From Natronosalvus caseinilyticus (lineage in GTDB: Archaea; Halobacteriota; Halobacteria; Halobacteriales; Natrialbaceae), in assembly GCF_017357105.1 (NCBI RefSeq), contig NZ_CP071596.1:186001-250000 (forward strand): a DNA stretch of 64,000 nucleotides, in the 5' to 3' direction. The notes beneath the pieces are model-generated. The model made no database searches, was not told the origin of the DNA, and saw nothing but the letters and a program-made list of their open reading frames with translations. The position numbers were made by a program, and so were the translations under genes. Numbering within the stretch: the stretch's first letter is position 1; the number at the start of each line of letters is the position of its first letter. Below are positions 1 to 64,000 of this stretch, one piece after another.

Positions 1-805
1 CCTCTTCTTCCCACTCTTCAGTCTTGAAGGCACGCCCATTGATTGCCTCAAATAACTGGCCACAGGGCTCCATATCCCAATGGTCTGGAATCTGTAATGT
101 TCGAGGGCCAATCTGGATCTCTTGAGTGGAGCCATTAGATAGTCCTCCAATCAAAAGATCTTGCATTAGACCCTGCTTCAACTCCTTCGCCTCCTCGATA
201 ATTTTATCCGTCTGTTGGATCTGCTCGTCGACCGTCGAGAGGACATCGGCGATTCGGCGCTGTTTGGGGAGTGGTGGGAGTAAGACCTCTGAATTTTTGA
301 TTTTTGTGACTGTAAGTCGAGAGATTCCGGTCCCACTCATCTTTGACTGCATTACCTTTTTGAATAGCGGCCAGTTGAGATGATGAGTTAAAAAGTCTGG
401 GTCAAGACGGTCCCGATCAGTCCGAATTAGTGCGACACTCGATAGTAAACTAAACTCGAAATCGAGCGTGTTTTTCCGCGCAATTCCAGTATTTGCTCCG
501 TCTTTGACGTAGAGAACATCCCCAAGCTGTGGGTCACAGCGAGAGTAGATTTTCTTATGATCTTCTTCGGAAATGTACCCAATATCATCGAGGCGGAACC
601 CATTCTCGCGGATGTTTTTGGAGGTTATATAAGGGTACCCCTCATCTACCGTATCTGGTGAATTATGTGTCCCATCCGTTATCTTTTGACAAACCGAATT
701 TGTCTTGACTACTTCCCATTTTTCCGGAATTCTCACCGTCTTTGGGCCTAAATGAATCTCTTTGTACCCCTCTCGAACCTTTGATTTTTCCACAGCCTCG
801 CTCAT
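1..805 (-). CDS. hsdS: Type I restriction-modification specificity subunit HsdS (3' end cut by window)
   Basis: Open on the minus strand from ATG at 805 to the window edge, about 268 codons visible. The translation starts MSEAVEKSKVREGYKEIHLG and contains the HsdS hallmarks: a target-recognition domain with GDVLYVKDGANTG, then LPPLPKQRRIADVLSTVDEQI, the conserved helical spacer that closes each half of the subunit, followed by the start of a second recognition domain (IQIGPRTLQIPDHW). HsdS sets the DNA sequence recognised by the HsdM methylase (and HsdR nuclease). Its ATG overlaps the hsdM stop as ATGA, so the two are translationally coupled. The second recognition domain runs out of the window. 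Confidence 0.93.
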   Translation of the reverse strand, partial: MSEAVEKSKVREGYKEIHLGPKTVRIPEKWEVVKTNSVCQKITDGTHNSPDTVDEGYPYITSKNIRENGFRLDDIGYISEEDHKKIYSRCDPQLGDVLYVKDGANTGIARKNTLDFEFSLLSSVALIRTDRDRLDPDFLTHHLNWPLFKKVMQSKMSGTGISRLTVTKIKNSEVLLPPLPKQRRIADVLSTVDEQIQQTDKIIEEAKELKQGLMQDLLIGGLSNGSTQEIQIGPRTLQIPDHWDMEPCGQLFEAINGRAFKTEEWEEE

Positions 806-2364
806 ACGTACTCCAATTCCTCCATATACCGCTGCAGTTCTTCGTCGGTCTCCCGGCGCTCCTCGGCCAATTTATCCAACTCCTGTAGCCTCTCGCTTAC
901 GTCGATCGGTTCCTCGGGTTCGGTCGTATCGACGTATCTCGGCACGTTTAGGTTCCAGTCGTTCTCCTCGATTTCCTCAAGGTCAACAAGCCGACTGTGA
1001 TGGTCCTCTTCGCGCCCAGTCAGGAACGTCTCGGCGAGGTACTCAACGCCCTCGTCGGTAAGCTGGTTCTGATTCGAGAGTTCTTCGAACACCTGTACGT
1101 CTGACTCCCGAAGCTTCTGATCCTCGGCGTAGATGAACTGAACTTTATCCCCTCTCTCCTCGGGCTTGTCCTTGTTCAGTATCAGGATACACCCCGGCGA
1201 CGAGGTGTTGTAAAACAGGTTCTCCGGTAGCGCGATCACGGCCTCGACGAGATCGTCCTCCAGGATCGGCTTACGGATTTTCTTCTCCGATCGCGAGCGG
1301 AACAGCACGCCGTTGTCCATGACGACGCCCGCCTTTCCGGTCTCGTTGAGCGAGGCGATCATGAGCTGAATCCACGTCCAGTCGCCGCGGTTCGACGGCG
1401 GGAGTCCGTACGGGAAGCGGTTGTACGGCTCGTTGTCCTCTACCCAGTCCTTGTTCCATTCCTTCTGATTCCACATCGGGTTCGCGATTACCCGATCGAA
1501 CACTTCCAATTCGTCATGCTCGGTGACGCGCTTGGGGTCTGTAATGGTGTCGCCCTTCTCGATCTTTGCGTCGTACAGCTCATGCAGCAGGACGTTCATC
1601 TGGCCGATCGCCCACGTGTTCAGGTTCCTTTCCTGGCCATACAGCGAGAAGTCGTTCATGTCTCCACCCGACTCGCGGATGTGCTCAGCAGAGTAGATGA
1701 GCATCCCCGCTGACCCACAACAGGGGTCGTAGACGCGATGACCCGGTTTAGGGTTGACGCACTTAACGATGAGACGCACGACCGCTCGCGGTGTATAGAA
1801 CTCGCCGCCCTTCTTGCCGGCGTCGTCGGCGAATTTGTTGATGAGGTACTCGTAGGCCCGCCCGAAAATATCGGGGTCCTTGAGGTCGGCATTCCGGTAG
1901 CGATGTTTGTCGAAGTGTGAGACCAAATCCGAGAGCAGAGCGTCCGGGAGACGCTCTTTGTCGTTGAAATCGACTGTGGTGAGCACGCGGTCGGCGATGG
2001 GATCGTTCTCGTCTTCGATCGCCGCAAGTGCCTTATTCAGTGCCGCGCCGACGTCGGTCTCCTGGGCCTTGATGTGGTTCCACCGGGCGCGCTCGGGAAT
2101 CCAGAACTCCTCGTGGAGGTCTCGGTCGTCTCTGGCGGTTTCCACCGGAATCCCGAGCTCCTCAGCGACCTCTTCGGTCTCCTCTTCAAAGCGATCGTTG
2201 GCCCGCTTGAGGAACAGCAGCCCGAAGATGTAGTTCTTGTAGTCCGCCGAGTCGATGCTTCCCCGAAGTTTATCCGCAGCCGCCCAGAGATGTTTTTCGA
2301 GTGTAGGAAGTGTAAGTAGATCGGGTTCCGTTCCAGGTAGCGTGGCCTGGTCCTTTTCAGCCAT
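802..2364 (-). CDS. hsdM: Type I restriction-modification methylase subunit HsdM
   Basis: 520 residues, the usual HsdM length. An N-terminal helical HsdM_N region is followed by an N6-adenine methyltransferase domain: GGEFYTP at about 186-192, the SAM-binding motif DPCCGSAG at 213-220, and catalytic motif IV at 295-298. Motif IV reads NPMW rather than the common NPPF/NPPY. The protein methylates adenine at the site chosen by HsdS, using S-adenosylmethionine. It lies first in the hsdMS operon (ATGA overlap with hsdS); the motor-nuclease subunit HsdR is not in the window and would have to be to the left. The ATG at 2364 gives the normal N-terminus. Confidence 0.95.
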   Translation of the reverse strand: MAEKDQATLPGTEPDLLTLPTLEKHLWAAADKLRGSIDSADYKNYIFGLLFLKRANDRFEEETEEVAEELGIPVETARDDRDLHEEFWIPERARWNHIKAQETDVGAALNKALAAIEDENDPIADRVLTTVDFNDKERLPDALLSDLVSHFDKHRYRNADLKDPDIFGRAYEYLINKFADDAGKKGGEFYTPRAVVRLIVKCVNPKPGHRVYDPCCGSAGMLIYSAEHIRESGGDMNDFSLYGQERNLNTWAIGQMNVLLHELYDAKIEKGDTITDPKRVTEHDELEVFDRVIANPMWNQKEWNKDWVEDNEPYNRFPYGLPPSNRGDWTWIQLMIASLNETGKAGVVMDNGVLFRSRSEKKIRKPILEDDLVEAVIALPENLFYNTSSPGCILILNKDKPEERGDKVQFIYAEDQKLRESDVQVFEELSNQNQLTDEGVEYLAETFLTGREEDHHSRLVDLEEIEENDWNLNVPRYVDTTEPEEPIDVSERLQELDKLAEERRETDEELQRYMEELEYV

Positions 2365-2501
2365 AGCTCAAGGATTCTACCCGTACATAATAATAGCATC
2401 GTCCTGATGACTGAGGTGTCGGACCACGGGAATACAGGAGAACTCATTACACTTCTTTTAGAAGTCAATACGCTAATTAGTGGGTAGCTTGAGCGTTTGC
2501 T

Positions 2502-3425
2502 ATGGATATTCCAGTTGAACCGCAGACGCAATGGTGGTGTCTAAAGGCTGGCCGGGGTGGAGTTCTTGAAGACGACTGGCTCGATCGAAGCTTCGTTTCA
2601 ACGGGGTGGGGTAATGATGGACCTGACCCACGAGATGAGTCTCCATCGGAGTTTCGGTCTAAAGACCCTTCGAACTTGCAACTCTCAAAGTTTGTTGGCT
2701 ATCATGACGATAGCATGGAGGAGGGAGACATTGTGATAGCATACGCCCCTGAAAAAGGGCACCTCACTGGTGCCGGGACGGTCGGCGAACTTCGCTACGA
2801 CGAGGACATGTCATTTCGGTATTTGACAGAAGAGGAAGCCCAGGAGGCACAGGTCGCCGACCACTACTACATTCGGCCGGTGACTTGGTTTGATTGGGGA
2901 ACACCTGTCCAAGTCACTGATCTCTCGAAGCGGTTCCAAGTCAACGGTAGCGACCAGCTCCCGACGCCTGGCACATTCAACCGATACGGCACGCTGGAGA
3001 CCCATGCTAACCGATTGGAAACCCTGGCTGAAGAGATCAACCAGGCCGAGACAGTCGAATCGTCACTCGGCGGATTCGGACCAGAACAGGAGTCTCAGAT
3101 CCAGGAATGGGTGGTTAACAACATCAGACATCTCGGGCTCAAAAATCCCCGCAGAGAAGTCCGAACAGCCGCAGGCCGCATCGATGTCTTGGCTGACAGT
3201 GACCACGGTGAAACAGTGATAGAGATCAAACACGGGCGTGCAGGCGATCGAGCGTTAGGACAACTGCTTGGCTACATTGGGTCACGTAGTGAGGAGAACT
3301 CGGGGCCGGTATCAGGAATTCTGCTTGCAGACAGCTTCACATCTCGCGTAAAACACGCCGAGAAGATTCTTGACGATGTAACGCTCTATGAGTTTGAGGT
3401 AGAAACGAGGCTTCAGCAAGTTTGA
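2502..3425 (+). CDS. PUA-like domain plus NucS-like PD-(D/E)XK nuclease
   Basis: 307 residues. The first 160 or so (WWCLKAGRGG, YHDDSMEEGDIVIAYAP, ITGAGT-like turn HLTGAGTVGEL) resemble PUA/EVE-type folds that read modified bases. The C-terminal third carries a PD-(D/E)XK core: RIDVLAD (Asp228), then ETVIEIKHG (Glu241, Lys243), as in NucS/DUF91 endonucleases. The family link is by motif, not by search. It is transcribed divergently from hsdM across a 137-bp gap and belongs to the defence segment. A plausible role is a nuclease that senses modified DNA; this is inference. Confidence 0.7.
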   Translation: MDIPVEPQTQWWCLKAGRGGVLEDDWLDRSFVSTGWGNDGPDPRDESPSEFRSKDPSNLQLSKFVGYHDDSMEEGDIVIAYAPEKGHLTGAGTVGELRYDEDMSFRYLTEEEAQEAQVADHYYIRPVTWFDWGTPVQVTDLSKRFQVNGSDQLPTPGTFNRYGTLETHANRLETLAEEINQAETVESSLGGFGPEQESQIQEWVVNNIRHLGLKNPRREVRTAAGRIDVLADSDHGETVIEIKHGRAGDRALGQLLGYIGSRSEENSGPVSGILLADSFTSRVKHAEKILDDVTLYEFEVETRLQQV

Positions 3426-3454
3426 CAACTCGAACACAGTAATGATAGCAACGG

Positions 3455-4417
3455 TTACAAATTCTGGATGCGGTTGTAGAAGACTTCGTGGAATCGCTCA
3501 CCCCGATCGATCATCCAGTCGTGATACTCCTCCCACGATTCTTTGTCTTCAAGTTTCCCTGATCGACGTAAGGTGATCTTCGCTCGGTTGCTGTTGCGTT
3601 GGGCTTCCTCAGGGGGACTCCAGATCAGTGACTCGCCCATCTCGTCCTCGATCTCGGCTTTCTGACTCTCCAGTTGCTGGTAGGCCTCGGGATCATCCTT
3701 GATGATGAGCTGACAATACAGTCTGTTCTCCACGGTGTTGGTGGTGAACTGGAGTTTAAACCCGGCTCGGCCGATCGGATTATTGTACCAGTGCTGGGGT
3801 TTCGGTTTTCGTGGCCGCAGTGGAGTATCACCGTCGGTGATCAGGTCTCGAAACTGCGTCCAATACTCCTCTTGGAGCTTCTTCGTATCGGATACGTCCC
3901 CTTCCGACCGTTTCGCCTTCTCTTTCCACTCTGATGGATCTTCGACCGGGTTGAGCCGAACTGCGGGCGGCGATTCTGCGATCCGCCAGACTTCCAGCCT
4001 GATTGCGAAGAGGTCGATCCCCTCGCGACTATTTTTGTTGAGCCAGTTGAACGCGTCCTTGTGCTCGTCGTTGAACTGTGGAGACAGCCAGACAATGATG
4101 TCTGCGTCAACTCCAGCCGCATAGGCGATACACTTCCCCAGATGATCGTGATCGGATGAGTTCAGCTGGTTCTCAATAACCACCTGACGCCCGTCATCAA
4201 TCACTTCCGCCAAAATATCGACGCTGTACTTACCGACGTTCTTCTCCGTTTCGATGACATCCAGATCTAACCCGAGGACATCCTCTATGTGGGATGCTTC
4301 TTCTGACCGGATCTGATCAGCCAACCATGGAGTGAATTCATGAGCTTCATGTTCCCAATAGTCCCGGACATCTTGTGGTTCAAGCTCATGGAAGTCTGGA
4401 CCCTCGAACGTTGCCAT
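3455..4417 (-). CDS. DUF4268-type PD-(D/E)XK nuclease-like protein
   Basis: 320 residues from ATG at 4417; a TTG at 4444 in frame would add nine residues but is less likely. The N-terminal half holds the nuclease-like core: YSVDILAEV (Asp67) and VVIENQLNSSDHDHLGK (Glu82, with Gln84 where lysine is usual), followed by IIVWLSPQFNDEHKDAFNWLN, typical of DUF4268 proteins. The C-terminal half is the DUF4268 region. Convergent with the preceding nuclease gene, 29 bp apart. DUF4268 proteins are commonly found beside restriction systems and probably act as nucleases or defence accessories; the role here is inferred. Confidence 0.75.
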   Translation of the reverse strand: MATFEGPDFHELEPQDVRDYWEHEAHEFTPWLADQIRSEEASHIEDVLGLDLDVIETEKNVGKYSVDILAEVIDDGRQVVIENQLNSSDHDHLGKCIAYAAGVDADIIVWLSPQFNDEHKDAFNWLNKNSREGIDLFAIRLEVWRIAESPPAVRLNPVEDPSEWKEKAKRSEGDVSDTKKLQEEYWTQFRDLITDGDTPLRPRKPKPQHWYNNPIGRAGFKLQFTTNTVENRLYCQLIIKDDPEAYQQLESQKAEIEDEMGESLIWSPPEEAQRNSNRAKITLRRSGKLEDKESWEEYHDWMIDRGERFHEVFYNRIQNL

Positions 4418-4818
4418 GCGCGCACCAACATACGCGACCCACAAAATCGTTGCCCGTACTGTCCGTTACCGAGGCCATCGGTTCTGTTGGCATTCAGGCG
4501 ACAGTATTTCTTCGCATTAAAATTCGATGTAGTAGATGCCCCCGCACATACATATAGAGGCACATGTACATACTGGCCGTCTTGGATAGGCGGTAACGGC
4601 CGAGTTCAACTCGACCGGCACGTGACCTCTGATCCGACTGACGCGGTTGCCCTAACGCCGGACAGCCCGATCACGTGCATCCCACCCGGAGCGCACCGTG
4701 GCGGCAAACAGCCGCCCGATGCCTTCTTACCCATCCTACACCCAGCCACCACCCCGACCGGTTTACCCCTGCGGGTCGGCCGTCGTCGCCGTGATTCGAA
4801 CACATGGGTCTTCGACAG
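4418..4818. other. Gap of 400 bp without a convincing gene
   Basis: No open frame here looks like protein. The minus strand has a TATA-like CTATATGTA around 4547-4556 that could serve the DUF4268 gene. The sequence CTGTTGGCATT at 4484-4494 is the reverse complement of the core of a motif repeated upstream of other genes in the element. The far end (about 4758-4815), just after the next gene's stop, contains GATTCGAA flanked by partly pairing arms and looks faintly like a tRNA T-arm, but does not fold as a tRNA. Confidence 0.5.
4484..4494 (-). repeat. Copy of the element motif, core TGCCAACAG (partial)
   Basis: On the minus strand reads AATGCCAACAG, matching 11 bases of the GACAATRCCAACAG motif. 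It lies about 67 bp upstream of the start of the DUF4268 gene. Confidence 0.4.
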
Positions 4819-5970
4819 TTAGATTTCTTCGACCGTTTCGGTCTCCACTTCTTTCACGAGCTTCGGATGGAAGTGTTCGATCAAATGGACGAGCGTTTCC
4901 GTTGCATCCGCCAACGTTGAATCGATCACGGCCTCGTCGTATCGGTGACTCTCCAGCGGGAGTTCACCGTGTACTGCACCGATGAGCCGGTTCCGAACCT
5001 CGAATCTCTCCAATTCATCCACGTGCTCGGACAGGACCGTCCGGATCTGCTGTTGAGTTTCGTCGTCAGCGCCTCGAACGGTGATCTGGAACTTGAGCGT
5101 CGCTTCCTCCTTCGGGCGGGGTTTGAAGATGTAGAGTACGGAGTCGGGATGCTCTGGATGGTTCGAGGTGGCCTGAATCACACGACTGGCGCTATCGCTG
5201 GCGATCTCGTCAGGGTGGTTGACCTGGAGTGTGTCTTTCACCCGGTCATAGGTGCGATCTCGAACAGCGCGAATGAAAGCCGAGTAGTCGACAGACCCAT
5301 CATCCGGTTGGATGCGCGACAGCGGATAGTCGACAACAGTAGACCCGACTAAGACCGAATCAGGAGATGTCCTCTCCCCTTCGTTCGGGAAGTCAAAGCA
5401 CTGGGCTTCAACACACTGTACGTATAACCCTTGTTCCAGTAGATACCGCGCGTTGGTCTCCGTACGGCTGGTGATGTCCTCAGCAAGGATGACCATTCGT
5501 TGGTGGGTGTTCATCGAACTGCGATTGGCCCCTCCGAGCGCAACCTTGTGAGCGTCGGCAAGCGTTTCCTCGACCACCGCTGCGTCACCAACGTTCCACT
5601 CTCCGGTTCGTACGTTCGCTTTATATTCGTCGTAGATCTCCTCCAGGTCGCTGTACTTGTAGCGACTGAGCGATTGGGCGTAGTTTTGGGGCTGGCTCAG
5701 GATCGTCTCCTCACTCGCGCTACCGGAGCCGCTTTTCCCCTTCTTAAGTTCGATGACGACGACGTTTCCCCACTGGTCAAGCGCGAGTAAGTCTGGGAGT
5801 CCAGTACTGAGTCGATATTGCCGGCCGAAGATCAGTAGCGGCTCGTCAAGAATGACTTCGGGATTGGCGTGGAGCCACGATTCGAGTATGTATTCGGCAT
5901 CGACAGTATGACGGTCCAGCTTCTGCGTCCGGGACGGCATCTCGGTCCGGTCAAACTCAAAAACGCGCAT
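4819..5970 (-). CDS. NucS/DUF91-like PD-(D/E)XK endonuclease
   Basis: 383 residues. The N-terminal domain has the NucS-like nuclease signature: HANPEVILDEPLLIFGRQ, then GLPDLLALD (Asp60) and NVVVIELKKGK (Glu74, Lys76), so all core acidic and lysine residues are present. The C-terminal 200 residues are of unknown fold (LKFQITVRGADDETQQQI). It is the third nuclease-like gene in 3.5 kb after the hsd genes, which fits a defence island. The exact substrate cannot be deduced. The gene has its own leader; upstream lies the divergent PadR-type regulator. Confidence 0.75.
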   Translation of the reverse strand: MRVFEFDRTEMPSRTQKLDRHTVDAEYILESWLHANPEVILDEPLLIFGRQYRLSTGLPDLLALDQWGNVVVIELKKGKSGSGSASEETILSQPQNYAQSLSRYKYSDLEEIYDEYKANVRTGEWNVGDAAVVEETLADAHKVALGGANRSSMNTHQRMVILAEDITSRTETNARYLLEQGLYVQCVEAQCFDFPNEGERTSPDSVLVGSTVVDYPLSRIQPDDGSVDYSAFIRAVRDRTYDRVKDTLQVNHPDEIASDSASRVIQATSNHPEHPDSVLYIFKPRPKEEATLKFQITVRGADDETQQQIRTVLSEHVDELERFEVRNRLIGAVHGELPLESHRYDEAVIDSTLADATETLVHLIEHFHPKLVKEVETETVEEI

Positions 5971-6043
5971 GCTACCCCGGTTGCGATGACTACCACTTAG
6001 TTTTATCTTACCGGTTTAAATTGTTCATCGGTTAGAATTTTCG

Positions 6044-6052
6044 TTTATATAT
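6044..6052 (+). promoter_or_regulatory. TATA box of the wHTH regulator gene
   Basis: TTTATATAT centred about 36 bp before the ATG at 6084. Archaeal transcription starts about 25 bp after the TATA box, giving a leader of only about 10 bases or none. Confidence 0.55.
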
Positions 6053-6083
6053 CTGTTGATAGCCGGTCTGGAAAATCTAATAG

Positions 6084-6323
6084 ATGAGTTTGATCGGTGA
6101 GACGAAGCTCGGTATTCTGCTCCGGATTCGTGAAGAACCAGCGCACGGATACGATATGGCGAAGGAGTTGGAGATCTCGTCTGGGTACGTCTATCAGCAC
6201 CTACAGGAGTTACAAGACGAAGGGATGATCGAGGTCCACGAGGACGAAACTGAAGGGCGACAGCGCACTACTTACCAGCTAACCGAAAACGGGGAACTAC
6301 TGTTGGAAGCCCTCGGAGAATAG
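6084..6323 (+). CDS. Small winged-helix (PadR/MarR-like) transcription regulator
   Basis: 79 residues, essentially a bare DNA-binding domain: KLGILLRIREEPAHGYDMAKELEISSG (helix-turn-helix), then YVYQHLQELQDEGMIEV (recognition helix) and a beta-wing ending in RTTYQLTENGELLLEAL, the pattern of PadR-type regulators. No effector domain is present. It sits alone between minus-strand genes and is the only clear DNA-binding regulator of this type in the left half of the element, so it may control the element or the defence genes; this is inference. Confidence 0.8.
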   Translation: MSLIGETKLGILLRIREEPAHGYDMAKELEISSGYVYQHLQELQDEGMIEVHEDETEGRQRTTYQLTENGELLLEALGE

Positions 6324-6324
6324 A

Positions 6325-6542
6325 TCACAACCGTTCATACAAGATGCGAGCCATCTTTGCTTCGAACGGGAGAAGGATACCTAACGAATCAACATCGTCG
6401 TCATCGTATGAGAGCTGAACGGCGTCGGTCACGTGGTCGTGCATCGCCCACAGCTGCTCGGTCTCAACCTCTCGAAGGTCGTCAGGTGTCTCATCCCCCA
6501 GATGTTCGTGACCACTTCGTACTCGCGTTCTGTGAGTTTCAT
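6325..6542 (-). pseudogene. Frameshifted small gene (72-codon protein)
   Basis: The ATG at 6542 begins MKLTEREYEVVTNIWG, after which the frame loses sense. Reading one base back at the G5 run near 6491-6495 continues as DETPDDLREVETEQLWAMHD and on to FEAKMARILYERL and a stop at 6325. Both parts look like genuine acidic haloarchaeal protein, and no start codon exists for the second part, so this is one gene with an apparent missing G. It follows the upstream gene by one base (same operon). Function unknown. Either a true inactivation or a homopolymer undercall. Confidence 0.7.
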
Positions 6543-6543
6543 G

Positions 6544-6774
6544 TTACTCTTCAAGTGAGGGGCGAAGATCGCGCCAACGGAAGTGGTCTGTCCCACCACC
6601 GTCAAACTCGACCGCGAATAGGTACGAGTCACGTACATCACCGGTAACCGTGCCTGCGTCGTCCTCGATCAGTTTGACAACTTCGCCCGTTCGGTCGTGA
6701 TACTGCTCGAAGTCGGGATCACTTTTGTCGGGGATGTCGATGCGGACTCGATCTCCGACCTCGAATCGTCTCAT
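6544..6774 (-). CDS. Small SH3-like protein (DUF8139 type)
   Basis: 76 residues from ATG at 6774 (an ATG four codons earlier is also possible). MRRFEVGDRVRIDIPD followed by HDRTGEVVKLIEDDAG and VEFDGGGTDHFRWRDLRP is the signature of a small haloarchaeal SH3-barrel family found in viruses and plasmids. Its role is unknown; such barrels usually bind nucleic acid or protein. Followed after one base by the frameshifted gene. Confidence 0.7.
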   Translation of the reverse strand: MRRFEVGDRVRIDIPDKSDPDFEQYHDRTGEVVKLIEDDAGTVTGDVRDSYLFAVEFDGGGTDHFRWRDLRPSLEE

Positions 6775-6807
6775 TGACGAGAACATTAGTGGGCTGGCTC
6801 GTGATCG

Positions 6808-7035
6808 TTACGGTCCAGTCCACCGGTTACCCATCTCACGGACGCGGTCGTCTACCTTGTCTCGATGCTCGACTTCAGTCAGCGATACCCGATCTACCAT
6901 CCGATCGAAGCCACATCGGTCATTACGCTCGTAGAAGACTTCCAGCCCGACGCTTCCTCCTTCGTCCCGTAGACGAGTGAAGATCCGCAGGCCGGGAACG
7001 TCGCCGTGTCGTGTTTCCTGAACGTCAGCATCCAT
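6808..7035 (-). CDS. Hypothetical protein, end of the small-protein operon
   Basis: 75 residues from ATG at 7035 (MDADVQETRHGDVPGLR). The start lies inside the last codons of the DUF6908 gene with an 11-bp overlap, the style of this operon. Predicted beta strands (LRIFTRLRDEG, VGLEVFYERND) but no family recognised. Confidence 0.55.
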   Translation of the reverse strand: MDADVQETRHGDVPGLRIFTRLRDEGGSVGLEVFYERNDRCGFDRMVDRVSLTEVEHRDKVDDRVREMGNRWTGP

Positions 7036-7387
7036 CTGGCATCTCCTTCGCCGCATCCACGAAGCCCTGCTCCTGCAGATTCTCGCTCCACTGCGTCACG
7101 AAGTCCTCGACGTCGACCCCGGCGGGATTGTGCTGGTGAACCCCCGGATGCTGAGTGTATCGTACTGGCCTCCACTCCCCGTTATCGATGTGAAACACGA
7201 TCTCGGGGTCGCACATCAGGTCGCCCCGCTGGACGTAGTGATGCGCAACGCTGAGACGATCTGGCCCGATCTTCTCGATGGTCAGATCCTCGAAGCCCGC
7301 GACTTCAACCGTGTAGCTCTCGTTGACCGTCATCTCCTCGATGGACTCGATACCGAGCAAGACGAGGATCTCCTTAGCGGCCTTCAT
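7025..7387 (-). CDS. DUF6908 domain protein
   Basis: 120 residues: KEILVLLGIESIEEMTV, FEDLTIEKIGPDRLSVAHHY, RGDLMCDPEIVFHIDN, YTQHPGVHQ. This matches the haloarchaeal mobile-element family DUF6908 by memory of its DLMCDPE(I/V)xF core. Function unknown. ATGA overlap with the preceding small gene shows coupling. Confidence 0.7.
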   Translation of the reverse strand: MKAAKEILVLLGIESIEEMTVNESYTVEVAGFEDLTIEKIGPDRLSVAHHYVQRGDLMCDPEIVFHIDNGEWRPVRYTQHPGVHQHNPAGVDVEDFVTQWSENLQEQGFVDAAKEMPDGC

Positions 7388-7545
7388 CGATCGTCGTCCT
7401 CCAGAATCCGCTCGAAGTTCTCCTCGGTCACGTCGATAGCCCGCTCGATGTACTCCTCTTGGTCAGTGACTCGCCCGAACCACTCAAACGCTGGATACCA
7501 GCGCCTAACCCACCACCTCATCAGGCGAAAGTATCGATCAAGCAT
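7384..7545 (-). CDS. 53-residue hypothetical protein
   Basis: MLDRYFRLMRWWVRRWYPAF, then EWFGRVTDQEEYIERAIDVT and an acidic tail. Start overlaps the DUF6166 gene by 8 bp and the stop overlaps DUF6908 as ATGA, which supports it as a real coupled gene. Amphipathic, Trp/Arg-rich N-terminus; role unknown. Confidence 0.65.
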   Translation of the reverse strand: MLDRYFRLMRWWVRRWYPAFEWFGRVTDQEEYIERAIDVTEENFERILEDDDR

Positions 7546-7939
7546 CGGCACTCACCTCCTCGTACCAGGCGTCGAGATCGGCTGCCCGAAGTGCCCATCC
7601 CTTCTCAGGCAGCTCGGCTACGACATCTCGCTTGAACCGCTGGTAGTGATCACAGGCGGCTTCATCATCCACCGCATGCGCCAGCAACGCAATCGCGAGT
7701 TGTGCGGGACCGCTTCCCCCATAACCCCACTCGATCTCACTTCTCGAAGCCGGCAGGAGATCGTACCTGGAGTTGAGTGGATCGCCGTCGACGCTGACCG
7801 TACACTTTTCGCCTACCGGTGCAGTCGGGTCTCGATAGCCGCGGTAGACTATTTCCGCCGAACCGGACGTCACTGAAGGTCGTGGAGTGGTGTTCTGGGT
7901 GCTCGAACCCTGGGTTTCAGCTCCGACATCGCTGCTCAT
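7538..7939 (-). CDS. DUF6166 domain protein
   Basis: 133 residues. After a low-complexity N-terminus come YRGYRDPTAPVGEKCTV, RYDLLPASRSEIEWGYGGSG, and PAQLAIALLAHAVDD, the conserved core of DUF6166, a family common in plasmids and proviruses of haloarchaea and bacteria. Function is not known. Coupled on both sides by overlaps. Confidence 0.8.
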   Translation of the reverse strand: MSSDVGAETQGSSTQNTTPRPSVTSGSAEIVYRGYRDPTAPVGEKCTVSVDGDPLNSRYDLLPASRSEIEWGYGGSGPAQLAIALLAHAVDDEAACDHYQRFKRDVVAELPEKGWALRAADLDAWYEEVSADA

Positions 7940-8322
7940 CTTCCTGCCACCTCTTGAAGCCGATCGACTGCGTCTTCGAGTGCAGTGGCCGTTTCGCCTA
8001 ACTCATCAGCGACCTGGATCAGTTCCTCGGCATCCTGCTGGATGTCGTCGGCCTTTTCGTTGAGTGATTCGCTGAGCGCGTCAATGTCGACCTGCCCGAC
8101 CTCTATCCTTACTCTCCGAACGTGTTTGCACTCCTCCACATCCTCGCGGTACTGGAAGTCGGGACAGGAGCAGACTGGTTCTCGCAGGTCAACCGTGTAG
8201 GCCGATCCGGATTGCGTCGTCACCTCGAAGAGCGCATCGCCCTCTTCGAAGACGGTCATGTGCTCGCGTGCGGCCCGCAGAGTCCGGGCGTCGACCTCGG
8301 GCTGGACGGACTCCGAGCTCAC
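7936..8322 (-). CDS. SWIM zinc-finger protein
   Basis: 128 residues. YTVDLREPVCSCPDFQYRED followed by ECKHVRRV gives the SWIM pattern CxC...CxH for one zinc ion, usually a DNA- or protein-binding module. The C-terminal 60 residues (ALSESLNEKADDIQQDAEEL and on) form a predicted coiled coil. SWIM proteins of this size are typical of haloarchaeal mobile elements; the partner is unknown. ATGA overlaps with both neighbours. Confidence 0.85.
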   Translation of the reverse strand: MSSESVQPEVDARTLRAAREHMTVFEEGDALFEVTTQSGSAYTVDLREPVCSCPDFQYREDVEECKHVRRVRIEVGQVDIDALSESLNEKADDIQQDAEELIQVADELGETATALEDAVDRLQEVAGR

Positions 8323-8816
8323 GCCTGATCACCTCCATTGTCTCGGACTGGAACCCAAACGGGCTCCTTCGAGGAGTATCTGAGCTGTCGCTCCAGGTGT
8401 GCATCTTCGTCGACAAGGTCAATCGCCTGTTTTGCGGCTTCCAGGGTCAATGCGCCCGCACGGAGCGTGTGACCTCGCTCCAGCGCCGAAGGATCGGTAG
8501 TGATCCGTACGTCAACAATCGGACCGAACGACCGTTGGTTGACACACCCAGCACGGGATGACCAAGGGCCTTTGAGCGTAACTGTCTCACCGTCACGCAT
8601 CGTAATGGTGTAACACCGACCGGCGAAGCCGCCGTCGTTGCCGTCGCCAGACCACGCGTAGTAGGACACGAAGCCGTCCTTGATTCCGCACCAGATCTGA
8701 TCCTCGTGTTCGAACCGGAGTTCGTTACGCGACGGGGTTTCGTCGACGACGACCTGAAGCTGTGGATCGTTTGCGAAATCTTCCTTCCAGTCGATACTGG
8801 CGTTCTCGATGATCAC
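8319..8816 (-). CDS. Hypothetical protein of the element operon
   Basis: 165 residues. Contains IWCGIKDGFVSYYAWSGDGN, RCYTITMRDGETVTLKGPWS, and ALTLEAAKQAID. Looks like a compact beta-rich domain with a helical end; no family recognised with confidence. Starts and ends in ATGA-type overlaps. Confidence 0.65.
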   Translation of the reverse strand: MIIENASIDWKEDFANDPQLQVVVDETPSRNELRFEHEDQIWCGIKDGFVSYYAWSGDGNDGGFAGRCYTITMRDGETVTLKGPWSSRAGCVNQRSFGPIVDVRITTDPSALERGHTLRAGALTLEAAKQAIDLVDEDAHLERQLRYSSKEPVWVPVRDNGGDQA

Positions 8817-9016
8817 GCTTCGTCACCTCCCCGCCGCTGGACATCGCTGACGTACACGTGGCTCCGAGCCTTTTCGGCGTGTTCGGTGCACGCTGGGTCC
8901 TGAGCGTAACCCCGCACGGGCGCGTTTACGATGACCGTGTGAGTGGCCTCTCGCTGGCAACCGACCTCCCGACAGTACGGACCGGAACTCGACGTCGTCG
9001 CTTGCTGCTCACTCAT
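8813..9016 (-). CDS. Small Cys/His-containing hypothetical protein
   Basis: 67 residues. CREVGCQREATHTV and DPACTEHAEKA supply C-x4-C...C-x2-H ligands that could hold one zinc. Role unknown. Overlaps both neighbours by 4 bp. Confidence 0.6.
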   Translation of the reverse strand: MSEQQATTSSSGPYCREVGCQREATHTVIVNAPVRGYAQDPACTEHAEKARSHVYVSDVQRRGGDEA

Positions 9017-9255
9017 CGCGACTCACCTCGACATGAGCTCGGGAGGTCGTGTTTCTGGAGGACCTCCACGCCACACAGAGTGCAGCGGTAGAAATGTTCC
9101 AGGTACTCGGTCTGTTCGGGATGTCCTCGATGTGGATCAGGGTGCTGCCCCGGAACCCACTCCGTCTTGTCGATGATCAGATGTGAGCCGACTCGCTCCG
9201 CATCTGGGTGTTGTTGTGCCGATGCTCTTTTGCCGTAGCTGTAGCTATCTGACAT
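9013..9255 (-). CDS. First gene of the small-protein operon, hypothetical
   Basis: 80 residues: MSDSYSYGKRASAQQHPDAE, HRGHPEQTEYLEHFYRCTLCGVEVLQ. YRCTLCGVEV is a CxxC knuckle but no second pair is obvious. It heads the run of overlapping genes down to 6325; a TATA box lies about 105 bp upstream. Confidence 0.6.
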   Translation of the reverse strand: MSDSYSYGKRASAQQHPDAERVGSHLIIDKTEWVPGQHPDPHRGHPEQTEYLEHFYRCTLCGVEVLQKHDLPSSCRGESR

Positions 9256-9357
9256 TGGCTTCTTGCCTCCATCAGGAAGCCTACCGAGTCCGGTGCGTCA
9301 TCACCGGGCTTTATTCCGGTACCGTGTGTCCAGAGCCGTGGCTCCTCGTGTAGGTTT

Positions 9358-9367
9358 CCTTATATAG
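9358..9367 (-). promoter_or_regulatory. TATA box of the small-protein operon
   Basis: Minus strand reads ACTATATAAGG, a near-ideal archaeal TATA box. Start of transcription is expected about 25 bp on, near 9333, leaving a leader of roughly 75 bases before the ATG at 9255. Confidence 0.7.
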
Positions 9368-9450
9368 TAATTTGTTTGGTAGAGTAATAGTCATATCTTT
9401 TCCAGCAGAAACTAACGGTGAACAGGCTCCGAAGGCCCTCAAAACGTTAC

Positions 9451-9464
9451 TGTTGGCATTGTCA
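9451..9464 (-). repeat. Copy of the element motif GACAATGCCAACAG
   Basis: The 14-base motif on the minus strand, about 90 bp upstream of the operon TATA box. Other copies lie at 14668 and 18562 (plus strand) with shorter matches at 4484 and 12939. Confidence 0.5.
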
Positions 9465-9684
9465 GGACAGATCCGGACACAGTGTCTTACCAACGTGCTC
9501 ACACAGGCCGAATACCCGACCCCATATTAATGAGTCTTCCAAAACCGCCAGACTGCACGGAGTTTAACTAATAGAATCGTCGCAGATTCCATAACAAGTA
9601 ATGTATTAGGTGATCTGAGTCGGTGCGGCGAGGAAAACCGCAAGACTGTGACCGATTTTGGGCACTTTGTTTAAGTGAAAGTGA

Positions 9685-11682
9685 CTAAAGCCGGTTCAAG
9701 TCTAGGATACCGTATTCAGGTATGGTGCCGATCAACACGTAGCGAATCCGGTTCGGATCGGTCGGGTCCGGACCGGACATCATGACGCCATGGTCTTCCA
9801 GTCGGTTCATCGTCCGCCGTGCAGTGTCTTTTGAGACATCGGCGGCGTCGGCGACCTCCTTCACGGTGCCATCCTGGTTGATCTTTAGGAAGTCGACGAC
9901 CGCCTTCTGTTTCTCGGTGAACTTCCAAGCCGGTTCAATCGTGGTGTCGACCATCAAGTCTGGGGCGGCCGATGTCCTGACGAAGACCAACGCTCTCGGC
10001 GAGTCACTCTTCCGCGCCCACCGGCCGATCGCCTGGGCGGTCGTGTTCTTCCGAACGCCGTCAAGGATGTCTTTGGCCTTGTCGGCATCAGGGCCGACGA
10101 AGTTGCGGCCGGGCTTGCGGTTCGGCTCACCCCCGCAGATTGGGCACTCCTCCCCCGGGCAGTCGATACAGTCCCACGTTTCCGGTTCAGCATCGAATCC
10201 TCTGGCGGCGAGCAGGTCGAGAACGTAGTCGTCACCGGGATCGATACTATTGGTAACCAGACCAATAGATTCGTCACTGAACGCGTTGTTACTTTTTTCC
10301 CGACCGTATAATATGGTCTCAAAGCCCTCTGGGAGAAACTCGGAAAACTGATCATCCATCGCTCGTGGATAGATAGCCGACCGGAAAGCTGACCCATATT
10401 TGTTGTGGAGCGACTCGACAACGGTTTGCTGGCGTTTGGGGTCGGTGTACTCATCGACGGCGAAGTCGGTGGACGCGGGGCGGGTACCGTGGCCGATCTG
10501 GACCACTTCGAGACCACGCTCGAACTTGCGCCACTGTCGGAACTCTTCGTCAGTCACTATCCGCTCCACGGAGATCCCGTCACCGATGTTCATCTTCCAC
10601 TCGTGAATAGATGGCCAGGCGTCGAGACAGATGATACTCCGAGCGTTCCCGAGTTCGGGGACGTTCCAATACGCCACAGGCCGGTTATCGTCGTCGACAA
10701 TCAGTGTGATCCTAGTTCTGCTGTATCGCGGATCGTTGTGTTTGCTGGTGTCGAACCTAGTGATGTCGTTGGTTGCCCATCCCACACGACGTTCGGTGCG
10801 GTTTTTTTCACAGTCATATGCGTAGTACGCGGCCTCAGAGAGTGCAGGGGCCAGAGCGTGGGCATTTTCTCCTTCAATGAACCAGTCCACGTCTACCGAC
10901 GGTGGGTTCTTGAGCACGTGTTCGAGCTCGTCGAATCCATCTGTGGCCAACGATACGAACATCTCCCAGGACGTGACCGGTGACTCGATCTTCTTCAACC
11001 AGGCGGTGATGATGTCCTGGAACCGCGAACGTGTCATGTTGTCAGCGTCCCGATCCCCGATCGACCGCTTGAAATCGGGCTGTTCGTCAAAGAAGATATT
11101 CGCCCCGTTCACCAGTCCCGGCACATAAGAGAAGTTGTGGGTTGCGTGGATCACGTCCGTAGTGATGTTTCCGTCTTCGTCGTACGGAACGCCTTTCCAC
11201 TGATTGATCGAAGGACACGGGGAGCACGGAAGCTCCCCGCCGTTGTAGTTGGCGAGGTAGTTGTGGGCGTTGCTGAGCGTGTTCTCTCGCTTGCCCACCT
11301 GCTTGTCGAGCCAGTCACTAGCTGGCTCCCCTGTAGGCGTCTTTATAACGTCGTTGTGCTCCCCGGCGCACGTAGTGCACGCCTCTTTGCGCCCGAGTAG
11401 TTCTCGGTATTCGACGTTGTGTTCCTCACTCTTCTCACACGCTTTATTGCGAGAGTCCTTTCGCCAGTGAAGGTGGATGACTGGACTATCACCAGCCGCC
11501 TCAGTTGTCCGCCACCGGGTAGTGGCCCCGTTGTGCGACTTCCCACTCGACGTTGGGGAAGGAATGATGACGTTGTTCTTCTCACTCATCTGCTCGTGGA
11601 TCGTCCGAGTTAACCGATCTTGCAGCTGTTCGGTTGTGATCCAACGTTGACCGCTCGGTAACGGGCCTATCGCCATCGACAT
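9685..11682 (-). CDS. P-loop helicase-like protein with C-terminal winged helix
   Basis: 665 residues from the ATG at 11682, which shares its A with the upstream stop (TAATG). A Walker A-like SPTSSGKS lies at 42-49 and a Walker B-like ANIFFDEQP at about 194-202, so this is probably an SF2-type ATPase acting on DNA. Cysteine clusters ETWDCIDCPGEECPICGG near residue 540 could bind zinc. The end carries VKEVADAADVSKDTARRTMN, a helix-turn-helix. It is the largest protein of the element and may be its replication helicase; the role is inferred from gene size and context. An open frame extends 51 codons upstream but overlaps the previous gene. Confidence 0.65.
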   Translation of the reverse strand: MSMAIGPLPSGQRWITTEQLQDRLTRTIHEQMSEKNNVIIPSPTSSGKSHNGATTRWRTTEAAGDSPVIHLHWRKDSRNKACEKSEEHNVEYRELLGRKEACTTCAGEHNDVIKTPTGEPASDWLDKQVGKRENTLSNAHNYLANYNGGELPCSPCPSINQWKGVPYDEDGNITTDVIHATHNFSYVPGLVNGANIFFDEQPDFKRSIGDRDADNMTRSRFQDIITAWLKKIESPVTSWEMFVSLATDGFDELEHVLKNPPSVDVDWFIEGENAHALAPALSEAAYYAYDCEKNRTERRVGWATNDITRFDTSKHNDPRYSRTRITLIVDDDNRPVAYWNVPELGNARSIICLDAWPSIHEWKMNIGDGISVERIVTDEEFRQWRKFERGLEVVQIGHGTRPASTDFAVDEYTDPKRQQTVVESLHNKYGSAFRSAIYPRAMDDQFSEFLPEGFETILYGREKSNNAFSDESIGLVTNSIDPGDDYVLDLLAARGFDAEPETWDCIDCPGEECPICGGEPNRKPGRNFVGPDADKAKDILDGVRKNTTAQAIGRWARKSDSPRALVFVRTSAAPDLMVDTTIEPAWKFTEKQKAVVDFLKINQDGTVKEVADAADVSKDTARRTMNRLEDHGVMMSGPDPTDPNRIRYVLIGTIPEYGILDLNRL

Positions 11683-11933
11683 TATCGCTGTCCAAACTCC
11701 CTGAGATTGCATTCGTACTTCATCCGTTCGTTGGGGCGATTCTGAATGTGGCCCTCCCACTCGACGGGGATCCTCGTCATTGCATAGGCTAGGCGACAGC
11801 TCGCGGACGATCTCGCTCTCCAAGAGGGCGAACACGTATTGGCCCAGTCAATCCGCTCGTCCAACTCGTCGTATTTGAGCACGACTGCTGGATCCTTTAC
11901 CTTGATCATCTTCGCTACTTCGTCGATCTCCAT
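11682..11933 (-). CDS. Hypothetical protein before the helicase, possibly frame-disturbed
   Basis: 83 residues, MEIDEVAKMIKVKDPAVVLK at the start and RIPVEWEGHIQNRPNERMKY near the end, both convincing. The middle (CSPSWRARSSASCR) looks like an out-of-frame reading; the neighbouring frame there gives FALLESEIVRELSPSL, which looks more natural. A pair of compensating indels is therefore possible. It starts 2 bp after the preceding stop and couples to the helicase by TAATG. Confidence 0.55.
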   Translation of the reverse strand: MEIDEVAKMIKVKDPAVVLKYDELDERIDWANTCSPSWRARSSASCRLAYAMTRIPVEWEGHIQNRPNERMKYECNLREFGQR

Positions 11934-11935
11934 TT

Positions 11936-12433
11936 CTACTCACTCAGATCGACGAAATCGAGATCGAGTACGATTCGTTCCTCGGACGCTTCGACATATG
12001 AATCGAAGAGACCCTCTCTGAGACTTTCGGTCTTCTTGTACGTGGCGTAGTGGACGATCCACTCAGCGACACCATAAGGGAGTCTTCTCCCTTCTTCAGT
12101 CATGTCCTGCTGAATCGCGGTTATTGCTTCTAATTCGGAAATGTCAGTCTGTTCGAGGTAGCTTTTCGCGTATTTTGATGCGTAGCGGATTGTCAGTTGA
12201 AGGGGTGTCCACGAATCTTGTGGCTCCCCTTCACCGTCGAGTGCCTGCTCATATACGGTTAGTTGGTAGAACAGCAGTTGACGGCTATTTTTTATTTTAT
12301 TTTGATCTTGGGTATTGAGTGTCTGGCAGTACTTTTCTGCGTACCCGAATACGATTGCGTCGGGGTTGTACATTTGGCTCTCTTCGGTAGTTCCGTTTTC
12401 GGCTTCAGTTGGTGACTCGTATGTTCTTGTCAT
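11936..12433 (-). CDS. Hypothetical helical protein of the helicase operon
   Basis: 165 residues, predicted all-helical in the middle (AEKYCQTLNTQDQNKIKNSR, LTIRYASKYAKSYLEQTDIS, PYGVAEWIVHYATYKK). No family recognised. First gene of a three-gene set with the 83-residue protein and the helicase; a helper of the helicase is a reasonable guess from context only. Confidence 0.65.
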   Translation of the reverse strand: MTRTYESPTEAENGTTEESQMYNPDAIVFGYAEKYCQTLNTQDQNKIKNSRQLLFYQLTVYEQALDGEGEPQDSWTPLQLTIRYASKYAKSYLEQTDISELEAITAIQQDMTEEGRRLPYGVAEWIVHYATYKKTESLREGLFDSYVEASEERIVLDLDFVDLSE

Positions 12434-12596
12434 ATATTTACTATTTTACGTTGGATAGGCCCACCACCCCTCATAAGATACAAGCCCCGAGGATGCGTAG
12501 GACACCTTGCGAGGCTTCCATCCGGAGTTGCGGGCCTCAAGTTAGAATTCAGCGGCCGATTCCCTCCTACAAGTCTCGGCCGTTGACCTTACAGTA

Positions 12597-12737
12597 CTAC
12601 TGTGTAGCCACCTCTGGGTCATATTGGTCGATCATCTTGTCGAGTAGTTGGCTATAAGTTTCGCCGCCTGACTTTTGGGCTCTCAGTCGATCCCTCACAC
12701 TTTTTTCCAGCTTAATACTGGTTCGGTCTCGGGCCAT
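12597..12737 (-). CDS. 46-residue ribbon-helix-helix protein
   Basis: MARDRTSIKLEKSVRDRLRA then QKSGGETYSQLLDKMIDQYD: a short beta strand (TSIKLEKSV) and two helices, the pattern of RHH (antitoxin/CopG-like) DNA-binding proteins. The TATA box at 12771-12780 and short leader support it. It lies upstream of the helicase operon and may regulate it or the element's copy number. No toxin partner is visible beside it. Confidence 0.75.
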   Translation of the reverse strand: MARDRTSIKLEKSVRDRLRAQKSGGETYSQLLDKMIDQYDPEVATQ

Positions 12738-12770
12738 TGTACCAATTTTCAGATGTATCTACACCCCGGG

Positions 12771-12780
12771 GGATATATAC
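12771..12780 (-). promoter_or_regulatory. TATA box of the RHH gene
   Basis: Minus strand GTATATATCC, about 35-40 bp before the ATG at 12737, giving a leader of about 10 bases. Confidence 0.6.
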
Positions 12781-13170
12781 CAGTTTTCCTGTTGAACGGT
12801 GCTATTTCGAAACACGAAACTCAGGATTTCTGTCCTCCTTGAAGGGACCAAAACAGCAGATGGCAGTTGAGTGGTGGTATCAATAACCAGTCACATAGAA
12901 TCAACATTTCGGGATCAGATTGACGAGAGAGAGCGCACTGCCAACAGCCTCGGCGGTACGAACTACTCGGACACCACCAGCTGGAAAACACTGACCGACT
13001 GGGAATTTCGACCTAGGGGTAGAACGCTCAGACAATCGACGGGGAGGGGTGGGTGAAATACACGAGGTGGGGGTCACCAGCTTAGGTGATCAACGAGCCT
13101 CAGTGAGAAGGGGCCTGAGAGCGAGCTAACATCCAGTTTCGACGGGTTTAGGGGACGAAAACGATGGGGG
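12781..13170. other. 390-bp gene-free region
   Basis: No protein-like frame seen. It contains a copy of the motif core (TGCCAACAGCC at 12939-12949) and an imperfect inverted repeat GGTCACC/GGTGATC near 13074-13090. Lying between the RHH/helicase block and the RarA-like gene, it is a possible control or replication-origin region, but I see no clear iterons. Confidence 0.35.
12939..12949 (+). repeat. Copy of the element motif, core TGCCAACAGCC
   Basis: Eleven bases identical to the middle of the copy at 18562-18583; lies about 200 bp upstream of the RHH gene start. Confidence 0.35.
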
Positions 13171-14550
13171 CTACTTCTCCGCACCCCCGATGTCGTTCAA
13201 GGTCATATTGCGGAGGTCCGCCGGCTCGTCCCACGCGTCCTCGGGATCGACCGGCTTCAGCGAGTGCTCAATCTCTGCTTCAGTGAACGCGACCTCGGGC
13301 ACCCGGTAGTCGAACCGTGGATGATCGTACTCCATCGAGATCCGCCGCCACTTCATCGCGAGTGGAGGCTCCCCTGGCTCCGCGACACGACCGCCATGAA
13401 CCTTGAAATGGTCCCATCCGCGTCCGGCACCTTTGCCAGCGTAGCAATGTTTGTCGACGACGACATCGTACTTCTCACCGATCGCGAGTTCGTCTGGCTC
13501 TGCGGGGAAGGTTACGTCCGGCTTCTCTCCGTTTATCATCGCCTCAGCTCGCTCACTGGCGATCTGGTCAAATTCACCCATTCGATCCATGGCTGCGGGG
13601 CTTTCAGACCTGACGACACTCAGCGTAGCGTAGATAGCTGCGAGTTTTGATTCCCAGCAGGAGAGGTCTTCGTACCGCTCTCGGGCCATCCGTTTGTACG
13701 TCTCAACCACGGTAATCGCCGACGCAGATGCGTGCTCGATGGCGAGGTCGGCGAGGTCGGACCAAAACTCCTCCCCGTATCCCGAACGGGCAAGTTCCCA
13801 GCTACAGAACGCCGCGACCTCGTCGTCGTTACCGGAGACCGCATCTCGAAGTCGATCGCGCACTAACCGTTGATGGAACCCGTGATATGTCTCATCGGCA
13901 CGGAGCGATTCGCCGAAATCGTTGGTCGGCACCTCGTCGTCGGAATCGTCTTCTCGTACCCCGTCGCCGAAGGTGAGCTGTTTGTCCGTAACCGTCTCTT
14001 CAAGTGGTGGTCCTAACTCACCCTCGTCAGTTAGGGTACCAGGGTCGACCGGGAGGTCGTACAGTGTCTCGTGTTCATCATCCTGCTGGGCGCGTACACG
14101 GTCCTTGCAGCCCTTGTCGAAGCCATCGTTGAGGTAGGTGGCCTCTCGCGATGGTCGGGCCTCAGTAGCGATTCTGGCGGCCCTCATCGCAGAAAGGATT
14201 ACGTCTCGATCGTCAGATCGATCAGCTATTCGTTCGAGAGCTCGAATCTCCGTTGCCTCCTTGACGCCAGCAGCGAGATCCTCCAGTATGTAGAGGTTGA
14301 GTCGCTTCCAGACGTTGTCTGAGTAGCCTGATCGGCACATCTCATAGGCAACCCACTCGGAGATTTCGGGCTGATTTCGTCGGACTGATTTTTGCATCAG
14401 GCTCGACAAGATGTGACGGTTGTAGCCACCCTTTGTTTGATGCCACCTGTACGCCTCACCGATGTCGTTCAGCTCTTCGTCTGCTTCATCTCCGTCATCA
14501 ATCGGAGAGCCGTCGAGCCTTTGTTGTCGCTCGTCATCTTTGTTTCCCAT
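13171..14550 (-). CDS. Protein with two RarA/MgsA C-terminal-like helical domains
   Basis: 459 residues. Residues about 43-140 (HILSSLMQKSVRRNQPEISE, YEMCRSGYSDNVWKRL, LYILEDLAAG) resemble the collar region of RarA/MgsA clamp-loader-like ATPases. Residues about 220-320 (HQRLVRDRLRDAVSGNDDEV, WELARSGYGEEFWSDLADLA) repeat the same layout. No ATPase domain is present. A third region (KYDVVVDKHCYAGKGAGRGW, FDYRVPEVAFTE) is unlike either. RarA works at stalled replication forks, so a replication-linked role is suggested, but this is inference from fold resemblance. Confidence 0.55.
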   Translation of the reverse strand: MGNKDDERQQRLDGSPIDDGDEADEELNDIGEAYRWHQTKGGYNRHILSSLMQKSVRRNQPEISEWVAYEMCRSGYSDNVWKRLNLYILEDLAAGVKEATEIRALERIADRSDDRDVILSAMRAARIATEARPSREATYLNDGFDKGCKDRVRAQQDDEHETLYDLPVDPGTLTDEGELGPPLEETVTDKQLTFGDGVREDDSDDEVPTNDFGESLRADETYHGFHQRLVRDRLRDAVSGNDDEVAAFCSWELARSGYGEEFWSDLADLAIEHASASAITVVETYKRMARERYEDLSCWESKLAAIYATLSVVRSESPAAMDRMGEFDQIASERAEAMINGEKPDVTFPAEPDELAIGEKYDVVVDKHCYAGKGAGRGWDHFKVHGGRVAEPGEPPLAMKWRRISMEYDHPRFDYRVPEVAFTEAEIEHSLKPVDPEDAWDEPADLRNMTLNDIGGAEK

Positions 14551-14667
14551 AGGTAGTACCCATATGAGTATTTGTGTTAGACAATTGTAAATACATCTAT
14601 TGTTTGACTATTTCGGAGCTACCTGGTGCTACAATACGGGGAGTGGGGTATGGGTGGGGGTCGTCGT

Positions 14668-14689
14668 GACAATACCAACAGCCACACAG
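14668..14689 (+). repeat. Copy of the element motif GACAATACCAACAG plus CCACACAG
   Basis: Shares 21 of 22 bases with the copy at 18562. It lies about 120 bp upstream of the minus-strand RarA-like gene start. Confidence 0.55.
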
Positions 14690-14794
14690 ATGCGAAATTC
14701 CAGGAGATGTTCAAGGATAGTGAGCCCGCAAACGCTTGGACTCGTCTATATTCCCATAACAAGCGGGTCGGAGATCGTTGAGGCGCTAAAGACG

Positions 14795-15015
14795 CTCCAG
14801 AGATACTGTTCCGAAGAGTATGCCCCTCTGCTGTTGAACTGATTGAAGTCAAGATACTATTGATCTTATTTGAAAACCGGCTTCGCGATCCCAGCTTTGA
14901 GATCGGCCCAGAAAATCTTGGCGCCCTGGGTGTACAGTATTTCTTTATCGAGGGCGGTGTCTTGCCAGCTTCTGATGTTCATGAAGAGTTAGGTATAGAG
15001 CCGATATTATTTTGA
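14795..15015 (+). pseudogene. Possible gene remnant
   Basis: A plus-strand frame ending at the TGA 15013-15015 reads VELIEVKILLILFENRLRDP and then FEIGPENLGALGVQYFFIEG, which looks like real protein, but has no start codon; upstream it is preceded by another open stretch (IVEALKTLQRYCSEEYAPLL) in a different frame. This could be a decayed gene. The rest of the 610-bp gap (14551-15160) shows only the repeat motif. Confidence 0.3.
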
Positions 15016-15160
15016 ATGAAAATCCACGAGTACCATCAGCAGCGTTTGTGGCGTATTCAAATACGACTTTGTTTAATCATCTGGGATAACAGATGATATT
15101 CGACAGACGGGTATAAAACGATCAATATAGGAAAGAATTAGTTTATGCTACAGGAAATAG

Positions 15161-16141
15161 ATGGTAATGGTCAGTGCGAGGACGCCCCGAGTATTCAACC
15201 TATATGATGTTCTTGGAGTCTTTTTCCCAGGCACTGCACTTCTTGTTGGATTATTTGTAATCGTCCCCGGACTCCCCTCGCTAGATTCGGTTATTTCATA
15301 CCTCGCATTCATAGTCGTTGCATTTTCTTTAGGACATATTCTCCAATCATATGCCTCGCTGAGTGTTGGCAATCTGAAAATATTCGATGAGACGATACGG
15401 AATGTTCAATCACCAATAGACTCACTTGATACGTCTGATGACGCCGAGACGGACGATGATGACGCCGAGGAGGAAACCGATGAAACAGAAACCACCACAG
15501 ATACTTTTGAGGAGGAGGGAAGTGAACAAAGCAATCAATTCTGGCTATATCTCTTGCATGCTTTTACAGGCCCTTTCATCGGCCCTATTTCATCCTTCAT
15601 TAAGCCTATCTCGGCCTCTATCGAACCTATTTCATCCTTCATCGAATCTGTTTCGTCTCCGAACGGCGGGGAGATCAAAGATCTTCGGAATCCAAATAGA
15701 GTATGGAGGAACCTGTATAAAAACTATGATTTTGGCCTCGGTAGTACCCGATACGAGGAAATGCTGCAAATTATCTCTAGCCGTATTGATGACCCAGGAT
15801 CCCCTACTCGCTCATATAGGTTTCAAGCTATTCGAAACTTCCAACGAGGGATGTGGGTGACAGCGTGGATTCTGTTCGCAACTCTGTTCGCAACAAGTCT
15901 ACCCTGGGGTATTCGTGCAGTCTGTGGTAGCGCGGAGGAACATTTACTCGCTCAATCTTACCTCCTAACACATTTTCCATTATGGTTAGTCCTTGTTCTG
16001 GGCGGTATTACTGTACTCATATTTTGGTGGCTAACTATTCAGTACGAAAAACTATTTGTTAGATTTCTCATAACCGACTACGTCGTTCTAATAGCTCAAA
16101 ACAACCAAGTGCAACAAATCAGAATAGTTGAAGACAACTAA
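15161..16141 (+). CDS. Accessory membrane protein, AT-rich
   Basis: 326 residues. Two membrane segments near the N-terminus (VLGVFFPGTALLVGLFVIV, VISYLAFIVVAFSLGHIL), a cytoplasmic acidic stretch (TDDDDAEEETDETETTT), a hydrophobic repeat GPISSFIKPISASIEPISSF, a soluble part (LYKNYDFGLGSTRYEEMLQI), then two more membrane segments. Codon use is more AT-rich than its neighbours, suggesting recent transfer. No family recognised. Membrane proteins of this layout often accompany defence genes, but nothing here proves that. Confidence 0.65.
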   Translation: MVMVSARTPRVFNLYDVLGVFFPGTALLVGLFVIVPGLPSLDSVISYLAFIVVAFSLGHILQSYASLSVGNLKIFDETIRNVQSPIDSLDTSDDAETDDDDAEEETDETETTTDTFEEEGSEQSNQFWLYLLHAFTGPFIGPISSFIKPISASIEPISSFIESVSSPNGGEIKDLRNPNRVWRNLYKNYDFGLGSTRYEEMLQIISSRIDDPGSPTRSYRFQAIRNFQRGMWVTAWILFATLFATSLPWGIRAVCGSAEEHLLAQSYLLTHFPLWLVLVLGGITVLIFWWLTIQYEKLFVRFLITDYVVLIAQNNQVQQIRIVEDN

Positions 16142-16392
16142 GCTGGGGACTGCGCAAGACGTCCAGACTGATTCGAGTTTTCTACGTCTGCAACCTCCCA
16201 TTCGGTATCTCGTGGATTTCGGCTTTTCATAGTAACTGTTACTGTCTCCCCTTCGTTGAGGTCATTCAGTGTTTCTGCGTCAGCGTACGCAGCAAACTCA
16301 AGCCCCTTCTTTTCGCCTTCTAAGAGCTTGAGCCACACATGATCATCAGCAACATCCGATACGGAGAACTGGCGACGGATGTGAGTATTCAT
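16138..16392 (-). CDS. Small hypothetical protein
   Basis: 84 residues. RRQFSVSDVADDHVWLKLLE, EFAAYADAETLNDLNEGETV, TVTMKSRNPRDTEWEVADVE: a probable small beta barrel. Its stop overlaps the convergent membrane-protein stop by 4 bp. Role unknown. Confidence 0.55.
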   Translation of the reverse strand: MNTHIRRQFSVSDVADDHVWLKLLEGEKKGLEFAAYADAETLNDLNEGETVTVTMKSRNPRDTEWEVADVENSNQSGRLAQSPA

Positions 16393-16675
16393 ACCCGTGT
16401 GTTTACCCTATGGACTCATAAGCTCTGTTGAATCTCTCTTACATATCCCACTTAACAAATAGCTATGAGATGAAATAGAATCGAATGAGAGAGAAGTCCG
16501 CCACAGATATCACCTCTCTTCGCAGAAAGTGGCGTCCATACAGCTGCTGTGCGCGAAGAGTTGGGTGTGTAGAGTCAAGAGGGATCGAAGCCAGTAGCAC
16601 AGTGCCGCTTATAGTTAGTCATAGAGATTTGTCGGGGCCATCTATTTTAACCTCTATTCCTGTTTAGGGTGATCT

Positions 16676-17152
16676 ATGCCGGGGACATCTACAGACAAAA
16701 TAACAACACCGAGAATAGTTGAACGTGAATCCGAGCCAGGCCCGCCAGCAACGGAGTATGAATCAAAAATGGTGATGCTCCGAGCCGAACGCGGTGACAA
16801 TATACAGATTGTCGATGTAGTTACGCGTCTCTCCCAGAACGCCGACATCCCGTCAGAGACAACGGTTATCAAGCGGACGACCCCGTATTTTGGACCTAAG
16901 CTCGTACTGGCCGCTGACGAAGAGAGCTATCTACTGACGGCACCAGGACCGGATACACAGCTTCTACTATGGGTTGGCAACTATTTGGATGACGGCGAAC
17001 GGTACGGGTGGGACAAACTCGCTGAGGTTACCGCACAGTTCGCTGAGGATCAACCACAGTACGATCTCTGTCCAGAATGTGGTCAGCCGATGCAAACGAT
17101 AGAACACGAACGTAAAGCGGCTGTCGGGCGGTGTCCAGGTCCAGAACTTTAG
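16676..17152 (+). CDS. Hypothetical protein with C-terminal zinc knuckle
   Basis: 158 residues. The body (YESKMVMLRAERGDNIQIVD, TPYFGPKLVLAADEESYLLT) is beta-rich. The end has YDLCPECGQPMQTIEHERKA and GRCPG, a CxxC...C set that probably binds zinc. Convergent with the next gene, 6 bp between the stops. Family not recognised. Confidence 0.6.
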   Translation: MPGTSTDKITTPRIVERESEPGPPATEYESKMVMLRAERGDNIQIVDVVTRLSQNADIPSETTVIKRTTPYFGPKLVLAADEESYLLTAPGPDTQLLLWVGNYLDDGERYGWDKLAEVTAQFAEDQPQYDLCPECGQPMQTIEHERKAAVGRCPGPEL

Positions 17153-17158
17153 TGAATC

Positions 17159-18376
17159 TTAGAAGTCGCCGACGCCCGATTGAAACCGTTCTTCGTCGAA
17201 GCCGTCTCGCGCTTGTTCGTATGCCGACTGCGTCTGATCAGTCACACCGAGTTTCTCAATAACTTGTGGATACGCCTGGTCGGATGCCAGTGCGTCTCGA
17301 AGGTCTTTGGCCGCTAACGCCTTCTGCTCGCCGTTGACCAGCTTCTGTAAGCGGTATTTGGCGTTTGTAGGCGAGCGGCGAACGCGAGTGGCTACACCTT
17401 CTGCGTCAAAGGCGGTCTTGTCGGGGAATACGTCCGAGAGGTCACTCACTGGGATGTCACGGTAGACCCAGTCTGTCCTGTCGAACAAGCGGAACTCGGG
17501 TTCGCCGTCCTCTCCTTGTTCTGCTTCCATCTTTTCGAATGCCTCTTCAGGCATCCGGGGCGACACATGGCATCCCCCGATGATGTCGAAACCAAGACCC
17601 AGGGAAGAGATGTCGGAAGCGGGTCGTACACCGAGTGCCTGCTGTCTCGTTCCCGGTGAGGGGTTGATGGCATAGAACAGGGCGTGTTCTTCGATACCTC
17701 GGTTAGCTATACTCTGCATCAACGGCTCGACCATTGCCAACTGGGTTCCCGTCGTTACCTTACACCGGTCGAAATCGAAGGCGTAGGTCGTCACGTCGTG
17801 GGCTTCGTAGACACCCAACAGGTCGTCGATGAACTCCCACCCCAATCGTGGAATAAGGCCCATAACGGGTACCTCGGGATGGCGCTCTTCGACCTGGTTT
17901 AGGAAGGCGACCACGCTCTTTTTGAACGAGCGATAGGACGGGTCGGTGAGATCGTCTTCAACGTTTCTCACCAGCTTCGGCATCAGCGGGACGGTGATTA
18001 TGTCCGAGTAGGCGGCGTGGATGTCCGCCAGATACCGCGCATGAGCTACGGCAAGGGTGCTCGTTTCGGTGTATTTCGTGAAGGTGATCTTCAACGAGTC
18101 GTCTGGAGCACTCGAAAACTGGCTTTCGAGGTCGGAGTTGATCTGGCTTCCATCCGGGTCGCGCATCGCTTCGTCGAGATCGTCGCCTCCCACGGTTCGA
18201 TACAGCTCACTCACGCCATCACTGTCAGGGTGGAACTCCTCGTGTTCACGGAGTTTGCCGGGGATCGTAGCTGCGGTAGGGGTCTGCACCTTCTTGCCCC
18301 CTACTCGAACGTTTCGTAGCGGGAAGATGCCGTTCTGGTCGAAGTCATTGACGGTGGTGATTTTCAGATCCGTCAT
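17159..18376 (-). CDS. Possible TIM-barrel protein, faintly TGT-like, role unknown
   Basis: 405 residues. The start NGIFPLRNVRVGGKKVQTPT resembles the G-x-L..V.GK.V.TP entry of tRNA-guanine transglycosylases. Alternating strand-helix segments follow: YSDIITVPLMPKLV, VPVMGLIPRLGWEFIDDLLG, VTTYAFDFDRCK, EHALFYAINPSPGT, LGLGFDIIGGCHVSPRMP. These would suit a (beta/alpha)8 barrel. I cannot confirm catalytic residues. If the likeness is real it could insert or exchange a deazaguanine base in DNA or RNA, as DpdA does; this is a hypothesis only. It sits next to the integrase. Confidence 0.4.
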   Translation of the reverse strand: MTDLKITTVNDFDQNGIFPLRNVRVGGKKVQTPTAATIPGKLREHEEFHPDSDGVSELYRTVGGDDLDEAMRDPDGSQINSDLESQFSSAPDDSLKITFTKYTETSTLAVAHARYLADIHAAYSDIITVPLMPKLVRNVEDDLTDPSYRSFKKSVVAFLNQVEERHPEVPVMGLIPRLGWEFIDDLLGVYEAHDVTTYAFDFDRCKVTTGTQLAMVEPLMQSIANRGIEEHALFYAINPSPGTRQQALGVRPASDISSLGLGFDIIGGCHVSPRMPEEAFEKMEAEQGEDGEPEFRLFDRTDWVYRDIPVSDLSDVFPDKTAFDAEGVATRVRRSPTNAKYRLQKLVNGEQKALAAKDLRDALASDQAYPQVIEKLGVTDQTQSAYEQARDGFDEERFQSGVGDF

Positions 18377-18677
18377 TATACCCTGGTTGACGGTTTCGCA
18401 ACACTTAAGCGTTGGTTTACCGAGGTGAAAGTAAAATGAACTGGTCGATACCGCAGGACGGCGGTATGATTAGGTGCCGAAACAAAGGGGTATTCTACTG
18501 GATCTTCGCTCTGTCCTCACGACAATACGCGTATGAGAACCGGTGTGAGCTATCCCATCGCGACAATGCCAACAGCCACACAGGTACGAGCTTCGGTGAT
18601 ACGTCAATCATGTACCGAGAGTGATGAGTTCTGGACGGGCGGTGATCGCCCGTTACTCACCGTTTCGAGGTGAATGG
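18377..18677. other. 300-bp gap between the barrel protein and the integrase
   Basis: No convincing gene. Contains the motif copy at 18562-18583. Confidence 0.4.
18562..18583 (+). repeat. Copy of the element motif GACAATGCCAACAG plus CCACACAG
   Basis: Matches the copy at 14668 in 21 of 22 bases. About 190 bp upstream of the minus-strand barrel-protein start. Confidence 0.55.
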
Positions 18678-19877
18678 TTACCAGATCTGTTCGGCGGCGT
18701 CGTTACGGGTTTCAGCGTCGGAGTGAAGATATTTCATCGTCGTCGTGACGCTCTTGTGACGGAGCTGTTCTTTCGCGTGGTGTGGGCCGATGTGGTTCGC
18801 CCAGTAGGTCGCAACCCCGTGACGGATTGAGTACCAGGTAATCTCCTTGTGGTCTGGGATAGGAAGGTCGCCCTGCTCAACGAGGCGGCTCAATAGGTAG
18901 TTACACGATTTCGAACTGTATGAGCTTCCCTGCTTTGTGAGCCACAGTTCGTCCCGACCGTTGTACTTGTCGTAGGTTGCTCGCTCCTCTAACCATCGTT
19001 TGAGGACTCTTGACGTGCGCTTCTTGATTGAACAGTTCCAGTGCGCCTCGTTCTTCGTGGACTCGTCCTTTGGTATGTTGAGTTCGTTGTTCTCAAGGTT
19101 GACCCAGTCCGTGGTGGCTCGCCCCACTTCGATGGGTCGGAGTCCAGTATCCAGCGTCACAGCGATTATCGATGGCTCCTTCCACGAGTTCGCCTGTTCG
19201 AAGTGTTCGGGACCGACCTCCGACTTGGGTACGCCGAGGCGCTGTGAGACGTGTGTCTTCAACTGATCACGCTCCTCAACGGACATGTTGCTATGATAGC
19301 TTTTGACCGAGTTGTATTCCAACGCCGCCTGATAGAGCGGCTTGAACGCGGTTCTGCGGAGATAATCCCGTTCATCACCGGTCGCCTGACTCAGCTCGGG
19401 TTTTGGCTCCCAGTCGTAGTCGGTTCCGTGGATATGGTTGTGGTACTTGAACAGTCGCTGAACAGTCTTCCCGTAGTGAAGCACACTGGAATCAGCCATA
19501 CCGTCTGAGCGATTGAGGAGACGGATGAAGCGGTCAGCGTGGTTCGGTGTGAAGTCTGTCGTGTAGGCGTCTTCGTCCTCCCAGAGCCATCGGAAGACGA
19601 TTTCAAGCTTGTAGTGTGTCGACTGAAGGGTGCTCTCTGCGAGGCCCTGACCTTTCTCTGGGTGCTTGCCGTATGTGGCGAGCCACGAGAGAAGATCTTT
19701 CTTGAAGTCGCGGTAGTCGTCGACCATATTGAGCCCGTAGTTTTCGAGATCCTCGCGTGTGCGTTCACTGGCAAGGGGAAAGTCGAACTCTACTTGTTCT
19801 GGAGCTGGGGGTAGACCATCCCGCGGAGTGCCATCCCCGGCGGGGAGGTTGTCGAGTGGATCGGGCTGGTTGGTCAT
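18678..19877 (-). CDS. Tyrosine recombinase (integrase)
   Basis: 399 residues from ATG at 19877 (MTNQPDPLDNLPAG); an ATG 17 codons upstream is possible but its codons look untypical. An N-terminal SAM-like arm (FRWLWEDEDAYTTDFTPNHA) precedes the catalytic domain with box I Arg in TLDTGLRPIEVGR, box II WYSIRHGVATYWAN and the nucleophile Tyr in LRHKSVTTTMKYLH. In box II the usual first His of HxxR is Tyr. The gene is next to, and points away from, the tRNA-Thr 3' end, as expected for an enzyme that inserts the element there. Confidence 0.92.
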   Translation of the reverse strand: MTNQPDPLDNLPAGDGTPRDGLPPAPEQVEFDFPLASERTREDLENYGLNMVDDYRDFKKDLLSWLATYGKHPEKGQGLAESTLQSTHYKLEIVFRWLWEDEDAYTTDFTPNHADRFIRLLNRSDGMADSSVLHYGKTVQRLFKYHNHIHGTDYDWEPKPELSQATGDERDYLRRTAFKPLYQAALEYNSVKSYHSNMSVEERDQLKTHVSQRLGVPKSEVGPEHFEQANSWKEPSIIAVTLDTGLRPIEVGRATTDWVNLENNELNIPKDESTKNEAHWNCSIKKRTSRVLKRWLEERATYDKYNGRDELWLTKQGSSYSSKSCNYLLSRLVEQGDLPIPDHKEITWYSIRHGVATYWANHIGPHHAKEQLRHKSVTTTMKYLHSDAETRNDAAEQIW

Positions 19878-20032
19878 CGGCGCACACCCCGTTTTGTTTG
19901 TGTGCCATGACACTTTCTCGAATCGCAAGACTGCGCGGCTGTCGGGTTGTAGTTTTTTCGGACGTTCTTGGACATAGTTCGTCTCTCCTGAGAAGGGCGA
20001 AATCAGGTCAGAGAGACGCTAAGGCCGCTGAA

Positions 20033-20103
20033 GCCTAGGCCGGGATTTGAACCCGGGCTCTCGTCCTTACCAAGGACGCGCTTTACCGCTAAGCTACCCA
20101 GGC
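20033..20103 (-). tRNA. tRNA-Thr (GGT)
   Basis: 71 bases on the minus strand fold fully: acceptor GCCTGGG/CCTAGGC (one G-U), D-arm GCTT/AAGC, anticodon stem CGTCC/GGACG with loop TTGGTAA (anticodon GGT, threonine), T-arm CCGGG/CCCGG with TTCAAAT. CCA is not encoded. The element begins at its 3' end. Confidence 0.95.
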
Positions 20104-20130
20104 AGGCATGCGTTGGTTGACCGGAGTCGT

Positions 20131-20140
20131 CTTTATGGGT
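20131..20140 (-). promoter_or_regulatory. TATA box of tRNA-Thr
   Basis: Minus strand ACCCATAAAG, about 30 bp before the tRNA 5' end. Confidence 0.5.
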
Positions 20141-20193
20141 TTCGATTCCCCCCTGAGTGTGTGTCGGGCTGACAGAGACCTCGAATGAACCGC

Positions 20194-21144
20194 TCAGTGG
20201 TCTCCAGTGGACGTCACGCGGTCGGTCGGGATTTCCGTTTCGACCGGTGGTCGCTCGAGGTCGCGTTCGCGTTCGCGGTTGTCTTCGCTTGCGTCTTCAT
20301 CCGTATCCTCGCTTGCACCTTCTCCTTCCCCTTCACGATCGTGCTCGCCATCGAAACCGACCTCGAGCGCCTCGAGGTCCGAGAGGCACTCTGCAGCCGG
20401 CGGGAACGCAACCCCGGTGTCGGTGGTAGCGGTGACGTCGGCCACGTTGGTGGCGACCGCGAGCAATTCGGGCGTCGGGTCGGCGTCGGCAGCCGTCGCA
20501 CCCGTTCGGACCGCGAGTTCGAGGACGTCTTGCTCGAGGTTGGCGTCGAGAGCGGCGGCGTCCGTCTCGTCGGCGTCCGTGCGGGTGGTCTGGTTGCGGC
20601 CGAAGCGGCGAACGGTCCGGACGGCGGTGTCGGCGGCGTCGGTGCGAGCGAGGAGGTAGAAGCCGCGGGCGACGAGGATATCGGCAGCGAGAATCTCGAG
20701 GTCAGCGGGGCTGTCGCCCGTGGTTTCGGCCCAGGGTTCGTCGTGGGCGAGCGCCCGGGTCAGCCGCAGGCCCTCGTAGATGAGCTGGACGCCGGCAGCG
20801 TGGTGGGCGATTCCCTCGAGGGAGTCGCCGGATTGGCCGTATACCGATTCGGCGGCCGATCGGTCCTCGGTCTCGGGTGCTCCTGGGCCCTCCCTGCTCG
20901 CGGTTTCGCCGTTCGCCTCGTTGACGTCGTCGCTTCGCTCGTGCTTCCCACCGCTCGAGTCCTGGTCACCCGCCGGTCGCGGCTTCGGGCGCTCGAGGAC
21001 GGACGCGGACGCGAGCGTCAACACGCCAGGCGTCATCGAGGCCGTCTCGAGGGTGTCGGTGAGAAAGTCGTGCAGCGCTGCCGGTTCGACGTCCGCGAGC
21101 GCGTCGCGAGCGGCTCCTCGGCAGGTATCGGCCCGATCCATCAT
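20194..21144 (-). CDS. DUF7114 family protein
   Basis: 316 residues. MDRADTCRGAARDALADVEP and LTDTLETASMTPGVLTLASA open a helical domain (GIAHHAAGVQLIYEGLRLTR, LEILAADILVARGFYLLART) that resembles the helical bundle of polyprenyl-synthase-like proteins, here as the haloarchaeal DUF7114 family. Insert and tail are very acidic. Function unknown. It is the first chromosomal gene after the element. The opposite frame over it is also open but is a shadow caused by the GC bias. Confidence 0.75.
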   Translation of the reverse strand: MMDRADTCRGAARDALADVEPAALHDFLTDTLETASMTPGVLTLASASVLERPKPRPAGDQDSSGGKHERSDDVNEANGETASREGPGAPETEDRSAAESVYGQSGDSLEGIAHHAAGVQLIYEGLRLTRALAHDEPWAETTGDSPADLEILAADILVARGFYLLARTDAADTAVRTVRRFGRNQTTRTDADETDAAALDANLEQDVLELAVRTGATAADADPTPELLAVATNVADVTATTDTGVAFPPAAECLSDLEALEVGFDGEHDREGEGEGASEDTDEDASEDNRERERDLERPPVETEIPTDRVTSTGDH

Positions 21145-21201
21145 CGGATGGTTACGGCGGAGCAGGCAAAGACCTTTGGAAAGGTGCCACCGACGAGTGG
21201 C

Positions 21202-21897
21202 ATGATCGACAGTCGATCGGACGGATCGGTTCGAACGATTCGATTGAATCGGCCGGCCGCGCGAAACGCGCTCACGGTCGACGGCCTCGAGGCGCTCGAG
21301 GAGGCCGCCCGCGCCGCCCAGGAACCAGTGATCTACCTCGAGGGAGCCGGGCCGGCCTTCTGTGCCGGCGCCGACCTGGACACCGTCGCCGACCTGGACC
21401 GCGAGGGGGCCGAGGCGTTCGCCCGGTTGGGCCAGCGGGTTGCACGAGCGCTCGAGACCGCGGACGCCATCACCGTCGCCGGGATCGACGGGCCAGCCAG
21501 AGGTGGCGGGCTCGAGCTGGCCCTGGCCTGCGATATCCGCGTGGGAACGCCGTCAGCGACGCTCGGCGAGCCGGGTGTTACGTTCGGCCTGTTTGGCGCC
21601 TGGGGCGGGACGGTTCGTCTGCCGCGGATCGTCGGCGAGGGGAACGCTCTCGACGTCGCGTGTACGGGGCGGGTACTCGAGGCCGAGGAGGCCCTGCGGA
21701 TGGGACTGCTGTCGCGAATCGAATCCGATCCGCGGGCCGTCGCGGCGGCAGTCGCGATGCACCCGGCCGATACCCTCCAGGTGCTCAAAGAACGCCTGCG
21801 CGACGACGCCAGCCGAGATACGCAGGAGGCACGCGAGGCGACGGCGTTCGGGCGGTTGCTCGAGGCGCACGCGAACGACATCGCCGCGCGACGATAG
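21202..21897 (+). CDS. Enoyl-CoA hydratase/isomerase (crotonase) family
   Basis: 231 residues from ATG at 21202; the frame is open far upstream but that part is antisense to DUF7114. RTIRLNRPAARNALTVDGLE, then AGPAFCAGADL (oxyanion hole), DGPARGGGLELALACDIRVG with the first catalytic Glu, and LGEPGVTFGLFGAWGGTVRL. The second catalytic Glu of true hydratases (in PEI) is Gly here, so the enzyme may be an isomerase or other crotonase, acting on an acyl-CoA in the cytoplasm. The short C-terminus is usual for haloarchaeal members. Confidence 0.88.
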   Translation: MIDSRSDGSVRTIRLNRPAARNALTVDGLEALEEAARAAQEPVIYLEGAGPAFCAGADLDTVADLDREGAEAFARLGQRVARALETADAITVAGIDGPARGGGLELALACDIRVGTPSATLGEPGVTFGLFGAWGGTVRLPRIVGEGNALDVACTGRVLEAEEALRMGLLSRIESDPRAVAAAVAMHPADTLQVLKERLRDDASRDTQEAREATAFGRLLEAHANDIAARR

Positions 21898-21954
21898 CTA
21901 GATACGCTGGCGAAGGGTCGAACGGTCGAATCGTGGAGAACGCAGACGGTGAAG

Positions 21955-22122
21955 TTACCGCCAGGTCGTAAGCGTCGGCGCGTCGTCCGCTCGCATCGAG
22001 AGCCACGCATCGTCGACGGAGATGTCCGCGATGACGTACTCGTCGCGGCGTCCGTCGGAGTCGATCGAACCGAGAACCGTGTCGTCCGACACGGCTGCAC
22101 CAGAGATGTTATTCGCCACCAT
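21955..22122 (-). CDS. DUF7556-like 55-residue protein
   Basis: MVANNISGAAVSDDTVLGSI, then DSDGRRDEYVIADISVDDAW and LSMRADDAPTLTTWR before TAA. I recall this as a small conserved haloarchaeal family. No membrane segment or metal site. Function unknown. Divergent from the CBS protein gene. Confidence 0.75.
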   Translation of the reverse strand: MVANNISGAAVSDDTVLGSIDSDGRRDEYVIADISVDDAWLSMRADDAPTLTTWR

Positions 22123-22249
22123 GCGAGTAGTTCACTCGCACACGAATATAAACTCGTCGGATGTAGTTCACGAGGCTCGAGGCCGAGCCTCGCGGCGAGC
22201 AACCACAGAAGCACTGCCTTTATACCGATTTTGACCGTACCCAGGTGGT

Positions 22250-23101
22250 ATGAACGTAGCCGACGCGATGACGGTCCGCGACGACGTGGTGTCCGTCTCG
22301 CTACCGGGAACCCGAACCGACGTGCTCGAGTACTTTCAGGAGCGGGCGTTTTCCTCCGTGCCGGTCATTCAGTCGACTGACGGGACGGCCGAGTACCGCG
22401 GACTCGTCTCTCGAGAGACGCTGATCGAACAGCCCGACGAGGATCAGCTGGTCATGCTGATGGAGGACGTGCCGACGACGACGGCGGAGACGAGCCTCGA
22501 GGAGGTCGCGAGGGTGATGGTCGAGGAAGGTGCGCGGCGCGTCCCCGTCGTGGACGGCGAGTTCGAGGGGATCGTCACGGTCACCGACGTCGTCCACGCG
22601 ATCGCGACGGGCGAGGCGGATACCGACGCCGACGTCGGCGACTACGCCACTCGAAGCGTGAACACGACCTACGAGGGCGTTCCGCTCCCCGTCGCGGAGC
22701 GCGAACTCCACTACGCGAACGCTCCGTACGCGGTCGTCCTCGACGACGACGGGCGGATGAGCGGCGTCATTACCGAGGTCGACGTCATCGACGTCGCCCG
22801 GATCGTCGAAGGCGAGGAGGAGACTGGCAACAACTTCCCGGATCAGGACGCCGACTACTCCTGGGAAGGAGTCAAGGGCGTCGGCAGTCGGTCGCTTCCC
22901 ACCCGCGACATCGAGTTGCCGACCAGTCCGGTCAGCGAGTTCATGACCGAGGACGTCGTGACCGTCTCGCGGTCGAAGTCCGTCGAGGGGGCCGCCCAGT
23001 TGATGATTAGCAACGACATCGAGCAGATTCCGATGGTCACCGGCGACGACCTGGTCGGGATCGTCCGTGACATCGACCTCGTGCAGTCGCTGTACGACTG
23101 A
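22250..23101 (+). CDS. Four-CBS-domain protein
   Basis: 283 residues with four CBS motifs in two Bateman pairs: near 1-60 (NVADAMTVRDDVVSVSLPGT), 65-120 (TAETSLEEVARVMVEEGARR, VPVVDGEFEGIVTVTDV), 120-185 and 225-283 (VSEFMTEDVVTVSRSKSVEG, LVGIVRDIDLV). Such proteins sense adenine nucleotides or SAM and control partner proteins or transport; no effector domain is attached. A TATA-like TTTATACC lies about 35 bp before the start. Confidence 0.9.
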   Translation: MNVADAMTVRDDVVSVSLPGTRTDVLEYFQERAFSSVPVIQSTDGTAEYRGLVSRETLIEQPDEDQLVMLMEDVPTTTAETSLEEVARVMVEEGARRVPVVDGEFEGIVTVTDVVHAIATGEADTDADVGDYATRSVNTTYEGVPLPVAERELHYANAPYAVVLDDDGRMSGVITEVDVIDVARIVEGEEETGNNFPDQDADYSWEGVKGVGSRSLPTRDIELPTSPVSEFMTEDVVTVSRSKSVEGAAQLMISNDIEQIPMVTGDDLVGIVRDIDLVQSLYD

Positions 23102-23262
23102 GTCCCCGTCGACAGCCCCCGGTTCAACGAGTTACAGGCGACCAACCCCCACAATCGTTCCTCGAGTTGCGCGAGTTGCTCGGGTCGTTCCGCCGACTCG
23201 ACCCTGTGACCCCGTCACGCAGCCTCGAAAGTGACTTTTGTCCGGCGGGGCTCGAGACGAGT

Positions 23263-25013
23263 ATGAGCGACGAGGCTACGAGCCAGAAACTGACCGAACT
23301 CGCCAAGCGCCGCGGCTATTTCTTCCAGTCGTCAGACGTCTACGGCGGCGTCGGCGGATTCTACACGTTCGGTCCGCAGGGCGCCGCGCTGAAGGGTAAC
23401 CTCGAGGACGCCTGGCGGGATCGATTCGCCGTCGAGGAGGGCAACATGGAGATCGACGCGCCGACGATCATGCCCGAACCCGTCTTCGAGTCCTCGGGTC
23501 ACCTCGACACCTTCGACGACATGCTGGTCGAGTGCCCCGAGTGCGGCGAGAGCCACCGCGCCGACCACGTCGTCGAGGACAACACCGAGTACGAGGACGC
23601 CGAGAGCCTCCCGATCCCGGAAGTCGAGGAGATCGTCGCCGAGTACGAACTCGTCTGTCCGTCCTGTGGCGCCGGCCTGGCCGGCCAGGCCATCGACGAC
23701 TTCAACCTCATGTTCGCGACGAACATCGGCCCAGGCGACTCCCAGCCGGGCTACCTCCGCCCCGAGACCGCCCAGGGCATCTTCGTCGAGTTCCCGCGAC
23801 TCAAGGAGTACGCGCGCAACACGCTTCCATTCGGCGTCACCCAGATCGGTCGCGCCTACCGCAACGAGATCAGTCCTCGACGCTCGATCATCCGCACCCG
23901 CGAGTTCACTCAGGCCGAACTCGAGTTATTCGTCGATCCCGAGGGCGACGACCCGAACCTCTCGGCGGTCGAGGACGTACCCGTTCGGCTCTACCCGGCG
24001 ACCGAACAACAAAACGAGGACGGCGAGATCCTCGAGACGACCATCGGCGAGGCCGCCGAAAAAGCGGCACCATCGCTAGCCCGTGGATCGCGTACTACCT
24101 GGGCGTCGCCCGCGAGTGGTACGCCGCCGTCGGCGTCGACATGGATCGCTTCCGGTTCCGCCAGCACCTCGCCGGCGAGCGCTCGCACTACGCGAGCGAC
24201 TGCTGGGACGCCGAGGGCCTGATCGACGGCAACTGGATCGAACTCGCCGGCTTCTCCGACCGGGGCGACTACGACCTCTCGAAACACGCCGATGGGTCGG
24301 GTGAGCGCTTCACCGTCTTCCGCCAGTACGACGAACCCCAGACCGTCGAGCGCGCGAGCGTCGACCCCGACATGAGCTACCTGGGTCCGGAGTTCGGCGG
24401 CGACGCCGGCGCCGTCGTGGACACCCTGGAGTCTCTGGCCGAACGCGACCGCGAGGCGTTCTCCGGCGACGTCGTCGAAATCGACCTCGAGGGCGAGAGC
24501 CACGAGATTCCCGTCGAGAAGACGGGCTTCGCCGTCGAGGACGAGACCATCGCGGGAGAGCACGTCACCCCCCACGTCATCGAACCCTCCTTCGGCGTCG
24601 ATCGGTTGCTCTACACCGTGCTCCACCACGCCTACGCCGAGGACGAGGTCGACGGCGAGGACCGGACCTACCTCGCCCTCGAGCCCGAAGTCGCCCCGAC
24701 CTTCGTCGGCGTCTTCCCGCTGCAGAGCGACGACGACCTCGAGACGACAGCCGACGAGATCGCCGCCGCCCTTCGAGCCGAGGGTCTCTCGGTCACCTAC
24801 GACGACTCCGGCAACATCGGTCGGCGCTACCGCCGCCAGGACGAGGTCGGCACCCCGTTCTGCGTCACGGTGGACTACGAGAGCCTGGAGGACGACACGG
24901 TCACGGTTCGCGAACGCGATTCGACGACCCAGACGCGACTGGCCATCGACGACCTCCCGGAGATGCTGGCGGCGCTACGGGCCGGCGACCTCGAGTTCGC
25001 GGACCTGGCGTAG
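23263..25013 (+). pseudogene. glyS: Glycyl-tRNA synthetase, apparent -1 frameshift at 24058-24066
   Basis: Archaeal class II glycyl-tRNA synthetase, which joins glycine to tRNA-Gly. Motif 1-3 regions and the zinc pairs CPECGESHR and CPSCGAG are clear; GPGDSQPGYLRPETAQGIFV and FGVTQIGRAYRNEISPR lie in the first frame. At the A5 run GAAAAAG (24059-24064) the sense moves to the -1 frame and continues GTIASPWIAYYLGVAREWYA to the anticodon-binding domain (GRRYRRQDEVGTPFCVTVDY). One extra A restores a 583-residue protein. As cells need this enzyme, an assembly undercall is the simplest explanation; true frameshifting cannot be excluded. Confidence 0.88.
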
Positions 25014-25215
25014 GCTCGACAGGGCTAGCGCTCCCCCTCCGTTCACCACAGGACTTAACTCGCGATCCCTCGAGTCCAACGGTAGAGCTGACCGATGACC
25101 GTTTTCCCCGTGGACCGTTGAGGCCGTTTTCGACCCGCTCGACGCCCGTCCTGTACCGACGCGAGCACCAGTGACCTCGTCTCGTGAGCCAATCGCCACC
25201 CAGCAATCTACACAG

Positions 25216-25785
25216 ATGTCACCATCGACGTTCATCAGCACCGACCGACTCGAGTTACGACCGCCCGAAGAATCGGACGTTCCCTTCCTCCAGGAGGGAG
25301 TGAATCACCCGAAGGTACGCCGGTACATCAGCGTCTTCAGGACGCCCTACAGCGAGGAGCGCTACCGAAACGAGCTGTGGGACCGCGACGTCGACGCCGA
25401 TCCGACGCTGCTCGTCGTCCCGAAAGCGGGCGAGTTCGCGGGCGATCCCGTCGGCTCCGTCTCGCTCTCGCCGTTGATCGAGCGCGACGGCTACGCCAAC
25501 CTCGGCGTCTGGTTCCACCCGAAGGCGTGGGGGAACGGCTACGCCCTCGAGGCCAGCGCCCACCTCATCGAGTACGGCTTCCGGGAACTCCGTCTGCACC
25601 GCGTATCGGCGACGCCGATGGCGCCGAACGACGCCTCTCGGCGTCTGTGTGAGCGCCTCGGATTCGTCCACGAAGGGGCCGCCCGCGAGGCGCAGTTCGC
25701 CGACGGCAACTACGTCGACGTCGAGCGTTACGGCCTGCTCAAGCGGGAGTGGAACGGACCGGACGCCGTGCTGGAGGCCGATTGA
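25216..25785 (+). CDS. GNAT family N-acetyltransferase (RimJ/RimL type)
   Basis: 189 residues from ATG at 25216. TDRLELRPPEESDVPFLQEG, VGSVSLSPLIERDGYANLGV, WFHPKAWGNGYALEASAHLI (acetyl-CoA site WGxGY), LHRVSATPMAPNDASRRLCE, RLGFVHEGAAREAQF: the standard RimJ/RimL layout. It transfers an acetyl group from acetyl-CoA to an amine, perhaps a protein N-terminus; substrate unknown. Confidence 0.9.
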   Translation: MSPSTFISTDRLELRPPEESDVPFLQEGVNHPKVRRYISVFRTPYSEERYRNELWDRDVDADPTLLVVPKAGEFAGDPVGSVSLSPLIERDGYANLGVWFHPKAWGNGYALEASAHLIEYGFRELRLHRVSATPMAPNDASRRLCERLGFVHEGAAREAQFADGNYVDVERYGLLKREWNGPDAVLEAD

Positions 25786-25898
25786 GGCGAACGGAACCCG
25801 CGGCAAACGTCGAAATCCGGCTCACAGCAATCAGCGAAAGCCGGAAGAGACCGGGCGCAAGGCCAACCGTTTTGTCTGAATTTATCGATATTCCACGC

Positions 25899-26105
25899 AT
25901 GGCGACGGATTCGGACGCGACGTGGGAGTACGAGACGGTCAGGCCGCCTCGAGAGGTCACCATGCGCGAAGCCGCCGATCCGAAAGATTTGCTCAACGAG
26001 TTCGGTAGCGAGGGGTGGGAGTTCGTCGACACGATCGATTACGCCGAGGGCGGCACGAAGTACCTCGTCTTCAAGCGACGAGGCTCCGGTGACGACGATG
26101 ACTGA
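25899..26105 (+). CDS. DUF4177-type small protein
   Basis: 68 residues: ATWEYETVRPPREVTMREAA, LLNEFGSEGWEFVDTIDYAE, TKYLVFKRRG. The W-E-Y...L-N-x-x-G-x-E-G-W-E pattern is DUF4177. Function unknown. Its last codons overlap the start of the next gene by 8 bp. Confidence 0.8.
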   Translation: MATDSDATWEYETVRPPREVTMREAADPKDLLNEFGSEGWEFVDTIDYAEGGTKYLVFKRRGSGDDDD

Positions 26106-27108
26106 CGACCAGGTCAGCACCGCCGACACGATGCGTGAACGCGCCGACGAGAGCCGGCTCAAACTCTGGCTGCTCGTCGGCGCCAACCGACTCGTCGTCA
26201 CCGCGGTCCTGACGGCCACGTTCTTCGTCCTGTTCTCGCTCGGCGCACTACTCGAGCCGGGACTCTCCACGATCATGCAAGACCGGGCCGTCATCGAGGG
26301 GCTGTTCACCTCGATGCTTACGGCGGTCATCACCACCGCCACCCTGGTCGTGACCATCGGCCAGCTGATCGTCTCTCAGGAGAACGGGCCGCTCGGCGAG
26401 CAGCGACGGCGCATGAGCGCGACGATGGACGTCCGTGGCTACGTCGCCGAACTGACCGGTAGTCCCGCGCCCGCCGACCCCTCGGCGTTCCTTCGGGCGC
26501 TCGTCGTCGCGACGCGCGACCGGGCGACCGCACTCGAGGAGGCCACCGCGGATCTGTCGAACGAGACGGCCAGAGGCGAACTCGAGGAGTTCGTCGACAG
26601 CATTCTCGGCAACGCAGACACCGTCATCGACAAGCTCGATGGTGCTCGTTTCGGCACGTTCGACGTCGTCCACGCCGCCCTCGACTTCAACTACGGCTGG
26701 AAGGTCTTCCAGACCGAGCGCCTCGAAGACGAGTACGCCGACGTGCTCGACGAGGACCAGCGAGCCGCCCTCCAGGACCTTCGTCAGTCGCTCGCGATGT
26801 TCGGCCCCGCTCGCGAGCACGTCAAGACGCTGTACTTCCAGTGGGACCTGATCAACCTCTCGCGGCTGATTCTCTACGCGAGCGTGCCGGCGTTGCTCGT
26901 CAGCGGCATGATGGTGACATACGTCGACGCGACGACGGTCGTCGGAACGACCCTGGGCGTGCAGAACCTGCTCTGGCTCGTCGCCGCCGCGTTCACGCTC
27001 ACGCTCGTCCCGTTCTTCCTCCTGCTGGCGTACATCCTTCGCATCACGACGGTGGCCAAGCGGACGCTCGCCATCGGGCCGCTGATCCTTCGTGACTCCC
27101 AGCGCTGA
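26098..27108 (+). CDS. Haloarchaeal membrane protein, four membrane helices
   Basis: 336 residues from ATG at 26098. Two N-terminal membrane segments (LVVTAVLTATFFVLFSLGAL, LTAVITTATLVVTIGQLIVS), a helical soluble part of about 170 residues, and two C-terminal segments (LILYASVPALLVSGMMV, LLWLVAAAFTLTLVPFFLLL). Family not named with confidence. Coupled to the DUF4177 gene. Confidence 0.75.
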   Translation: MTDDQVSTADTMRERADESRLKLWLLVGANRLVVTAVLTATFFVLFSLGALLEPGLSTIMQDRAVIEGLFTSMLTAVITTATLVVTIGQLIVSQENGPLGEQRRRMSATMDVRGYVAELTGSPAPADPSAFLRALVVATRDRATALEEATADLSNETARGELEEFVDSILGNADTVIDKLDGARFGTFDVVHAALDFNYGWKVFQTERLEDEYADVLDEDQRAALQDLRQSLAMFGPAREHVKTLYFQWDLINLSRLILYASVPALLVSGMMVTYVDATTVVGTTLGVQNLLWLVAAAFTLTLVPFFLLLAYILRITTVAKRTLAIGPLILRDSQR

Positions 27109-27160
27109 GAACGTGTCGTAACCGACGAACTAAATACGCCGGCCGGTGAGCACCCACGGG

Positions 27161-27751
27161 ATGGCCGATGAACTCAAGCGACGGCTCGTCCACGCCAGCG
27201 GGTCGGGACTCGTCGCGCTCTATCTTCTCGCGGACGCGCTCGAGCTGGGGCTGACCTGGACCCGGTTTCAGGCCCTGATGGTGGTTCTCGCACTCGGTGC
27301 CGTCGTTCTCGAGGTTCTTCGCCTGTACGCGGGCCTCGAGTGGTGGCTCTACGACAAACTCACCCGCGAGTACGAGCAGGACCAGTTCGCGGGCTACGGC
27401 TACTACATGGTGAGCATGACGATCGTTGTCCTCCTCTTTCCCGAGGACATCGCCCTGCCGGCGATGTTGATGCTCGCCATCGGCGACCCCATCGCGGGCT
27501 ACGTCTCCGCGGACACCCTCACGCGATTCAAGGACCGCAAGACGCTCGTCACGATGTTCGTCGTCAGCACCCTGCTGGCACTGCCGTTCTTCCTCGAGAC
27601 GCCGCTGGTCGCCGTCGCCGCGGCACTCGGCGCTACGATCGCCGACGGGATCACCATTCGCGTCCGCGAGTTCGTCGTTGACGACAACCTGACGATTCCG
27701 CTGTACGCGGCCGTCCTCGGCTCCGTAGCGCTCGCGATTGTGCCAGCTTGA
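27161..27751 (+). CDS. Dolichol kinase/phosphatidate cytidylyltransferase-like membrane protein
   Basis: 196 residues from ATG at 27161 (MADELKRRLVHASGSGLVAL). About six membrane segments. KRRLVHASG and MLAIGDPIAGYVS, GATIADGITIRV are the marks of the SEC59/DGK1/VTE5 family, which phosphorylate polyprenols or diacylglycerol with CTP. In haloarchaea a role in dolichol-phosphate supply for glycosylation or in lipid recycling is plausible. Confidence 0.8.
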   Translation: MADELKRRLVHASGSGLVALYLLADALELGLTWTRFQALMVVLALGAVVLEVLRLYAGLEWWLYDKLTREYEQDQFAGYGYYMVSMTIVVLLFPEDIALPAMLMLAIGDPIAGYVSADTLTRFKDRKTLVTMFVVSTLLALPFFLETPLVAVAAALGATIADGITIRVREFVVDDNLTIPLYAAVLGSVALAIVPA

Positions 27752-27803
27752 GACGGCGGATATCGCCGACAGTTGTGCCGACTGCTACCAGTCGCGAGCG
27801 TCG

Positions 27804-29294
27804 TCACCGTCGGAACGTATCCGGCACCCACCCGCGGTTCGGATCCTCGGTGCGCTCCATCCACTCCTCGAGTCGACCGGCCATCGCGTCCCGGACGTCG
27901 GCGTAGGCAGGGTGGTCCACGAGGTTCTGCAGTTCGGCCGGGTCGGCCTCGAGGTCGTACAGTTCGTTCCGGTCGGGGCCGTTGTAGACGAACTTGTGCT
28001 CGCGCGTCCGAACCATCCGCTGGGTGTAGAGGCCGAACTCCTCGCCGTGATACTGGGAGAACGTCGAGTCGGGCCACACCGGGTTCTCGCCCGCGAGCAA
28101 CGGGACGAGACTCCGGGCGTGGAACGATTCAGGCACCTCGAGGCCGCCAATCTCGAGGAACGTCGCCGCCAGGTCGTGGAGGTGAACCGGCTCGTCGCGG
28201 GTCGTCCCGGGGTCCGTGACGCCCGGCCAGCGAACTTGCAGCGGAATGTGGTAGGTCTCGTCGTACATCAGCGGCCCCTTGTTGAACTGGCGGTGTGATC
28301 CCGTGAAGTCGCCGTGGTCGGAGGCGTGGACGACGACCGTCTCCTCGGCGAGGTCGAGTTCCTCGAGCGCCTCGAGGATCCGTCCCGCCTGGTGGTCGAT
28401 GAGCGTCACGAAGCCGAAGTACTTCGCGACGGCTTCGGCCCAGGTGTCCCAGTTGAAGTCCTCGACGCCCCGGTAGTGCAGGAACTGCTCGTGAGCCGCC
28501 GGTTTGCCCGCGTAGGTCTCGGCGTAGGTGTCCCAGGGCTCGAGGTCCTCGGGATCGTACATCGAGGCGTAGGGTTCGGGGACGACGTAGGGGTGGTGGG
28601 GGCCGTAGAAATCGGCGCGGTGGAAGAAGGGAGTCGAGTCGGCGTCGTCGGGCGTCCCGGATCCGTCATCCGCCGCACGCTCTCGACAGTTTGTGTGTGC
28701 CTCGAGCGCCTCGATTGTCCGCTCGGCGAGGAAGTACGCTCGCGTGTCCTCGACGTCGATCGGCGCCTTCGCCGCGACGAGCGTCCCGTCGTCCGGATCG
28801 TCGTGAGTGTAGATTTCGTCCTCGAGTTCGGTCTCCTCGAGAGGGGTGCCGCGGCGCTCGCGGTACGCTTCGAACGCCTCGTCGATGTCGTCGTGATGGA
28901 CGTCGCTGCCGCCGAGGTATTCGAAGCCGAAGTCCTCGGGCGTCTGGTCGCGGCCGACGTGCCACTTGCCGGTGTAGGTCAGGTCGTAGCCGTTCTCGGC
29001 GAGCAGTTCCGAGAAGGTCGGCAACTCGGGCGGGAGATTTGCCTGGATCGCGTCCGCCTCGTGACTGTTGTTGAGCATGCCGTGGGCGTGGGGAAACAGC
29101 CCCGTCAGCAGGGACGAGCGAGCGCTCGTGCAGATGCTGATCGGCGTCGCGGCGTGGGAGAACCGGACGCCCTGGCTCGAGAGGCGGTCGAACGTCGGCG
29201 TCTCGACCGGCGGGCCGTCGGGGGCCGTGCAGTCGTACCGTTCCTGGTCGGTGAGGACGAACAGGACGTTCGGGGTCGGCGGCGAGTCGGTCAT
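27804..29294 (-). CDS. Sulfatase family hydrolase
   Basis: 496 residues from ATG at 29294 (MTDSPPTPNVLFVLTDQERY). PNVLFVLTDQ is the metal site; ICTSARSSLLTGLFPHAHG is the active-site stretch whose Cys would become formylglycine, though the third position is Ser rather than Pro/Ala; YLTYTGKWHVGRD-like TYTGKWHVG and VVVHASDHGDFTGSHRQFNK follow. It hydrolyses sulfate esters or related phospho-substrates; the substrate is unknown. Catalytic use of formylglycine needs a maturase not in the window. No signal peptide, so cytoplasmic. Confidence 0.9.
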   Translation of the reverse strand: MTDSPPTPNVLFVLTDQERYDCTAPDGPPVETPTFDRLSSQGVRFSHAATPISICTSARSSLLTGLFPHAHGMLNNSHEADAIQANLPPELPTFSELLAENGYDLTYTGKWHVGRDQTPEDFGFEYLGGSDVHHDDIDEAFEAYRERRGTPLEETELEDEIYTHDDPDDGTLVAAKAPIDVEDTRAYFLAERTIEALEAHTNCRERAADDGSGTPDDADSTPFFHRADFYGPHHPYVVPEPYASMYDPEDLEPWDTYAETYAGKPAAHEQFLHYRGVEDFNWDTWAEAVAKYFGFVTLIDHQAGRILEALEELDLAEETVVVHASDHGDFTGSHRQFNKGPLMYDETYHIPLQVRWPGVTDPGTTRDEPVHLHDLAATFLEIGGLEVPESFHARSLVPLLAGENPVWPDSTFSQYHGEEFGLYTQRMVRTREHKFVYNGPDRNELYDLEADPAELQNLVDHPAYADVRDAMAGRLEEWMERTEDPNRGWVPDTFRR

Positions 29295-29439
29295 CGGGTT
29301 CGGTACATCGAGTGGAGGGAAAAGCCTGGGTGGTCGTTTCACTCGATCGCTCGAGCACTCGCCTCTTGCTGCCCGTCGTTCGGTCACTCCGTTCCTCGAG
29401 CACTCGAGACTCGTCACCCGTCGCCAGTCGGTCGTCCGG

Positions 29440-30702
29440 TCACTCGGTCACGAGCAACCCAGCGCAGATGAGCGTCGCGACGGCGACGGTCCCTGCGAGG
29501 AGCCAGAACGCCGGCCGAAAGCCAGCGGTTTCCGAGAGGACGCCGACGACGGCGGGCGCGACCGCACCCGCGCCCATCAGCATGGTCCTGACGACGCCGA
29601 GACTACCTCCAGCGATCGAGTCGGGAATCGTCTGCACGAGGTAGGCTCCGCGGACGGGCCGGAAGCCGTGAGACCCCAGGCCGATTCCCACCAGTGCAAC
29701 GCCCAGCGCGAGCGCGGATCCGGTTCCCGTGAGCGCCACGAACGCGACCGTGGCAGCCGTGGCCAGCGCCAGCGCGGCGACGATCACCGGCAGCGTACCA
29801 ACCCGGTCGCTGAGTTCACCACTCGCGAGCTGAACGATGCTGACGGCGAACAGGGCGCCGTAGAGGAGGTTCGCCGTGGCCGACTCGAGGCCGGCCTCGG
29901 TCGTCAGGTACAGCGGCGCGAACGCGACCAGGCCGTTGTAGGTGAACGAGAAGCAGATCGTCGCGAGGACGAACGCGGCGAACCGACGATCGCGAAACAG
30001 GCTCGCGTATCGGCGGAGACCGGGGTCAGACGGTGAACTCGAAGCGTCCGTTCGAGAATCGACGGTACTCGAGTCGACGCCTCGAGCAGCCCCCGGCAAC
30101 CGTTTGGGCACCCGAACGAGAAAGAGCGCCCCCAGGACGAGTCCGATCGCGCCGGCGACGAGAAAGAGGAGTCGCCAGCCGGGGATCGCGAGGGACAATC
30201 CTGCGACGAGGACGACCGCGGTCGGGGCAACGACGCCCGCGTAGGTGCCGAGCGTGTCGAGAAACCCCAGCGCGCGACCCGTCCGCTCCGGGTAGGTTCG
30301 CGACAGCAGGCGGACGGCGACGGTTTTGTGCGCGCCGGTGCCGGCCCCCATGACGAGCATCGCGCCCACGAGCACGACGAAGGGGGAGTCGACGACCAGG
30401 ACGAGCGCCCCGGCGGAAGCGAGGACGACGCCGCCGACGATCACCGTCACGGCGCCGATTCGGTCGGCGAGCACGCCCGAAGGGAATTGCATGGCGGCGT
30501 AGACGAGCATAAAGCCGGTGAACGCGGTACCGAGGACGGCGTTCGAGACCCCGTAGTTCGCCTGGAAGGCGTCGAACAACGGCGGGAAGGCGTACCGGAG
30601 GAACTTCGCGAGAAACCAGATCAGGGCGGTCAGGACGAGCGCGTCGTAGCGGGCGAGCCCCGCCAGCGAGGATCGCGACAGTGCCTCCCCGACTCGAGCC
30701 AT
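29440..30702 (-). CDS. MFS transporter
   Basis: 420 residues from ATG at 30702 (MARVGEALSRSSLAGLARYD). Twelve membrane segments are expected; MLVYAAMQFPSGVLADRIGA carries the MFS loop motif (G-x-x-A-D-R-x-G), repeated in the second half as LASGELSDRVGTL. Probably a substrate/H+ or Na+ carrier at the cell membrane; the sulfatase gene 145 bp downstream might share its substrate. Confidence 0.88.
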   Translation of the reverse strand: MARVGEALSRSSLAGLARYDALVLTALIWFLAKFLRYAFPPLFDAFQANYGVSNAVLGTAFTGFMLVYAAMQFPSGVLADRIGAVTVIVGGVVLASAGALVLVVDSPFVVLVGAMLVMGAGTGAHKTVAVRLLSRTYPERTGRALGFLDTLGTYAGVVAPTAVVLVAGLSLAIPGWRLLFLVAGAIGLVLGALFLVRVPKRLPGAARGVDSSTVDSRTDASSSPSDPGLRRYASLFRDRRFAAFVLATICFSFTYNGLVAFAPLYLTTEAGLESATANLLYGALFAVSIVQLASGELSDRVGTLPVIVAALALATAATVAFVALTGTGSALALGVALVGIGLGSHGFRPVRGAYLVQTIPDSIAGGSLGVVRTMLMGAGAVAPAVVGVLSETAGFRPAFWLLAGTVAVATLICAGLLVTE

Positions 30703-30867
30703 TTTCCGACCCTCGACGGGCCAGCCACGAGTACGCATCGGTTCCGGCAGCAGATTCGTCCGCCAGCAGCCGTCCAGCCGACAACGGCCGCGAGTTCGGC
30801 CGGCAGCGAGCACTCGTCGGCCGTCACGGTGACAGGAACCGACGGCACCGACTCGAGCGCCGATTCC

Positions 30868-31470
30868 TTACTCCGTCGTCTGGGAGTACTCCGCCACCCA
30901 CTCCTTCAGCGTGATCCCCATCGTCGCCTGCGTGATCGCGTTCGAACTCGCCGAGTTGGCGCTCTTGACCAGTTCGGCCTCGAGCGTCCGGGTCGGCACC
31001 TCTCCGAGGAAGTGCGGGATCGCCCGCTGGACCGTGAGCGGACAGCCGACCTCGTGAGCCAGCGCGTACCCCGAAATCGAGTGGGGAATCTCCTCACTGC
31101 AATAGGTCGGATCGGGGTCGACCAGGTCGTCCTCGACGAAGTCGACGTACTCGTAGCACTTGCCCACGTCGTGGAGCAGACAGGCCGCCACGAGGACGTC
31201 CACGTCGGGATCAGCGCCGTGGAACTCCCGTTGGACCTCGGCGGACTCGAGGGCGACTTTCGTCGTCCCGCGGACGTGCTCGACGTTGTCGACCTCGTGG
31301 ATGTTCCAGGCGTAGGGGATATCGTGGATGTTCCGCCAGCCTCCGCGCTCGAGCGCCAGCGTCCACGCCTCGATCACCTGCTCGCGGAGGTCGTCGTCCG
31401 CGATGGCCTCGAGTTCGGGGAAGGCGTCGCGGACCTGCCTCTCGTAGTCGCGATTGGCGCTGTCACTCAT
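30868..31470 (-). CDS. HD domain phosphohydrolase
   Basis: 200 residues. Metal ligands of the HD fold: VEHVRGTTKVALE, ACLLHDVGKCYEY (the HD pair), IPHSISGYALAHEVG, AIPHFLGEVP. A metal-dependent phosphohydrolase or nucleotidase of unknown substrate. Three bases after the EthD gene, so probably one transcript. Confidence 0.85.
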   Translation of the reverse strand: MSDSANRDYERQVRDAFPELEAIADDDLREQVIEAWTLALERGGWRNIHDIPYAWNIHEVDNVEHVRGTTKVALESAEVQREFHGADPDVDVLVAACLLHDVGKCYEYVDFVEDDLVDPDPTYCSEEIPHSISGYALAHEVGCPLTVQRAIPHFLGEVPTRTLEAELVKSANSASSNAITQATMGITLKEWVAEYSQTTE

Positions 31471-31473
31471 CCG

Positions 31474-32244
31474 TCAGTCTCCGCCCGTCCGGTCGACCTG
31501 CAGCGTCTCCCGGCCAATGAATCGCGGGCGCTCCTCGATGGCGAGGAAGTTGTCCACATCCTCGCGGGCCTCCTTCGCCTTCCCGCGGTCGGGATCGTAG
31601 TCGCGCGAACCCTCGCTCCCGAGGGCGTCGTAGAGCGCCTCGAGGTCCTCGAAGTAGAGTTCCGCGATGCCGTCGAACTCCGCGTTCTCGGGGTCGGCGG
31701 GGAGGACGGTCGCGTAGCGAACGACGCCCTCGATCTCACGGGCGATCGGCGTGTGGTTGTTCTGCCAGTGGTCGACGAATTCCTCGTGAGTCATGCCCTC
31801 CTGGCGGACGAGGAACGCCGAGTGCTTGTACAGCCCTGTCGTGTCACCGTACTGCGTACGGTTGCCAGCGGAGCTTTGCTCCGCGCTGTCGCCATCGGTC
31901 TCGTCCTTCTGGACGATTTCCTCGCCGATGAATCGGGGTCGACCCTCGAGGTCGAGGAAGTTGTCCACGTCCGCGCGGGCCTCGGCGGCGACCTCCTTCG
32001 TCGGGTCGTAGTCCCGGGAGCCGGAGCTGCCGAGCGCGTCGTGGAGGTCCTCGAGCGTCTCGAAGTAGAGTTCGGCGAGGCCGTCGAACTCGGCGTGCTC
32101 GGGTTCGGTGGGGAGGACGGTCTGGTAGCGGACGACGCCCTCGATGTCGCGGGCGATCGGCGTATGGTTGTTCTGCCAGTAGTCAACGAACTCCTCGTGG
32201 CTGAGGTCGTCTCTCCGGACCAGCAACGCGACGTGTTTGTACAT
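31474..32244 (-). CDS. Tandem EthD-domain protein
   Basis: 256 residues made of two copies of a 100-residue domain: MYKHVALLVRRDDLSHEEFV, YWQNNHTPIARDIEGVVRYQ and later LYKHSAFLVRQEGMTHEEFV, HWQNNHTPIAREIEGVVRYA. This is the dimeric alpha+beta barrel EthD family, here fused into one chain. EthD proteins assist degradative monooxygenases; here it precedes the HD-domain gene. Role unknown. Confidence 0.85.
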   Translation of the reverse strand: MYKHVALLVRRDDLSHEEFVDYWQNNHTPIARDIEGVVRYQTVLPTEPEHAEFDGLAELYFETLEDLHDALGSSGSRDYDPTKEVAAEARADVDNFLDLEGRPRFIGEEIVQKDETDGDSAEQSSAGNRTQYGDTTGLYKHSAFLVRQEGMTHEEFVDHWQNNHTPIAREIEGVVRYATVLPADPENAEFDGIAELYFEDLEALYDALGSEGSRDYDPDRGKAKEAREDVDNFLAIEERPRFIGRETLQVDRTGGD

Positions 32245-32425
32245 ACGTCTCGAGAGACGGCGCGTCCGTTCAAAAAAGGTGCTGAACCGCGGTCGGTGGT
32301 GCGCGACCTCGACCGACGGCTAGATGGGCACTCGACGCTCGAGACCGGCCGGTAGGATTAACCCCGTTGCGCTCGGCTTCTCGAGCGAACGCCGCGGCGA
32401 CCAGCCCCGGCACGGTCCCGAGATC

Positions 32426-33193
32426 ATGGCTCGCACCGCCCTCGTCCACCTCGTCCTCTTCATCGCAGTCGTGAGCGTCGCCACCCTCGCCGTCGGCGTG
32501 CTCGTCACCGAATCCGGGCTCTACGCGGACGCCCTGTCCGACGAGAGTGACCGCGAGCGCGCCGTCCTGGCGACCGAACTGACAATCGTCAACGATCCCG
32601 GGTCGGGTGCAACCTACGACGGGAACGGCACGACCACGATCTACGTCAAGAACGTCGGCGGGAAGACCCTCGAGCCGAGCGACCTGGAGATCGTCCTCGA
32701 CGGCGAGTACGTCACTGCACCGAAAACCAGGGTCGTCGGCGGTGACCACTGGCGCGAGGGGACGGTCCTCGAGGTAACCATCAACCGCCAGCTCGAGCGC
32801 GGCGATCACCGCGTCGCCGTCTCCCTCGACGAGGCGCGGGCGACCCTCGAGTTCGCCCACCTCGTCGTCTTCTGGCTCGACAGCCAGCCACCGGCGACGT
32901 GTTCTGCCGACGAGTGCGTCGTCAACGCCAGCGAGGAAACCCTGACGCTGACGATGGGGATCGATCCCCTCGAGGAAGGCGTCGACGTGACCTATTCGCT
33001 GAACGACTCCGCGAACGAAAACGTCACGCTCGAGCGCACCGCAGGGACGACGGACGCGAGCGGCGAAAACGCCACCGTACTCGACTTTAGCCCGCTGGCC
33101 AACGAGACCGGCGTCTCCGAATCGGTGCTGGTGACCGTCGACGCGGGCTGGGATACGCAAACGCTACTCGTCCGGATCGAATCCGAGGGGTGA
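32426..33193 (+). CDS. FlaG/archaellin-like secreted protein
   Basis: 255 residues from ATG at 32426; the open frame upstream has no protein-like sense. MARTALVHLVLFIAVVSVAT is a membrane anchor of the archaellin type, then ESGLYADALSDESDRERAVL, IVNDPGSGATYDGNGTTTIY, VKNVGGKTLEPSDLEIVLDG resembles archaeal flagellar protein G (ArlG). The C-terminal 130 residues add a beta-sandwich region with several N-x-T/S glycosylation sites. No other archaellum genes are near, so it may be a surface protein of related fold rather than true ArlG. Confidence 0.65.
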   Translation: MARTALVHLVLFIAVVSVATLAVGVLVTESGLYADALSDESDRERAVLATELTIVNDPGSGATYDGNGTTTIYVKNVGGKTLEPSDLEIVLDGEYVTAPKTRVVGGDHWREGTVLEVTINRQLERGDHRVAVSLDEARATLEFAHLVVFWLDSQPPATCSADECVVNASEETLTLTMGIDPLEEGVDVTYSLNDSANENVTLERTAGTTDASGENATVLDFSPLANETGVSESVLVTVDAGWDTQTLLVRIESEG

Positions 33194-33271
33194 CGGCCTT
33201 CGCCGCTCGCGGCGCTCGTGACTGCCACCTGCTTGCAAAGCGGTTATTCGACCGGCCGTTGAGCGTCACCT

Positions 33272-34840
33272 GTGCGACTCGTCCAGCTATCGGTTCCGGA
33301 GGGAAAACTCGAGACCGTCCGCGAAGCCCTCGACGGGGACGACCTTCCCTACGTCGTCACGGACGAGACCAGCGGCCGCGGCCACGAGGCCCTCGTCTAC
33401 ATCCCGCTGCCGACGGGGATGGTCGAATCGACGCTCGATACGCTGCGCGCCCGCGGCATCGGCGAGGACGCCTACACGGTCGTCGTCGACGCCGAGACGG
33501 TCATCTCCGAGGAATTCGACGCGCTCCAGGACGAGAACGACGCCGGCGACGTCGAGTCCGAGCGCATCTCGAGACAGGAACTGCGGACCGAGGCCGCCGA
33601 GTTGACGCCACCACTCGACGTGTTCGTCGTGATGACGGTCGTCAGCACCATCGTCGCCACGGCGGGACTCCTCCTCGACTCGGCAGCCGTCGTCGTCGGC
33701 TCGATGGTGATCGCGCCGCTGATCGGGCCCGCCCTGGGTGCGAGCGTCGGCTCCGTGATCAACGACGAGGAGTTGCTCGCCGAGAGCGTCAAGTACCAAC
33801 TTCTCGGAGTCATCCTGGCAATCGTCGCGGCGGCGGTCTTCGCCTGGCTCGTCAGGCTGGGGAATATCGTACCGCCGGGGCTCGCCATCAGTGGCGTCGG
33901 CGAGATTAGAGAGCGCCTCACGCCCGACTTGCTCTCGCTCGCCGTCGCGCTCGGCGCCGGCGTCGCCGGCGTGGTGAGCATAACGACGGGCATCTCCGTG
34001 GCCCTCGTCGGCGTTATGATCGCCGCCGCCCTCATTCCGCCGGCAGCCGCGGCCGGCATCGCCATCGCCTGGGGTGAACCGATGGCGGCCGTCGGCTCGA
34101 CCGTCCTCGTCCTCGTGAACGTCCTCTCGGTGAACCTCGCCGGGCTCCTCACCCTCTGGTACGCCGGCTACCGACCCGAACGGCTCTTCGACCGGGGCCT
34201 CGCCGAGCGCCGCGTTCGCAGACAGGTCGTCGGCCTGGTCGTCGTCGTCCTCATCTTCTCGACGTTCCTGGGCGGAATCACCTACTCGAACTTCACCACG
34301 GCCACGTTCGAGGACGACGCCCGCACCGAAACCGAGGCGTTGCTCGAGCAAGAGCAGTACGCGGCCTACGAACTCATCGCCCTCGAGATTGAACTCACCG
34401 ACGACTTCCCCTTCCGCGGGCCCGAACGGGTGATCGTCACGATTGGCGGCCCGCCACAACAGGCTCCCGTTGACATCGCCGCCGACCTCGAGGAACGCAT
34501 CTCGGCACAGACCGACGACCCCGTCGCGGTCGACGTTCGGTACGTCGACGTTATCTCCCTCGGTCCGCAAAACGACAGCGACGAGGAGACGGCCGACGGT
34601 GACGAGACGGACCTGGGTGAAGACGGAACGACGTCGCTCCAGCAACCAAACTCGATTCAGCAGTCGGCGTCGATCCAGCAACCCGTGTTGCTCGAGACGC
34701 AAGAGCGAACGCGAGAGAGGACGTGGGAAGGGAAAGCCAGTCAGCGATCTCGAGACGGCAACTCCGGTTCGTATCCGATAGCGTCGACGGCGGCCTCGAG
34801 CACCGCGTCGACGTTCTCGCCGGTCTCGACGCTCATGTAG
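33272..34840 (+). CDS. DUF389 family membrane protein
   Basis: 522 residues from GTG at 33272. N-terminal cytoplasmic ferredoxin-like part (VQLSVPEGKLETVREALDGD), then about six membrane helices with the DUF389 signature DSAAVVVGSMVIAPLIGPAL and ISVALVGVMIAAALIPPAAA, and a soluble C-terminal part. Function in haloarchaea unknown. The last 100 bp run over the end of the NOG1-type gene on the opposite strand; the last 60 residues are low-complexity (SLQQPNSIQQSASIQQ). Confidence 0.85.
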   Translation: MRLVQLSVPEGKLETVREALDGDDLPYVVTDETSGRGHEALVYIPLPTGMVESTLDTLRARGIGEDAYTVVVDAETVISEEFDALQDENDAGDVESERISRQELRTEAAELTPPLDVFVVMTVVSTIVATAGLLLDSAAVVVGSMVIAPLIGPALGASVGSVINDEELLAESVKYQLLGVILAIVAAAVFAWLVRLGNIVPPGLAISGVGEIRERLTPDLLSLAVALGAGVAGVVSITTGISVALVGVMIAAALIPPAAAAGIAIAWGEPMAAVGSTVLVLVNVLSVNLAGLLTLWYAGYRPERLFDRGLAERRVRRQVVGLVVVVLIFSTFLGGITYSNFTTATFEDDARTETEALLEQEQYAAYELIALEIELTDDFPFRGPERVIVTIGGPPQQAPVDIAADLEERISAQTDDPVAVDVRYVDVISLGPQNDSDEETADGDETDLGEDGTTSLQQPNSIQQSASIQQPVLLETQERTRERTWEGKASQRSRDGNSGSYPIASTAASSTASTFSPVSTLM

Positions 34841-35709
34841 AAGTCGGCCTCGACGTCGCGTGAGCGGTCGGCCTTGTTACAGACCGTGAACACCGGCAGG
34901 TCCGCGAACTGGTCGGCGATGGCGTCGCGCAACTCGAGCTGGTCCGCGAGCGGATAACCACACTCCTCGCTGGCGTCGACGAAGACGAGGACGCAGTCGC
35001 CCAGGTGCTCGAGGGCGCTGACGGCCTGGGACTCGATCTCGTTTCGCTCCTGTGGCGGCCGGTCGAGCAGCCCCGGCGTGTCGACGATCTGGTGGCGAAT
35101 GTGATCGCTGGTGAAGTGACCCAGACCGATGCCTCTCGTCGTGAACGGGTAGGCGGCGGTCTCTCCGCGGGCGTTGGTGACGGCGTTGACGAACGAGGAT
35201 TTGCCGACGTTGGGGTAGCCGGCGACGACGATGGTCGGCTCCTCCGGGTTGATCTCGGGCAGGTCCCGCAGGTCGTTGCGCGAGTCGTTGATGTAGCGCA
35301 GTTCGTCGTCGACCTGCTCGACAATGTCCGCCAGACGGGCGAAGGCCTGTTTCCGGTACTTCCTGGCCGTGTCGACGTCGGTCTTGCGCAGCTTCGGCTG
35401 GTACTCCTGGTGGATCTCGCGGGTCTTTCGGCTGGCCCACATCACCTCCGAGAGGCTCTGGCGGAGGCGGTCGACGTCGACGATGGCGTCGGCCAGCTCC
35501 TCGTAGAACGGGTGGACGTCGTACTCGAAGTCCGGCCAGGAGGTGACGACGTTCTCGAGGTTGTCCGAGAGGATGTTCGCCGCCGTCTGGAGCATCGACT
35601 GCTGGGCGTCGAGCCCCTTCTGGGCCCGACCGGCCCGCGAGGCCCGGGAGAACGCCTTGTCGATCAGCTCTTCCGACGTGGGCGTGGTCGGAAGGTCTTC
35701 GAAAATCAT
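34741..35709 (-). CDS. NOG1-type GTPase
   Basis: 322 residues from ATG at 35709 (MIFEDLPTTPTSEELIDKAF). N-terminal helical NOG1_N region, then GTPase motifs VAGYPNVGKSS (G1), TTRGI (G2), VDTPGLLDRP (G3), and VCNKADR (G4). Archaeal homologues of eukaryotic Nog1 act in 60S-type ribosome assembly. The 3' end overlaps the convergent DUF389 gene by 100 bp. Confidence 0.93.
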   Translation of the reverse strand: MIFEDLPTTPTSEELIDKAFSRASRAGRAQKGLDAQQSMLQTAANILSDNLENVVTSWPDFEYDVHPFYEELADAIVDVDRLRQSLSEVMWASRKTREIHQEYQPKLRKTDVDTARKYRKQAFARLADIVEQVDDELRYINDSRNDLRDLPEINPEEPTIVVAGYPNVGKSSFVNAVTNARGETAAYPFTTRGIGLGHFTSDHIRHQIVDTPGLLDRPPQERNEIESQAVSALEHLGDCVLVFVDASEECGYPLADQLELRDAIADQFADLPVFTVCNKADRSRDVEADFYMSVETGENVDAVLEAAVDAIGYEPELPSRDR

Positions 35710-35858
35710 ACTCACACTAGCGGCAGGGAGCTTAAAAGGTCGTTCGATACGCGACGGGTCGCTCCCGGGATCAAAACGACGCGCTCTCGAACGGTTCACC
35801 CCCACCGCCGTCACCGCGGGCCTCGAGTTCGCGGATCAACAGTCGGTTCCAGCGGACG

Positions 35859-35866
35859 ATATATGC
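35859..35866 (+). promoter_or_regulatory. TATA box of the DUF5518 gene
   Basis: GATATATG centred 28 bp before the ATG at 35890, which fits a leaderless transcript and supports that start over the ATG at 35863. Confidence 0.55.
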
Positions 35867-35889
35867 GCCTCGAGCCCCTTTCTCCGGGT

Positions 35890-36261
35890 ATGACAGACTG
35901 GCGTGCGACCGGAATCGGCTTCCTCACGATCGTCGTCCTGAGCGTCTTCGGCGTCGTCGCCCCCGGGCTCGGCCAGCTGACCGCCGGCCTGATCGGCGGC
36001 TTCGTCGCCGGCTACCTGGCTGGCGGCGGCCTCGGCTCCGGGTTCTGGCACGGCCTCCTTGCGGGCTCGCTCGGCGGCATCATCGCCGGCGTGATCCTCA
36101 CGCTCGTTGTCGCCGTCGCGGGCTTCGCACTGGGCCCCGCCGGAGCCGCTATCTCGAGCGTGGTCGGCGCGGGAATATTCCTCGTCGCCGTCGTCCTCGC
36201 GGTCGTCATGGCGCTCGAGAGCGCCGTCGCTGGGGCACTTGGGGCCGCGATTAACCCCTGA
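35890..36261 (+). CDS. DUF5518 membrane protein
   Basis: 123 residues with three to four membrane helices rich in Gly and Ala (LGQLTAGLIGGFVAGYLAGG, GLLAGSLGGIIAGVILTLVV, SVVGAGIFLVAVVLAVVMAL). This Gly-zipper layout is DUF5518, common in haloarchaea. Function unknown. Confidence 0.8.
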   Translation: MTDWRATGIGFLTIVVLSVFGVVAPGLGQLTAGLIGGFVAGYLAGGGLGSGFWHGLLAGSLGGIIAGVILTLVVAVAGFALGPAGAAISSVVGAGIFLVAVVLAVVMALESAVAGALGAAINP

Positions 36262-36345
36262 GGCGGCTCCCGGATCGCCACTCGAGCCGCGTCGGGCCGT
36301 CTGCAGGTAATTGCCGCGAGTGCCGTGGGAGGACGTGGCCGTGGA

Positions 36346-37203
36346 TCAGGCCTCGAGCCACGGCTCGGCACACCAGCCCCAGATGTTGTCCGCCTCGAAG
36401 TGCAGCCCCCACCAGGTGTAGCCGTCGGCGGACTCGGGGCCGTTCATGATCCGGCCGGCGGACCCCTCGGGCATCGTCGCGACGATGGTCGAATCGGTAC
36501 CGGGCTGTTCGCGAGCGTTGAGGTTGGCCGTGGTGTAGACGGTCTGGTCCATCTCGAATTCACCGTCGCCACCACCGCCGCCACCGCCGTCGCCAACGAA
36601 GTCCATCAGTCGCGACCCCGACCAGTCGGGCCCTGGACAGGCCGTCGCGTTCGAACTCGAGCAGTAACTATTGGTCGGTGCGTGCCGATGTTCGATGATC
36701 CCGCCGCTGGCGTTACACGGGGCCGACATCGACGTGTAGTAGTTCTTCGGGATGTCGTAGGTCTCCGCGAGGTAGTCGATGATGGCCGCCGAGCGCTGGT
36801 ACATCGTGTCCGAGATGTACCCCTGTGATTCGGTCCACTCGTGTTCGATTCCAATCGCGCTCGAGTTGAAGCCGCTGGCGTGCCAGGCGACGTTCGACTC
36901 GTCGACCATCTTCGTCGTGTGCCCGTCCGAGTTGCGGATCACGTAGTGGGCGGAGACGTTCGCGTCCGGGTTCTGGAACCAGCTGATCGCGCCCGAGTAC
37001 GAGCCGACCGTCGTGTGCACGACGATCCAGTCGATGTCGTTCACGCCGCGGTCCGCCCAGGAGTAGTTGCTCGAGTCGGCCGCGACCCAGCGATCGACCG
37101 GCTCTTCGGCCGCGAGTGCCGACGTGCTGGTCGCCGCGAGCGATGCCACGCCGCCGACCGAGAGGCCGGCCGCTTTCAGGAGTGTTCGCCTGTTTTCATC
37201 CAT
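36346..37203 (-). CDS. Tat-exported N-acetylmuramoyl-L-alanine amidase with SH3 domain
   Basis: 285 residues. NRRTLLKAAGLSVGGVASLA is a twin-arginine signal. Residues about 55-200 are Amidase_2/PGRP: DWIVVHTTVGSY (His63), IGIEHEWTESQGY, IIEHRHAPTNSYC (His172 region), ATACPGPDW (Cys189), the zinc ligands of peptide-cleaving amidases. A Gly-rich linker then leads to an SH3-like domain (TTANLNAREQPGTDSTIVAT). Archaea lack peptidoglycan, so the target is probably bacterial walls outside the cell. An AT-rich promoter with TATTTAC at about 37228-37236 lies 29 bp before the ATG. Confidence 0.9.
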   Translation of the reverse strand: MDENRRTLLKAAGLSVGGVASLAATSTSALAAEEPVDRWVAADSSNYSWADRGVNDIDWIVVHTTVGSYSGAISWFQNPDANVSAHYVIRNSDGHTTKMVDESNVAWHASGFNSSAIGIEHEWTESQGYISDTMYQRSAAIIDYLAETYDIPKNYYTSMSAPCNASGGIIEHRHAPTNSYCSSSNATACPGPDWSGSRLMDFVGDGGGGGGGDGEFEMDQTVYTTANLNAREQPGTDSTIVATMPEGSAGRIMNGPESADGYTWWGLHFEADNIWGWCAEPWLEA

Positions 37204-37227
37204 ACGCTCTCACACATAAGATAATGA

Positions 37228-37236
37228 AGTAAATAA
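37228..37236 (-). promoter_or_regulatory. TATA box of the amidase gene
   Basis: Minus strand ATTATTTAC about 29 bp before the ATG at 37203, within an AT-rich island, consistent with a leaderless transcript. Confidence 0.45.
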
Positions 37237-37389
37237 TTTTTGTCTGATACGCTATAGGAATTTTGGACGTATGTCTGATATCGAGTGGCTGTCGGGGTCG
37301 AAGGACGCTGCCGTCGCACGAGGACGGTACCGCTGGCCGATCACCTACCATTATACGACGGCGCACGTACTGTCCGCCAGCGAAAACGC

Positions 37390-37893
37390 ATGTTCGACGA
37401 GATCATGGAGAAATTCGAGGGGTCGCCGAGCCAGCAGGCGGTCATCCGCCTCCTCCTGGAGCGGGGCTTCTCGGTCAACGACGAGGGCCGGGTCGTCTCG
37501 GGCGGAATCGAGATCCCCAACACGGGCATCGCTCGCGAAATCGACGTCGACCGGCGCGTCGTCGACTCGACGACGGACGTCATCCTGGAGGACCCCGAGT
37601 TGCGACGGATCTTCCAGAACATCTCGCAGGTGCCGAGCCTGATGGATCTGGCGCCCGTCCTCGACCTAACGGTGCTCTCGATCGAGGTCGCGGACGCCGA
37701 ACAGGAAGGCATCGTCGCCTCGGTGACGGGGATTCTGGCCGACCACGGCATCTCGATCCGCCAGACGATCAGCGAGGACCCGGAGTTCACCGACGAACCC
37801 CGCCTCCACCTCGTCACCGACGAGGACCTGCCGGGTGAGGTCATCACCGACATCCGCACGCTGTCGTTCGTGCGTTCGATTGAGTTGCAGTAG
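37390..37893 (+). CDS. ACT-domain regulator
   Basis: 167 residues from ATG at 37390. An N-terminal winged-helix-like part (GSPSQQAVIRLLLERGFSVN, IPNTGIAREIDVDRRVV) precedes a C-terminal ACT domain (DLTVLSIEVADAEQEGIVAS, VTGILADHGISIRQ). It probably binds an amino acid and controls transcription. Divergent from the amidase gene. Confidence 0.85.
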   Translation: MFDEIMEKFEGSPSQQAVIRLLLERGFSVNDEGRVVSGGIEIPNTGIAREIDVDRRVVDSTTDVILEDPELRRIFQNISQVPSLMDLAPVLDLTVLSIEVADAEQEGIVASVTGILADHGISIRQTISEDPEFTDEPRLHLVTDEDLPGEVITDIRTLSFVRSIELQ

Positions 37894-38052
37894 TTCGTTC
37901 GAGTCGTCGAGTTCCGGACCGCCTCGAGTCGTCGTTTCTGTGCGCCGGTATTGATATAGAAAGTGTAGTATTATGGAGCATATTATATAGTAAAGACGGC
38001 CCAGCGAATCGGAAACCGTTCGTTATTCACCGCTGCACTCGAAGCCCCAGAT

Positions 38053-39582
38053 ATGGACCGACGCAGACCGCCACAGACCGAGGAAGGCTGGTACGTGCTA
38101 CACGACTTCCGGTCGGTCGACTGGGACGCCTGGCGAAACGCCCCGGAACGCCGACGCGCACGCGCACTCGAGGAGGGGATCGACTACCTCTCGAGCGCGG
38201 CCGCGCTCGCCGACGTCGACGCCGAGGAGGGCGGCTCGGCCGTCTTCTCCGTGATCGGCCACGAAGCCGATTTCATGGTGCTTCACCTCCGGCCGACGAT
38301 CGCCGATCTCGACGCCCTCGAGCGGCGCTTCGAGGGAACGGCCCTCGCCGAGTTCACCGAGCACACCGACTCCTACCTCTCGGTCACGGAGGTATCGGGC
38401 TACATGTCCGAGGAGTACTTCGAGGAGGGTGGAGAGGCGGACTCCGGCATCGCCCGCTACATCGAGTCCCGCCTCGAGCCCGAGATTCCCGACGCCGAGT
38501 ACGTCTCCTTTTACCCGATGGACAAGCGCCGCGACGCCGAGCGGAACTGGTACGACCTGCCGTTCGACGAGCGCGCGGAGTACATGTCCGGCCACGGCGA
38601 CATCGGGCGCCAGTACGCCGGTCGCGTCACCCAGATCATCTCCGGGAGCGTCGGCCTCGACGACCACGAGTGGGGCGTGACGCTGTTCGCGGACGACCCC
38701 GCCGACATCAAGGAACTGCTCTACGAGATGCGGTTCGACCCCTCGAGTTCGCGCTTCGGAGAGTTCGGCCGGTTCCGCTTCGGGCGGCGGTTCGCCCCCG
38801 AGAATCTGGGGGCGCTCCTGTCGGGCGAGCGGGTGTCACAGGAAGTGGACGAGGGAGACAGGCACGGTCACGGACATGGACACGACCACGGCTCGAGCCA
38901 CGGCCACGGTGGCAACGATAGATCGAGCGGCCACCACGGCGACTCGAACGGCCACGGTCACGCTCAGGGGAGCGACAACGAAGACGACAGCGACGTCCGC
39001 GACGAACTCGAGGACCTCGGCGTCTACGCCGGGAAGCCCCACGGCGAGGACGTCCACGCGGTGGTGCTCTACTCCGCCGCCGACGTCGACGAACTCTTCG
39101 AGGAAGTCCAGGGCCTCCGGGCGAACTTCGACCACTACGACAGCCACGTCAAGACGGCCGTCTACGACGCCGAGGGCGACGGAGACAAGAGCGAGGCCGC
39201 CGTCGTCAGCCTCTGGGAGACCGAACGCGCCGCAAACACGGCTGCCGGCTTCCTCGGGGACCTCCCCAAGATCGTCCGACAGGCGGGCGACGATGGCGAC
39301 TCCTGGGGGACGATGGGGATGTTCTACGCCGTCGAGCCGGACCACCGCGGGGACTTCGTCGGAACCTTCGAGGAGGTCGGCGACGCACTCGCGGACATGG
39401 ACGGCCACCGAAAGACTACTCTACTGGCGAATCTCGAGGACGAGAACGACATGTTCATCGCCAGTCGCTGGGACGCCCGCGAGGACGCGATGGCGTTCTT
39501 CCGCAGCGACGCGTTCGCCGAGACCGTCGAGTGGGGCCGCGATATCTTGACCGAGCGGCCACGCCACGTGTTCCTGGCCTGA
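38053..39582 (+). CDS. pitA: PitA: chlorite dismutase-like / monooxygenase-like heme protein fusion
   Basis: 509 residues. Residues 1-260: chlorite dismutase/HemQ family (EEGWYVLHDFRSVDWDAWRN, ARYIESRLEPEIPDAEYVSF, YPMDKRR, WYDLPFDERAEYMSGHG, FDPSSSRFGEFGRFRFGRRF). Then a His/Gly-rich linker (HGHGHGHDHGSSHGHGGN) and an ABM-like domain (YAGKPHGEDVHAVVLYSAAD, SRWDAREDAMAFFRSDAF). This is the PitA fusion known from Haloferax. HemQ family members make heme from coproheme; the linker could bind metal. The 5' region has an AT-rich TATTATATAG about 65 bp before the ATG. Confidence 0.95.
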   Translation: MDRRRPPQTEEGWYVLHDFRSVDWDAWRNAPERRRARALEEGIDYLSSAAALADVDAEEGGSAVFSVIGHEADFMVLHLRPTIADLDALERRFEGTALAEFTEHTDSYLSVTEVSGYMSEEYFEEGGEADSGIARYIESRLEPEIPDAEYVSFYPMDKRRDAERNWYDLPFDERAEYMSGHGDIGRQYAGRVTQIISGSVGLDDHEWGVTLFADDPADIKELLYEMRFDPSSSRFGEFGRFRFGRRFAPENLGALLSGERVSQEVDEGDRHGHGHGHDHGSSHGHGGNDRSSGHHGDSNGHGHAQGSDNEDDSDVRDELEDLGVYAGKPHGEDVHAVVLYSAADVDELFEEVQGLRANFDHYDSHVKTAVYDAEGDGDKSEAAVVSLWETERAANTAAGFLGDLPKIVRQAGDDGDSWGTMGMFYAVEPDHRGDFVGTFEEVGDALADMDGHRKTTLLANLEDENDMFIASRWDAREDAMAFFRSDAFAETVEWGRDILTERPRHVFLA

Positions 39583-39604
39583 GTGCGGTCGAGGAGCGCT
39601 AAAT

Positions 39605-39784
39605 TCAGACCCCGGGCGACTCGTCGTAAAAGAAGTAGCCGGCGACCCCCGCGAGGCCGAGCGCGAGGGTCACGAAGGGCCACTTTCCGAGCACTCTGCC
39701 CGTGAATTTCGCGTGGATCGTAACGAAAATCGTGAGTCCGACGTGGGCGCTGAGGGTTGCCGCGAGGAACGTCTGAATGTCCAT
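39605..39784 (-). CDS. 59-residue membrane protein
   Basis: MDIQTFLAATLSAHVGLTIF, VTIHAKFTGRVLGKWPFVTL, ALGLAGVAGYFFYDES: two membrane helices and a stop at 39605. Conserved-looking short haloarchaeal protein; role unknown. Confidence 0.65.
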   Translation of the reverse strand: MDIQTFLAATLSAHVGLTIFVTIHAKFTGRVLGKWPFVTLALGLAGVAGYFFYDESPGV

Positions 39785-39882
39785 CGCTCGGAGGTTCGAC
39801 CGCGAGCGGATAGTGATAGTGATTTCGACTCGGTGAGCACGAGAGGGAAAAGTACACCTCGATTCGCCCTCGAGAGTCGGGT

Positions 39883-40359
39883 GTGAACCGCCGCGCGTTC
39901 CTCGCTTGCGTCCCCGCCGTCGCCCTCGCCGGCTGTTTCTATCGTCTCGGGCTTGCCGAGCGCGTCGTCGTCCTCGAGAAGACGATCGAGGGGGTCGAGA
40001 TCGACCTCGAGACGGGCGAGCGTCGAACGGTCACGCTCCTCACCAGGCGGGACGGCCCCGAGGGGCCGACCTACGAGACCGTTCACGAGGACCTCGAGGG
40101 GACGGTCGACGACGAGCCGCTGACCTTCGAGGGCGACCTTCGCCAGGACCTCGAGGCGACGTACCCCGAGATTCGACTCCGCGCTCGAGTCTGCGATTCG
40201 GCGCCGATCGAGGGCCCCGACGCCGCGAGTGGCTGTCGCTCGGTCTCGATCGTGAGCGAGGACTTCGACGAGGTTCGCGTCGGCGACGTGATCGACGTGC
40301 GCGAGGGAAGCGAGGGGATCGGGTTGCTCGAGGTCTACCAGCGACGCGAGGATCGGTGA
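39883..40359 (+). CDS. Lipoprotein
   Basis: 158 residues from GTG at 39883. MNRRAFLACVPAVALAGCFY is a lipoprotein signal (VALAGC) with twin Arg. The mature part is beta-rich with cysteines (RARVCDSAPIEGPDAASGCR). Anchored outside the cell; function unknown. Confidence 0.75.
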   Translation: MNRRAFLACVPAVALAGCFYRLGLAERVVVLEKTIEGVEIDLETGERRTVTLLTRRDGPEGPTYETVHEDLEGTVDDEPLTFEGDLRQDLEATYPEIRLRARVCDSAPIEGPDAASGCRSVSIVSEDFDEVRVGDVIDVREGSEGIGLLEVYQRREDR

Positions 40360-40664
40360 GTCGGGGCGGTTTGGACTCGAGTGCTCGAACGACCTTCCGG
40401 GCCCAGTAACAGCGATCACCACCGCGTGGCCGCGAGCGAGCATCGCCGAATAGGCGATGATCGCGAGCCGGGGAAGGGCAGGCGGTCGGTCGCCGTGACG
40501 GCCCAGTAATTGCACCGCGAGCGAGGGGTCATCGAGCGAGCGGACCGACGACTGACCCGCAGGGGAAGGAGGAGTGTTTTTGGTCCAGCTTTTGCCGAGT
40601 GACGGCGAACCGTACGGTAGCTTGCTACCGTCGGTGAGCCAGAACGCAGCGCAAAAGGTGGGTC
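40360..40664. other. 305-bp gene-free region with repeats
   Basis: No gene seen. Two related units start GGCCCAGTAA (about 40399 and 40500), each followed by GCGAGCGAG runs; a stem GCGATG(CTCGC) pairs around 40438-40470; and a perfect hairpin lies at 40614-40631. It may be a dispersed intergenic repeat or hold an untranslated RNA. Confidence 0.4.
40614..40631. terminator. Perfect hairpin after DUF5611
   Basis: ACGGTAGC TT GCTACCGT, an eight-base inverted repeat with a two-base centre (four-base loop in practice), 35-50 bp past the DUF5611 stop on the minus strand. A terminator or RNA stability element. Confidence 0.35.
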
Positions 40665-41048
40665 CTAGAAATCGTGGTCCGGATCGTCCTCGACGGCTCG
40701 CTTGAGCGACTCGCGTCGGGACTTGGCGTCGCGGCCGGTGGCTTCGAGCAGGAAGTCGTTCTTCGCGGAGACGGCCTCGCCGGCGGCCTCGAGTTCGTCG
40801 GGGCCGAGTTCGGTGGGGTCGCGCTCGACGAAGTCGACGGCGAGTTTGTCCTTCTTGCCGGAGTACTGGACGGTGCCGACCGTGATGCGCTCGAAGACGG
40901 GGTTGTCGGGTTCCTCGACGACGAAGAGGTCGCTTCCCTTGAACTCCTCGGTGTCCGTGATCGAGCCGAAGTAGTCTTCGACGGTGGCTTTCATGTCGGG
41001 GATTCGGTCCTCGAGATGTTCGCCGCGGCGCATCTTGTACTCCTTCAT
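40665..41048 (-). CDS. DUF5611 family protein
   Basis: 127 residues from ATG at 41048 (MKEYKMRRGEHLEDRIPDMK); an ATG 13 codons earlier is possible. MKATVEDYFGSITDTEEFKG and FVERDPTELGPDELEAAGEA match a conserved archaeal family of unknown role. Confidence 0.75.
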   Translation of the reverse strand: MKEYKMRRGEHLEDRIPDMKATVEDYFGSITDTEEFKGSDLFVVEEPDNPVFERITVGTVQYSGKKDKLAVDFVERDPTELGPDELEAAGEAVSAKNDFLLEATGRDAKSRRESLKRAVEDDPDHDF

Positions 41049-41170
41049 GGCAGAGCCATATACGGGGTAGTGTTTACCTCTTTTCATCGTCGCCAGCGGC
41101 TGTGAGGTGGGAGTCCGTTCAGGCGCTGTCCTGGTCGCGATTAGGTCGCCTGGCTCGAGGGTCGGGGGAC

Positions 41171-41248
41171 GAGGGTCGAGAGTCGAGGGTCGAGAGTCGA
41201 GGGTCGAGAGTCGAGGGTCGAGAGTCGAGGGTCGAGAGTCGAGGGTCG
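41171..41248 (+). repeat. 14-bp tandem repeat, five copies
   Basis: Exact GAGGGTCGAGAGTC repeated five times plus eight bases, in the space between DUF5611 and DUF7093. Confidence 0.95.
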
Positions 41249-41367
41249 TCAGGGGTTTGTTCGGTTTGTGTTCGGTGTTCGATGCTCGAGGCCTCGAGCG
41301 CAGCGAGGTACGGAGTGGCCTCGAGCGAAGCGAAATCAGCAAAATCGAACCTGGGGCGACCGAGGCG

Positions 41368-42324
41368 CTACCGCTCGCGCTCGCCGAGGTAGCCCTTGCG
41401 GCACTCGGGACAGATGTCGCCCGCGCGAAGGGAGCCGCGGTCGCCAGGAGCGACGAACGAACACTGCGGACAGAAGAACTCGGTGTTGGCGCCACCCTGT
41501 GTCGTGGCTTTGCTCGGGTCGGGCGCGGCCTGCGCGCTGGTGATGCCGGTGTAAGATTCCGACTGCTGGGGCGAGGGCTCTGGGTCGGCGTCAACGAACA
41601 CCGCGTCGTCGGTGACTGGTTCGTCTCGAGTGACTTCGTTCTCGTTTACGGTCTCGGTTTCACCTGTGTTCGCGCTCGCGTTCGCGCCTACGTCCTCCTC
41701 GACGAACGTCGTCTCGATACCGTCGGATTCGACGGGGTCGTTCCCATCGGCGTCCGCGTCATCTTCGGGCCAGGCGGTCGGTTCTGCCTCCGAACCGACC
41801 GGCGGGCCGACGTCGTCTGACTCGGGCCACTCGCCGTGTTCCCGGTCGCCGTCGCCGGGATCGGGTTCGGTCAGAATTTCGGCGTCGTCGGTGATCGGGT
41901 CGCCGTTTTCGTCCGTGGGGAGCTCGAGGTCGTCGTCTTCGTCTTCGTCTCCGCCCGTCGTCTCGTCCGTATCCCCGGCTTCGATCTCGGCTTCGGCTTC
42001 GGCTTCGGCCGTATCACTCGGATCCCCCGCGCTCGTCGCGGTTTCCTCGGTCGAGTCACCGTCCTCGAGACCGCCATTGGCTGCGTCGTCGATCCCGGGA
42101 GACGGGGGCTGGTCGGATGCAGATTCGTCTGGGGAACGCGCGGCGGCGTCGGGACCGAGTGCGGTCACCTCGGTGTTCTCACTGGTGACGTTTTTCTCGC
42201 CACAGCGCTGACACCGCTGGTACTCGGTCACGGTAACGACGACCTCGCTTCCCCGTTCTTCGCGCTCGCGATCGACCTCGGTCTCGTCGAAGTCGTGTCC
42301 GAGCAGCGAACATCGAAGGGCCAT
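41368..42324 (-). CDS. DUF7093 family protein, zinc-ribbon ends and acidic middle
   Basis: 318 residues from ATG at 42324. N-terminal MALRCSLLGHDFDETEVDRE with YQRCQRCGE; a 210-residue acidic disordered middle; C-terminal zinc ribbon NTEFFCPQCSFVAPGDRGSL, CPECRKGYLGERER. A haloarchaeal family of unknown function; the metal-binding ends suggest nucleic-acid or protein contacts. Confidence 0.75.
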   Translation of the reverse strand: MALRCSLLGHDFDETEVDREREERGSEVVVTVTEYQRCQRCGEKNVTSENTEVTALGPDAAARSPDESASDQPPSPGIDDAANGGLEDGDSTEETATSAGDPSDTAEAEAEAEIEAGDTDETTGGDEDEDDDLELPTDENGDPITDDAEILTEPDPGDGDREHGEWPESDDVGPPVGSEAEPTAWPEDDADADGNDPVESDGIETTFVEEDVGANASANTGETETVNENEVTRDEPVTDDAVFVDADPEPSPQQSESYTGITSAQAAPDPSKATTQGGANTEFFCPQCSFVAPGDRGSLRAGDICPECRKGYLGERER

Positions 42325-42428
42325 TGTGAGACCGTTCCAACCCAGGCCATAAAAAACGTACTGCAAGAACCGCCGTCGAATGGGACAACGGCAAACGTCA
42401 AATCCCAGCGTCACGAAGGGCAGACCGG

Positions 42429-42725
42429 ATGAGAGCGAAACGGGAGTTCCGGGACCGGTCCACGACGGAGGTCGCCGTACTCGACGCGCTCGTCGACCGA
42501 ACCGAAAACGGAATGACGGTCTTCGAGCTTCGAGCCGAGGTCGCCGTCAGCATCGACGACCTCGAGGAGGCGCTCGCGACGCTCAAGAACGACGGACTCA
42601 TCGTGATCGACAACCAGACGAGCCGAACGGTCATCAAACCGGACGAGCGCGTCGTTCCCGACGAGAACGATCTCGACGAGGAGGACTCCCTACTCGAGCG
42701 GTTGCGCGAGCGTTTTTCGTTCTAG
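42429..42725 (+). CDS. DUF6432-type winged-helix protein
   Basis: 98 residues. RSTTEVAVLDALVDRTENGM, TVFELRAEVAVSIDDLEEAL, ATLKNDGLIVIDNQTSRTVI is a winged helix; a charged tail ends in LLERLRERFSF. Probable DNA-binding regulator, DUF6432. Targets unknown. Confidence 0.8.
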   Translation: MRAKREFRDRSTTEVAVLDALVDRTENGMTVFELRAEVAVSIDDLEEALATLKNDGLIVIDNQTSRTVIKPDERVVPDENDLDEEDSLLERLRERFSF

Positions 42726-42970
42726 GTGGTCCAAGCAGCCTCGGTGGCTGGCGTTCTCGCTTCTGGCGCCCTGCTACACCAGAACGAGGCGGAGGCCGAG
42801 GCAACTGTCCGTCTCGATTGCGTCGGCGGGATCGAGCTCCTCGCTCACCTCGAGGACCTCGCTCACCTCGAGTGTCTCGGTCAGTTCGATCGACTCGAGC
42901 ACCTCGAGCACCCCGCTCAATTCGAGCGAAAAACACACCACCTAAACCCGATCGCCCCCTTCACCGGCAC

Positions 42971-43630
42971 GTGTCCGACACGCCGCCGATCGACGCCGAT
43001 CCCGCGTTCCCGACCGAACGACACGTCCTCGAGGCCGACTGCGCACGCTGTCCCCACCTCGTCGAGCACCGCGAGTGCATCTCCTGGGGGACCGGCCCGC
43101 TCGAGGCCTCGGTGCTCGTCGTTGGCGAGGCCCCCGGTCGGGGCAACCCGGAGGCCGAGCACTGGCGCGGCGGCAACTGGACCGGCATGGCCTACACCTC
43201 ACGACACTCCGGTCGACGCATTCGCGAACTGCTCGAGGCGGTGGGCTACGGCGACGACGCCTTCTACACGAACGCGGTGAAGTGCTTTCCGGCGGATCCC
43301 GAGGAGCCGACGACGAATCGCGAGCCGACCGCCGAGGAACGGTCGGCTTGCCGGGGGCACCTGCTGACCGAACTCGAGCGGGTCGACCCCGCCGTGATTC
43401 TCGCGACGGGCAAGCACGCGACGACGACGGTGCTGGCGTTCGAGGACGACTCGCTCGACGGCTTTCTCGAGACGGTGCTCGAGCCCAGGTGGTGTGATCG
43501 CCTGGAGGCATGGCTGTTGCCGATCCTGCACCCGTCGTACCAGGACGTCTGGCTCGGGCGGCTGGGTTACGACCCCGAGGAGTACCGCGCGGGTCTGCGG
43601 GCGCAACTCGATGCGCTCGTCGAGGACTGA
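42971..43630 (+). CDS. udg: Uracil-DNA glycosylase, iron-sulfur family
   Basis: 219 residues from GTG at 42971. Fe-S cysteines CARCPHLVEHRECISWG, active-site VLVVGEAPGRGNPEAE, TNAVKCFPAD, and ILHPSYQDVW near the end identify the family 4/5 glycosylases that remove uracil from DNA in base-excision repair. The start choice is supported by the conserved N-terminus. Confidence 0.9.
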   Translation: MSDTPPIDADPAFPTERHVLEADCARCPHLVEHRECISWGTGPLEASVLVVGEAPGRGNPEAEHWRGGNWTGMAYTSRHSGRRIRELLEAVGYGDDAFYTNAVKCFPADPEEPTTNREPTAEERSACRGHLLTELERVDPAVILATGKHATTTVLAFEDDSLDGFLETVLEPRWCDRLEAWLLPILHPSYQDVWLGRLGYDPEEYRAGLRAQLDALVED

Positions 43631-43635
43631 GCCCT

Positions 43636-43732
43636 GGAGCGAAAGCCACTGGCTGGAACGCGAAGCCACTGGCTGGAACGCGAAGCCACTGCTTGGATGC
43701 GAAACCTGCTGCTCGGGCGCGAAACCACTAGT
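43636..43732 (+). repeat. Imperfect 19-20-bp tandem repeat
   Basis: Five units resembling GGAACGCGAAGCCACTGGCT, the second and third nearly identical, directly after the glycosylase stop. Confidence 0.8.
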
Positions 43733-43848
43733 CCGAAACGCACCGCCGCGACTCGAGAGAAGCAAGAGTCGTCGCTCGAGTCGACTCCGCAACCCCGTGA
43801 GCGTCGGCGGTGGCAACGTTCTTTGACCAGGCCGTCCCATCGTCTCGT

Positions 43849-44268
43849 ATGTCGACGATATTCAGCCAGATCGTCGCGGGCGACATTCCCGCGCGGGTCG
43901 TGTACGAAGACGAAACCACGTTCGCCTTCCTCGACGCCAACCCACTCGCGCCGGGGCACACCCTGGTGATCCCGAGAGACGAGTACGAGCGGCTGAACGA
44001 CGTCCCCGAGGACGTCGCTGCGGATCTGTACGCGACGATCCACCGCCTCGTGCCGGTGGTCGAAGACGCCGTCGACGCCGACGCGACGACCGTGGCGTTC
44101 AACAACGGCGAGGCCGCCGGCCAGGAGGTGCCCCACGTCCACTGCCACATCGTCCCGCGGTTCGACGGCGACGGGGGCGGCCCGATTCACGCCGTCGCGG
44201 GCGAGACACCGGACCTCGAGGACGACGAACTCGACGAAATCGCGGCCGCAATCGACGAACGCGTCTGA
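43849..44268 (+). CDS. HIT family nucleotide hydrolase
   Basis: 139 residues. FSQIVAGDIPARVVYEDETT, NPLAPGHTLVIPRDEYERLN and the triad HVHCHIVPRF. Hydrolyses nucleotide conjugates such as AMP-lysine or dinucleoside polyphosphates. Confidence 0.92.
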   Translation: MSTIFSQIVAGDIPARVVYEDETTFAFLDANPLAPGHTLVIPRDEYERLNDVPEDVAADLYATIHRLVPVVEDAVDADATTVAFNNGEAAGQEVPHVHCHIVPRFDGDGGGPIHAVAGETPDLEDDELDEIAAAIDERV

Positions 44269-44371
44269 AGCCGTTGCGGCAAACCAGGTTCGGGCAAAAC
44301 GGACCGCTGGCCGTGCCAGCCTGCGACCGAAGGCCGGGAATCTTATCTCGTTCGACCGCGAGCCTCGAGCC

Positions 44372-44611
44372 ATGCGCGAACTCGCCGGCATCGGCGCGCG
44401 GTTTCGAGCCCACCCGGTCGCCACAGCGATCGAGCTCGGGAGCTTTCTGACCTGTTTCCTCCTGTTGCTCGCGACCGTCGCGGCCGTCGCGAGCGGGCCG
44501 CCGACCGGGACCGTCAGCGGCGATCAGCTGTGGCTTGTCGTAATCGCCGCCGGCGGCTTCTTCGTCGTGTTCTGGACGCTCGTCGTGCCGCTGTACGAAC
44601 GGCTGCTCTGA
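44372..44611 (+). CDS. 79-residue membrane protein
   Basis: MRELAGIGARFRAHPVATAI, two membrane helices (LGSFLTCFLLLLATVAAVAS, LWLVVIAAGGFFVVFWTLVV). Not recognised as a named family. Confidence 0.6.
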   Translation: MRELAGIGARFRAHPVATAIELGSFLTCFLLLLATVAAVASGPPTGTVSGDQLWLVVIAAGGFFVVFWTLVVPLYERLL

Positions 44612-44737
44612 CAGCCGAACGGCTGTCCGGGTGGCAGGATCCGGACGATGCCGATCACTTCACGCGACACCGATACGCCGTGTCACGCCGTACGGAGACC
44701 ACGCTGCTTACATACCACCCGGTTCAACCACGAGGTA

Positions 44738-45907
44738 ATGAGACGACGCACGTTTCTCACGAGTACGGCTGGCAGCGCGATTGCCGGCGTAGCGGGGTGC
44801 ATTCAGGATACGTCGGATGGGAACGGAAACGGGAACGGAAATGGAGACGGCGGCAACGGCGACGATGGAAACGCCACCAACGGAAACGGCGACGCGAACG
44901 ACAGCAATACCAGTGGCAGCGGTGGCGACAACACACTCCACGTCGCCACCTACACGTCGTTCGTCGACGCCCCGAGTGACAGCCCCGGCGTCTGGATCAA
45001 AGAGGAGTTCGAGCAGCGCTACGACGCCACCCTCGAGTGGCACACGCCGCAGGGAGAACTCACCCACTACGTCGAACGGTACAACGAGGGCGCCGAGTTC
45101 GAACCCGAGCTCTACTACGGGGTGAGCCCTCACGACCTCGTCCGCGTCGACGAGAACACCGACGGTAACCTCTTCGTCGAAACCGACCGGTCGAAGCTCG
45201 AGAACGCCGAAGACATCGGCGAACAACACGAGTTCGATCCCCAGGGACGGGTGATCCCAACCTACCGCGCCCTCTGTGCGATCGTCTACGACGGCCGGAA
45301 CGTTCCGACACCGGAGACGTTCGAGGACCTGCTCGATCCGGCATACGAGGGACAGATCGGCATCCCGACGCCGCAGGACACGACCGGTCTCCTGTTCCTG
45401 CTGTGGACGCTCAACGAGTTCGGCGAGGGCGGCGAGTACGACTACCTCGACTACTGGTCGGACCTGCTCGACAACGGCGCCCGCGTGCTCGACTCCTGGA
45501 GCGACGTCTACACCCAGTTCGAGAACGACGAACTCCCGGTCATCGTCTCCTACGCGAACGATCGCGTCTACGCCAAGCGCTTCGGCAACGACCTCGAGAA
45601 ACACCGGGTCGCGCTGCTCAACGGGCAGTCCTACGCCAACTACTCCGGCGTCGTCCGCTTCTCGAGTGGGACGAACGACGACCTGGCGCACAAGTTCATG
45701 GACTTCGTCCTCGATCCGGAGGTACAGGCGGTCGTCGCCGAACGAAACGTCACCGGCCCGACCAACGAGAAGACGGAACTGCCGGAGGTGTTCGAGGAGT
45801 ACGCCAGAGAGCCCGAAGAGCCCGTCTTCTACGACTACGAGGAACTCAGCGGCAACCTCTCGGGCTGGCTCGACGACTGGAGTCGCATGGCCGCCGGCGG
45901 TCGCTGA
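44738..45907 (+). CDS. thiB: Thiamine-type ABC transporter substrate-binding lipoprotein
   Basis: 389 residues from ATG at 44738. MRRRTFLTSTAGSAIAGVAG with lipobox AGC, then a long Asn/Gly/Asp linker and a periplasmic-binding domain: LHVATYTSFVDAPSDSPGVW, IKEEFEQRYDATLEWHTPQG, IPTYRALCAIVYDGRNVPTP, QIGIPTPQDTTGLLFLLWTL. These match thiamine-binding TbpA/ThiB proteins. It is lipid-anchored outside the cell. The permease and ATPase are downstream with a thiamine-binding gene between on the other strand. A TATA-like CTTACATA lies about 25 bp upstream; no TPP riboswitch was seen. Confidence 0.85.
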   Translation: MRRRTFLTSTAGSAIAGVAGCIQDTSDGNGNGNGNGDGGNGDDGNATNGNGDANDSNTSGSGGDNTLHVATYTSFVDAPSDSPGVWIKEEFEQRYDATLEWHTPQGELTHYVERYNEGAEFEPELYYGVSPHDLVRVDENTDGNLFVETDRSKLENAEDIGEQHEFDPQGRVIPTYRALCAIVYDGRNVPTPETFEDLLDPAYEGQIGIPTPQDTTGLLFLLWTLNEFGEGGEYDYLDYWSDLLDNGARVLDSWSDVYTQFENDELPVIVSYANDRVYAKRFGNDLEKHRVALLNGQSYANYSGVVRFSSGTNDDLAHKFMDFVLDPEVQAVVAERNVTGPTNEKTELPEVFEEYAREPEEPVFYDYEELSGNLSGWLDDWSRMAAGGR

Positions 45908-45970
45908 GCGCGAAACGAAAATCGAGATGTTCGCCCCTGTTCCGCCGTATCGCGTCTCCTCGCCACGCAG

Positions 45971-46018
45971 CTCGAGCGGGGCGTCGGTGCGTCCCTCGAG
46001 TGGGGCGTCAGTACGTCC
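45971..46018 (+). repeat. 24-bp direct repeat, two copies
   Basis: CTCGAGYGGGGCGTCRGTRC followed by GTCC, twice, then a third partial copy; lies after thiB. Confidence 0.8.
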
Positions 46019-46049
46019 CTCGAGCGTCCCGTCGCCACCACCGGCGACG

Positions 46050-46367
46050 TCACTCCTCGCGCTGACTCCTGGCGTTGCGCCCGAGTTCGCCCTCGACGGC
46101 GTCGACCTTGTCGCCCGCGGTCATCTCGACCTCGCGCTTGTCGTCGACCTGCACGAGCGTCTGGACGTGCGCGCGGTCGACGGCCTCGTGAGCCGCTGCA
46201 CACGCCGCGAACAGTTCGTGGACGTCGTCGGCCTCGAGCGTGGTCGCCATCGGCGTCGTCTCGTAGGTGACGTCGAAGTCCTCGAGGGCGTCGATGGCGG
46301 CGGCCACGTCGGGCGTGATGTCGTCTTCGGTAATGGGCGAGACGCGGAGCAGTGCAAAGACGGTCAT
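46050..46367 (-). CDS. MTH1187-family thiamine-binding protein
   Basis: 105 residues: MTVFALLRVSPITEDDITPD, ALEDFDVTYETTPMATTLEA, ACAAAHEAVDRAHVQTLVQV. MTH1187/YkoF-type proteins bind thiamine compounds. Its place inside the thiamine transporter locus, on the other strand, supports a role in thiamine handling or sensing. Confidence 0.88.
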   Translation of the reverse strand: MTVFALLRVSPITEDDITPDVAAAIDALEDFDVTYETTPMATTLEADDVHELFAACAAAHEAVDRAHVQTLVQVDDKREVEMTAGDKVDAVEGELGRNARSQREE

Positions 46368-46534
46368 AGTCGAGCGTTGGCGCGAGCGGGAGTTAGTGGT
46401 GACGGTCGTCGACGTCGGTTCCGTCCTGAACGGTTCGGTTCCCGACGTCGCTCTCGATCCCGTGCTCGAGTCCGGAAGCGTGGACGTGTCCGTGCTCGAG
46501 TCCGAATGCGGCCACGACCGACGGAGGTGTCAAC

Positions 46535-48415
46535 GTGACGACCGATTCCGACTGTGCGAGTCCCGACGGCGGTGACGCGAACGCGGCGATGCCGGGGGCC
46601 CCCTCCGCCGACGGCGTGTCGGGCCGATCCCCCACCCGCCACCGGACCGTCCGCGACCGCCTCGAGCGCCGGGCGGTCGCCACCGGCGCCGTCGCCACGG
46701 TCGGGTTGTTGCTCGCGATGTTTTACTACCCCGTGGCGACGGTATTCGTCGAGTCGGTCGTCGTCGAGGGCGTCCTCACGCTCGCGATTTTCGCAGACCT
46801 GGTGACCGACCCGTTCTACTTCGGCGATTTCGCGCGACTGCTCGCCGGCGAACCCCCGTTCGAGGTCCTCTCGGACCTCGTCTCGAGCGACCGTCGACTG
46901 GGTATCGTCGGCTTTACCGCCTACCAGGCGCTGCTCTCGTCGCTCCTGTCGCTCGCGCTCGGCCTGCCGATGGCCTACCTCCTCGCACGCTACGAGTTTC
47001 GCGGCCGGCGGACGCTGCGCTCGCTGACGATTCTCCCCTTCGTCATGCCGTCGATCATGGTCGCCGTCGGCTTCGTCGCCACGTTCGGCCGGAGCGGCAC
47101 GCTCAACGCCGTCCTCGAGCCCCTCGGACTGGGACCGGTCTCGCTCATGTACAGTCTCGAGGCGATCCTGATCGCTCACGCGTTCTACAACGCGCCGCTG
47201 GTCGCACGGGTGACGACAGCGGCCTGGGAGTCCGTCGACGCGAGCGCGTTCGAAACCGCTCGCAGCCTCGGCGCCGGGCCGTTCCGGGCCTTCCGAGACG
47301 TGGTGGCGCCGCAGCTGTACCCCGCCGCGCTGATGGGGGCAGCGCTGACGTTCGTCTTCACGTTCGGCACGTTCCCCATCGTCCTCGCCCTCGGTGGCAT
47401 CCGGCTGTCGACCGTCGAGGTGTTCGTCTACCAGCTGGTCCAGAATCTCGACTACGCCGAGGCCGCCGCACTGGCGATCGTGGAACTCCTGATCTCGCTC
47501 GGCGTGCTCTACGGCTACCTCCGCTACGAGGCGAAACACTCGGTTCGCTCGAGCGGGATTCGACCCCTTCCCCGGAAGTCGCTCGCGCCGCCAGCGTTCT
47601 CTGCGCGCGAACTCCTCCCCCGGGTCGGCCTGGCCGTCTACGGCGTGGTCGCCCTGTTCGTCTTCGTCGCCCCCATCGCGAGCCTGCTCGTCCGGAGCGT
47701 CACCACCCCCGGTGGCGAGTTCACCCTCGCACACTACGGCTTCCTCCTCGAGCGCCAGGCGACCGCGGCGGCGTTTCAGGTTCGACCCTGGCCCGCCATC
47801 CGTAATTCCCTGTTGTTCGCCGCCGCGGCACTCGCCGTCTCCCTCCCGATGGGCGTCGTCGTCTCGGTGCTGACGACGCGCCGGTACCGCGGGCGGAAAC
47901 TCGTCGACGTGGTCGCTATGGCTCCGCTCGCCGTCTCCGGCATCGTCGTCGGGATCGGCCTGCTCCGCGGTCCCGTCTTCGGGTTCGAGGTCTGGCACTA
48001 TCGAATCACCATCACCGGTGCGGTGGCCATCGTCGCCGCCCACGCCGTCGCCTGCTACCCGTTCGTCGTCCGCACCGTCGCGCCGGGGCTCGAGTCGATC
48101 GATCCCAGCTTGCTCGAGTCCGCTCGTGCACTTGGGGCCTCTCGAACCAGGGCGCTGCTCGACGTCGAGTTGCCGCTGGTCTGGCCGGGCGTGGTCGCGG
48201 GCGCGGCGTTCGCGGTGGCCATCTCGATGGGGGAGTTCTCCGCGACGGTGATCCTCGCGACGGGTACCGACCAGTACACGATGCCGATCGCGATCGAACG
48301 ATTCATCGGGCGCCGCCTCGGACCGGCGACCGCCATGGGCGTCGTCTTGCTCGTCGTCACCGCGTTCAGTTTCGTCGTCATCGACCGCCTCGGAGGTGAT
48401 CGCGTTGGCCTCTGA
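46535..48415 (+). CDS. thiP: Fused double ABC permease, thiamine type
   Basis: 626 residues holding two permease halves, each with six or so membrane helices. The first contains AYQALLSSLLSLALGLPMAY and the coupling loop WESVDASAFETARSLGAGPF; the second, after a linker at about 340, contains AIRNSLLFAAAALAVSLPMG and GLESIDPSLLESARALGASR. Both EAA-type loops (SLGAGPFRAFRDVVAPQLYP, LGASRTRALLDVELPLVWPG) are intact. It forms the membrane channel of the thiamine importer. Overlaps thiQ by 20 bp. Confidence 0.9.
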   Translation: MTTDSDCASPDGGDANAAMPGAPSADGVSGRSPTRHRTVRDRLERRAVATGAVATVGLLLAMFYYPVATVFVESVVVEGVLTLAIFADLVTDPFYFGDFARLLAGEPPFEVLSDLVSSDRRLGIVGFTAYQALLSSLLSLALGLPMAYLLARYEFRGRRTLRSLTILPFVMPSIMVAVGFVATFGRSGTLNAVLEPLGLGPVSLMYSLEAILIAHAFYNAPLVARVTTAAWESVDASAFETARSLGAGPFRAFRDVVAPQLYPAALMGAALTFVFTFGTFPIVLALGGIRLSTVEVFVYQLVQNLDYAEAAALAIVELLISLGVLYGYLRYEAKHSVRSSGIRPLPRKSLAPPAFSARELLPRVGLAVYGVVALFVFVAPIASLLVRSVTTPGGEFTLAHYGFLLERQATAAAFQVRPWPAIRNSLLFAAAALAVSLPMGVVVSVLTTRRYRGRKLVDVVAMAPLAVSGIVVGIGLLRGPVFGFEVWHYRITITGAVAIVAAHAVACYPFVVRTVAPGLESIDPSLLESARALGASRTRALLDVELPLVWPGVVAGAAFAVAISMGEFSATVILATGTDQYTMPIAIERFIGRRLGPATAMGVVLLVVTAFSFVVIDRLGGDRVGL

Positions 48416-49541
48416 ACGGAACGGACTCGAGCGCGCACGGGCGACCGACCGCCAGGCCGACCCGATCGACGCGGACGCTCCCGTCGCGCTCGAACTCGAG
48501 GAGGTCTCGAAGACGTACGGCGAGACGACGGCCGTCGACGACGTCTCGATCCGCGTCCGCGAGGGCGAGTTCTTCACCCTCGTCGGCCCCTCGGGCTGTG
48601 GGAAGACCACCACGCTCCGGCTCGTCGCCGGGTTCGAAGCGCCGAGTGTGGGAACCGTCCGATTCCGCGGCGAGGACGTGACCGACGTCCCGCCCGAGGA
48701 TCGCGACGTCGGCGTCGTCTTCCAGAACTACGCGCTGTTCCCGCACATGAGCGTCGGCGAGAACGTCGCCTACGGGCTCAACTTCACCGACCCGCCGGGA
48801 GACGTCTCACGCGAGGAACGAGTTCGGGAGTTGCTCGAGCTGGTCGACCTCGAGGGGATGGCCGACCGCGACCCCGACGAACTCTCCGGCGGCCAGCAAC
48901 AGCGCGTGTCCATCGCCCGCGCGCTGGCGCCCGGCCCGGACGTGCTCCTGCTCGACGAGCCGATGAGTGCCCTCGACGCGCAACTTCGCGAGCGCCTCCG
49001 CGTCCAGGTGAAGGCGATCCAGCGAGAGCTAGCGATTACGACGGTGTACGTCACTCACGACCAGGAGGAGGCCCTCGCCATCTCCGACCGCGTGGCTGTC
49101 ATGCGTGCGGGGGCACCCGAGCAGGTCGCCCCGCCGCGAACGATCTACCACCGCCCCCAGACGCGCTTCGTCGCCGAGTTCGTCGGGGACAACAACGTCT
49201 TCGAGGGCGAGGTCGTCGGCGTCGACATCGACGGCTACGGGGACGAGGCGCAGGCTCGAGTCGACGTCGCCGGGACCGAGTTCCACGTCGCGGCTGACCG
49301 GAGCGACGTGGCGAACCGGGGCGAGTCCCTGACCTTCTGTGTCCGCCCCGAACACCTCTCGCTCGAGGCGCCGACGAACACGTTCACGGGAGCCGTCGAG
49401 AGCGCGGAGTTCCTCGGGGAGACCACGCGCGTCCACCTCGATTGGCGGGGACGCGACGTCGTGTTGCGAACGCGCGAGCCGCTCTCGGGCGAAGTTCGAG
49501 TCGGGTTCGAGCCGGGCGACGCGCACGTCGTCGGTCGGTGA
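48396..49541 (+). CDS. thiQ: ABC transporter ATPase with TOBE domain
   Basis: 381 residues from GTG at 48396, inside the end of the permease gene (20-bp overlap, coupled translation). Walker A VGPSGCGKTTT, Q-loop VFQNYALFPHM, signature LSGGQQQRVSIARAL, Walker B DVLLLDEPMSALDAQ, and the H-loop VYVTHDQEEALA. A TOBE-type C-terminus (VRPEHLSLEAPTNTFTGAVE) matches the CUT1/thiamine-iron group. Drives import by the fused permease. Confidence 0.92.
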   Translation: MIALASERNGLERARATDRQADPIDADAPVALELEEVSKTYGETTAVDDVSIRVREGEFFTLVGPSGCGKTTTLRLVAGFEAPSVGTVRFRGEDVTDVPPEDRDVGVVFQNYALFPHMSVGENVAYGLNFTDPPGDVSREERVRELLELVDLEGMADRDPDELSGGQQQRVSIARALAPGPDVLLLDEPMSALDAQLRERLRVQVKAIQRELAITTVYVTHDQEEALAISDRVAVMRAGAPEQVAPPRTIYHRPQTRFVAEFVGDNNVFEGEVVGVDIDGYGDEAQARVDVAGTEFHVAADRSDVANRGESLTFCVRPEHLSLEAPTNTFTGAVESAEFLGETTRVHLDWRGRDVVLRTREPLSGEVRVGFEPGDAHVVGR

Positions 49542-49643
49542 GCGGTGAGCGGCAAACTCGCGTCAGCAGGCACAGACGGCGTCGAACGCAGCCGTACCTG
49601 CTCACCCGGATAGATTCATCACCCTCGAGTCGAAGGGACACGT

Positions 49644-50444
49644 ATGCCAGTCGAGCGACTCTACCGGCTGAACACGGCGAGGTGGACCTTCGACAACAGC
49701 GCCGCGACCCAGCTCCAGAACCCCGGCGAACCCTACGTGGGCTGGTGTCCGTGCTACCTGCTCGAGCACTCCGACGGACTCGCCCTGTTCGATACGGGCG
49801 TGAGCCACGAGATGGCGACGGCGCCGCTCGAGTACGGCCCGGCGGGAGCGCCCCACATGGCCGAGTTCGCCGAGACGATCGACCTCTCGGAGGGGAAGCC
49901 GCCGGTCGAACACCTCGACGACCTGGGTTACGAGCCAGGGGACGTCGACACGGTCGTGCTCTCACACCTCCACACCGACCACGCCGGCAACCTCGATTCG
50001 TTCCCCGAGGCGACCGTCGTCGTCCGGAAGGAGGAACTGCGCTACGCGTTCTGGCCTGACGGCCCCCAGCGGCTGTTCTACCTCGAGGGAGACTTCCGCC
50101 ACCTCCGGGAACTCGACGCGGACGTCGTCGCGATTACGGGCGAGTACGACGTCTTTGGCGACGGCTCGGCCGTCGCCTTCCCGACACCCGGACACACGCC
50201 GGGCCACCAGTCCCTCGAGGTGGACCTCGCCTCGGGGACGACAATCCTCGCGGCCGATGCAGCGAACAGCCGCGCGGGCTACGAGCAGGAACTGGCGGCC
50301 TCGTTCGCGTGGTCGCTCGAGGCGTCGGTCGACTCGATCGCCGCGATAAAGGATCGCGCTCGCGTCGCGGACGCGGACGTCATCGTTCACCACGATCCCG
50401 AGGAGCAGCGGCGCCTTCCGGACCCGCCGAACGCGCTCGAGTGA
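49644..50444 (+). CDS. Metallo-beta-lactamase-fold hydrolase, AHL-lactonase-like
   Basis: 266 residues. GLALFDTGVSHEMA, then VVLSHLHTDHAGNLDSFPEA (two-metal ligands HxHxDH), PTPGHTPGHQSLEVD, TILAADAANS, IVHHDPEEQRRLPDPP. This is the N-acyl-homoserine lactonase subgroup of the fold. Substrate in haloarchaea is unknown; a lactone is plausible. Confidence 0.88.
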   Translation: MPVERLYRLNTARWTFDNSAATQLQNPGEPYVGWCPCYLLEHSDGLALFDTGVSHEMATAPLEYGPAGAPHMAEFAETIDLSEGKPPVEHLDDLGYEPGDVDTVVLSHLHTDHAGNLDSFPEATVVVRKEELRYAFWPDGPQRLFYLEGDFRHLRELDADVVAITGEYDVFGDGSAVAFPTPGHTPGHQSLEVDLASGTTILAADAANSRAGYEQELAASFAWSLEASVDSIAAIKDRARVADADVIVHHDPEEQRRLPDPPNALE

Positions 50445-50542
50445 GTCTCGTGTCCGATGAATACACGAACTGATGCATGGGTACGTTTATGGGCTTGTCA
50501 CACGCTACTACTGCCCATAGCACCCGCCACCACGGAGACTGA

Positions 50543-50566
50543 CACCGACGAGTCGCTCCGTCGGTG
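50543..50566. terminator. Inverted repeat between MBL and the terpene-synthase-like gene
   Basis: CACCGACG pairs perfectly with CGTCGGTG across an eight-base loop, about 100 bp after the MBL stop. Terminator or regulatory hairpin. Confidence 0.35.
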
Positions 50567-50610
50567 ACGGCTCAGACCGAAAAACGTCCTCGGCGTACCG
50601 ACTCTATATC

Positions 50611-51597
50611 ATGACCACACGGAACACGGACCTCACCGACGCGACCCACATCGAGCGGATCGAGGAGACGGCCCTTCCCGCGTCCGTTTCGACCCTCCTC
50701 GAGACCTACGAGGAAATCGTCGACGAACGGGATCGGTTCCTCTGGAAGTGGCTCTACTACCTCTTTCCGGAGATTACCCTCTCGTGTGTTCACCCCGACG
50801 ACGGCCAGCAGGTCCGAGAGGGCAAGCTGCTCGCGTCGCTGTACGTCACCATCCTCGACGACCTCGCGGAACGCGACGAGGACGTACACACGTTTCGGGA
50901 GGCCGCGAAAGCGCCGTTCGACCACCAGACAGCCGACGAGACGCATCCGGAGGTCGACGCGGCGACCGTCGCACTCGCCCACGAGGTCTGGGAGCGCGTA
51001 GACGAAAGCCTCGAGTCAGCACCCCGTTATGCGGAATTTAGCGACCTGCTCCGGTTCGACCTCGGCCGGACGAACACCGCGATCGAGTACACCTACCTGC
51101 TGAACCACCACCTCGAGCTGGCGTCCCTCGAGGAAACCGCCATTTACGACAGTCACAACATGATGCTGTTTCCTTACGCCACCATCGACCTGCTGTACTC
51201 GCCGGCGTTCGACCGTTCCGAACTCGGACGGCTGCGGGACGTACTCAGACGCGCCCAGCAGATGACCCGAATCGGCAACTGGGTCACCACGTGGGAGCGC
51301 GAACTCGAGGAGGGAGACTGCAGTTCCGGCGTCGTCGTCTCCGCCGTAGAACGGGACGTCGTTTCGCGCGAGCAACTGGAGCGCTTGCGAGCCGACCCCG
51401 CGACCGCCGACCGGGACGAAATCGTCGCGCGAATCCACGAGGCGAATATCGAAGACCGATTACTCGAACGGTGGTCGGAGCACTACGATCACGTCGAGGG
51501 GTACGCCGCCGACATCGAGAGCGTCGACGTCGAAGCGCTTCTCGAGGGACTCGAGACGGTGCTCGCGTGCCATCTGGAAAGCCGAGGGCGAAAATGA
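50611..51597 (+). CDS. Class I terpene synthase-like protein
   Basis: 328 residues, the size of a single-domain class I terpene synthase. Residues 79-91 read VTILDDLAERDED, an Asp-rich metal site at the usual place (Asp83, Asp84, Glu87). Residues 220-231 read RIGNWVTTWERE, matching the NSE/DTE triad N-x-x-x-T-x-x-x-E (Asn223, Thr227, Glu231) at the usual distance. SHNMMLFPYATIDLLYS lies between them, and ERWSEHYD near the end could give the C-terminal RY. It would cyclise or ionise a prenyl diphosphate with Mg2+. The family call is from motifs; the product is unknown. Followed after 81 bp by an HTH regulator. Confidence 0.7.
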   Translation: MTTRNTDLTDATHIERIEETALPASVSTLLETYEEIVDERDRFLWKWLYYLFPEITLSCVHPDDGQQVREGKLLASLYVTILDDLAERDEDVHTFREAAKAPFDHQTADETHPEVDAATVALAHEVWERVDESLESAPRYAEFSDLLRFDLGRTNTAIEYTYLLNHHLELASLEETAIYDSHNMMLFPYATIDLLYSPAFDRSELGRLRDVLRRAQQMTRIGNWVTTWERELEEGDCSSGVVVSAVERDVVSREQLERLRADPATADRDEIVARIHEANIEDRLLERWSEHYDHVEGYAADIESVDVEALLEGLETVLACHLESRGRK

Positions 51598-51678
51598 AGG
51601 GACGTGTGAAAACGGCCCGACTCGCCACGACCAGGGGCAGCCGACCGCACGAACGCCCCACTTCGGTGGTGATGGGAC

Positions 51679-52470
51679 GTGACTGACCGAGAGCGAACCG
51701 ATCGAGAACCCCGCTCGAACGGAGATTTCGTGCAGGAGGTGATGACCCGATCCGAGCTGCTGGAACTGCTGGCCGATCGGCCGCGGACGGCTCGTGAACT
51801 GGCCGATCAGCTCGAGATGGCCCGGTCGACCGTCCACCGGGCGGCCGATACGCTCGAGGCGCACGGGCTGGTCGAGAAACCCGCCGACCGCTTCGAGAGC
51901 ACGGGCCTCGGCGACGTCGTCGCCGACGAACTCCGCACGTTTCGAACGAACCTCGAGGGCGCGCGACGGCTCGAGCCGTTCCTGAACACGATCGACGACT
52001 CGGCGCCGGCGGTCCCGGTCGAGCACTTCACTGACGCGACCGTGACCTGTTCGCGCCACCGACAGGCACACGTCGGCGTCAAGCGCATCACCGATCTCAT
52101 CGAAGAAACGGACTCCCTCCGGATGTTCTCGAGCATCATCTCGCCGCTCTACGTCGACGTGGCCCGACGGGAAATCCTCGACGGCATGGAAATCGAGGTG
52201 ATCTTCGACCAGCAGATCATCGAGATCATCCTCGAGCAACACGTCGAGGAGGCGATGGAGGCGTTCGAAACCGGCCGGTTCGAGGTTTACGTCGCCGAAA
52301 ACGTCCCGTTCGAGCTCTTTCTCTTCGACGAGCGGGTGGGCCTGGCCGCGCACGACGAGTCGGGCATCGCCCGCGCGTTCGTCGAGACGACCGATTCCGG
52401 GGCGCGATCGTGGGCCGAATCGCTCTACGCGGAGTACGCGGCGGACACGGACGCGTTTCGGCTGGAGTGA
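51679..52470 (+). CDS. Winged-helix regulator with C-terminal sensor (FilR1-like)
   Basis: 263 residues from GTG at 51679. TARELADQLEMARSTVHRAA then DTLEAHGLVEKPADRFESTG is the DNA-binding part. The rest (VTCSRHRQAHVGVKRITDLI, LRMFSSIISPLYVDVARREI, FEVYVAENVPFELFLFDERV) is the DUF1724/FilR1-like domain common in haloarchaeal regulators. It may regulate the preceding terpene-synthase-like gene. Its start is unusual but no ATG in frame fits better. Confidence 0.85.
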   Translation: MTDRERTDREPRSNGDFVQEVMTRSELLELLADRPRTARELADQLEMARSTVHRAADTLEAHGLVEKPADRFESTGLGDVVADELRTFRTNLEGARRLEPFLNTIDDSAPAVPVEHFTDATVTCSRHRQAHVGVKRITDLIEETDSLRMFSSIISPLYVDVARREILDGMEIEVIFDQQIIEIILEQHVEEAMEAFETGRFEVYVAENVPFELFLFDERVGLAAHDESGIARAFVETTDSGARSWAESLYAEYAADTDAFRLE

Positions 52471-52802
52471 CGGAGAACACCGATTCCGCCACGCGAGGCG
52501 CTGGAACCAGTGACTGTTGCCGTCTCGAGACGGCCGTCCTTGGTCGGTTCGACATCGTCCCAAAGTCGCTCGAGAACGGCGCTCGAGTTCGTTACTCGAA
52601 ATCGGCGCTCAAGCGCGTCCCGTTCGATCGATGCAACTCGTTCGACTGGTGCAAAACCGTCGAACGTTCGAATACCTCCCGTTCGTGCTATTCAGTCGAT
52701 CTATTGCCGAATTATTCCATCGGGTATATACGACTCGCTGGTGTCCCTCTCGAACGATGGGACCTCGGTCCCTTCGAACGGACTACTCACAGGAATCCAC
52801 CA
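52471..52802. other. 330-bp gap before the HalOD1 gene
   Basis: No gene seen. A TATA-like GGGTATATACG lies at about 52728-52738, 65-70 bp before the next ATG. Confidence 0.4.
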
Positions 52803-53093
52803 ATGACCAGTATGGACCGTAATCTCGATACCGTGACACGGAATACCCCCACGGACGCGCACGAATTTCGACTTGACGACGATCGCGAAACGACGGTGTC
52901 GATCGCCGAGGCCATGGCGACGATTCGAGGCTGTTCGTCGACCGATCTGCGACCGCTCTACCACGACGTCGATCCGACCCTGCTCGAACGCGTCGGCTCC
53001 CGGTCGAGTCGGCAGTCGTTTCACTTCGTCAGCAACGGATTCGACGTCACCGTCCACGGCACCGGTACGGTTCGAATCGAGTCCCTCGAGTGA
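52803..53093 (+). CDS. HalOD1-domain protein
   Basis: 96 residues from ATG at 52803. TVSIAEAMATIRGCSSTDLR, PLYHDVDPTLLERVGSRSSR, FHFVSNGFDVTVHGTGTVRI is the haloarchaeal output domain HalOD1, found in many stand-alone copies in this class. Function unknown, probably signalling. Confidence 0.85.
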   Translation: MTSMDRNLDTVTRNTPTDAHEFRLDDDRETTVSIAEAMATIRGCSSTDLRPLYHDVDPTLLERVGSRSSRQSFHFVSNGFDVTVHGTGTVRIESLE

Positions 53094-53400
53094 TCGGTCG
53101 AGCGTTCCAGCGTTCCAGCGTTCGAAGAGTCGAGCGAGTCGCGGGTAGCGGGTAGCGAGCGGGCACAATCGTTCGAATCGTAACCGGCGTATACAGCGCG
53201 ACCAGTCGTCCACGAACAGCCGTCGATTGCTGACCGACGAATCCGAGAACCACCGATTTTTAGCCGACGGGTCCGGGAGCCGTCGGTCGTCGGCTCCCCG
53301 AGAAACGTTCACGTGGTCCGAACGGTACGGATAATCCGGTCAAAACACGTAGGAACCGAGATTATTCCCGTCACCACCCAACCCAGGGTACGATCAGTAC
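53094..53400. other. 305-bp gap with short repeats
   Basis: No gene seen. GCGTTCCA occurs in tandem near 53101-53120 and GCCGACGG/CCGTCGGT-type inverted pairs near 53264-53290. Confidence 0.4.
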
Positions 53401-53802
53401 ATGACGACGAACATCCCATCACCAGCGCTGTTCGAGCAGGCCGGCGAAGTGACCTCGACGTTCGACCTTCTGGCCGACCAGCGGCGCCGCGTGGTGGTAC
53501 GATACCTCGAGGAAACGACCGGCCCGGCGACCCTCGAGGAACTGGCCGAAGAAATTTCGTCTCGCGAATCGAGCGATCGGTTGCACTCGATCTCCGACCA
53601 CGCGGACGCCCAGCACGACCACCTCCGGTCGATCACGATCTCGCTCCACCACGTACACGTTCCCAAACTCGCCGACGAGGGCGCGATCGACTACGATCCG
53701 GAGACGAAGACGGCCCTCCTCACCGAATCCGGGGAACGCCTCGCCGACCGGATGGACGCGATCTGTGGCGAGCCACGAGACACCTACGACCGCTCGTCGT
53801 AG
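53401..53802 (+). CDS. DUF7344-type winged-helix protein
   Basis: 133 residues. FDLLADQRRRVVVRYLEETT, ATLEELAEEISSRESSD, ITISLHHVHVPKLADEGAID, YDPETKTALLTESGERLAD: the haloarchaeal DUF7344 wHTH. Probable transcription regulator of unknown target. Confidence 0.85.
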   Translation: MTTNIPSPALFEQAGEVTSTFDLLADQRRRVVVRYLEETTGPATLEELAEEISSRESSDRLHSISDHADAQHDHLRSITISLHHVHVPKLADEGAIDYDPETKTALLTESGERLADRMDAICGEPRDTYDRSS

Positions 53803-53834
53803 CCGCCGCGAATCGAATGACCGCTCGTCGTAGC
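53788..53834 (+). repeat. 15-bp direct repeat at the end of the DUF7344 gene
   Basis: GACCGCTCGTCGTAG occurs at 53788-53802, covering the stop codon, and again about 17 bp later. Confidence 0.7.
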
Positions 53835-53894
53835 TTCCCCAACTCGAGCGCGATAACCGGTACCGTTTTGCACGACCGCGTGACACTGTGAGGT

Positions 53895-55580
53895 ATGAAC
53901 CACGCCAGGGGACCGCTGCTCACGATCGACCTCGAGAACCGCTCGTGGGAAACCGAATCGATCGACGACGTGCTCGAGCGCTACGTCGGCGGCCGCGCGG
54001 TCGGAACGAAACTCGCTCACGACCGGATTCCGTTCGACGCGGACCCGTTCGGGCCCGAGAACCGCCTCTTCTTCGCGACGGGACCGCTCCAGCACTCGAC
54101 GATGAGCTTCACCGGACGGATGTCGGCGACCGGGCTCTCGCCGCTGACCGATGGCCTGCTCTCCTCGAACGCCGGAGGCTTCCTCTCCCGAAACTTCACG
54201 GCGACGGGCTACGGCGCCGTCGAGATCGCAGGCGAGAGCGACGACCTCGTGATCGTGCACGTCACCGACGACGGGGTCGAGTTCGAGGACGCGTCGGCAC
54301 TCGAGGGGGCCGAGACGAGCGAGATTTGTGACTACATCGAGGACGAACACGGCCTCGAGGCCGAGCACACCGTCACCATCGGCCCCGCGGGCGAGAACCG
54401 GGTTCGCTTCGCCTCGATCATGACCTCGCGCGAGCGCGCGTTCGGCCGCGGCGGCCTTGGCGCCGTGCTTGGATCGAAGAACGTCAAGGCGATCACCTTC
54501 GACGGGGATTCGACGCACGACGTCGAGATTCCGCCCCTCCAGATGGACGTCCACCGGGAGGCCGCCCAGTCCGACCACATCATGAAACGACAGGGCACCT
54601 CCTCGATGACCGAATTCGCCAACACGGTCGAGGCCCTGCCGACGCGGTACTTCTCGGAACTGGGCTTCGAGGGCGCCGAGGGCATCAGCGGCGACCGCGT
54701 CGAGGAGAAGAAGTACAAGAAGGGGACCTGCTCGGCGTGTGCGTTCGCCTGCAAACTCCCGACCCGAGACGAGGAGTCCGGTCTCGAGACCGAGGGCCCC
54801 GAGTACGAGACGGTGATGGCGTTCGGGTCGAACGCCGGCGTGGACGACATCGTCGACGTGATGCAGTCGAACAAACTGTGCGACGAACTCGGGATGGACA
54901 CCATCTCCGCGGGCGACGTCGTCTCGGCGTACCTCGCGAGCGAGGACGCCTTCGGCGACGCCGAGTTGATCCACGAGACCGTCGAGAAAATCGCCCACCG
55001 GGAGGGAATCGGCGACACGCTCGCCGAGGGCGTCGACCGCATCCACGACGAACTGGGCGTCGACAACTGGTCGGTCAAGGGCCTCGAGTTCCCCGCCCAC
55101 GACGGCCGCACGCTCAACGGCCAGGGGCTGTCCTTCGCCACCTCCAACCGCGGCGCCGACCACATGTACGCCGAGTTCTACTCGCTCGAGTACCCGCTGG
55201 TCGATCAGGACCAGGCGATCGACAAGGAGGGCCTCGAGGGGAAACCCCCGAAGGTCGTCGAGAAGGAGAACCTGAACGTGATCAAGGACAGCGCGGTGCT
55301 GTGTAAGTTCTCCCGGGACTTCGTCGACGCCGACCGCCTCGAGACGCTGCTCGACGCGGACTACGACGACCTGCTGGCCGTCGGCGGCGAGGTCGTTGCG
55401 ATGGAGCGCCACTTCAACAACCGGCGCGGGATGGACCGGGCTGACGACCGACTGCCCTACGAACTTCCGGGATTCGATGACGCCCTCTCGGCGTACTACG
55501 CCGAGCGCGGCTGGAACGACGACGGCACTGTTCCGGCAGACGCCGTCGGCGCGGGCGAGGCGGTCTCGAGCGACGACTGA
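53895..55580 (+). CDS. Aldehyde:ferredoxin oxidoreductase family protein
   Basis: 561 residues. N-terminal beta-sandwich (GPLLTIDLENRSWETESIDD, RYVGGRAVGTKLAHDRIPFD), TMSFTGRMSATGLSPLTDGL with the pterin-binding region, CSACAFACKLPTRD supplying three cluster ligands near residue 280 and a later Cys in KDSAVLCKFSRDF. It is a tungsten/molybdenum-pterin enzyme using ferredoxin, oxidising aldehydes or a related substrate; no separate maturation genes are in the window. Confidence 0.92.
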   Translation: MNHARGPLLTIDLENRSWETESIDDVLERYVGGRAVGTKLAHDRIPFDADPFGPENRLFFATGPLQHSTMSFTGRMSATGLSPLTDGLLSSNAGGFLSRNFTATGYGAVEIAGESDDLVIVHVTDDGVEFEDASALEGAETSEICDYIEDEHGLEAEHTVTIGPAGENRVRFASIMTSRERAFGRGGLGAVLGSKNVKAITFDGDSTHDVEIPPLQMDVHREAAQSDHIMKRQGTSSMTEFANTVEALPTRYFSELGFEGAEGISGDRVEEKKYKKGTCSACAFACKLPTRDEESGLETEGPEYETVMAFGSNAGVDDIVDVMQSNKLCDELGMDTISAGDVVSAYLASEDAFGDAELIHETVEKIAHREGIGDTLAEGVDRIHDELGVDNWSVKGLEFPAHDGRTLNGQGLSFATSNRGADHMYAEFYSLEYPLVDQDQAIDKEGLEGKPPKVVEKENLNVIKDSAVLCKFSRDFVDADRLETLLDADYDDLLAVGGEVVAMERHFNNRRGMDRADDRLPYELPGFDDALSAYYAERGWNDDGTVPADAVGAGEAVSSDD

Positions 55581-55588
55581 CGGGTTCG

Positions 55589-55660
55589 GCTGTTTCTGCC
55601 GTTTCCGCCGTTTCCGCCGTTTTCGCCGTTCCCGCTGTTCTCGCCGTTTTCGCCGTTTCA
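55589..55660 (+). repeat. 9-bp tandem repeat, eight units
   Basis: Units of the form GCYGTTYYC in a row directly after the oxidoreductase stop and touching the end of the convergent membrane gene. Probably slippage-prone spacer DNA. Confidence 0.85.
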
Positions 55661-57286
55661 CTGGTCGACACCGGGTTCGAACGCCTCGAGCCGCCGTCTC
55701 GCGTATCGATAGCCGCCCAGCCCCGCAACCCCGCCGAAGACGGCACAGAGGCCCACCGTCGCCGCGATTCCCGCAAGCGAGTCGGCGACCCCCGTCCCGA
55801 ACCCGACGAAGAGCGGGCTCGCGACGACGACCATCGCGGCGAGATAGGCGAGCATGGCGTACAGTTCCGGCGGCGACAGGGAGGCGGGCGTCGGCCCCTC
55901 GAGGTTCGGGAGGAAGGCGCCGACGGCGAGCGAGAGGCCCGTCCCGCCGATCGTCACCAGCGTCGCGGCGGCCGCGAACCCGGCGACGGTCAGAGGCGGA
56001 TAGCCTGCGGCAACGCCGACGAGGAGTGCAGCGGTGGCGACGACTGGCACGCCCGGAACGAGCGCGGCGAGGGCGTGCCCGCGGAGGATGGCGCCCGGTC
56101 CGCCCGGCGTGGTCCGCACGAGCGCCAGGGCGACGCGTTCGTTCCCGAGGGGGTTGAGCGTCGTCCCGAGGCCGACGGCCGAGGCGGCGTACAGGACGAC
56201 GAGCGGCGCGAGCAGGGCGGGCGCCGTCGACGACACGTCGGCGGTCACCGGCCCAACGAACGCCAGCGGCAGGACGACGTAGAGCATCGCCCGCGGCGAT
56301 CGGCGCATCCGACGCCACACCGTGGCGGTCGCTCCCGCCGTGGCCCGGCCGAACCGCGCCTCGAGCGCCCGGCCCACGACGCGCGTCCGCCGGTCGGAGC
56401 GTGAGTCGGAGACGGTGCCATCGTCGAGGACGGTCTCGGCGAACCACAGCGAGCGGCCGGACACGAGGGTCGTTCCCAGGGCGAGCGGGATCACGCCGGC
56501 GGCGACGAGCAGTGCAGCCCCGGCCTGGACGGGCACCGCCTCGAGGCCGGGCGTGGTCGCGAGCGCGAGGTCGCCGTACCACCCCAGCGGCGTCGAGCCG
56601 AGCAGGCCAGCGGCCCGACGGCTGGCGGCAAGTCCGACGAACGTGACGAACAGGAGGAGGACGCTCACGGCGTACCGGGCGCTGTACAGCCGCGGGGAGC
56701 GTCGGATGGCGGCCCGGATGGCGACGCCGACGGCGGTTCCGGCGAGCAGACCGGTCAAGAGGATGGCGCCGCTGCCGATGGCTGCGCCGACGAGCGTCGC
56801 GGGCGACCCCGTCCCAGCCGTGAACGCCAGCGCGGCCCCGAACGTGGCCGGCGCGACGAACCAGCCGTGCTCGAGCAGGGCTGCCCCCAGGACGCCGGTG
56901 ATCGCCGACGAGAGCGGGACCGCGGTGACGGCCTCGGTCGGCGGGGTCTCCCAGCCGTCGCTCGTCGTCGCCCCCAGCGCGCCGAGACCCGCCGTCAGAA
57001 CGAGCCCCGTGGCCGCGAGTTCGCGCGTGCGCTCGAGGACGCGGTCGCTCTCGGTGCCGACGAGGGTGCCGTAGTGGTAGGCGCCGGGTTCGGGCCAGAC
57101 GGACTCGTAGACGGGGACCGGAACGGTGCCGACGAGCAACAGTGTGGCGAACGTCGCGCCCAGGACGACCGCGGCCGCCAGTTGCGGGTGGCGGCGGCGA
57201 CGCCGGAGTTCGACGCGGTGGCGAACCGTTGCAATCCGCCCTGCGGCGCGGGCGGCGGCGAGGATGCGCTGACTCGAGGAGGTCAC
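55658..57286 (-). CDS. Polytopic membrane protein
   Basis: 542 residues with roughly twelve membrane segments (LAAAVVLGATFATLLLVGTV, SGAILLTGLLAGTAVGVAIR, AALVPGVPVVATAALLVGVA among them). The layout and the soluble loop ALEARFGRATAGATATVWRR resemble ABC-2-type permeases of haloarchaea, but no ATPase gene is adjacent. Function unknown. Confidence 0.75.
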   Translation of the reverse strand: MTSSSQRILAAARAAGRIATVRHRVELRRRRRHPQLAAAVVLGATFATLLLVGTVPVPVYESVWPEPGAYHYGTLVGTESDRVLERTRELAATGLVLTAGLGALGATTSDGWETPPTEAVTAVPLSSAITGVLGAALLEHGWFVAPATFGAALAFTAGTGSPATLVGAAIGSGAILLTGLLAGTAVGVAIRAAIRRSPRLYSARYAVSVLLLFVTFVGLAASRRAAGLLGSTPLGWYGDLALATTPGLEAVPVQAGAALLVAAGVIPLALGTTLVSGRSLWFAETVLDDGTVSDSRSDRRTRVVGRALEARFGRATAGATATVWRRMRRSPRAMLYVVLPLAFVGPVTADVSSTAPALLAPLVVLYAASAVGLGTTLNPLGNERVALALVRTTPGGPGAILRGHALAALVPGVPVVATAALLVGVAAGYPPLTVAGFAAAATLVTIGGTGLSLAVGAFLPNLEGPTPASLSPPELYAMLAYLAAMVVVASPLFVGFGTGVADSLAGIAATVGLCAVFGGVAGLGGYRYARRRLEAFEPGVDQ

Positions 57287-57507
57287 TGCTCGAGGTTACA
57301 CCGGAGGGTGGTTCACTCTCACGGTTTCTCGTTCGTACCGGACGAGATACGCGACAATAATATAGAAATGATAGTAATTCACCATGCCGGAGTGGTGGGG
57401 ATTTGAACGACTCTCGAGTCGCGGGAGACGCCGTACTCGACCTCGACGCGACGTCGATGGCCGGCCATCGGCCCGTCTCGGTCGGGTGTCGCGGCGAGTT
57501 TCGGCGC

Positions 57508-57906
57508 TCACTCGCGATTTCGTTCGTCGTCGATGCCGATGTCCTCGAGGTTCTCGAGCGAGACGGGATCGTTCCACTCGTCTTCGGCATCAGCGTCTCC
57601 GCTTCCACCCTCACCCACGCCCTCGTCGGTCCCCGACCGAACCGTCCAGGGCACTTCGTCGGCCCGCGAGGGGTGGACGTTGACGGCGCCGCCTCGGTAG
57701 GGATCCGTCTCGGGGTCGTAGTCCAGTTCGCTACGAGCGAGCAGGTAGACGATCGCGCCGTAGACCGGCACCGCGAACACGATCACGGCCCACTTCCGCG
57801 GGTTGGACATCCCGACGTCGCGGGCGTCGCGGTAGACGTACGCGGCGAGGCCGGCGAAGAACGCGAGCGAGGCGAGAACGAGCGCGGCGAGCGCCAGCAG
57901 ATCCAT
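57508..57906 (-). CDS. Membrane protein with acidic tail
   Basis: 132 residues. Two membrane helices (LLALAALVLASLAFFAGLAA, WAVIVFAVPVYGAIVYLLAR), the second like phospholipase-D nuclease N-terminal anchors, then a long acidic cytoplasmic tail. Role unknown. Confidence 0.7.
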   Translation of the reverse strand: MDLLALAALVLASLAFFAGLAAYVYRDARDVGMSNPRKWAVIVFAVPVYGAIVYLLARSELDYDPETDPYRGGAVNVHPSRADEVPWTVRSGTDEGVGEGGSGDADAEDEWNDPVSLENLEDIGIDDERNRE

Positions 57907-57959
57907 GTCGGTCGTTGGCGCTCGAGGCTCCTAAACTGATTGCCGCCGAGTACGGGTCC

Positions 57960-59198
57960 CTAGTTGTACCAGTCCCGCCGCGCCCGAAGCACGCGGGCGA
58001 TCAGCGGCAGATCCCGAACGCTGAGGAGTCTCGCGAGCGCGAGCCGACTCCCCTTGTTGGCCTGGGCCAGCGTATCGGTGTCGAGGCGGTTCAGGTCCGC
58101 CATAAGGTCGTCGTATCGGTCGTTCGAGGCGAGGTAGAGCAGGTGGGTCATCAGGAGGCGCGTGTCCACGTTCGGGGCGACGTCGCGGTGCCAGAGCGTG
58201 TCGTAGACCTCGAGGTTGTCGGCGGTGGGCTCGATCTGGCCGTGTTTGAGACAGCTGTCGGCGGCGACGGCGGCCGCCCGCCCGGACTTCATGCAGGTGT
58301 GAATCCCCTCGCCCCAGAGCGGGTCGACGGTCGGGACGGTGTCGCCGATCGCCATGAACCGATCCGTGTGGATCTGACCCGGCGGCTGGATGTGCGCCGA
58401 CCCGCGATGCTGGCGGCCCTCGATTCGCTCGGCCGCTGCGAATCGGGGGTCGGTGTCGATCCAGTGCTGGAGGTAGTCGTCGATGTTGAAGTTGTCGCGG
58501 CCGTGCTGGTTGTGACTCTCGTTCTGGATGTAACAGACCCCCACCTTCGCGGTGTCTTCGCCGGTGTGAAAGATCCACGAGTAGCCCCCCGGCGCGATGT
58601 CGTGGTCGAGGCGCAACATCATGGCGTCGGTGAGGTCGGCGTAGTCGGGGTGGTCGACCTCGATCCCCTCGAGTTCGTACTCGATCCCGATGGCGTGGTT
58701 CTCCCGCTTGAGGTCGCTCACGCCGAGTTTCTTCGCCAGCGGCGCCGCGGGACCCGTCGCGTCGATGACGATGTCGGCGTAGAGTTCCTCGGACCCGCTG
58801 TAGGTGACGCCGACGGGCTCGCCGCCCTCCGTGATCGGTGCCGTCGCTCTCGAGCCGAAGCGGTACTCCGCACCCTTCTCGCGGCCGTCCTCGACCAGGT
58901 ACCGCTTGAACTTCCCGAAGTCCAGCACCGCGCCCGGTTGGTCCTGTACGTAGTAGTCGTTCGGCGACTCGAGCACTACGGATTCGGTGAACTGCTGGAC
59001 GACGTCGTCGGGGATCCCGAACGAGGCCATCATCGACGGGAACGTGCCGGCCGTCGACTTGTTGCTCTGTTTCGGGAACTCGTCTTCCGCCTCCGTCTCG
59101 AGGACGACGACGTGGTACCCGCGGGCGGCCAGGTCCCGCGCACACTGCGCACCAGCGGGCCCAGCCCCGGCGATCACTACGTCGCAATCTCCGTTCAT
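57960..59198 (-). CDS. Geranylgeranyl reductase family flavoprotein
   Basis: 412 residues from ATG at 59198. FAD site DVVIAGAGPAGAQCARDLAA and VVVLETEAEDEFP; middle IVIDATGPAAPLAKKLGV; GDTVPTVDPLWGEGIHTCMK near residue 295 is the second FAD contact. Members of this family saturate the isoprenoid chains of archaeal lipids or reduce other prenyl chains. Cytoplasmic face of the membrane. This copy may be one of several in the genome. Confidence 0.88.
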   Translation of the reverse strand: MNGDCDVVIAGAGPAGAQCARDLAARGYHVVVLETEAEDEFPKQSNKSTAGTFPSMMASFGIPDDVVQQFTESVVLESPNDYYVQDQPGAVLDFGKFKRYLVEDGREKGAEYRFGSRATAPITEGGEPVGVTYSGSEELYADIVIDATGPAAPLAKKLGVSDLKRENHAIGIEYELEGIEVDHPDYADLTDAMMLRLDHDIAPGGYSWIFHTGEDTAKVGVCYIQNESHNQHGRDNFNIDDYLQHWIDTDPRFAAAERIEGRQHRGSAHIQPPGQIHTDRFMAIGDTVPTVDPLWGEGIHTCMKSGRAAAVAADSCLKHGQIEPTADNLEVYDTLWHRDVAPNVDTRLLMTHLLYLASNDRYDDLMADLNRLDTDTLAQANKGSRLALARLLSVRDLPLIARVLRARRDWYN

Positions 59199-59370
59199 AA
59201 CCCACAGAGTGTGCTGGAGCATTATGAGTATACCCAGTTATGTTCGCGAACAGAACGTCACCGTCGCGTGTAAATATGGACTCGCTGGCACCCGTCGGTC
59301 GGACAAATCGGCTGCCACGCCTGCACTCACCGGTGGCGGTACTACGTATCTCGACCCCGTAGTACGACAC

Positions 59371-59793
59371 ATGTCACTCGAGACGCTCGCCCGGAGCGAC
59401 GTCGTCACCGCGTCGCCGGACAGTTCCATTCGAGACGTTGCGTCCATGATGGACGAGGAGATGGTCGGCAGCGTGGTCGTCACCGAGGGGGACGAACCGG
59501 TCGGCATCGTGACCGACCGCGACCTCGCGCTCGCGGTCCTGGTCGACGGCGACGACCCCGAATCGACGACCGCCGAGGACGTCATGTCCGGAACCCTCCA
59601 CACGATCGGCGTCGACGCGGGCTTCTACGACGCGACCGAACGAATGAACGAACACAACGTCCGGCGGTTGCCGGTCGTCGACGACGACGGCTCCCTCGTG
59701 GGGATCATCACGCTCGACGACCTGAGTGAACTGCTGGCGGACGAACAGAGCGAACTCGTCGGCGTGATTCGGGAGCAGCGCGCGCCGTACTGA
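59371..59793 (+). CDS. Two-CBS-domain protein
   Basis: 140 residues. VVTASPDSSIRDVASMMDEE, VVVTEGDEPVGIVTDRDLAL and HTIGVDAGFYDATERMNEHN, RRLPVVDDDGSLVGIITLDD: a Bateman pair. Nucleotide-sensing regulator; partner unknown. Divergent from the reductase gene. Confidence 0.9.
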   Translation: MSLETLARSDVVTASPDSSIRDVASMMDEEMVGSVVVTEGDEPVGIVTDRDLALAVLVDGDDPESTTAEDVMSGTLHTIGVDAGFYDATERMNEHNVRRLPVVDDDGSLVGIITLDDLSELLADEQSELVGVIREQRAPY

Positions 59794-59805
59794 TAGCGCT
59801 CGCGT

Positions 59806-60756
59806 TCACGTTTCGAAGAGGCACTCGGCGACGACCTGCGTCCGCGCCGTGAGCGCCGTCGTCGTCTTCGAACTCGCCTGGAGCGAGTCGTTGATCGCCC
59901 CGTAGAGCGCGTCGAACGCGAGGTCGCCGTCCGCATCGCGCCAGTCCTCGAGCGCGGGCGACTCGAGGCCGCAGGTAGGACACTGGCGGGACGAATCGGG
60001 GTCGAGAACGGCGGGATCGTCCGCACCCTCGAGTCCCGTGAAACAGCCGTAACAGCACCCGAGTCCGACCGCGATGCCGTCAGAGCATTCGAGTACCTCG
60101 CGGAGGTTACGCTGGAGACTCCGCGCCGCGGTGCAGAACGCCTCGAGCGCCGCCGAGAGCGTGTCGGCTGGCGGGTTGTCGCTCGCCTCGATGCCGTCGT
60201 TCGTCACTGCGTCACTCGTTCCGACACCCGTCCCCTCGGCCGTCCCCGCCGCGAGCGCCTCGAGGTCGGACTCGGCCGGCGCTCGCTCGAGCGGGTCGAG
60301 GGTCGCGTCGACCATCGCGAGCGCGAGGCAGGCGTCCTGGCGAGCGGTGACGTAGGTTTCGCGGTCGTTCTCGCCGTCTTCGCTGCCCGCTTCGTCCGCT
60401 TCGTCCTCGCCGTCTTCGATCGTCGCCGGCAACTGCGTCGCGAGTGAGGCGAACGAGGCGATGGTCGAGATGGCGTCGCTCTGTCGTCTCGTCACGTCGC
60501 GAATCGTCTCGAAGAGGCGCGTTCGATCGTCGAAGACGGCGTCCTGAGAGCGGTGCAGCGTCCGAAAGCAGTCGTCACAGACGGTCACGAGCGCGCTCTC
60601 GTGAACCGTACCCTCGAGCGCGACGTCGCCGACCGCCGCGACGCGCGTCCCGGAGGAATCGCTGTCGGGCTCGGTATCGCAGTACCGGCACGTGTGATCG
60701 TCGCGTTCGAAGATCGCCTCACGATCCGCCTGCCAGGGTCGAGCGTCGGGTTCCAC
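59806..60756 (-). CDS. HNH-like, Cys-rich haloarchaeal protein
   Basis: 316 residues. WQADREAIFERDDHTCRYCD, TVCDDCFRTLHRSQDAVFDD look like an HNH zinc-nuclease start; the end has CCYGCFTGLEG and CPTCGLESP. The middle is acidic and helical. HNH likeness suggests a nuclease, but the catalytic His/Asn are not certain. Confidence 0.65.
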   Translation of the reverse strand: MEPDARPWQADREAIFERDDHTCRYCDTEPDSDSSGTRVAAVGDVALEGTVHESALVTVCDDCFRTLHRSQDAVFDDRTRLFETIRDVTRRQSDAISTIASFASLATQLPATIEDGEDEADEAGSEDGENDRETYVTARQDACLALAMVDATLDPLERAPAESDLEALAAGTAEGTGVGTSDAVTNDGIEASDNPPADTLSAALEAFCTAARSLQRNLREVLECSDGIAVGLGCCYGCFTGLEGADDPAVLDPDSSRQCPTCGLESPALEDWRDADGDLAFDALYGAINDSLQASSKTTTALTARTQVVAECLFET

Positions 60757-60819
60757 GACTGGTGGTCACGCCGGCGGCGCAAAAACGCTCCGGCTGTGGA
60801 CCTCGCGCTCGACTGACGA

Positions 60820-61707
60820 TCAGGCCGTCGCCGTCGCCGACACTTCCGCGAGGAACGACTCGAGCACGTCGTTCACCCGCTCGGCCTGCTCGAGGAAACA
60901 GCCATGGGAGCCACCGTCGATCTCGAGGTACTGGACGTTCGAGAGTTTCGCCTCGAACAGACGACCGTTCTCGACCGGGACGATCCGATCCTCGCTCCCG
61001 TGGATCACGAGCGTCGGCAGGCGAATCCCCTCGAGGCGGTCGCCCACGTCGAATCCGGTCATCGCTCCCAGCTGGGACTCGAGCGCCGGATTCGACGGCG
61101 CCTGGGCGAGTTGCCACTCGACCAGTCGATCCAGCAGGTGGGGGTTGCGGTTGGTGAATCGCTCGCTGAATAGTGTTCGGAGGCGCTCGCGAGCGGTTTC
61201 GCGGGGCGAATCCGCGCTCGCGAGGAGTTCCGACAGGACGTCCTCGTCCATCGCCATCGCGTCGACCCCGCCATGGCTCGTCCCGATCAGGGTGAGCGAG
61301 GCCGCACGCGAGTACTCGAGCGCGTAGCGCTGGGTGACCATCCCGCCCAGATCGAGGCCGACGAGGTGAGCGTCTCGAACCCCGGCGTCCTCGAGTACCG
61401 CCTCGAGGTCGGTGGCGAGTCCGCCCACAGAGTAGCTCAGGCGCGACCGCAGGAGCGGCGACCGGAGGCGTCGCGGGAGTCGACCGACGAGCGGGGGAAG
61501 TCCGGCATCGGAGCGGTCCGTGCCCCGCGTGTCGGGGGCGATCAGGTCGTACTCGCCGGCACCGGCGAGCGCCTCGCGCTGCCAGCGCCACTGCCAGCGC
61601 CCGAGGCCCAGTCCCTGCAGGAAGACGACGGGCGCCCCCTCGCCTCGTCCGTCTCCTCGCTCGCGCTCGTAGTGAATCGACACGCCGTCTCGCGTGACCC
61701 GTGGCAT
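60820..61707 (-). CDS. Alpha/beta hydrolase with Asp nucleophile
   Basis: 295 residues from ATG at 61707 (MPRVTRDGVSIHYERERGDG). VVFLQGLGLGRWQW (oxyanion), nucleophile elbow VGLDLGGMVTQRYALE with Asp in place of Ser, acid in VIHGSEDRIVPVENG, and His in GGSHGCFLEQAERV. The Asp-Asp-His triad is that of haloalkane dehalogenases, epoxide hydrolases and relatives. Substrate unknown. Confidence 0.85.
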   Translation of the reverse strand: MPRVTRDGVSIHYERERGDGRGEGAPVVFLQGLGLGRWQWRWQREALAGAGEYDLIAPDTRGTDRSDAGLPPLVGRLPRRLRSPLLRSRLSYSVGGLATDLEAVLEDAGVRDAHLVGLDLGGMVTQRYALEYSRAASLTLIGTSHGGVDAMAMDEDVLSELLASADSPRETARERLRTLFSERFTNRNPHLLDRLVEWQLAQAPSNPALESQLGAMTGFDVGDRLEGIRLPTLVIHGSEDRIVPVENGRLFEAKLSNVQYLEIDGGSHGCFLEQAERVNDVLESFLAEVSATATA

Positions 61708-61849
61708 GCCTCGAGGTACGAGGTCTGGCCTCTTGAACGGGCACCACTGCCGACTGCCGACTCGAGCCCAGGTCGAGCACGTTCTGGCACCTGCCCGGCA
61801 AAATAATTGCCCGAACTGGTAAACCGTGTGTTTAACCACCCCCGGCGGA

Positions 61850-62947
61850 ATGTATGGATTGATGAAACGGCTCCACGCTCGCTACCCCTTCCTCGAGGCC
61901 GCCCGCGAGGCCGTCGCCACCGAGGCGGTCGACCTGGCGACGGTCGTCGAGCAGGACGACGCGGTCGTCGAGCGCGCCCGCGAGCGCGCCGTCGCCGCCC
62001 TCGAGGACGGCGGAACGGGCGAGCCGAGTCGCGACGCCCGCGTCGAACTGCTCTCCTACCCGGTCGCGCGCGTCCTCGTGTCGCTGGTCGCCGAGAACGT
62101 GCTGATTCGAAAGTACGCCCGCGCGGAGGCCGAGACGGCGTTCGATCGGTTCACCGCCGATTTCGCGGACACGACCGAACTCAAGAGCGTCGAGTCGACC
62201 GGGGTCGACCTCGAGACGCTGCTCGCGGAGTTCGACCTCGGGCCGTCGGTACGATCGGTCGCTGACGATCCCCCGACGTACCGAATCGACGTCGGCGCCT
62301 ACCTCCCACTCGCGGACGACCTCTGGGCGGACGAGTGGCGCCTGGTCAACCGAGCGCTCGCCGACGGCGAGGTGCCGATCACCGAGGCCGAACTCCTAAC
62401 GCTCGTCCGCGAGGCCGTCCGGACCCGCGTCGAGGACGGCCTCCCCTTCGACGTGCCCGAACCGATCGCGACCGCGCTCGAGGACGAGGCCGCCGAAATT
62501 CGCGAGGTCCTGGCCGAGATGGACCTCACCCGGGAGATCGACACCGTCGTCCCCGACCTGTTCCCGCCGTGTATGAAGGCGCTGCTCGACGACGTCCAGA
62601 AGGGCGAACACCTGCCGCACCACTCGCGGTTCGCGATCACCGCCTTCCTGACGAGCATCGGGATGAGCACCGACGAGATCGTCGATCTCTACCGCGTCAA
62701 CTCGAGTTTCGGCGAGGAGATGACGCGCTACCAGACCGACCACATTCGGGGCGATAGCTCCCCGACGGAGTACTCCCCACCCTCGTGTGCCACCATGCAG
62801 TCGTACGGCGATTGCGTGAACAAGGACGACCTCTGCGAGCGGATTCCCCACCCGATGGCCTACTACGAGCACCGACTCGACGACGCCGACGAGGACGACC
62901 TCGAGGACTGGCGCGCCGAGAGTGGGCAGTCGGCCGAGGGTGACTGA
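61850..62947 (+). CDS. priL: DNA primase large subunit PriL
   Basis: 365 residues from ATG at 61850 (MYGLMKRLHARYPFLEAARE); the ATG at 61862 is an alternative. Contains YPVARVLVSLVAENVLIRKY, FPPCMKALLDDVQKGEHLPH, FAITAFLTSIGMSTDEIVDL, YSPPSCATMQSYGDCVNKDD, LCERIPHPMAYYEHR. The four Cys in PPCMK, SCATM, GDC and LCER hold the 4Fe-4S cluster. With PriS it makes RNA primers for replication. Acidic tail is usual for haloarchaea. Confidence 0.95.
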   Translation: MYGLMKRLHARYPFLEAAREAVATEAVDLATVVEQDDAVVERARERAVAALEDGGTGEPSRDARVELLSYPVARVLVSLVAENVLIRKYARAEAETAFDRFTADFADTTELKSVESTGVDLETLLAEFDLGPSVRSVADDPPTYRIDVGAYLPLADDLWADEWRLVNRALADGEVPITEAELLTLVREAVRTRVEDGLPFDVPEPIATALEDEAAEIREVLAEMDLTREIDTVVPDLFPPCMKALLDDVQKGEHLPHHSRFAITAFLTSIGMSTDEIVDLYRVNSSFGEEMTRYQTDHIRGDSSPTEYSPPSCATMQSYGDCVNKDDLCERIPHPMAYYEHRLDDADEDDLEDWRAESGQSAEGD

Positions 62948-63098
62948 CGACTGACGACTGACTTCTGGCGCCGCGGGTTCTCGGAAATCGTGTCTCGACG
63001 GAACGGACGTGAAAAGGCGAACGCGGAGAAGCGAGCGCGAAGTGTGCGGTTCGAACGGAGACGGACCGACTCGAGTTTCAGGCTGACGTGTCCGTTGT

Positions 63099-63326
63099 TC
63101 AGGCCGACGCGTCGGTAGAATCGTTCGTCACGTACGCGAGCGCGATGCCGACTGCCAGCATGAGCACGACGAAGCCGATGATCGTCCCCACAAGGAGCTG
63201 TCCGCCCTCGGGCGTGAGCGTCCCGTTCGTCTTGTAATTCTCGCCGACGACCATCATCGCACCGATCATGATGGCCACCATCGGGATCGCGACGCCGATT
63301 TCGATGAGTCGGTCGCGCTCGAGCAT
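63099..63326 (-). CDS. Small membrane protein (DUF7472 type)
   Basis: 75 residues. Two membrane helices (IEIGVAIPMVAIMIGAMMVV, LLVGTIIGFVVLMLAVGIAL). Conserved haloarchaeal short protein of unknown role. Divergent from the Sec61-beta gene. Confidence 0.75.
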   Translation of the reverse strand: MLERDRLIEIGVAIPMVAIMIGAMMVVGENYKTNGTLTPEGGQLLVGTIIGFVVLMLAVGIALAYVTNDSTDASA

Positions 63327-63423
63327 GATAGCGTGGATTTCGTCGCTGCGATCAAAAGCGCTTCGAAGGCGAAGGGGCGCTCGGGGTCGAAAGACTTAGT
63401 GTGGGGCTGACGTATGATTGGGT

Positions 63424-63585
63424 ATGGATAAAGGTCAGAACACCGGCGGACTGATGTCCAGTGCTGGACTCGTTCGCTACTTCGACTCCGAGGACGACCG
63501 CGGGATCCGCATCGATCCGAAGACCGTGATCGCCTTCGGCGTCCTGCTCGGCGTGCTCGTACAGCTGTTGACGTTCGTCGCGTAA
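63424..63585 (+). CDS. Preprotein translocase subunit Sec61-beta
   Basis: 53 residues: [53 protein letters not shown]. The pattern [13 protein letters not shown] then I-D-P-K and one C-terminal membrane helix is the archaeal Sec61-beta/SecG, the small third subunit of the SecYEbeta protein channel. Confidence 0.93.
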
Positions 63586-63702
63586 GTGCTGCGTTGACGA
63601 GCAACGTTACGCCAGTTTACGTAGCCATCGCCTTGCAGCATGTCCGGGTCGTAAGCAACGAAAGTTAGATACTGATTTGACAGAGGCGTGTTTTCTTCAA
63701 AT

Positions 63703-64000
63703 ATGTATCGTCGAAAGCTATTGACGTCTGGCGGGTCTGTGCTCTCGATATTGATTGCCGGTTGTACGTTTGGCGATAATGGAAGGAGCGACCTCGGGGA
63801 AGGCTCGACAGACGACACTGGAAACGGAAATAATGGAGACGGAATCGACGAAGACAACGAGAGCCCTAAAGAGGGTGGATCTGACAGTAGTTCGGACGAC
63901 GACTTCGTCGAAATTCTCGAACACGAGTGGTACAGCGTTGACGCAGAAGATGCAGGCGTCTCCGATCGTCTCGAGAACGTTTCGGGTGAGGAAATCCACC
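63703..64000 (+). CDS. Lipoprotein, cut by the window end
   Basis: 99 codons visible from ATG at 63703. MYRRKLLTSGGSVLSILIAG, then CTFGDN gives the lipobox IAGC; a Gly/Asn/Asp linker follows, then DFVEILEHEWYSVDAEDAGV, like the start of an FxLYD-type haloarchaeal domain. The end is outside the window. Confidence 0.7.
   Translation, partial: MYRRKLLTSGGSVLSILIAGCTFGDNGRSDLGEGSTDDTGNGNNGDGIDEDNESPKEGGSDSSSDDDFVEILEHEWYSVDAEDAGVSDRLENVSGEEIH

Follow-up and report, generated by a model that had tools for sequence, protein, structure and literature searches.

A predicted Tat-exported zinc amidase of Natronosalvus caseinilyticus probably belongs to a haloarchaeal murein-degrading kit built around a shared SH3 module

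Peptidoglycan hydrolases were identified in 175 of 3,706 archaea (~5%) by Strock et al, 2025 (PMC12352652), under a definition that requires one Pfam catalytic domain and one Pfam cell wall-binding domain; the work is summarised in a primer (PMC12356512). According to this report, the haloarchaeal enzymes Woldo (M23) and Danwoldo (GH73), both carrying PG_binding_1, kill a bacterium, and the GH25 muramidase of Aciduliprofundum boonei, which is cited there, was also reported to kill bacteria. Haloferax volcanii served as the host for Woldo. Because of this survey, a peptidoglycan hydrolase in an archaeon is no longer new. An earlier, sequence-only reading of the locus described here had presented a complete wall-cleaving enzyme in a peptidoglycan-free archaeon as a surprise and had named competing or prey bacteria as the likely target. 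The surprise was already explained in print, whereas the core of that reading, an intact, selected and export signal-bearing gene of the peptidoglycan amidase type in a genome with no transpeptidase match, stood.

The window, that is, the whole stretch of DNA that was analysed, spans 64,000 nucleotides of N. caseinilyticus. The amidase gene and its parts are as follows.

36346..37203, minus strand: gene for a Tat-type secreted amidase (Amidase_2 and SH3) of 285 aa (ORF, Pfam, dN/dS)
36349..36561, minus strand: putative SH3 wall-binding module, residues 215-285 (family profile, sub-threshold Pfam)
36628..37041, minus strand: Amidase_2 catalytic domain, residues 55-192 (Pfam, column counts, model and fold match)
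36637-36639, minus strand: zinc ligand C189 (alignment columns)
36688-36690, minus strand: zinc ligand H172 (alignment columns)
36844-36846, minus strand: E120 (alignment columns)
37015-37017, minus strand: zinc ligand H63 (alignment columns)
37108..37203, minus strand: predicted Tat-type signal peptide, residues 1-32 (read from sequence)
37230..37241, minus strand: TATA-like element AAAAATTATTTA, 26 nt upstream of the ATG (conservation in the genus)

The ORF starts with ATG, and its product begins with the Tat-type signal that had been proposed, in which NRRTLLK, with its twin arginines, precedes a hydrophobic segment and ALAA. An alignment of 13 rows (A1) shows R5 and R6 to be almost invariant, and the signal region gave a weak match to the NCBIfam TAT model TIGR02811, under the model cut-off (E 0.005). 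By inspection the signal contains no lipobox, and the protein should therefore be released. The catalytic domain matched Amidase_2 (PF01510) with 93.3 bits (E 2e-26; cut-off 26 bits), and the claimed His/His/Cys zinc set is in place as H63, H172 and C189. A Gly-rich linker separates this domain from the SH3 module. The latter scored below the Pfam cut-off for SH3_3 (PF08239; 19.8 bits against 27, E 9e-4), but a profile of 13 haloarchaeal modules (A2), the one in the window included, recovered it at E 1.3e-34, and the best PDB match of this profile is the SH3b domain of an autolytic lysozyme (4krt, E 3.4e-7). Based on these profile comparisons, we regard the module as real despite its sub-cut-off Pfam score, in agreement with the SH3-like binding domain noted earlier. 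A Golvesin_C match in the same protein was taken as chance (18.1 bits; cut-off 31.6). The AT-rich promoter of the sequence-only reading corresponds to AAAAATTATTTA, which is nearly unchanged in three other genomes of the genus, being conserved in G112 and G114 and present with changes in G117. The protein has a pI of 4.35 and the gene a GC3 of 0.874, compared with 0.859-0.886 in four neighbouring genes; the gene is therefore haloadapted and resident. Amidase_2 was found at a single place in the two-contig, 4.24-Mb genome, on the 4.0-Mb contig.

In an alignment of 44 proteins from haloarchaea and bacteria, H63, H172 and E120 never vary, and position 189 is occupied by cysteine in 12 and by aspartate in 32. 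Cysteine, as in T7 lysozyme, and aspartate, as in AmpD, are both established ligands in this fold. Two residues before the third ligand the window protein has T187; the aligned proteins carry H (31), R (6), K (4) or T (3) at this position, and the equivalent residue in T7 lysozyme and AmpD is a lysine. The AlphaFold model (mean pLDDT 82.1) adopts the AmpD/T7-lysozyme fold. Its catalytic part superposed on LysCS, an endolysin amidase (Z 17.6, rmsd 2.5, 145 residues), and on AmpD (Z 17.4, rmsd 2.5, 151 residues), effectively a tie, and the model gave a Z of 12.9 with T7 lysozyme. By profile, the nearest solved proteins were AmpD (E 5.6e-17), AmpDh2 (2.1e-13) and AmiD (1e-9). Structure comparison also placed animal recognition proteins in this fold; the members of that group known to have no activity lack the full ligand set. 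The dN/dS values of the gene were 0.106 against G112, 0.141 against G114 (261 codons) and 0.304 against G117, low values which indicate that purifying selection keeps the protein. In the G114 copy (L190), the signal-peptide part lies in a different frame from the enzyme, which points either to a sequencing error or to a broken gene.

The SH3 profile, applied to up to 15 candidates per genome, matched in at least 46 of 391 haloarchaeal genomes, about one in eight, at E <=1e-5. From the loci examined, 176 module-bearing ORFs were reduced to 76 by removing copies with a common 60-residue stretch; the 100 ORFs dropped include near-identical Natrialba-type proteins, and the set of 76 covers part of the places found by the profile. 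The module is combined with several catalytic domains in this set. The commonest architectures were AMI-SH3 (AMI, amidase; 25), SH3-M23 (19), AMI-SH3-SH3 (10) and SLT-SH3 (6). Two proteins each showed abhydrolase-SH3-SH3-AMI-SH3-SH3, SLT-SH3-M23, SH3-SleB-like, SH3-AMI, GH73-SH3 and SH3-SH3, and one each AMI-SH3x4-GH73, AMI-SH3-SH3-GH73, GH73-SH3-SH3-M23 and GH18-SH3-SH3. At E 1e-4, Pfam recognised Amidase_2 in 41 proteins, M23 in 22, SLT in 8, Glucosaminidase in 5 and GH18 in 1, and 71 of the 76 have a recognised murein-cutting domain from the first four families. The remaining five comprise two SleB-like proteins, assigned by eye, one chitinase-like protein and two with no catalytic domain. 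In the SleB-like pair (L036:5397-6155 and L039:4976-5749), the C-terminal domain fused to SH3 has no Pfam match; we take it by eye to resemble SleB-type wall hydrolases and excluded it from the 71. The chitinase-type protein (L237:3121-4797) combines GH18 with two copies of the module, and the two proteins that have no catalytic domain (L235:4811-5509 and L238:4681-5370) consist of a twin-arginine motif and two modules. In two proteins of 855 aa (L046:6513-9080 and L048:6528-9095), Amidase_2 and four SH3 modules are combined with an alpha/beta hydrolase (DUF900), and these proteins are conceivable as wall-and-membrane attackers. Pfam SH3_3 was recognised in just 14 of the 76 at E 5e-6, the equivalent of its 27-bit cut-off by our own estimated conversion. 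Because the module falls below the cut-off in all but ~14, surveys that rely on Pfam would be prone to overlook it.

The sequence-only reading had overlooked a second hydrolase of the same genome, as well as the shuffled kit and the three-gene runs found elsewhere. This second enzyme is a Tat-type SH3-M23 protein (L032:5256-6032, ~G000:C1 3,199,255-3,200,031; M23 95.9 bits). Its M23 domain matched NF052336, an NCBIfam model named 'peptidoglycan hydrolase', with 191.5 bits (E 2.3e-56), and this strong E value with a score below the cut-off of 500 points to a homologous catalytic domain in a different protein. We read the label of the model, HSB100310, as a locus of Halogranum salarium B-1, probably that of Woldo. 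The GH73 proteins matched NF052335 (best E 3.9e-78, in L166), whose label HSB129560 we take to be probably Danwoldo; judged by the same comparison, these also appear to have a homologous catalytic domain in a different protein.

Across genomes, the two enzyme types occur together. Amidase_2 was present in 19 of the 24 genomes with a strong M23 match (>85 bits) and in 31 of the 367 others (Fisher p 9e-15, kinship ignored); the 85-bit threshold was chosen after the gap had become visible in the 391 genomes, the lower M23 group (up to ~75 bits, making up the majority of the 113 genomes with M23) was excluded as it looks like a different family, and the association with all 113 would be weaker. 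The lower-scoring group consists of ~350-600 aa frames in many haloarchaeal genomes and does not carry the SH3 module (e.g., G063:C1:1729542-1729826). Glucosaminidase and SLT each had 0 matches in the N. caseinilyticus genome, which thus has no glycan-cutting partner of either family. With M55 also at 0, the idea of a full peptidoglycan-use set in this genome found no support. The penicillin-binding transpeptidase model PF00905 likewise had 0 matches in this genome, whereas it matched 10 of 14 control genomes. There is therefore no murein of the organism's own to remodel.

In other haloarchaea, the genes for these enzymes lie side by side, at loci examined because the match lists placed them close together. 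The G330 run (L179) encodes, on one strand, SLT-SH3 (4640-5371), SH3-M23 (5409-6146) and SH3-Amidase_2 (6164-7027), with gaps of 37 and 17 nt. The G280 run (L180) encodes, also on one strand, GH73-SH3 (7077-7886), SH3-M23 (6285-7037) and SH3-Amidase_2 (5406-6269), with gaps of 39 and 15 nt. The SLT-SH3/SH3-M23 pair was found in G376 and in G394, and it is present on plasmid NZ_CP096020.1 of Halocatena salina, which probably corresponds to the G394 contig. An SH3-less amidase precedes SH3-M23 in G410, and the amidase and M23 genes of G367 are convergent. In total, the amidase and a strong M23 lie within 2 kb of each other in four of the 19 genomes having both (G330, G280, G367 and G410). The three enzymes of such a run would be expected to take the wall apart by cleaving the glycan, the cross-link and the amide bond. 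Beside the G280 run we also identified an M55 D-aminopeptidase (306 bits; L180:8420-9265) and an Orn/DAP/Arg-group PLP decarboxylase (L180:9517-10830), the latter of which may simply be a lysine biosynthesis gene.

Based on the domains, the conserved residues, the fold prediction, purifying selection, the partner gene and kinship, we consider it likely that the window gene encodes a secreted, haloadapted, Tat-exported zinc amidase of a haloarchaeal murein-degrading kit, which probably lyses neighbouring bacteria. The folded amidase would exit through Tat with removal of its signal, and the SH3 module would dock onto bacterial murein. With H63, H172 and C189 coordinating the zinc and E120 as the probable general base, the Amidase_2 domain would cleave the MurNAc-L-Ala amide bond and free the peptide stems from the glycan. 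The Tat/SH3 enzyme with the M23 domain in the same genome would cut the peptide cross-links, and the pair would thus attack two different bond types in the wall. Lysis of neighbouring halophilic bacteria, in competition or predation, and nutrient release would be the likely benefit. Secretion, murein binding, activity, joint action and killing by the window amidase are thus expectations that we infer from these features. Several points weigh against the murein amidase reading: the sub-cut-off SH3 score, the GH18-fused relative, T187 in place of the classic lysine, the lack of a glycan-cutting or M55 partner in the genome, the G114 frameshift and the absence of the gene from G115.

The enzyme might instead be a scavenger with no role in killing, which obtains carbon, nitrogen and amino acids by digesting the wall remains of dead bacteria; we hold this to be possible, if short of probable. 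As would be expected from scavenging, M55 D-aminopeptidase was present in 13 of the 50 Amidase_2-bearing genomes, compared with 17 of the 341 others (p 1.3e-5, kinship ignored, so that the association takes no account of ancestry). M55 and the PLP decarboxylase also adjoin the G280 run, and the data fit feeding on murein in some lineages. In the N. caseinilyticus genome, however, the profile search found no M55. Scavenging is left open by Strock et al, 2025 (PMC12352652), although Woldo and Danwoldo kill live cells in that report.

A substrate other than murein, such as chitin-like material or, in the archaeon itself, the capsule or the envelope glycoprotein, is unlikely. It would accord with an organism that has no transpeptidase and hence no murein of its own, with the SH3 relative that carries GH18 (L237) and with the two relatives that have SH3 only (L235 and L238); the GH18 fusion, taken with the sub-Pfam score, suggests that murein may not be the sole ligand of the module, and chitin-like glycans may be bound as well. 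Nevertheless, Amidase_2, M23, SLT or Glucosaminidase is present in the 71 proteins counted above, and murein is the substrate common to these four chemistries. A role on the archaeon's own envelope is further disfavoured by the patchy presence of the enzyme and by its clean absence from G115.

The neighbours of the amidase gene in the window are as follows.

34741..35814, minus strand: NOG1-type GTPase (Pfam)
35863..36261, plus strand: DUF5518 membrane protein (Pfam, synteny)
37285..37893, plus strand: ACT-domain protein, divergent to the amidase gene (weak Pfam, 23.2 bits against 27; synteny)

In G112, G114 and G117, the amidase gene is likewise found between the DUF5518 and ACT-domain genes and beside the NOG1-type GTPase. 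It lies several kilobases away from these neighbours in G111 and G113. Outside the genus, NOG1 adjoins the amidase in five genomes belonging to two genera (L014-L018). The same-genus genome G115 has no amidase at this place, and its DUF5518 and ACT genes are separated by 190 bp, a clean presence/absence. Because the gene is missing from G115 and the G114 copy is frameshifted in its signal part, the amidase is dispensable. Elsewhere in the window, positions 1-20103 have a low GC content (~46-60%, compared with ~65% beyond 20 kb). This stretch ends at a tRNA-Thr (20032-20103) with a phage-type integrase alongside (18678-19928), contains HsdM (802-2364) and candidate defence genes of the PDC-S11 and PDC-S02 types, and looks like an integrated defence island.

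The whole-protein query found matches in 33 of 125 genomes of the family, and the Amidase_2 model in 50 of 391 haloarchaeal genomes and 20 of 86 genera. An unrooted tree built from 115 amidase domains has one branch, with 100/100 support, that separates 57 archaeal from 58 bacterial domains; the bacterial rows were picked for similarity to the query and the tree has no outgroup, so that it does not show which way, or how often, genes moved in old transfers. This split and the patchy spread point to an old haloarchaeal gene family that was lost or gained in a patchy manner. The nearest bacterial kin are from actinomycetes, Thermoactinomycetaceae and Myxococcota. Short haloarchaeal Amidase_2 proteins of ~200 aa with no SH3 (L121-L127, L135 and L141) form a separate part of the tree, and proteins similar to these are found on plasmids of Halorussus, Haladaptatus and Halocatena.

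That the gene is a captured virus lysin, or came recently from bacteria, and is functionless for the archaeon is highly improbable: PHROGs lysis families do match (e.g., phrog_1794 amidase, E 3.5e-15) and bacterial relatives reach 45-50% identity over the amidase domain, but matches were confined to 5 of 50,697 phage records with <=40% of the query covered and to just two weak loci among viral contigs, the SH3 module had no relative there, the unrooted tree parts archaeal from bacterial domains on its single 100/100 branch, and GC3 and acidity are host-like in a gene under purifying selection at a locus common to the genus. An endolysin as the recent source was rejected on the five partial phage matches, the two weak viral-contig matches and the lack of any for SH3, and recent bacterial transfer on the lack of nesting in the unrooted tree of similarity-chosen rows. 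Phage endolysins with the same SH3, which were sought for target prediction, were not found among these records. Unlike a phage endolysin, the window protein has no full-length relatives among the phage records and no proviral setting, and its locus is chromosomal and common to the genus.

More tentatively, it is possible, though less likely than not, that haloarchaea run a dedicated extracellular murein-digesting system, in which the SH3 module is shuffled over amidase, M23 endopeptidase, lytic transglycosylase and glucosaminidase, some members are arranged in three-gene units, and the released stems feed into D-amino-acid/diaminopimelate breakdown. If so, such archaea would be bacterivores equipped with a kit made for digestion, and not simply owners of single acquired toxins, and the three-gene transcription unit of some genomes would cut every main type of wall bond.

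Compared with the solved proteins, the window protein shares the layout of its zinc site with AmpD, AmpDh2 and AmiD, its closest relatives by profile and, for AmpD, also by fold. These three have no SH3 module, unlike the window protein, and serve the bacteria's own murein recycling or turnover. The AmpD equivalog model NF008758 gave 28.2 bits, far below its cut-off of 143. Amidase_2 proteins of Jiangella, Phytoactinopolyspora, Nonomuraea and Melghirimyces show ~41-50% identity over the amidase domain; these actinomycete and Thermoactinomycetaceae proteins are mostly 350-700 aa long with an internal amidase and lie on the opposite side of the tree branch, and the haloarchaeal SH3 module is absent from all 58 bacterial rows.

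When the definition of Strock et al, 2025 (PMC12352652) is applied, the Amidase_2 domain scores over its cut-off and the genome of the producer has no PF00905 match, as expected of a murein-free organism, but the binding domain is recognised only with the family-specific profile, since SH3_3 reaches 19.8 of 27 bits; the passage that gives the definition states no score threshold, and Pfam's own cut-off was applied here. As described in that report, Woldo and Danwoldo of Halogranum salarium B-1 resemble the window enzyme in being haloarchaeal, in their Tat signal and in the pairing of a catalytic with a wall-binding domain, and they are two enzymes of one genome with a common binding domain, as are the window amidase and its SH3-M23 partner. 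They differ in combining M23 and GH73 with PG_binding_1, whereas the window protein, known from its sequence alone, combines Amidase_2 with the haloarchaeal SH3 module. The A. boonei muramidase, as cited there, is likewise an archaeal anti-wall enzyme, of a different catalytic family and acting on a different bond. Among the papers retrieved on archaeal peptidoglycan hydrolases, haloarchaeal amidases, D-aminopeptidase and Natronosalvus, we found no description of the haloarchaeal SH3 family or of the gene runs; the words 'operon' and 'adjacent' are absent from the main text of PMC12352652, whose supplementary tables may list some of the proteins. The kit would extend bacterium-killing by archaea beyond the few chimeric enzymes tested so far, to a common, shuffled set in at least 46 of the 391 haloarchaeal genomes sampled. 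The three-gene runs and the presence/absence at one locus provide directly testable material on targets, feeding and joint action, and salt-active amidases could be of practical antibacterial interest. Judged by these comparisons, the principle is known, and what appears to be new is a different binding module, a catalytic class outside the two assayed enzymes and the arrangement of such genes in runs.

Follow-up and report, generated by a model that had tools for sequence, protein, structure and literature searches.

To our knowledge, isoprenoid lipids and carotenoids are familiar archaeal products, but cyclised terpenes hardly so. The sequence-only reading of the locus described here had called terpene cyclases seldom described in Archaea, which is right as long as it is not taken as never: Samusevich et al. 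describe terpene synthases from Archaea in a preprint (doi 10.1101/2024.01.29.577750), which is cited by MARTS-DB (PMC12797696) and by PMC13235557, the latter stating that bacterial and archaeal enzymes were characterised in yeast. The enzymes of the preprint may belong to the same family as the protein described here. "Terpene clusters" have been reported in Halomicroarcula (PMC8600319), and our literature search turned up no publication describing a terpene synthase family of Archaea. Described enzymes with which the locus can be compared are the bacterial synthases matching Pfam family PF19086, including epi-isozizaene, selinadiene, and T-muurolol synthases, and Sat1646 (PDB 7e4n/7e4o), a class I pimarane-type diterpene synthase of actinomycetes and the only solved structure found by sequence.

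The gene under study lies in a 64,000-nucleotide window of the genome of Natronosalvus caseinilyticus (NZ_CP071596.1, positions 186,001 to 250,000; positions below are those of the window). As judged from its metal-binding motifs and predicted fold, it very probably encodes a Mg2+-dependent class I terpene synthase (Table 1). The open reading frame starts with ATG; 81 bp separate its end from a downstream gene for a helix-turn-helix (HTH) regulator, which starts with GTG. The synthase-like gene is present in a single copy in the genome, and purifying selection acts on it (dN/dS of 0.28 and 0.20 versus two congeners). Its orthologue was annotated as "hypothetical protein" in six plasmid records (NCBI), and no NCBIfam family model matched any of 42 family members. 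The intergenic region ahead of the gene (50440-50610), which includes a TTTATG element some 120 bp before the synthase start, was well conserved when the window was compared with two congeners. A perfect 8-bp inverted repeat, CACCGACG...CGTCGGTG (50543-50566), was located some 45 bp before this start; it was imperfect in one congener (L044), and may be an operator or a chance occurrence.

Table 1. Features of the synthase-like locus of Natronosalvus caseinilyticus.
Feature	Position in window	Strand	Length or residues	Basis or remarks
Class I terpene synthase-like gene	50611..51597	+	328 aa	ORF, AF2 model, fold matches, family alignment
Aspartate-rich metal motif DDLAE	50857..50871	+	residues 83-87	at end of helix 62-88
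NSE-type metal motif NWVTTWERE	51277..51303	+	residues 223-231	at end of helix 202-233
HTH transcriptional regulator gene	51679..52470	+	263 aa	HVO_A0261-type N-terminal domain and FilR1_middle domain; PF25213 (E=1.4e-18), PF08350 (E=7.7e-33)
HalOD1 output-domain protein gene (small, stand-alone)	52803..53093	+	96 aa	PF18545 (E=5.1e-14); start codon from sequence

Both metal-binding motifs were found where they had first been noted, with VTILDDLAERDED at residues 79-91 and RIGNWVTTWERE at residues 220-231 of the ORF translation, and the metal residues assigned to them (D83, D84, and E87; N223, T227, and E231) were confirmed and proved near-invariant in a 78-member family. In the family alignment, D83 was kept in 75/78, D84 in 78/78, and D/E87 in 77/78 members, most haloarchaea having E at the third position of the aspartate-rich motif, and methanogens and bacteria having D. 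For the NSE motif, N223, R/K230, and E231 were each kept in 77 of the 78 members and T/S227 in all of them; W228 and D193 were also invariant, and R40, W47, and D236 were conserved in 75-77 members. Since this near-invariance persists in a family whose bacterial members have an identity as low as about 24%, the motifs are not due to chance. The residue following the NSE asparagine was W in the window protein, where textbook sites usually have Asp. The window protein thus departs from the strict consensus, (N,D)D(L,I,V)x(S,T)xxxE (PMC7192455), by having W in place of D, and retains the metal triad (N,D)xxx(S,T)xxxE. Only one clearly degraded copy was seen among the 78 members (L175), in which both metal motifs were gone. 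This copy and L174, both from methanogen family f15, were degraded or fragmentary, and other f15 genomes had split copies and stops, suggesting that the gene is being lost in this family.

Structure prediction followed by a Foldseek search, proposed earlier as a check, yielded a class I helical bundle in which both motifs end helices as in the class, where they lie on helices D and H; by the fold match, the two motifs would face each other. The AF2 model, built from a 42-sequence alignment, was all helical (pLDDT 92, pTM 0.91). The best 50 entries retrieved by VIA-align were terpene synthases (one title was uninformative), with Z of 20.3-21.9 and rmsd of 3.0-3.9 over 255-291 residues, which is well above a Z of about 13; for matches under that level, the tool cautions that helical bundles may have no more than a general arrangement in common. 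Sat1646 (7e4n) gave Z 21.5 and rmsd 3.0 over 255 residues, and the bacterial PF19086 synthases (Z of about 20-21) shared the fold, both metal motifs, and a similar length. Foldseek E-values were modest, with VenA as the top match (E=3.3e-4) and Sat1646 at TMt 0.65. By sequence, phmmer matched Sat1646 (E=2.6e-4) and aligned the NSE-type motif position for position (N223, T227, and E231 to N, S, and D), although identity was about 15-18%, Sat1646 is bacterial, and its motif reads NDxxSxxxD where the window protein has NWxxTxxxE. Since no PDB chain was found at E<=1 with the profile of our alignment A1, the tie to solved enzymes is structural, together with this one weak phmmer match. In a search of a viral library, the best match was a terpenoid synthase of Orpheovirus (E=0.05).

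FPP synthases and isoprenoid synthases were also among the Foldseek matches at similar E-values, the former as expected from the common fold superfamily. Such matches, and the established occurrence of such enzymes in haloarchaea, would also fit a prenyl-transferring or coupling enzyme of this superfamily, that is, a trans-isoprenyl diphosphate synthase or a squalene/phytoene synthase-like protein. Prenyl synthases, however, carry two DDxxD motifs, and here a second DDxxD was absent: the window protein has NxxxTxxxE at the second site, and all but a few of the 78 members have Nxxx(T/S)xxxE there. The best VIA-align entries likewise argue against a prenyl enzyme, as do the Pfam matches of family members: these fell on Terpene_syn_C_2 and Terpene_synth_C, with no polyprenyl synthase or squalene/phytoene synthase model among the matches listed. 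We regard a prenyl enzyme as very unlikely, and a class I terpene synthase as the reading to be preferred.

The window protein itself scored 20.1 bits (E=5.9e-4) against PF19086 (Terpene_syn_C_2), below the Pfam cut-off of 23.7 bits. Matches of the family to this model were weak yet repeated (34 of 42 members, best E=2.3e-8), and relatives in five genomes exceeded the cut-off, over profile positions 3-180. With the same number of genomes searched, PF19086 at E<=1e-5 recovered 5 genomes versus 39 with alignment A1, so that the family is under-reported by Pfam. In contrast to the bacterial PF19086 synthases, W follows the NSE asparagine here, and W228, W47, and R40 are near-invariant.

Relatives were detected by protein search in 86 of 292 Halobacteria genomes (about 30%), representing 35 of 77 genera. 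The phylum-wide search with alignment A1 added methanogen-like genomes (three other families), with whole-protein matches at E 1e-102 to 1e-24. Five Methanosarcina-type genomes (G597, G424, G580, G562, and G595) harbored members (L164-L168) with DDxxD and NxxxTxxxE. One of these proteins (L164), scanned in detail, had no terpene synthase match in Pfam; its model, built on a 14-sequence alignment that included other family members, reached pLDDT 89 and matched terpene synthases first (Sat1646, Z 23.2, rmsd 2.6 over 257 residues). In addition, two bacterial MAG contigs, assigned to Candidatus Anammoxibacter (L013) and Chloroflexaceae (L014), encoded relatives with 24-25% identity. One of these contigs was only 3.6 kb, and within Chloroflexota a relative was present in only 1 of 301 genomes; the bacterial members could reflect transfer or binning error. 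A quick tree, computed from 76 rows and rooted on the Methanosarcina-type group, placed the 64 haloarchaeal sequences together (SH-aLRT 93), with one methanogen group beside them and then the two bacterial sequences, but the deep branching order is unsure because long branches meet in this tree. At one locus (L084, G262:C14:19406-21698), two synthase copies were found side by side in tandem.

The order synthase, HTH (HVO_A0261/FilR1_middle type), and HalOD1 on one strand was found at ten loci (the window, L044-L048, L050, L051, L054, and L074) spanning three families (f1, f2, and f6), supporting a conserved module in the clade of the window protein. The HalOD1 gene, third in this order, is preceded in the window by a gap of 332 bp and is probably transcribed separately. 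In Halorussus halophilus, a 4 bp overlap of the synthase and HTH genes suggests co-transcription. HTH genes of the HVO_A0261/FilR1 type lay within 1.5 kb of the synthase at 13 of 61 loci versus 0 of 640 control windows, and HalOD1 genes within the same distance at 15 loci versus 3.9% of control windows; in other clades, Bat-like PAS/GAF/HTH_10 regulators were found within 3 kb at 17 loci (controls, 3.8%) and PAS histidine kinases at 18 (controls, 9.0%), and any of the four kinds lay within 1 kb at 30 of the 61 loci (controls, 8.4%), all these contrasts being biased upward since the profiles were built largely from synthase neighbours, related loci are non-independent, and the controls come from 20 regions at round coordinates. 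Adjacency of the HTH gene was not universal, other lineages having Bat-like or PAS-kinase genes in its place. The HTH and Bat labels required three changes each on the tree, so the association is mostly inherited within clades. We read these regulators as a recurrent regulatory context of the synthase, not as proof of control.

As for tailoring enzymes, no recurrent P450 or prenyltransferase neighbours were seen around the synthase loci. A block of genes for MBL-fold, DUF655, Rpb4, and L21e proteins recurred near the synthase in one clade, but looks like conserved chromosomal context. On a plasmid of Halobellus limi (NZ_CP031312.1, 3072-9268; L072), a synthase relative adjoins genes for a Bat-like regulator, a SAM-dependent methyltransferase, and a prenyltransferase/squalene oxidase repeat protein, and this region is a possible small terpenoid cluster.

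A pyrophosphate-sensor Arg located about 45 residues before the NSE motif and a C-terminal RY pair, both of which contact pyrophosphate in textbook enzymes, are common, though not universal, in bacterial enzymes. At the positions that we take to be equivalent, from the numbering of aristolochene and selinadiene synthases (about 178 and 319-320), the window protein has Ile and A319-C320; R178 was present in 24/77 members and RY in 10/78, and 8 members had both at those columns. Thus, unlike in the bacterial PF19086 synthases, these elements are patchy in the family and missing here, and catalytic activity of the window protein is not assured. They are not class-defining; their absence lowers the certainty of activity and is compatible with class I membership. 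Together with the several kinds of regulators adjoining the gene, the lack of both elements in the window protein and most members would also suit a class I fold protein whose catalysis was lost or altered in this clade, such as a prenyl diphosphate-binding sensor working with the adjacent regulators. A non-catalytic role, however, would not need the six metal ligands and R230, which are kept under purifying selection, and in the phmmer alignment the solved diterpene synthase Sat1646 also appears without an obvious sensor Arg. Loss of catalysis is therefore considered improbable, and a class I terpene synthase is retained as the preferred reading.

Haloarchaea make both FPP and GGPP. From the conserved motifs and the predicted fold of the family, we infer an all-helical enzyme that would bind three Mg2+ via D83/D84/E87 and N223/T227/E231. 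The Mg2+ ions and R230 would serve to detach the diphosphate group of a linear isoprenyl substrate (FPP or GGPP), and the resulting carbocation would then cyclise or be quenched, giving a terpene hydrocarbon or alcohol. Given the conserved order with the HTH regulator and HalOD1 in the window's clade, expression of the synthase is probably conditional, as far as synteny indicates. Since no P450 or prenyltransferase neighbours were seen to recur, the terpene that the enzyme would release may already be the final product. A broader reading, which we put forward tentatively and hold to be rather doubtful, is that Halobacteriota including Methanosarcina possess a widespread synthase family producing a conditional terpene under lineage-swapped sensors (HTH/FilR1-type, Bat-like PAS-GAF, PAS kinases, and HalOD1), which would form an archaeal terpenoid system, for signalling or as a source of stress metabolites, in which pyrophosphate recognition is altered.

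As archaeal terpene synthases have been reported before, the present gene adds to an established type of enzyme and is not entirely new. As far as checked, what is new is the breadth of the family, the linkage to regulators, and a Methanosarcina-type branch that shares the fold and lacks a Pfam match. A "hypothetical protein" in about 30% of sampled haloarchaeal genomes would thereby become a gene whose part in terpenoid biosynthesis can be tested. The fold and metal sites recur in Methanosarcina-type methanogens, a group with available genetic tools. If halophiles and methanogens do have a regulated single-gene terpene trait, one would have to ask what use Archaea make of such compounds.
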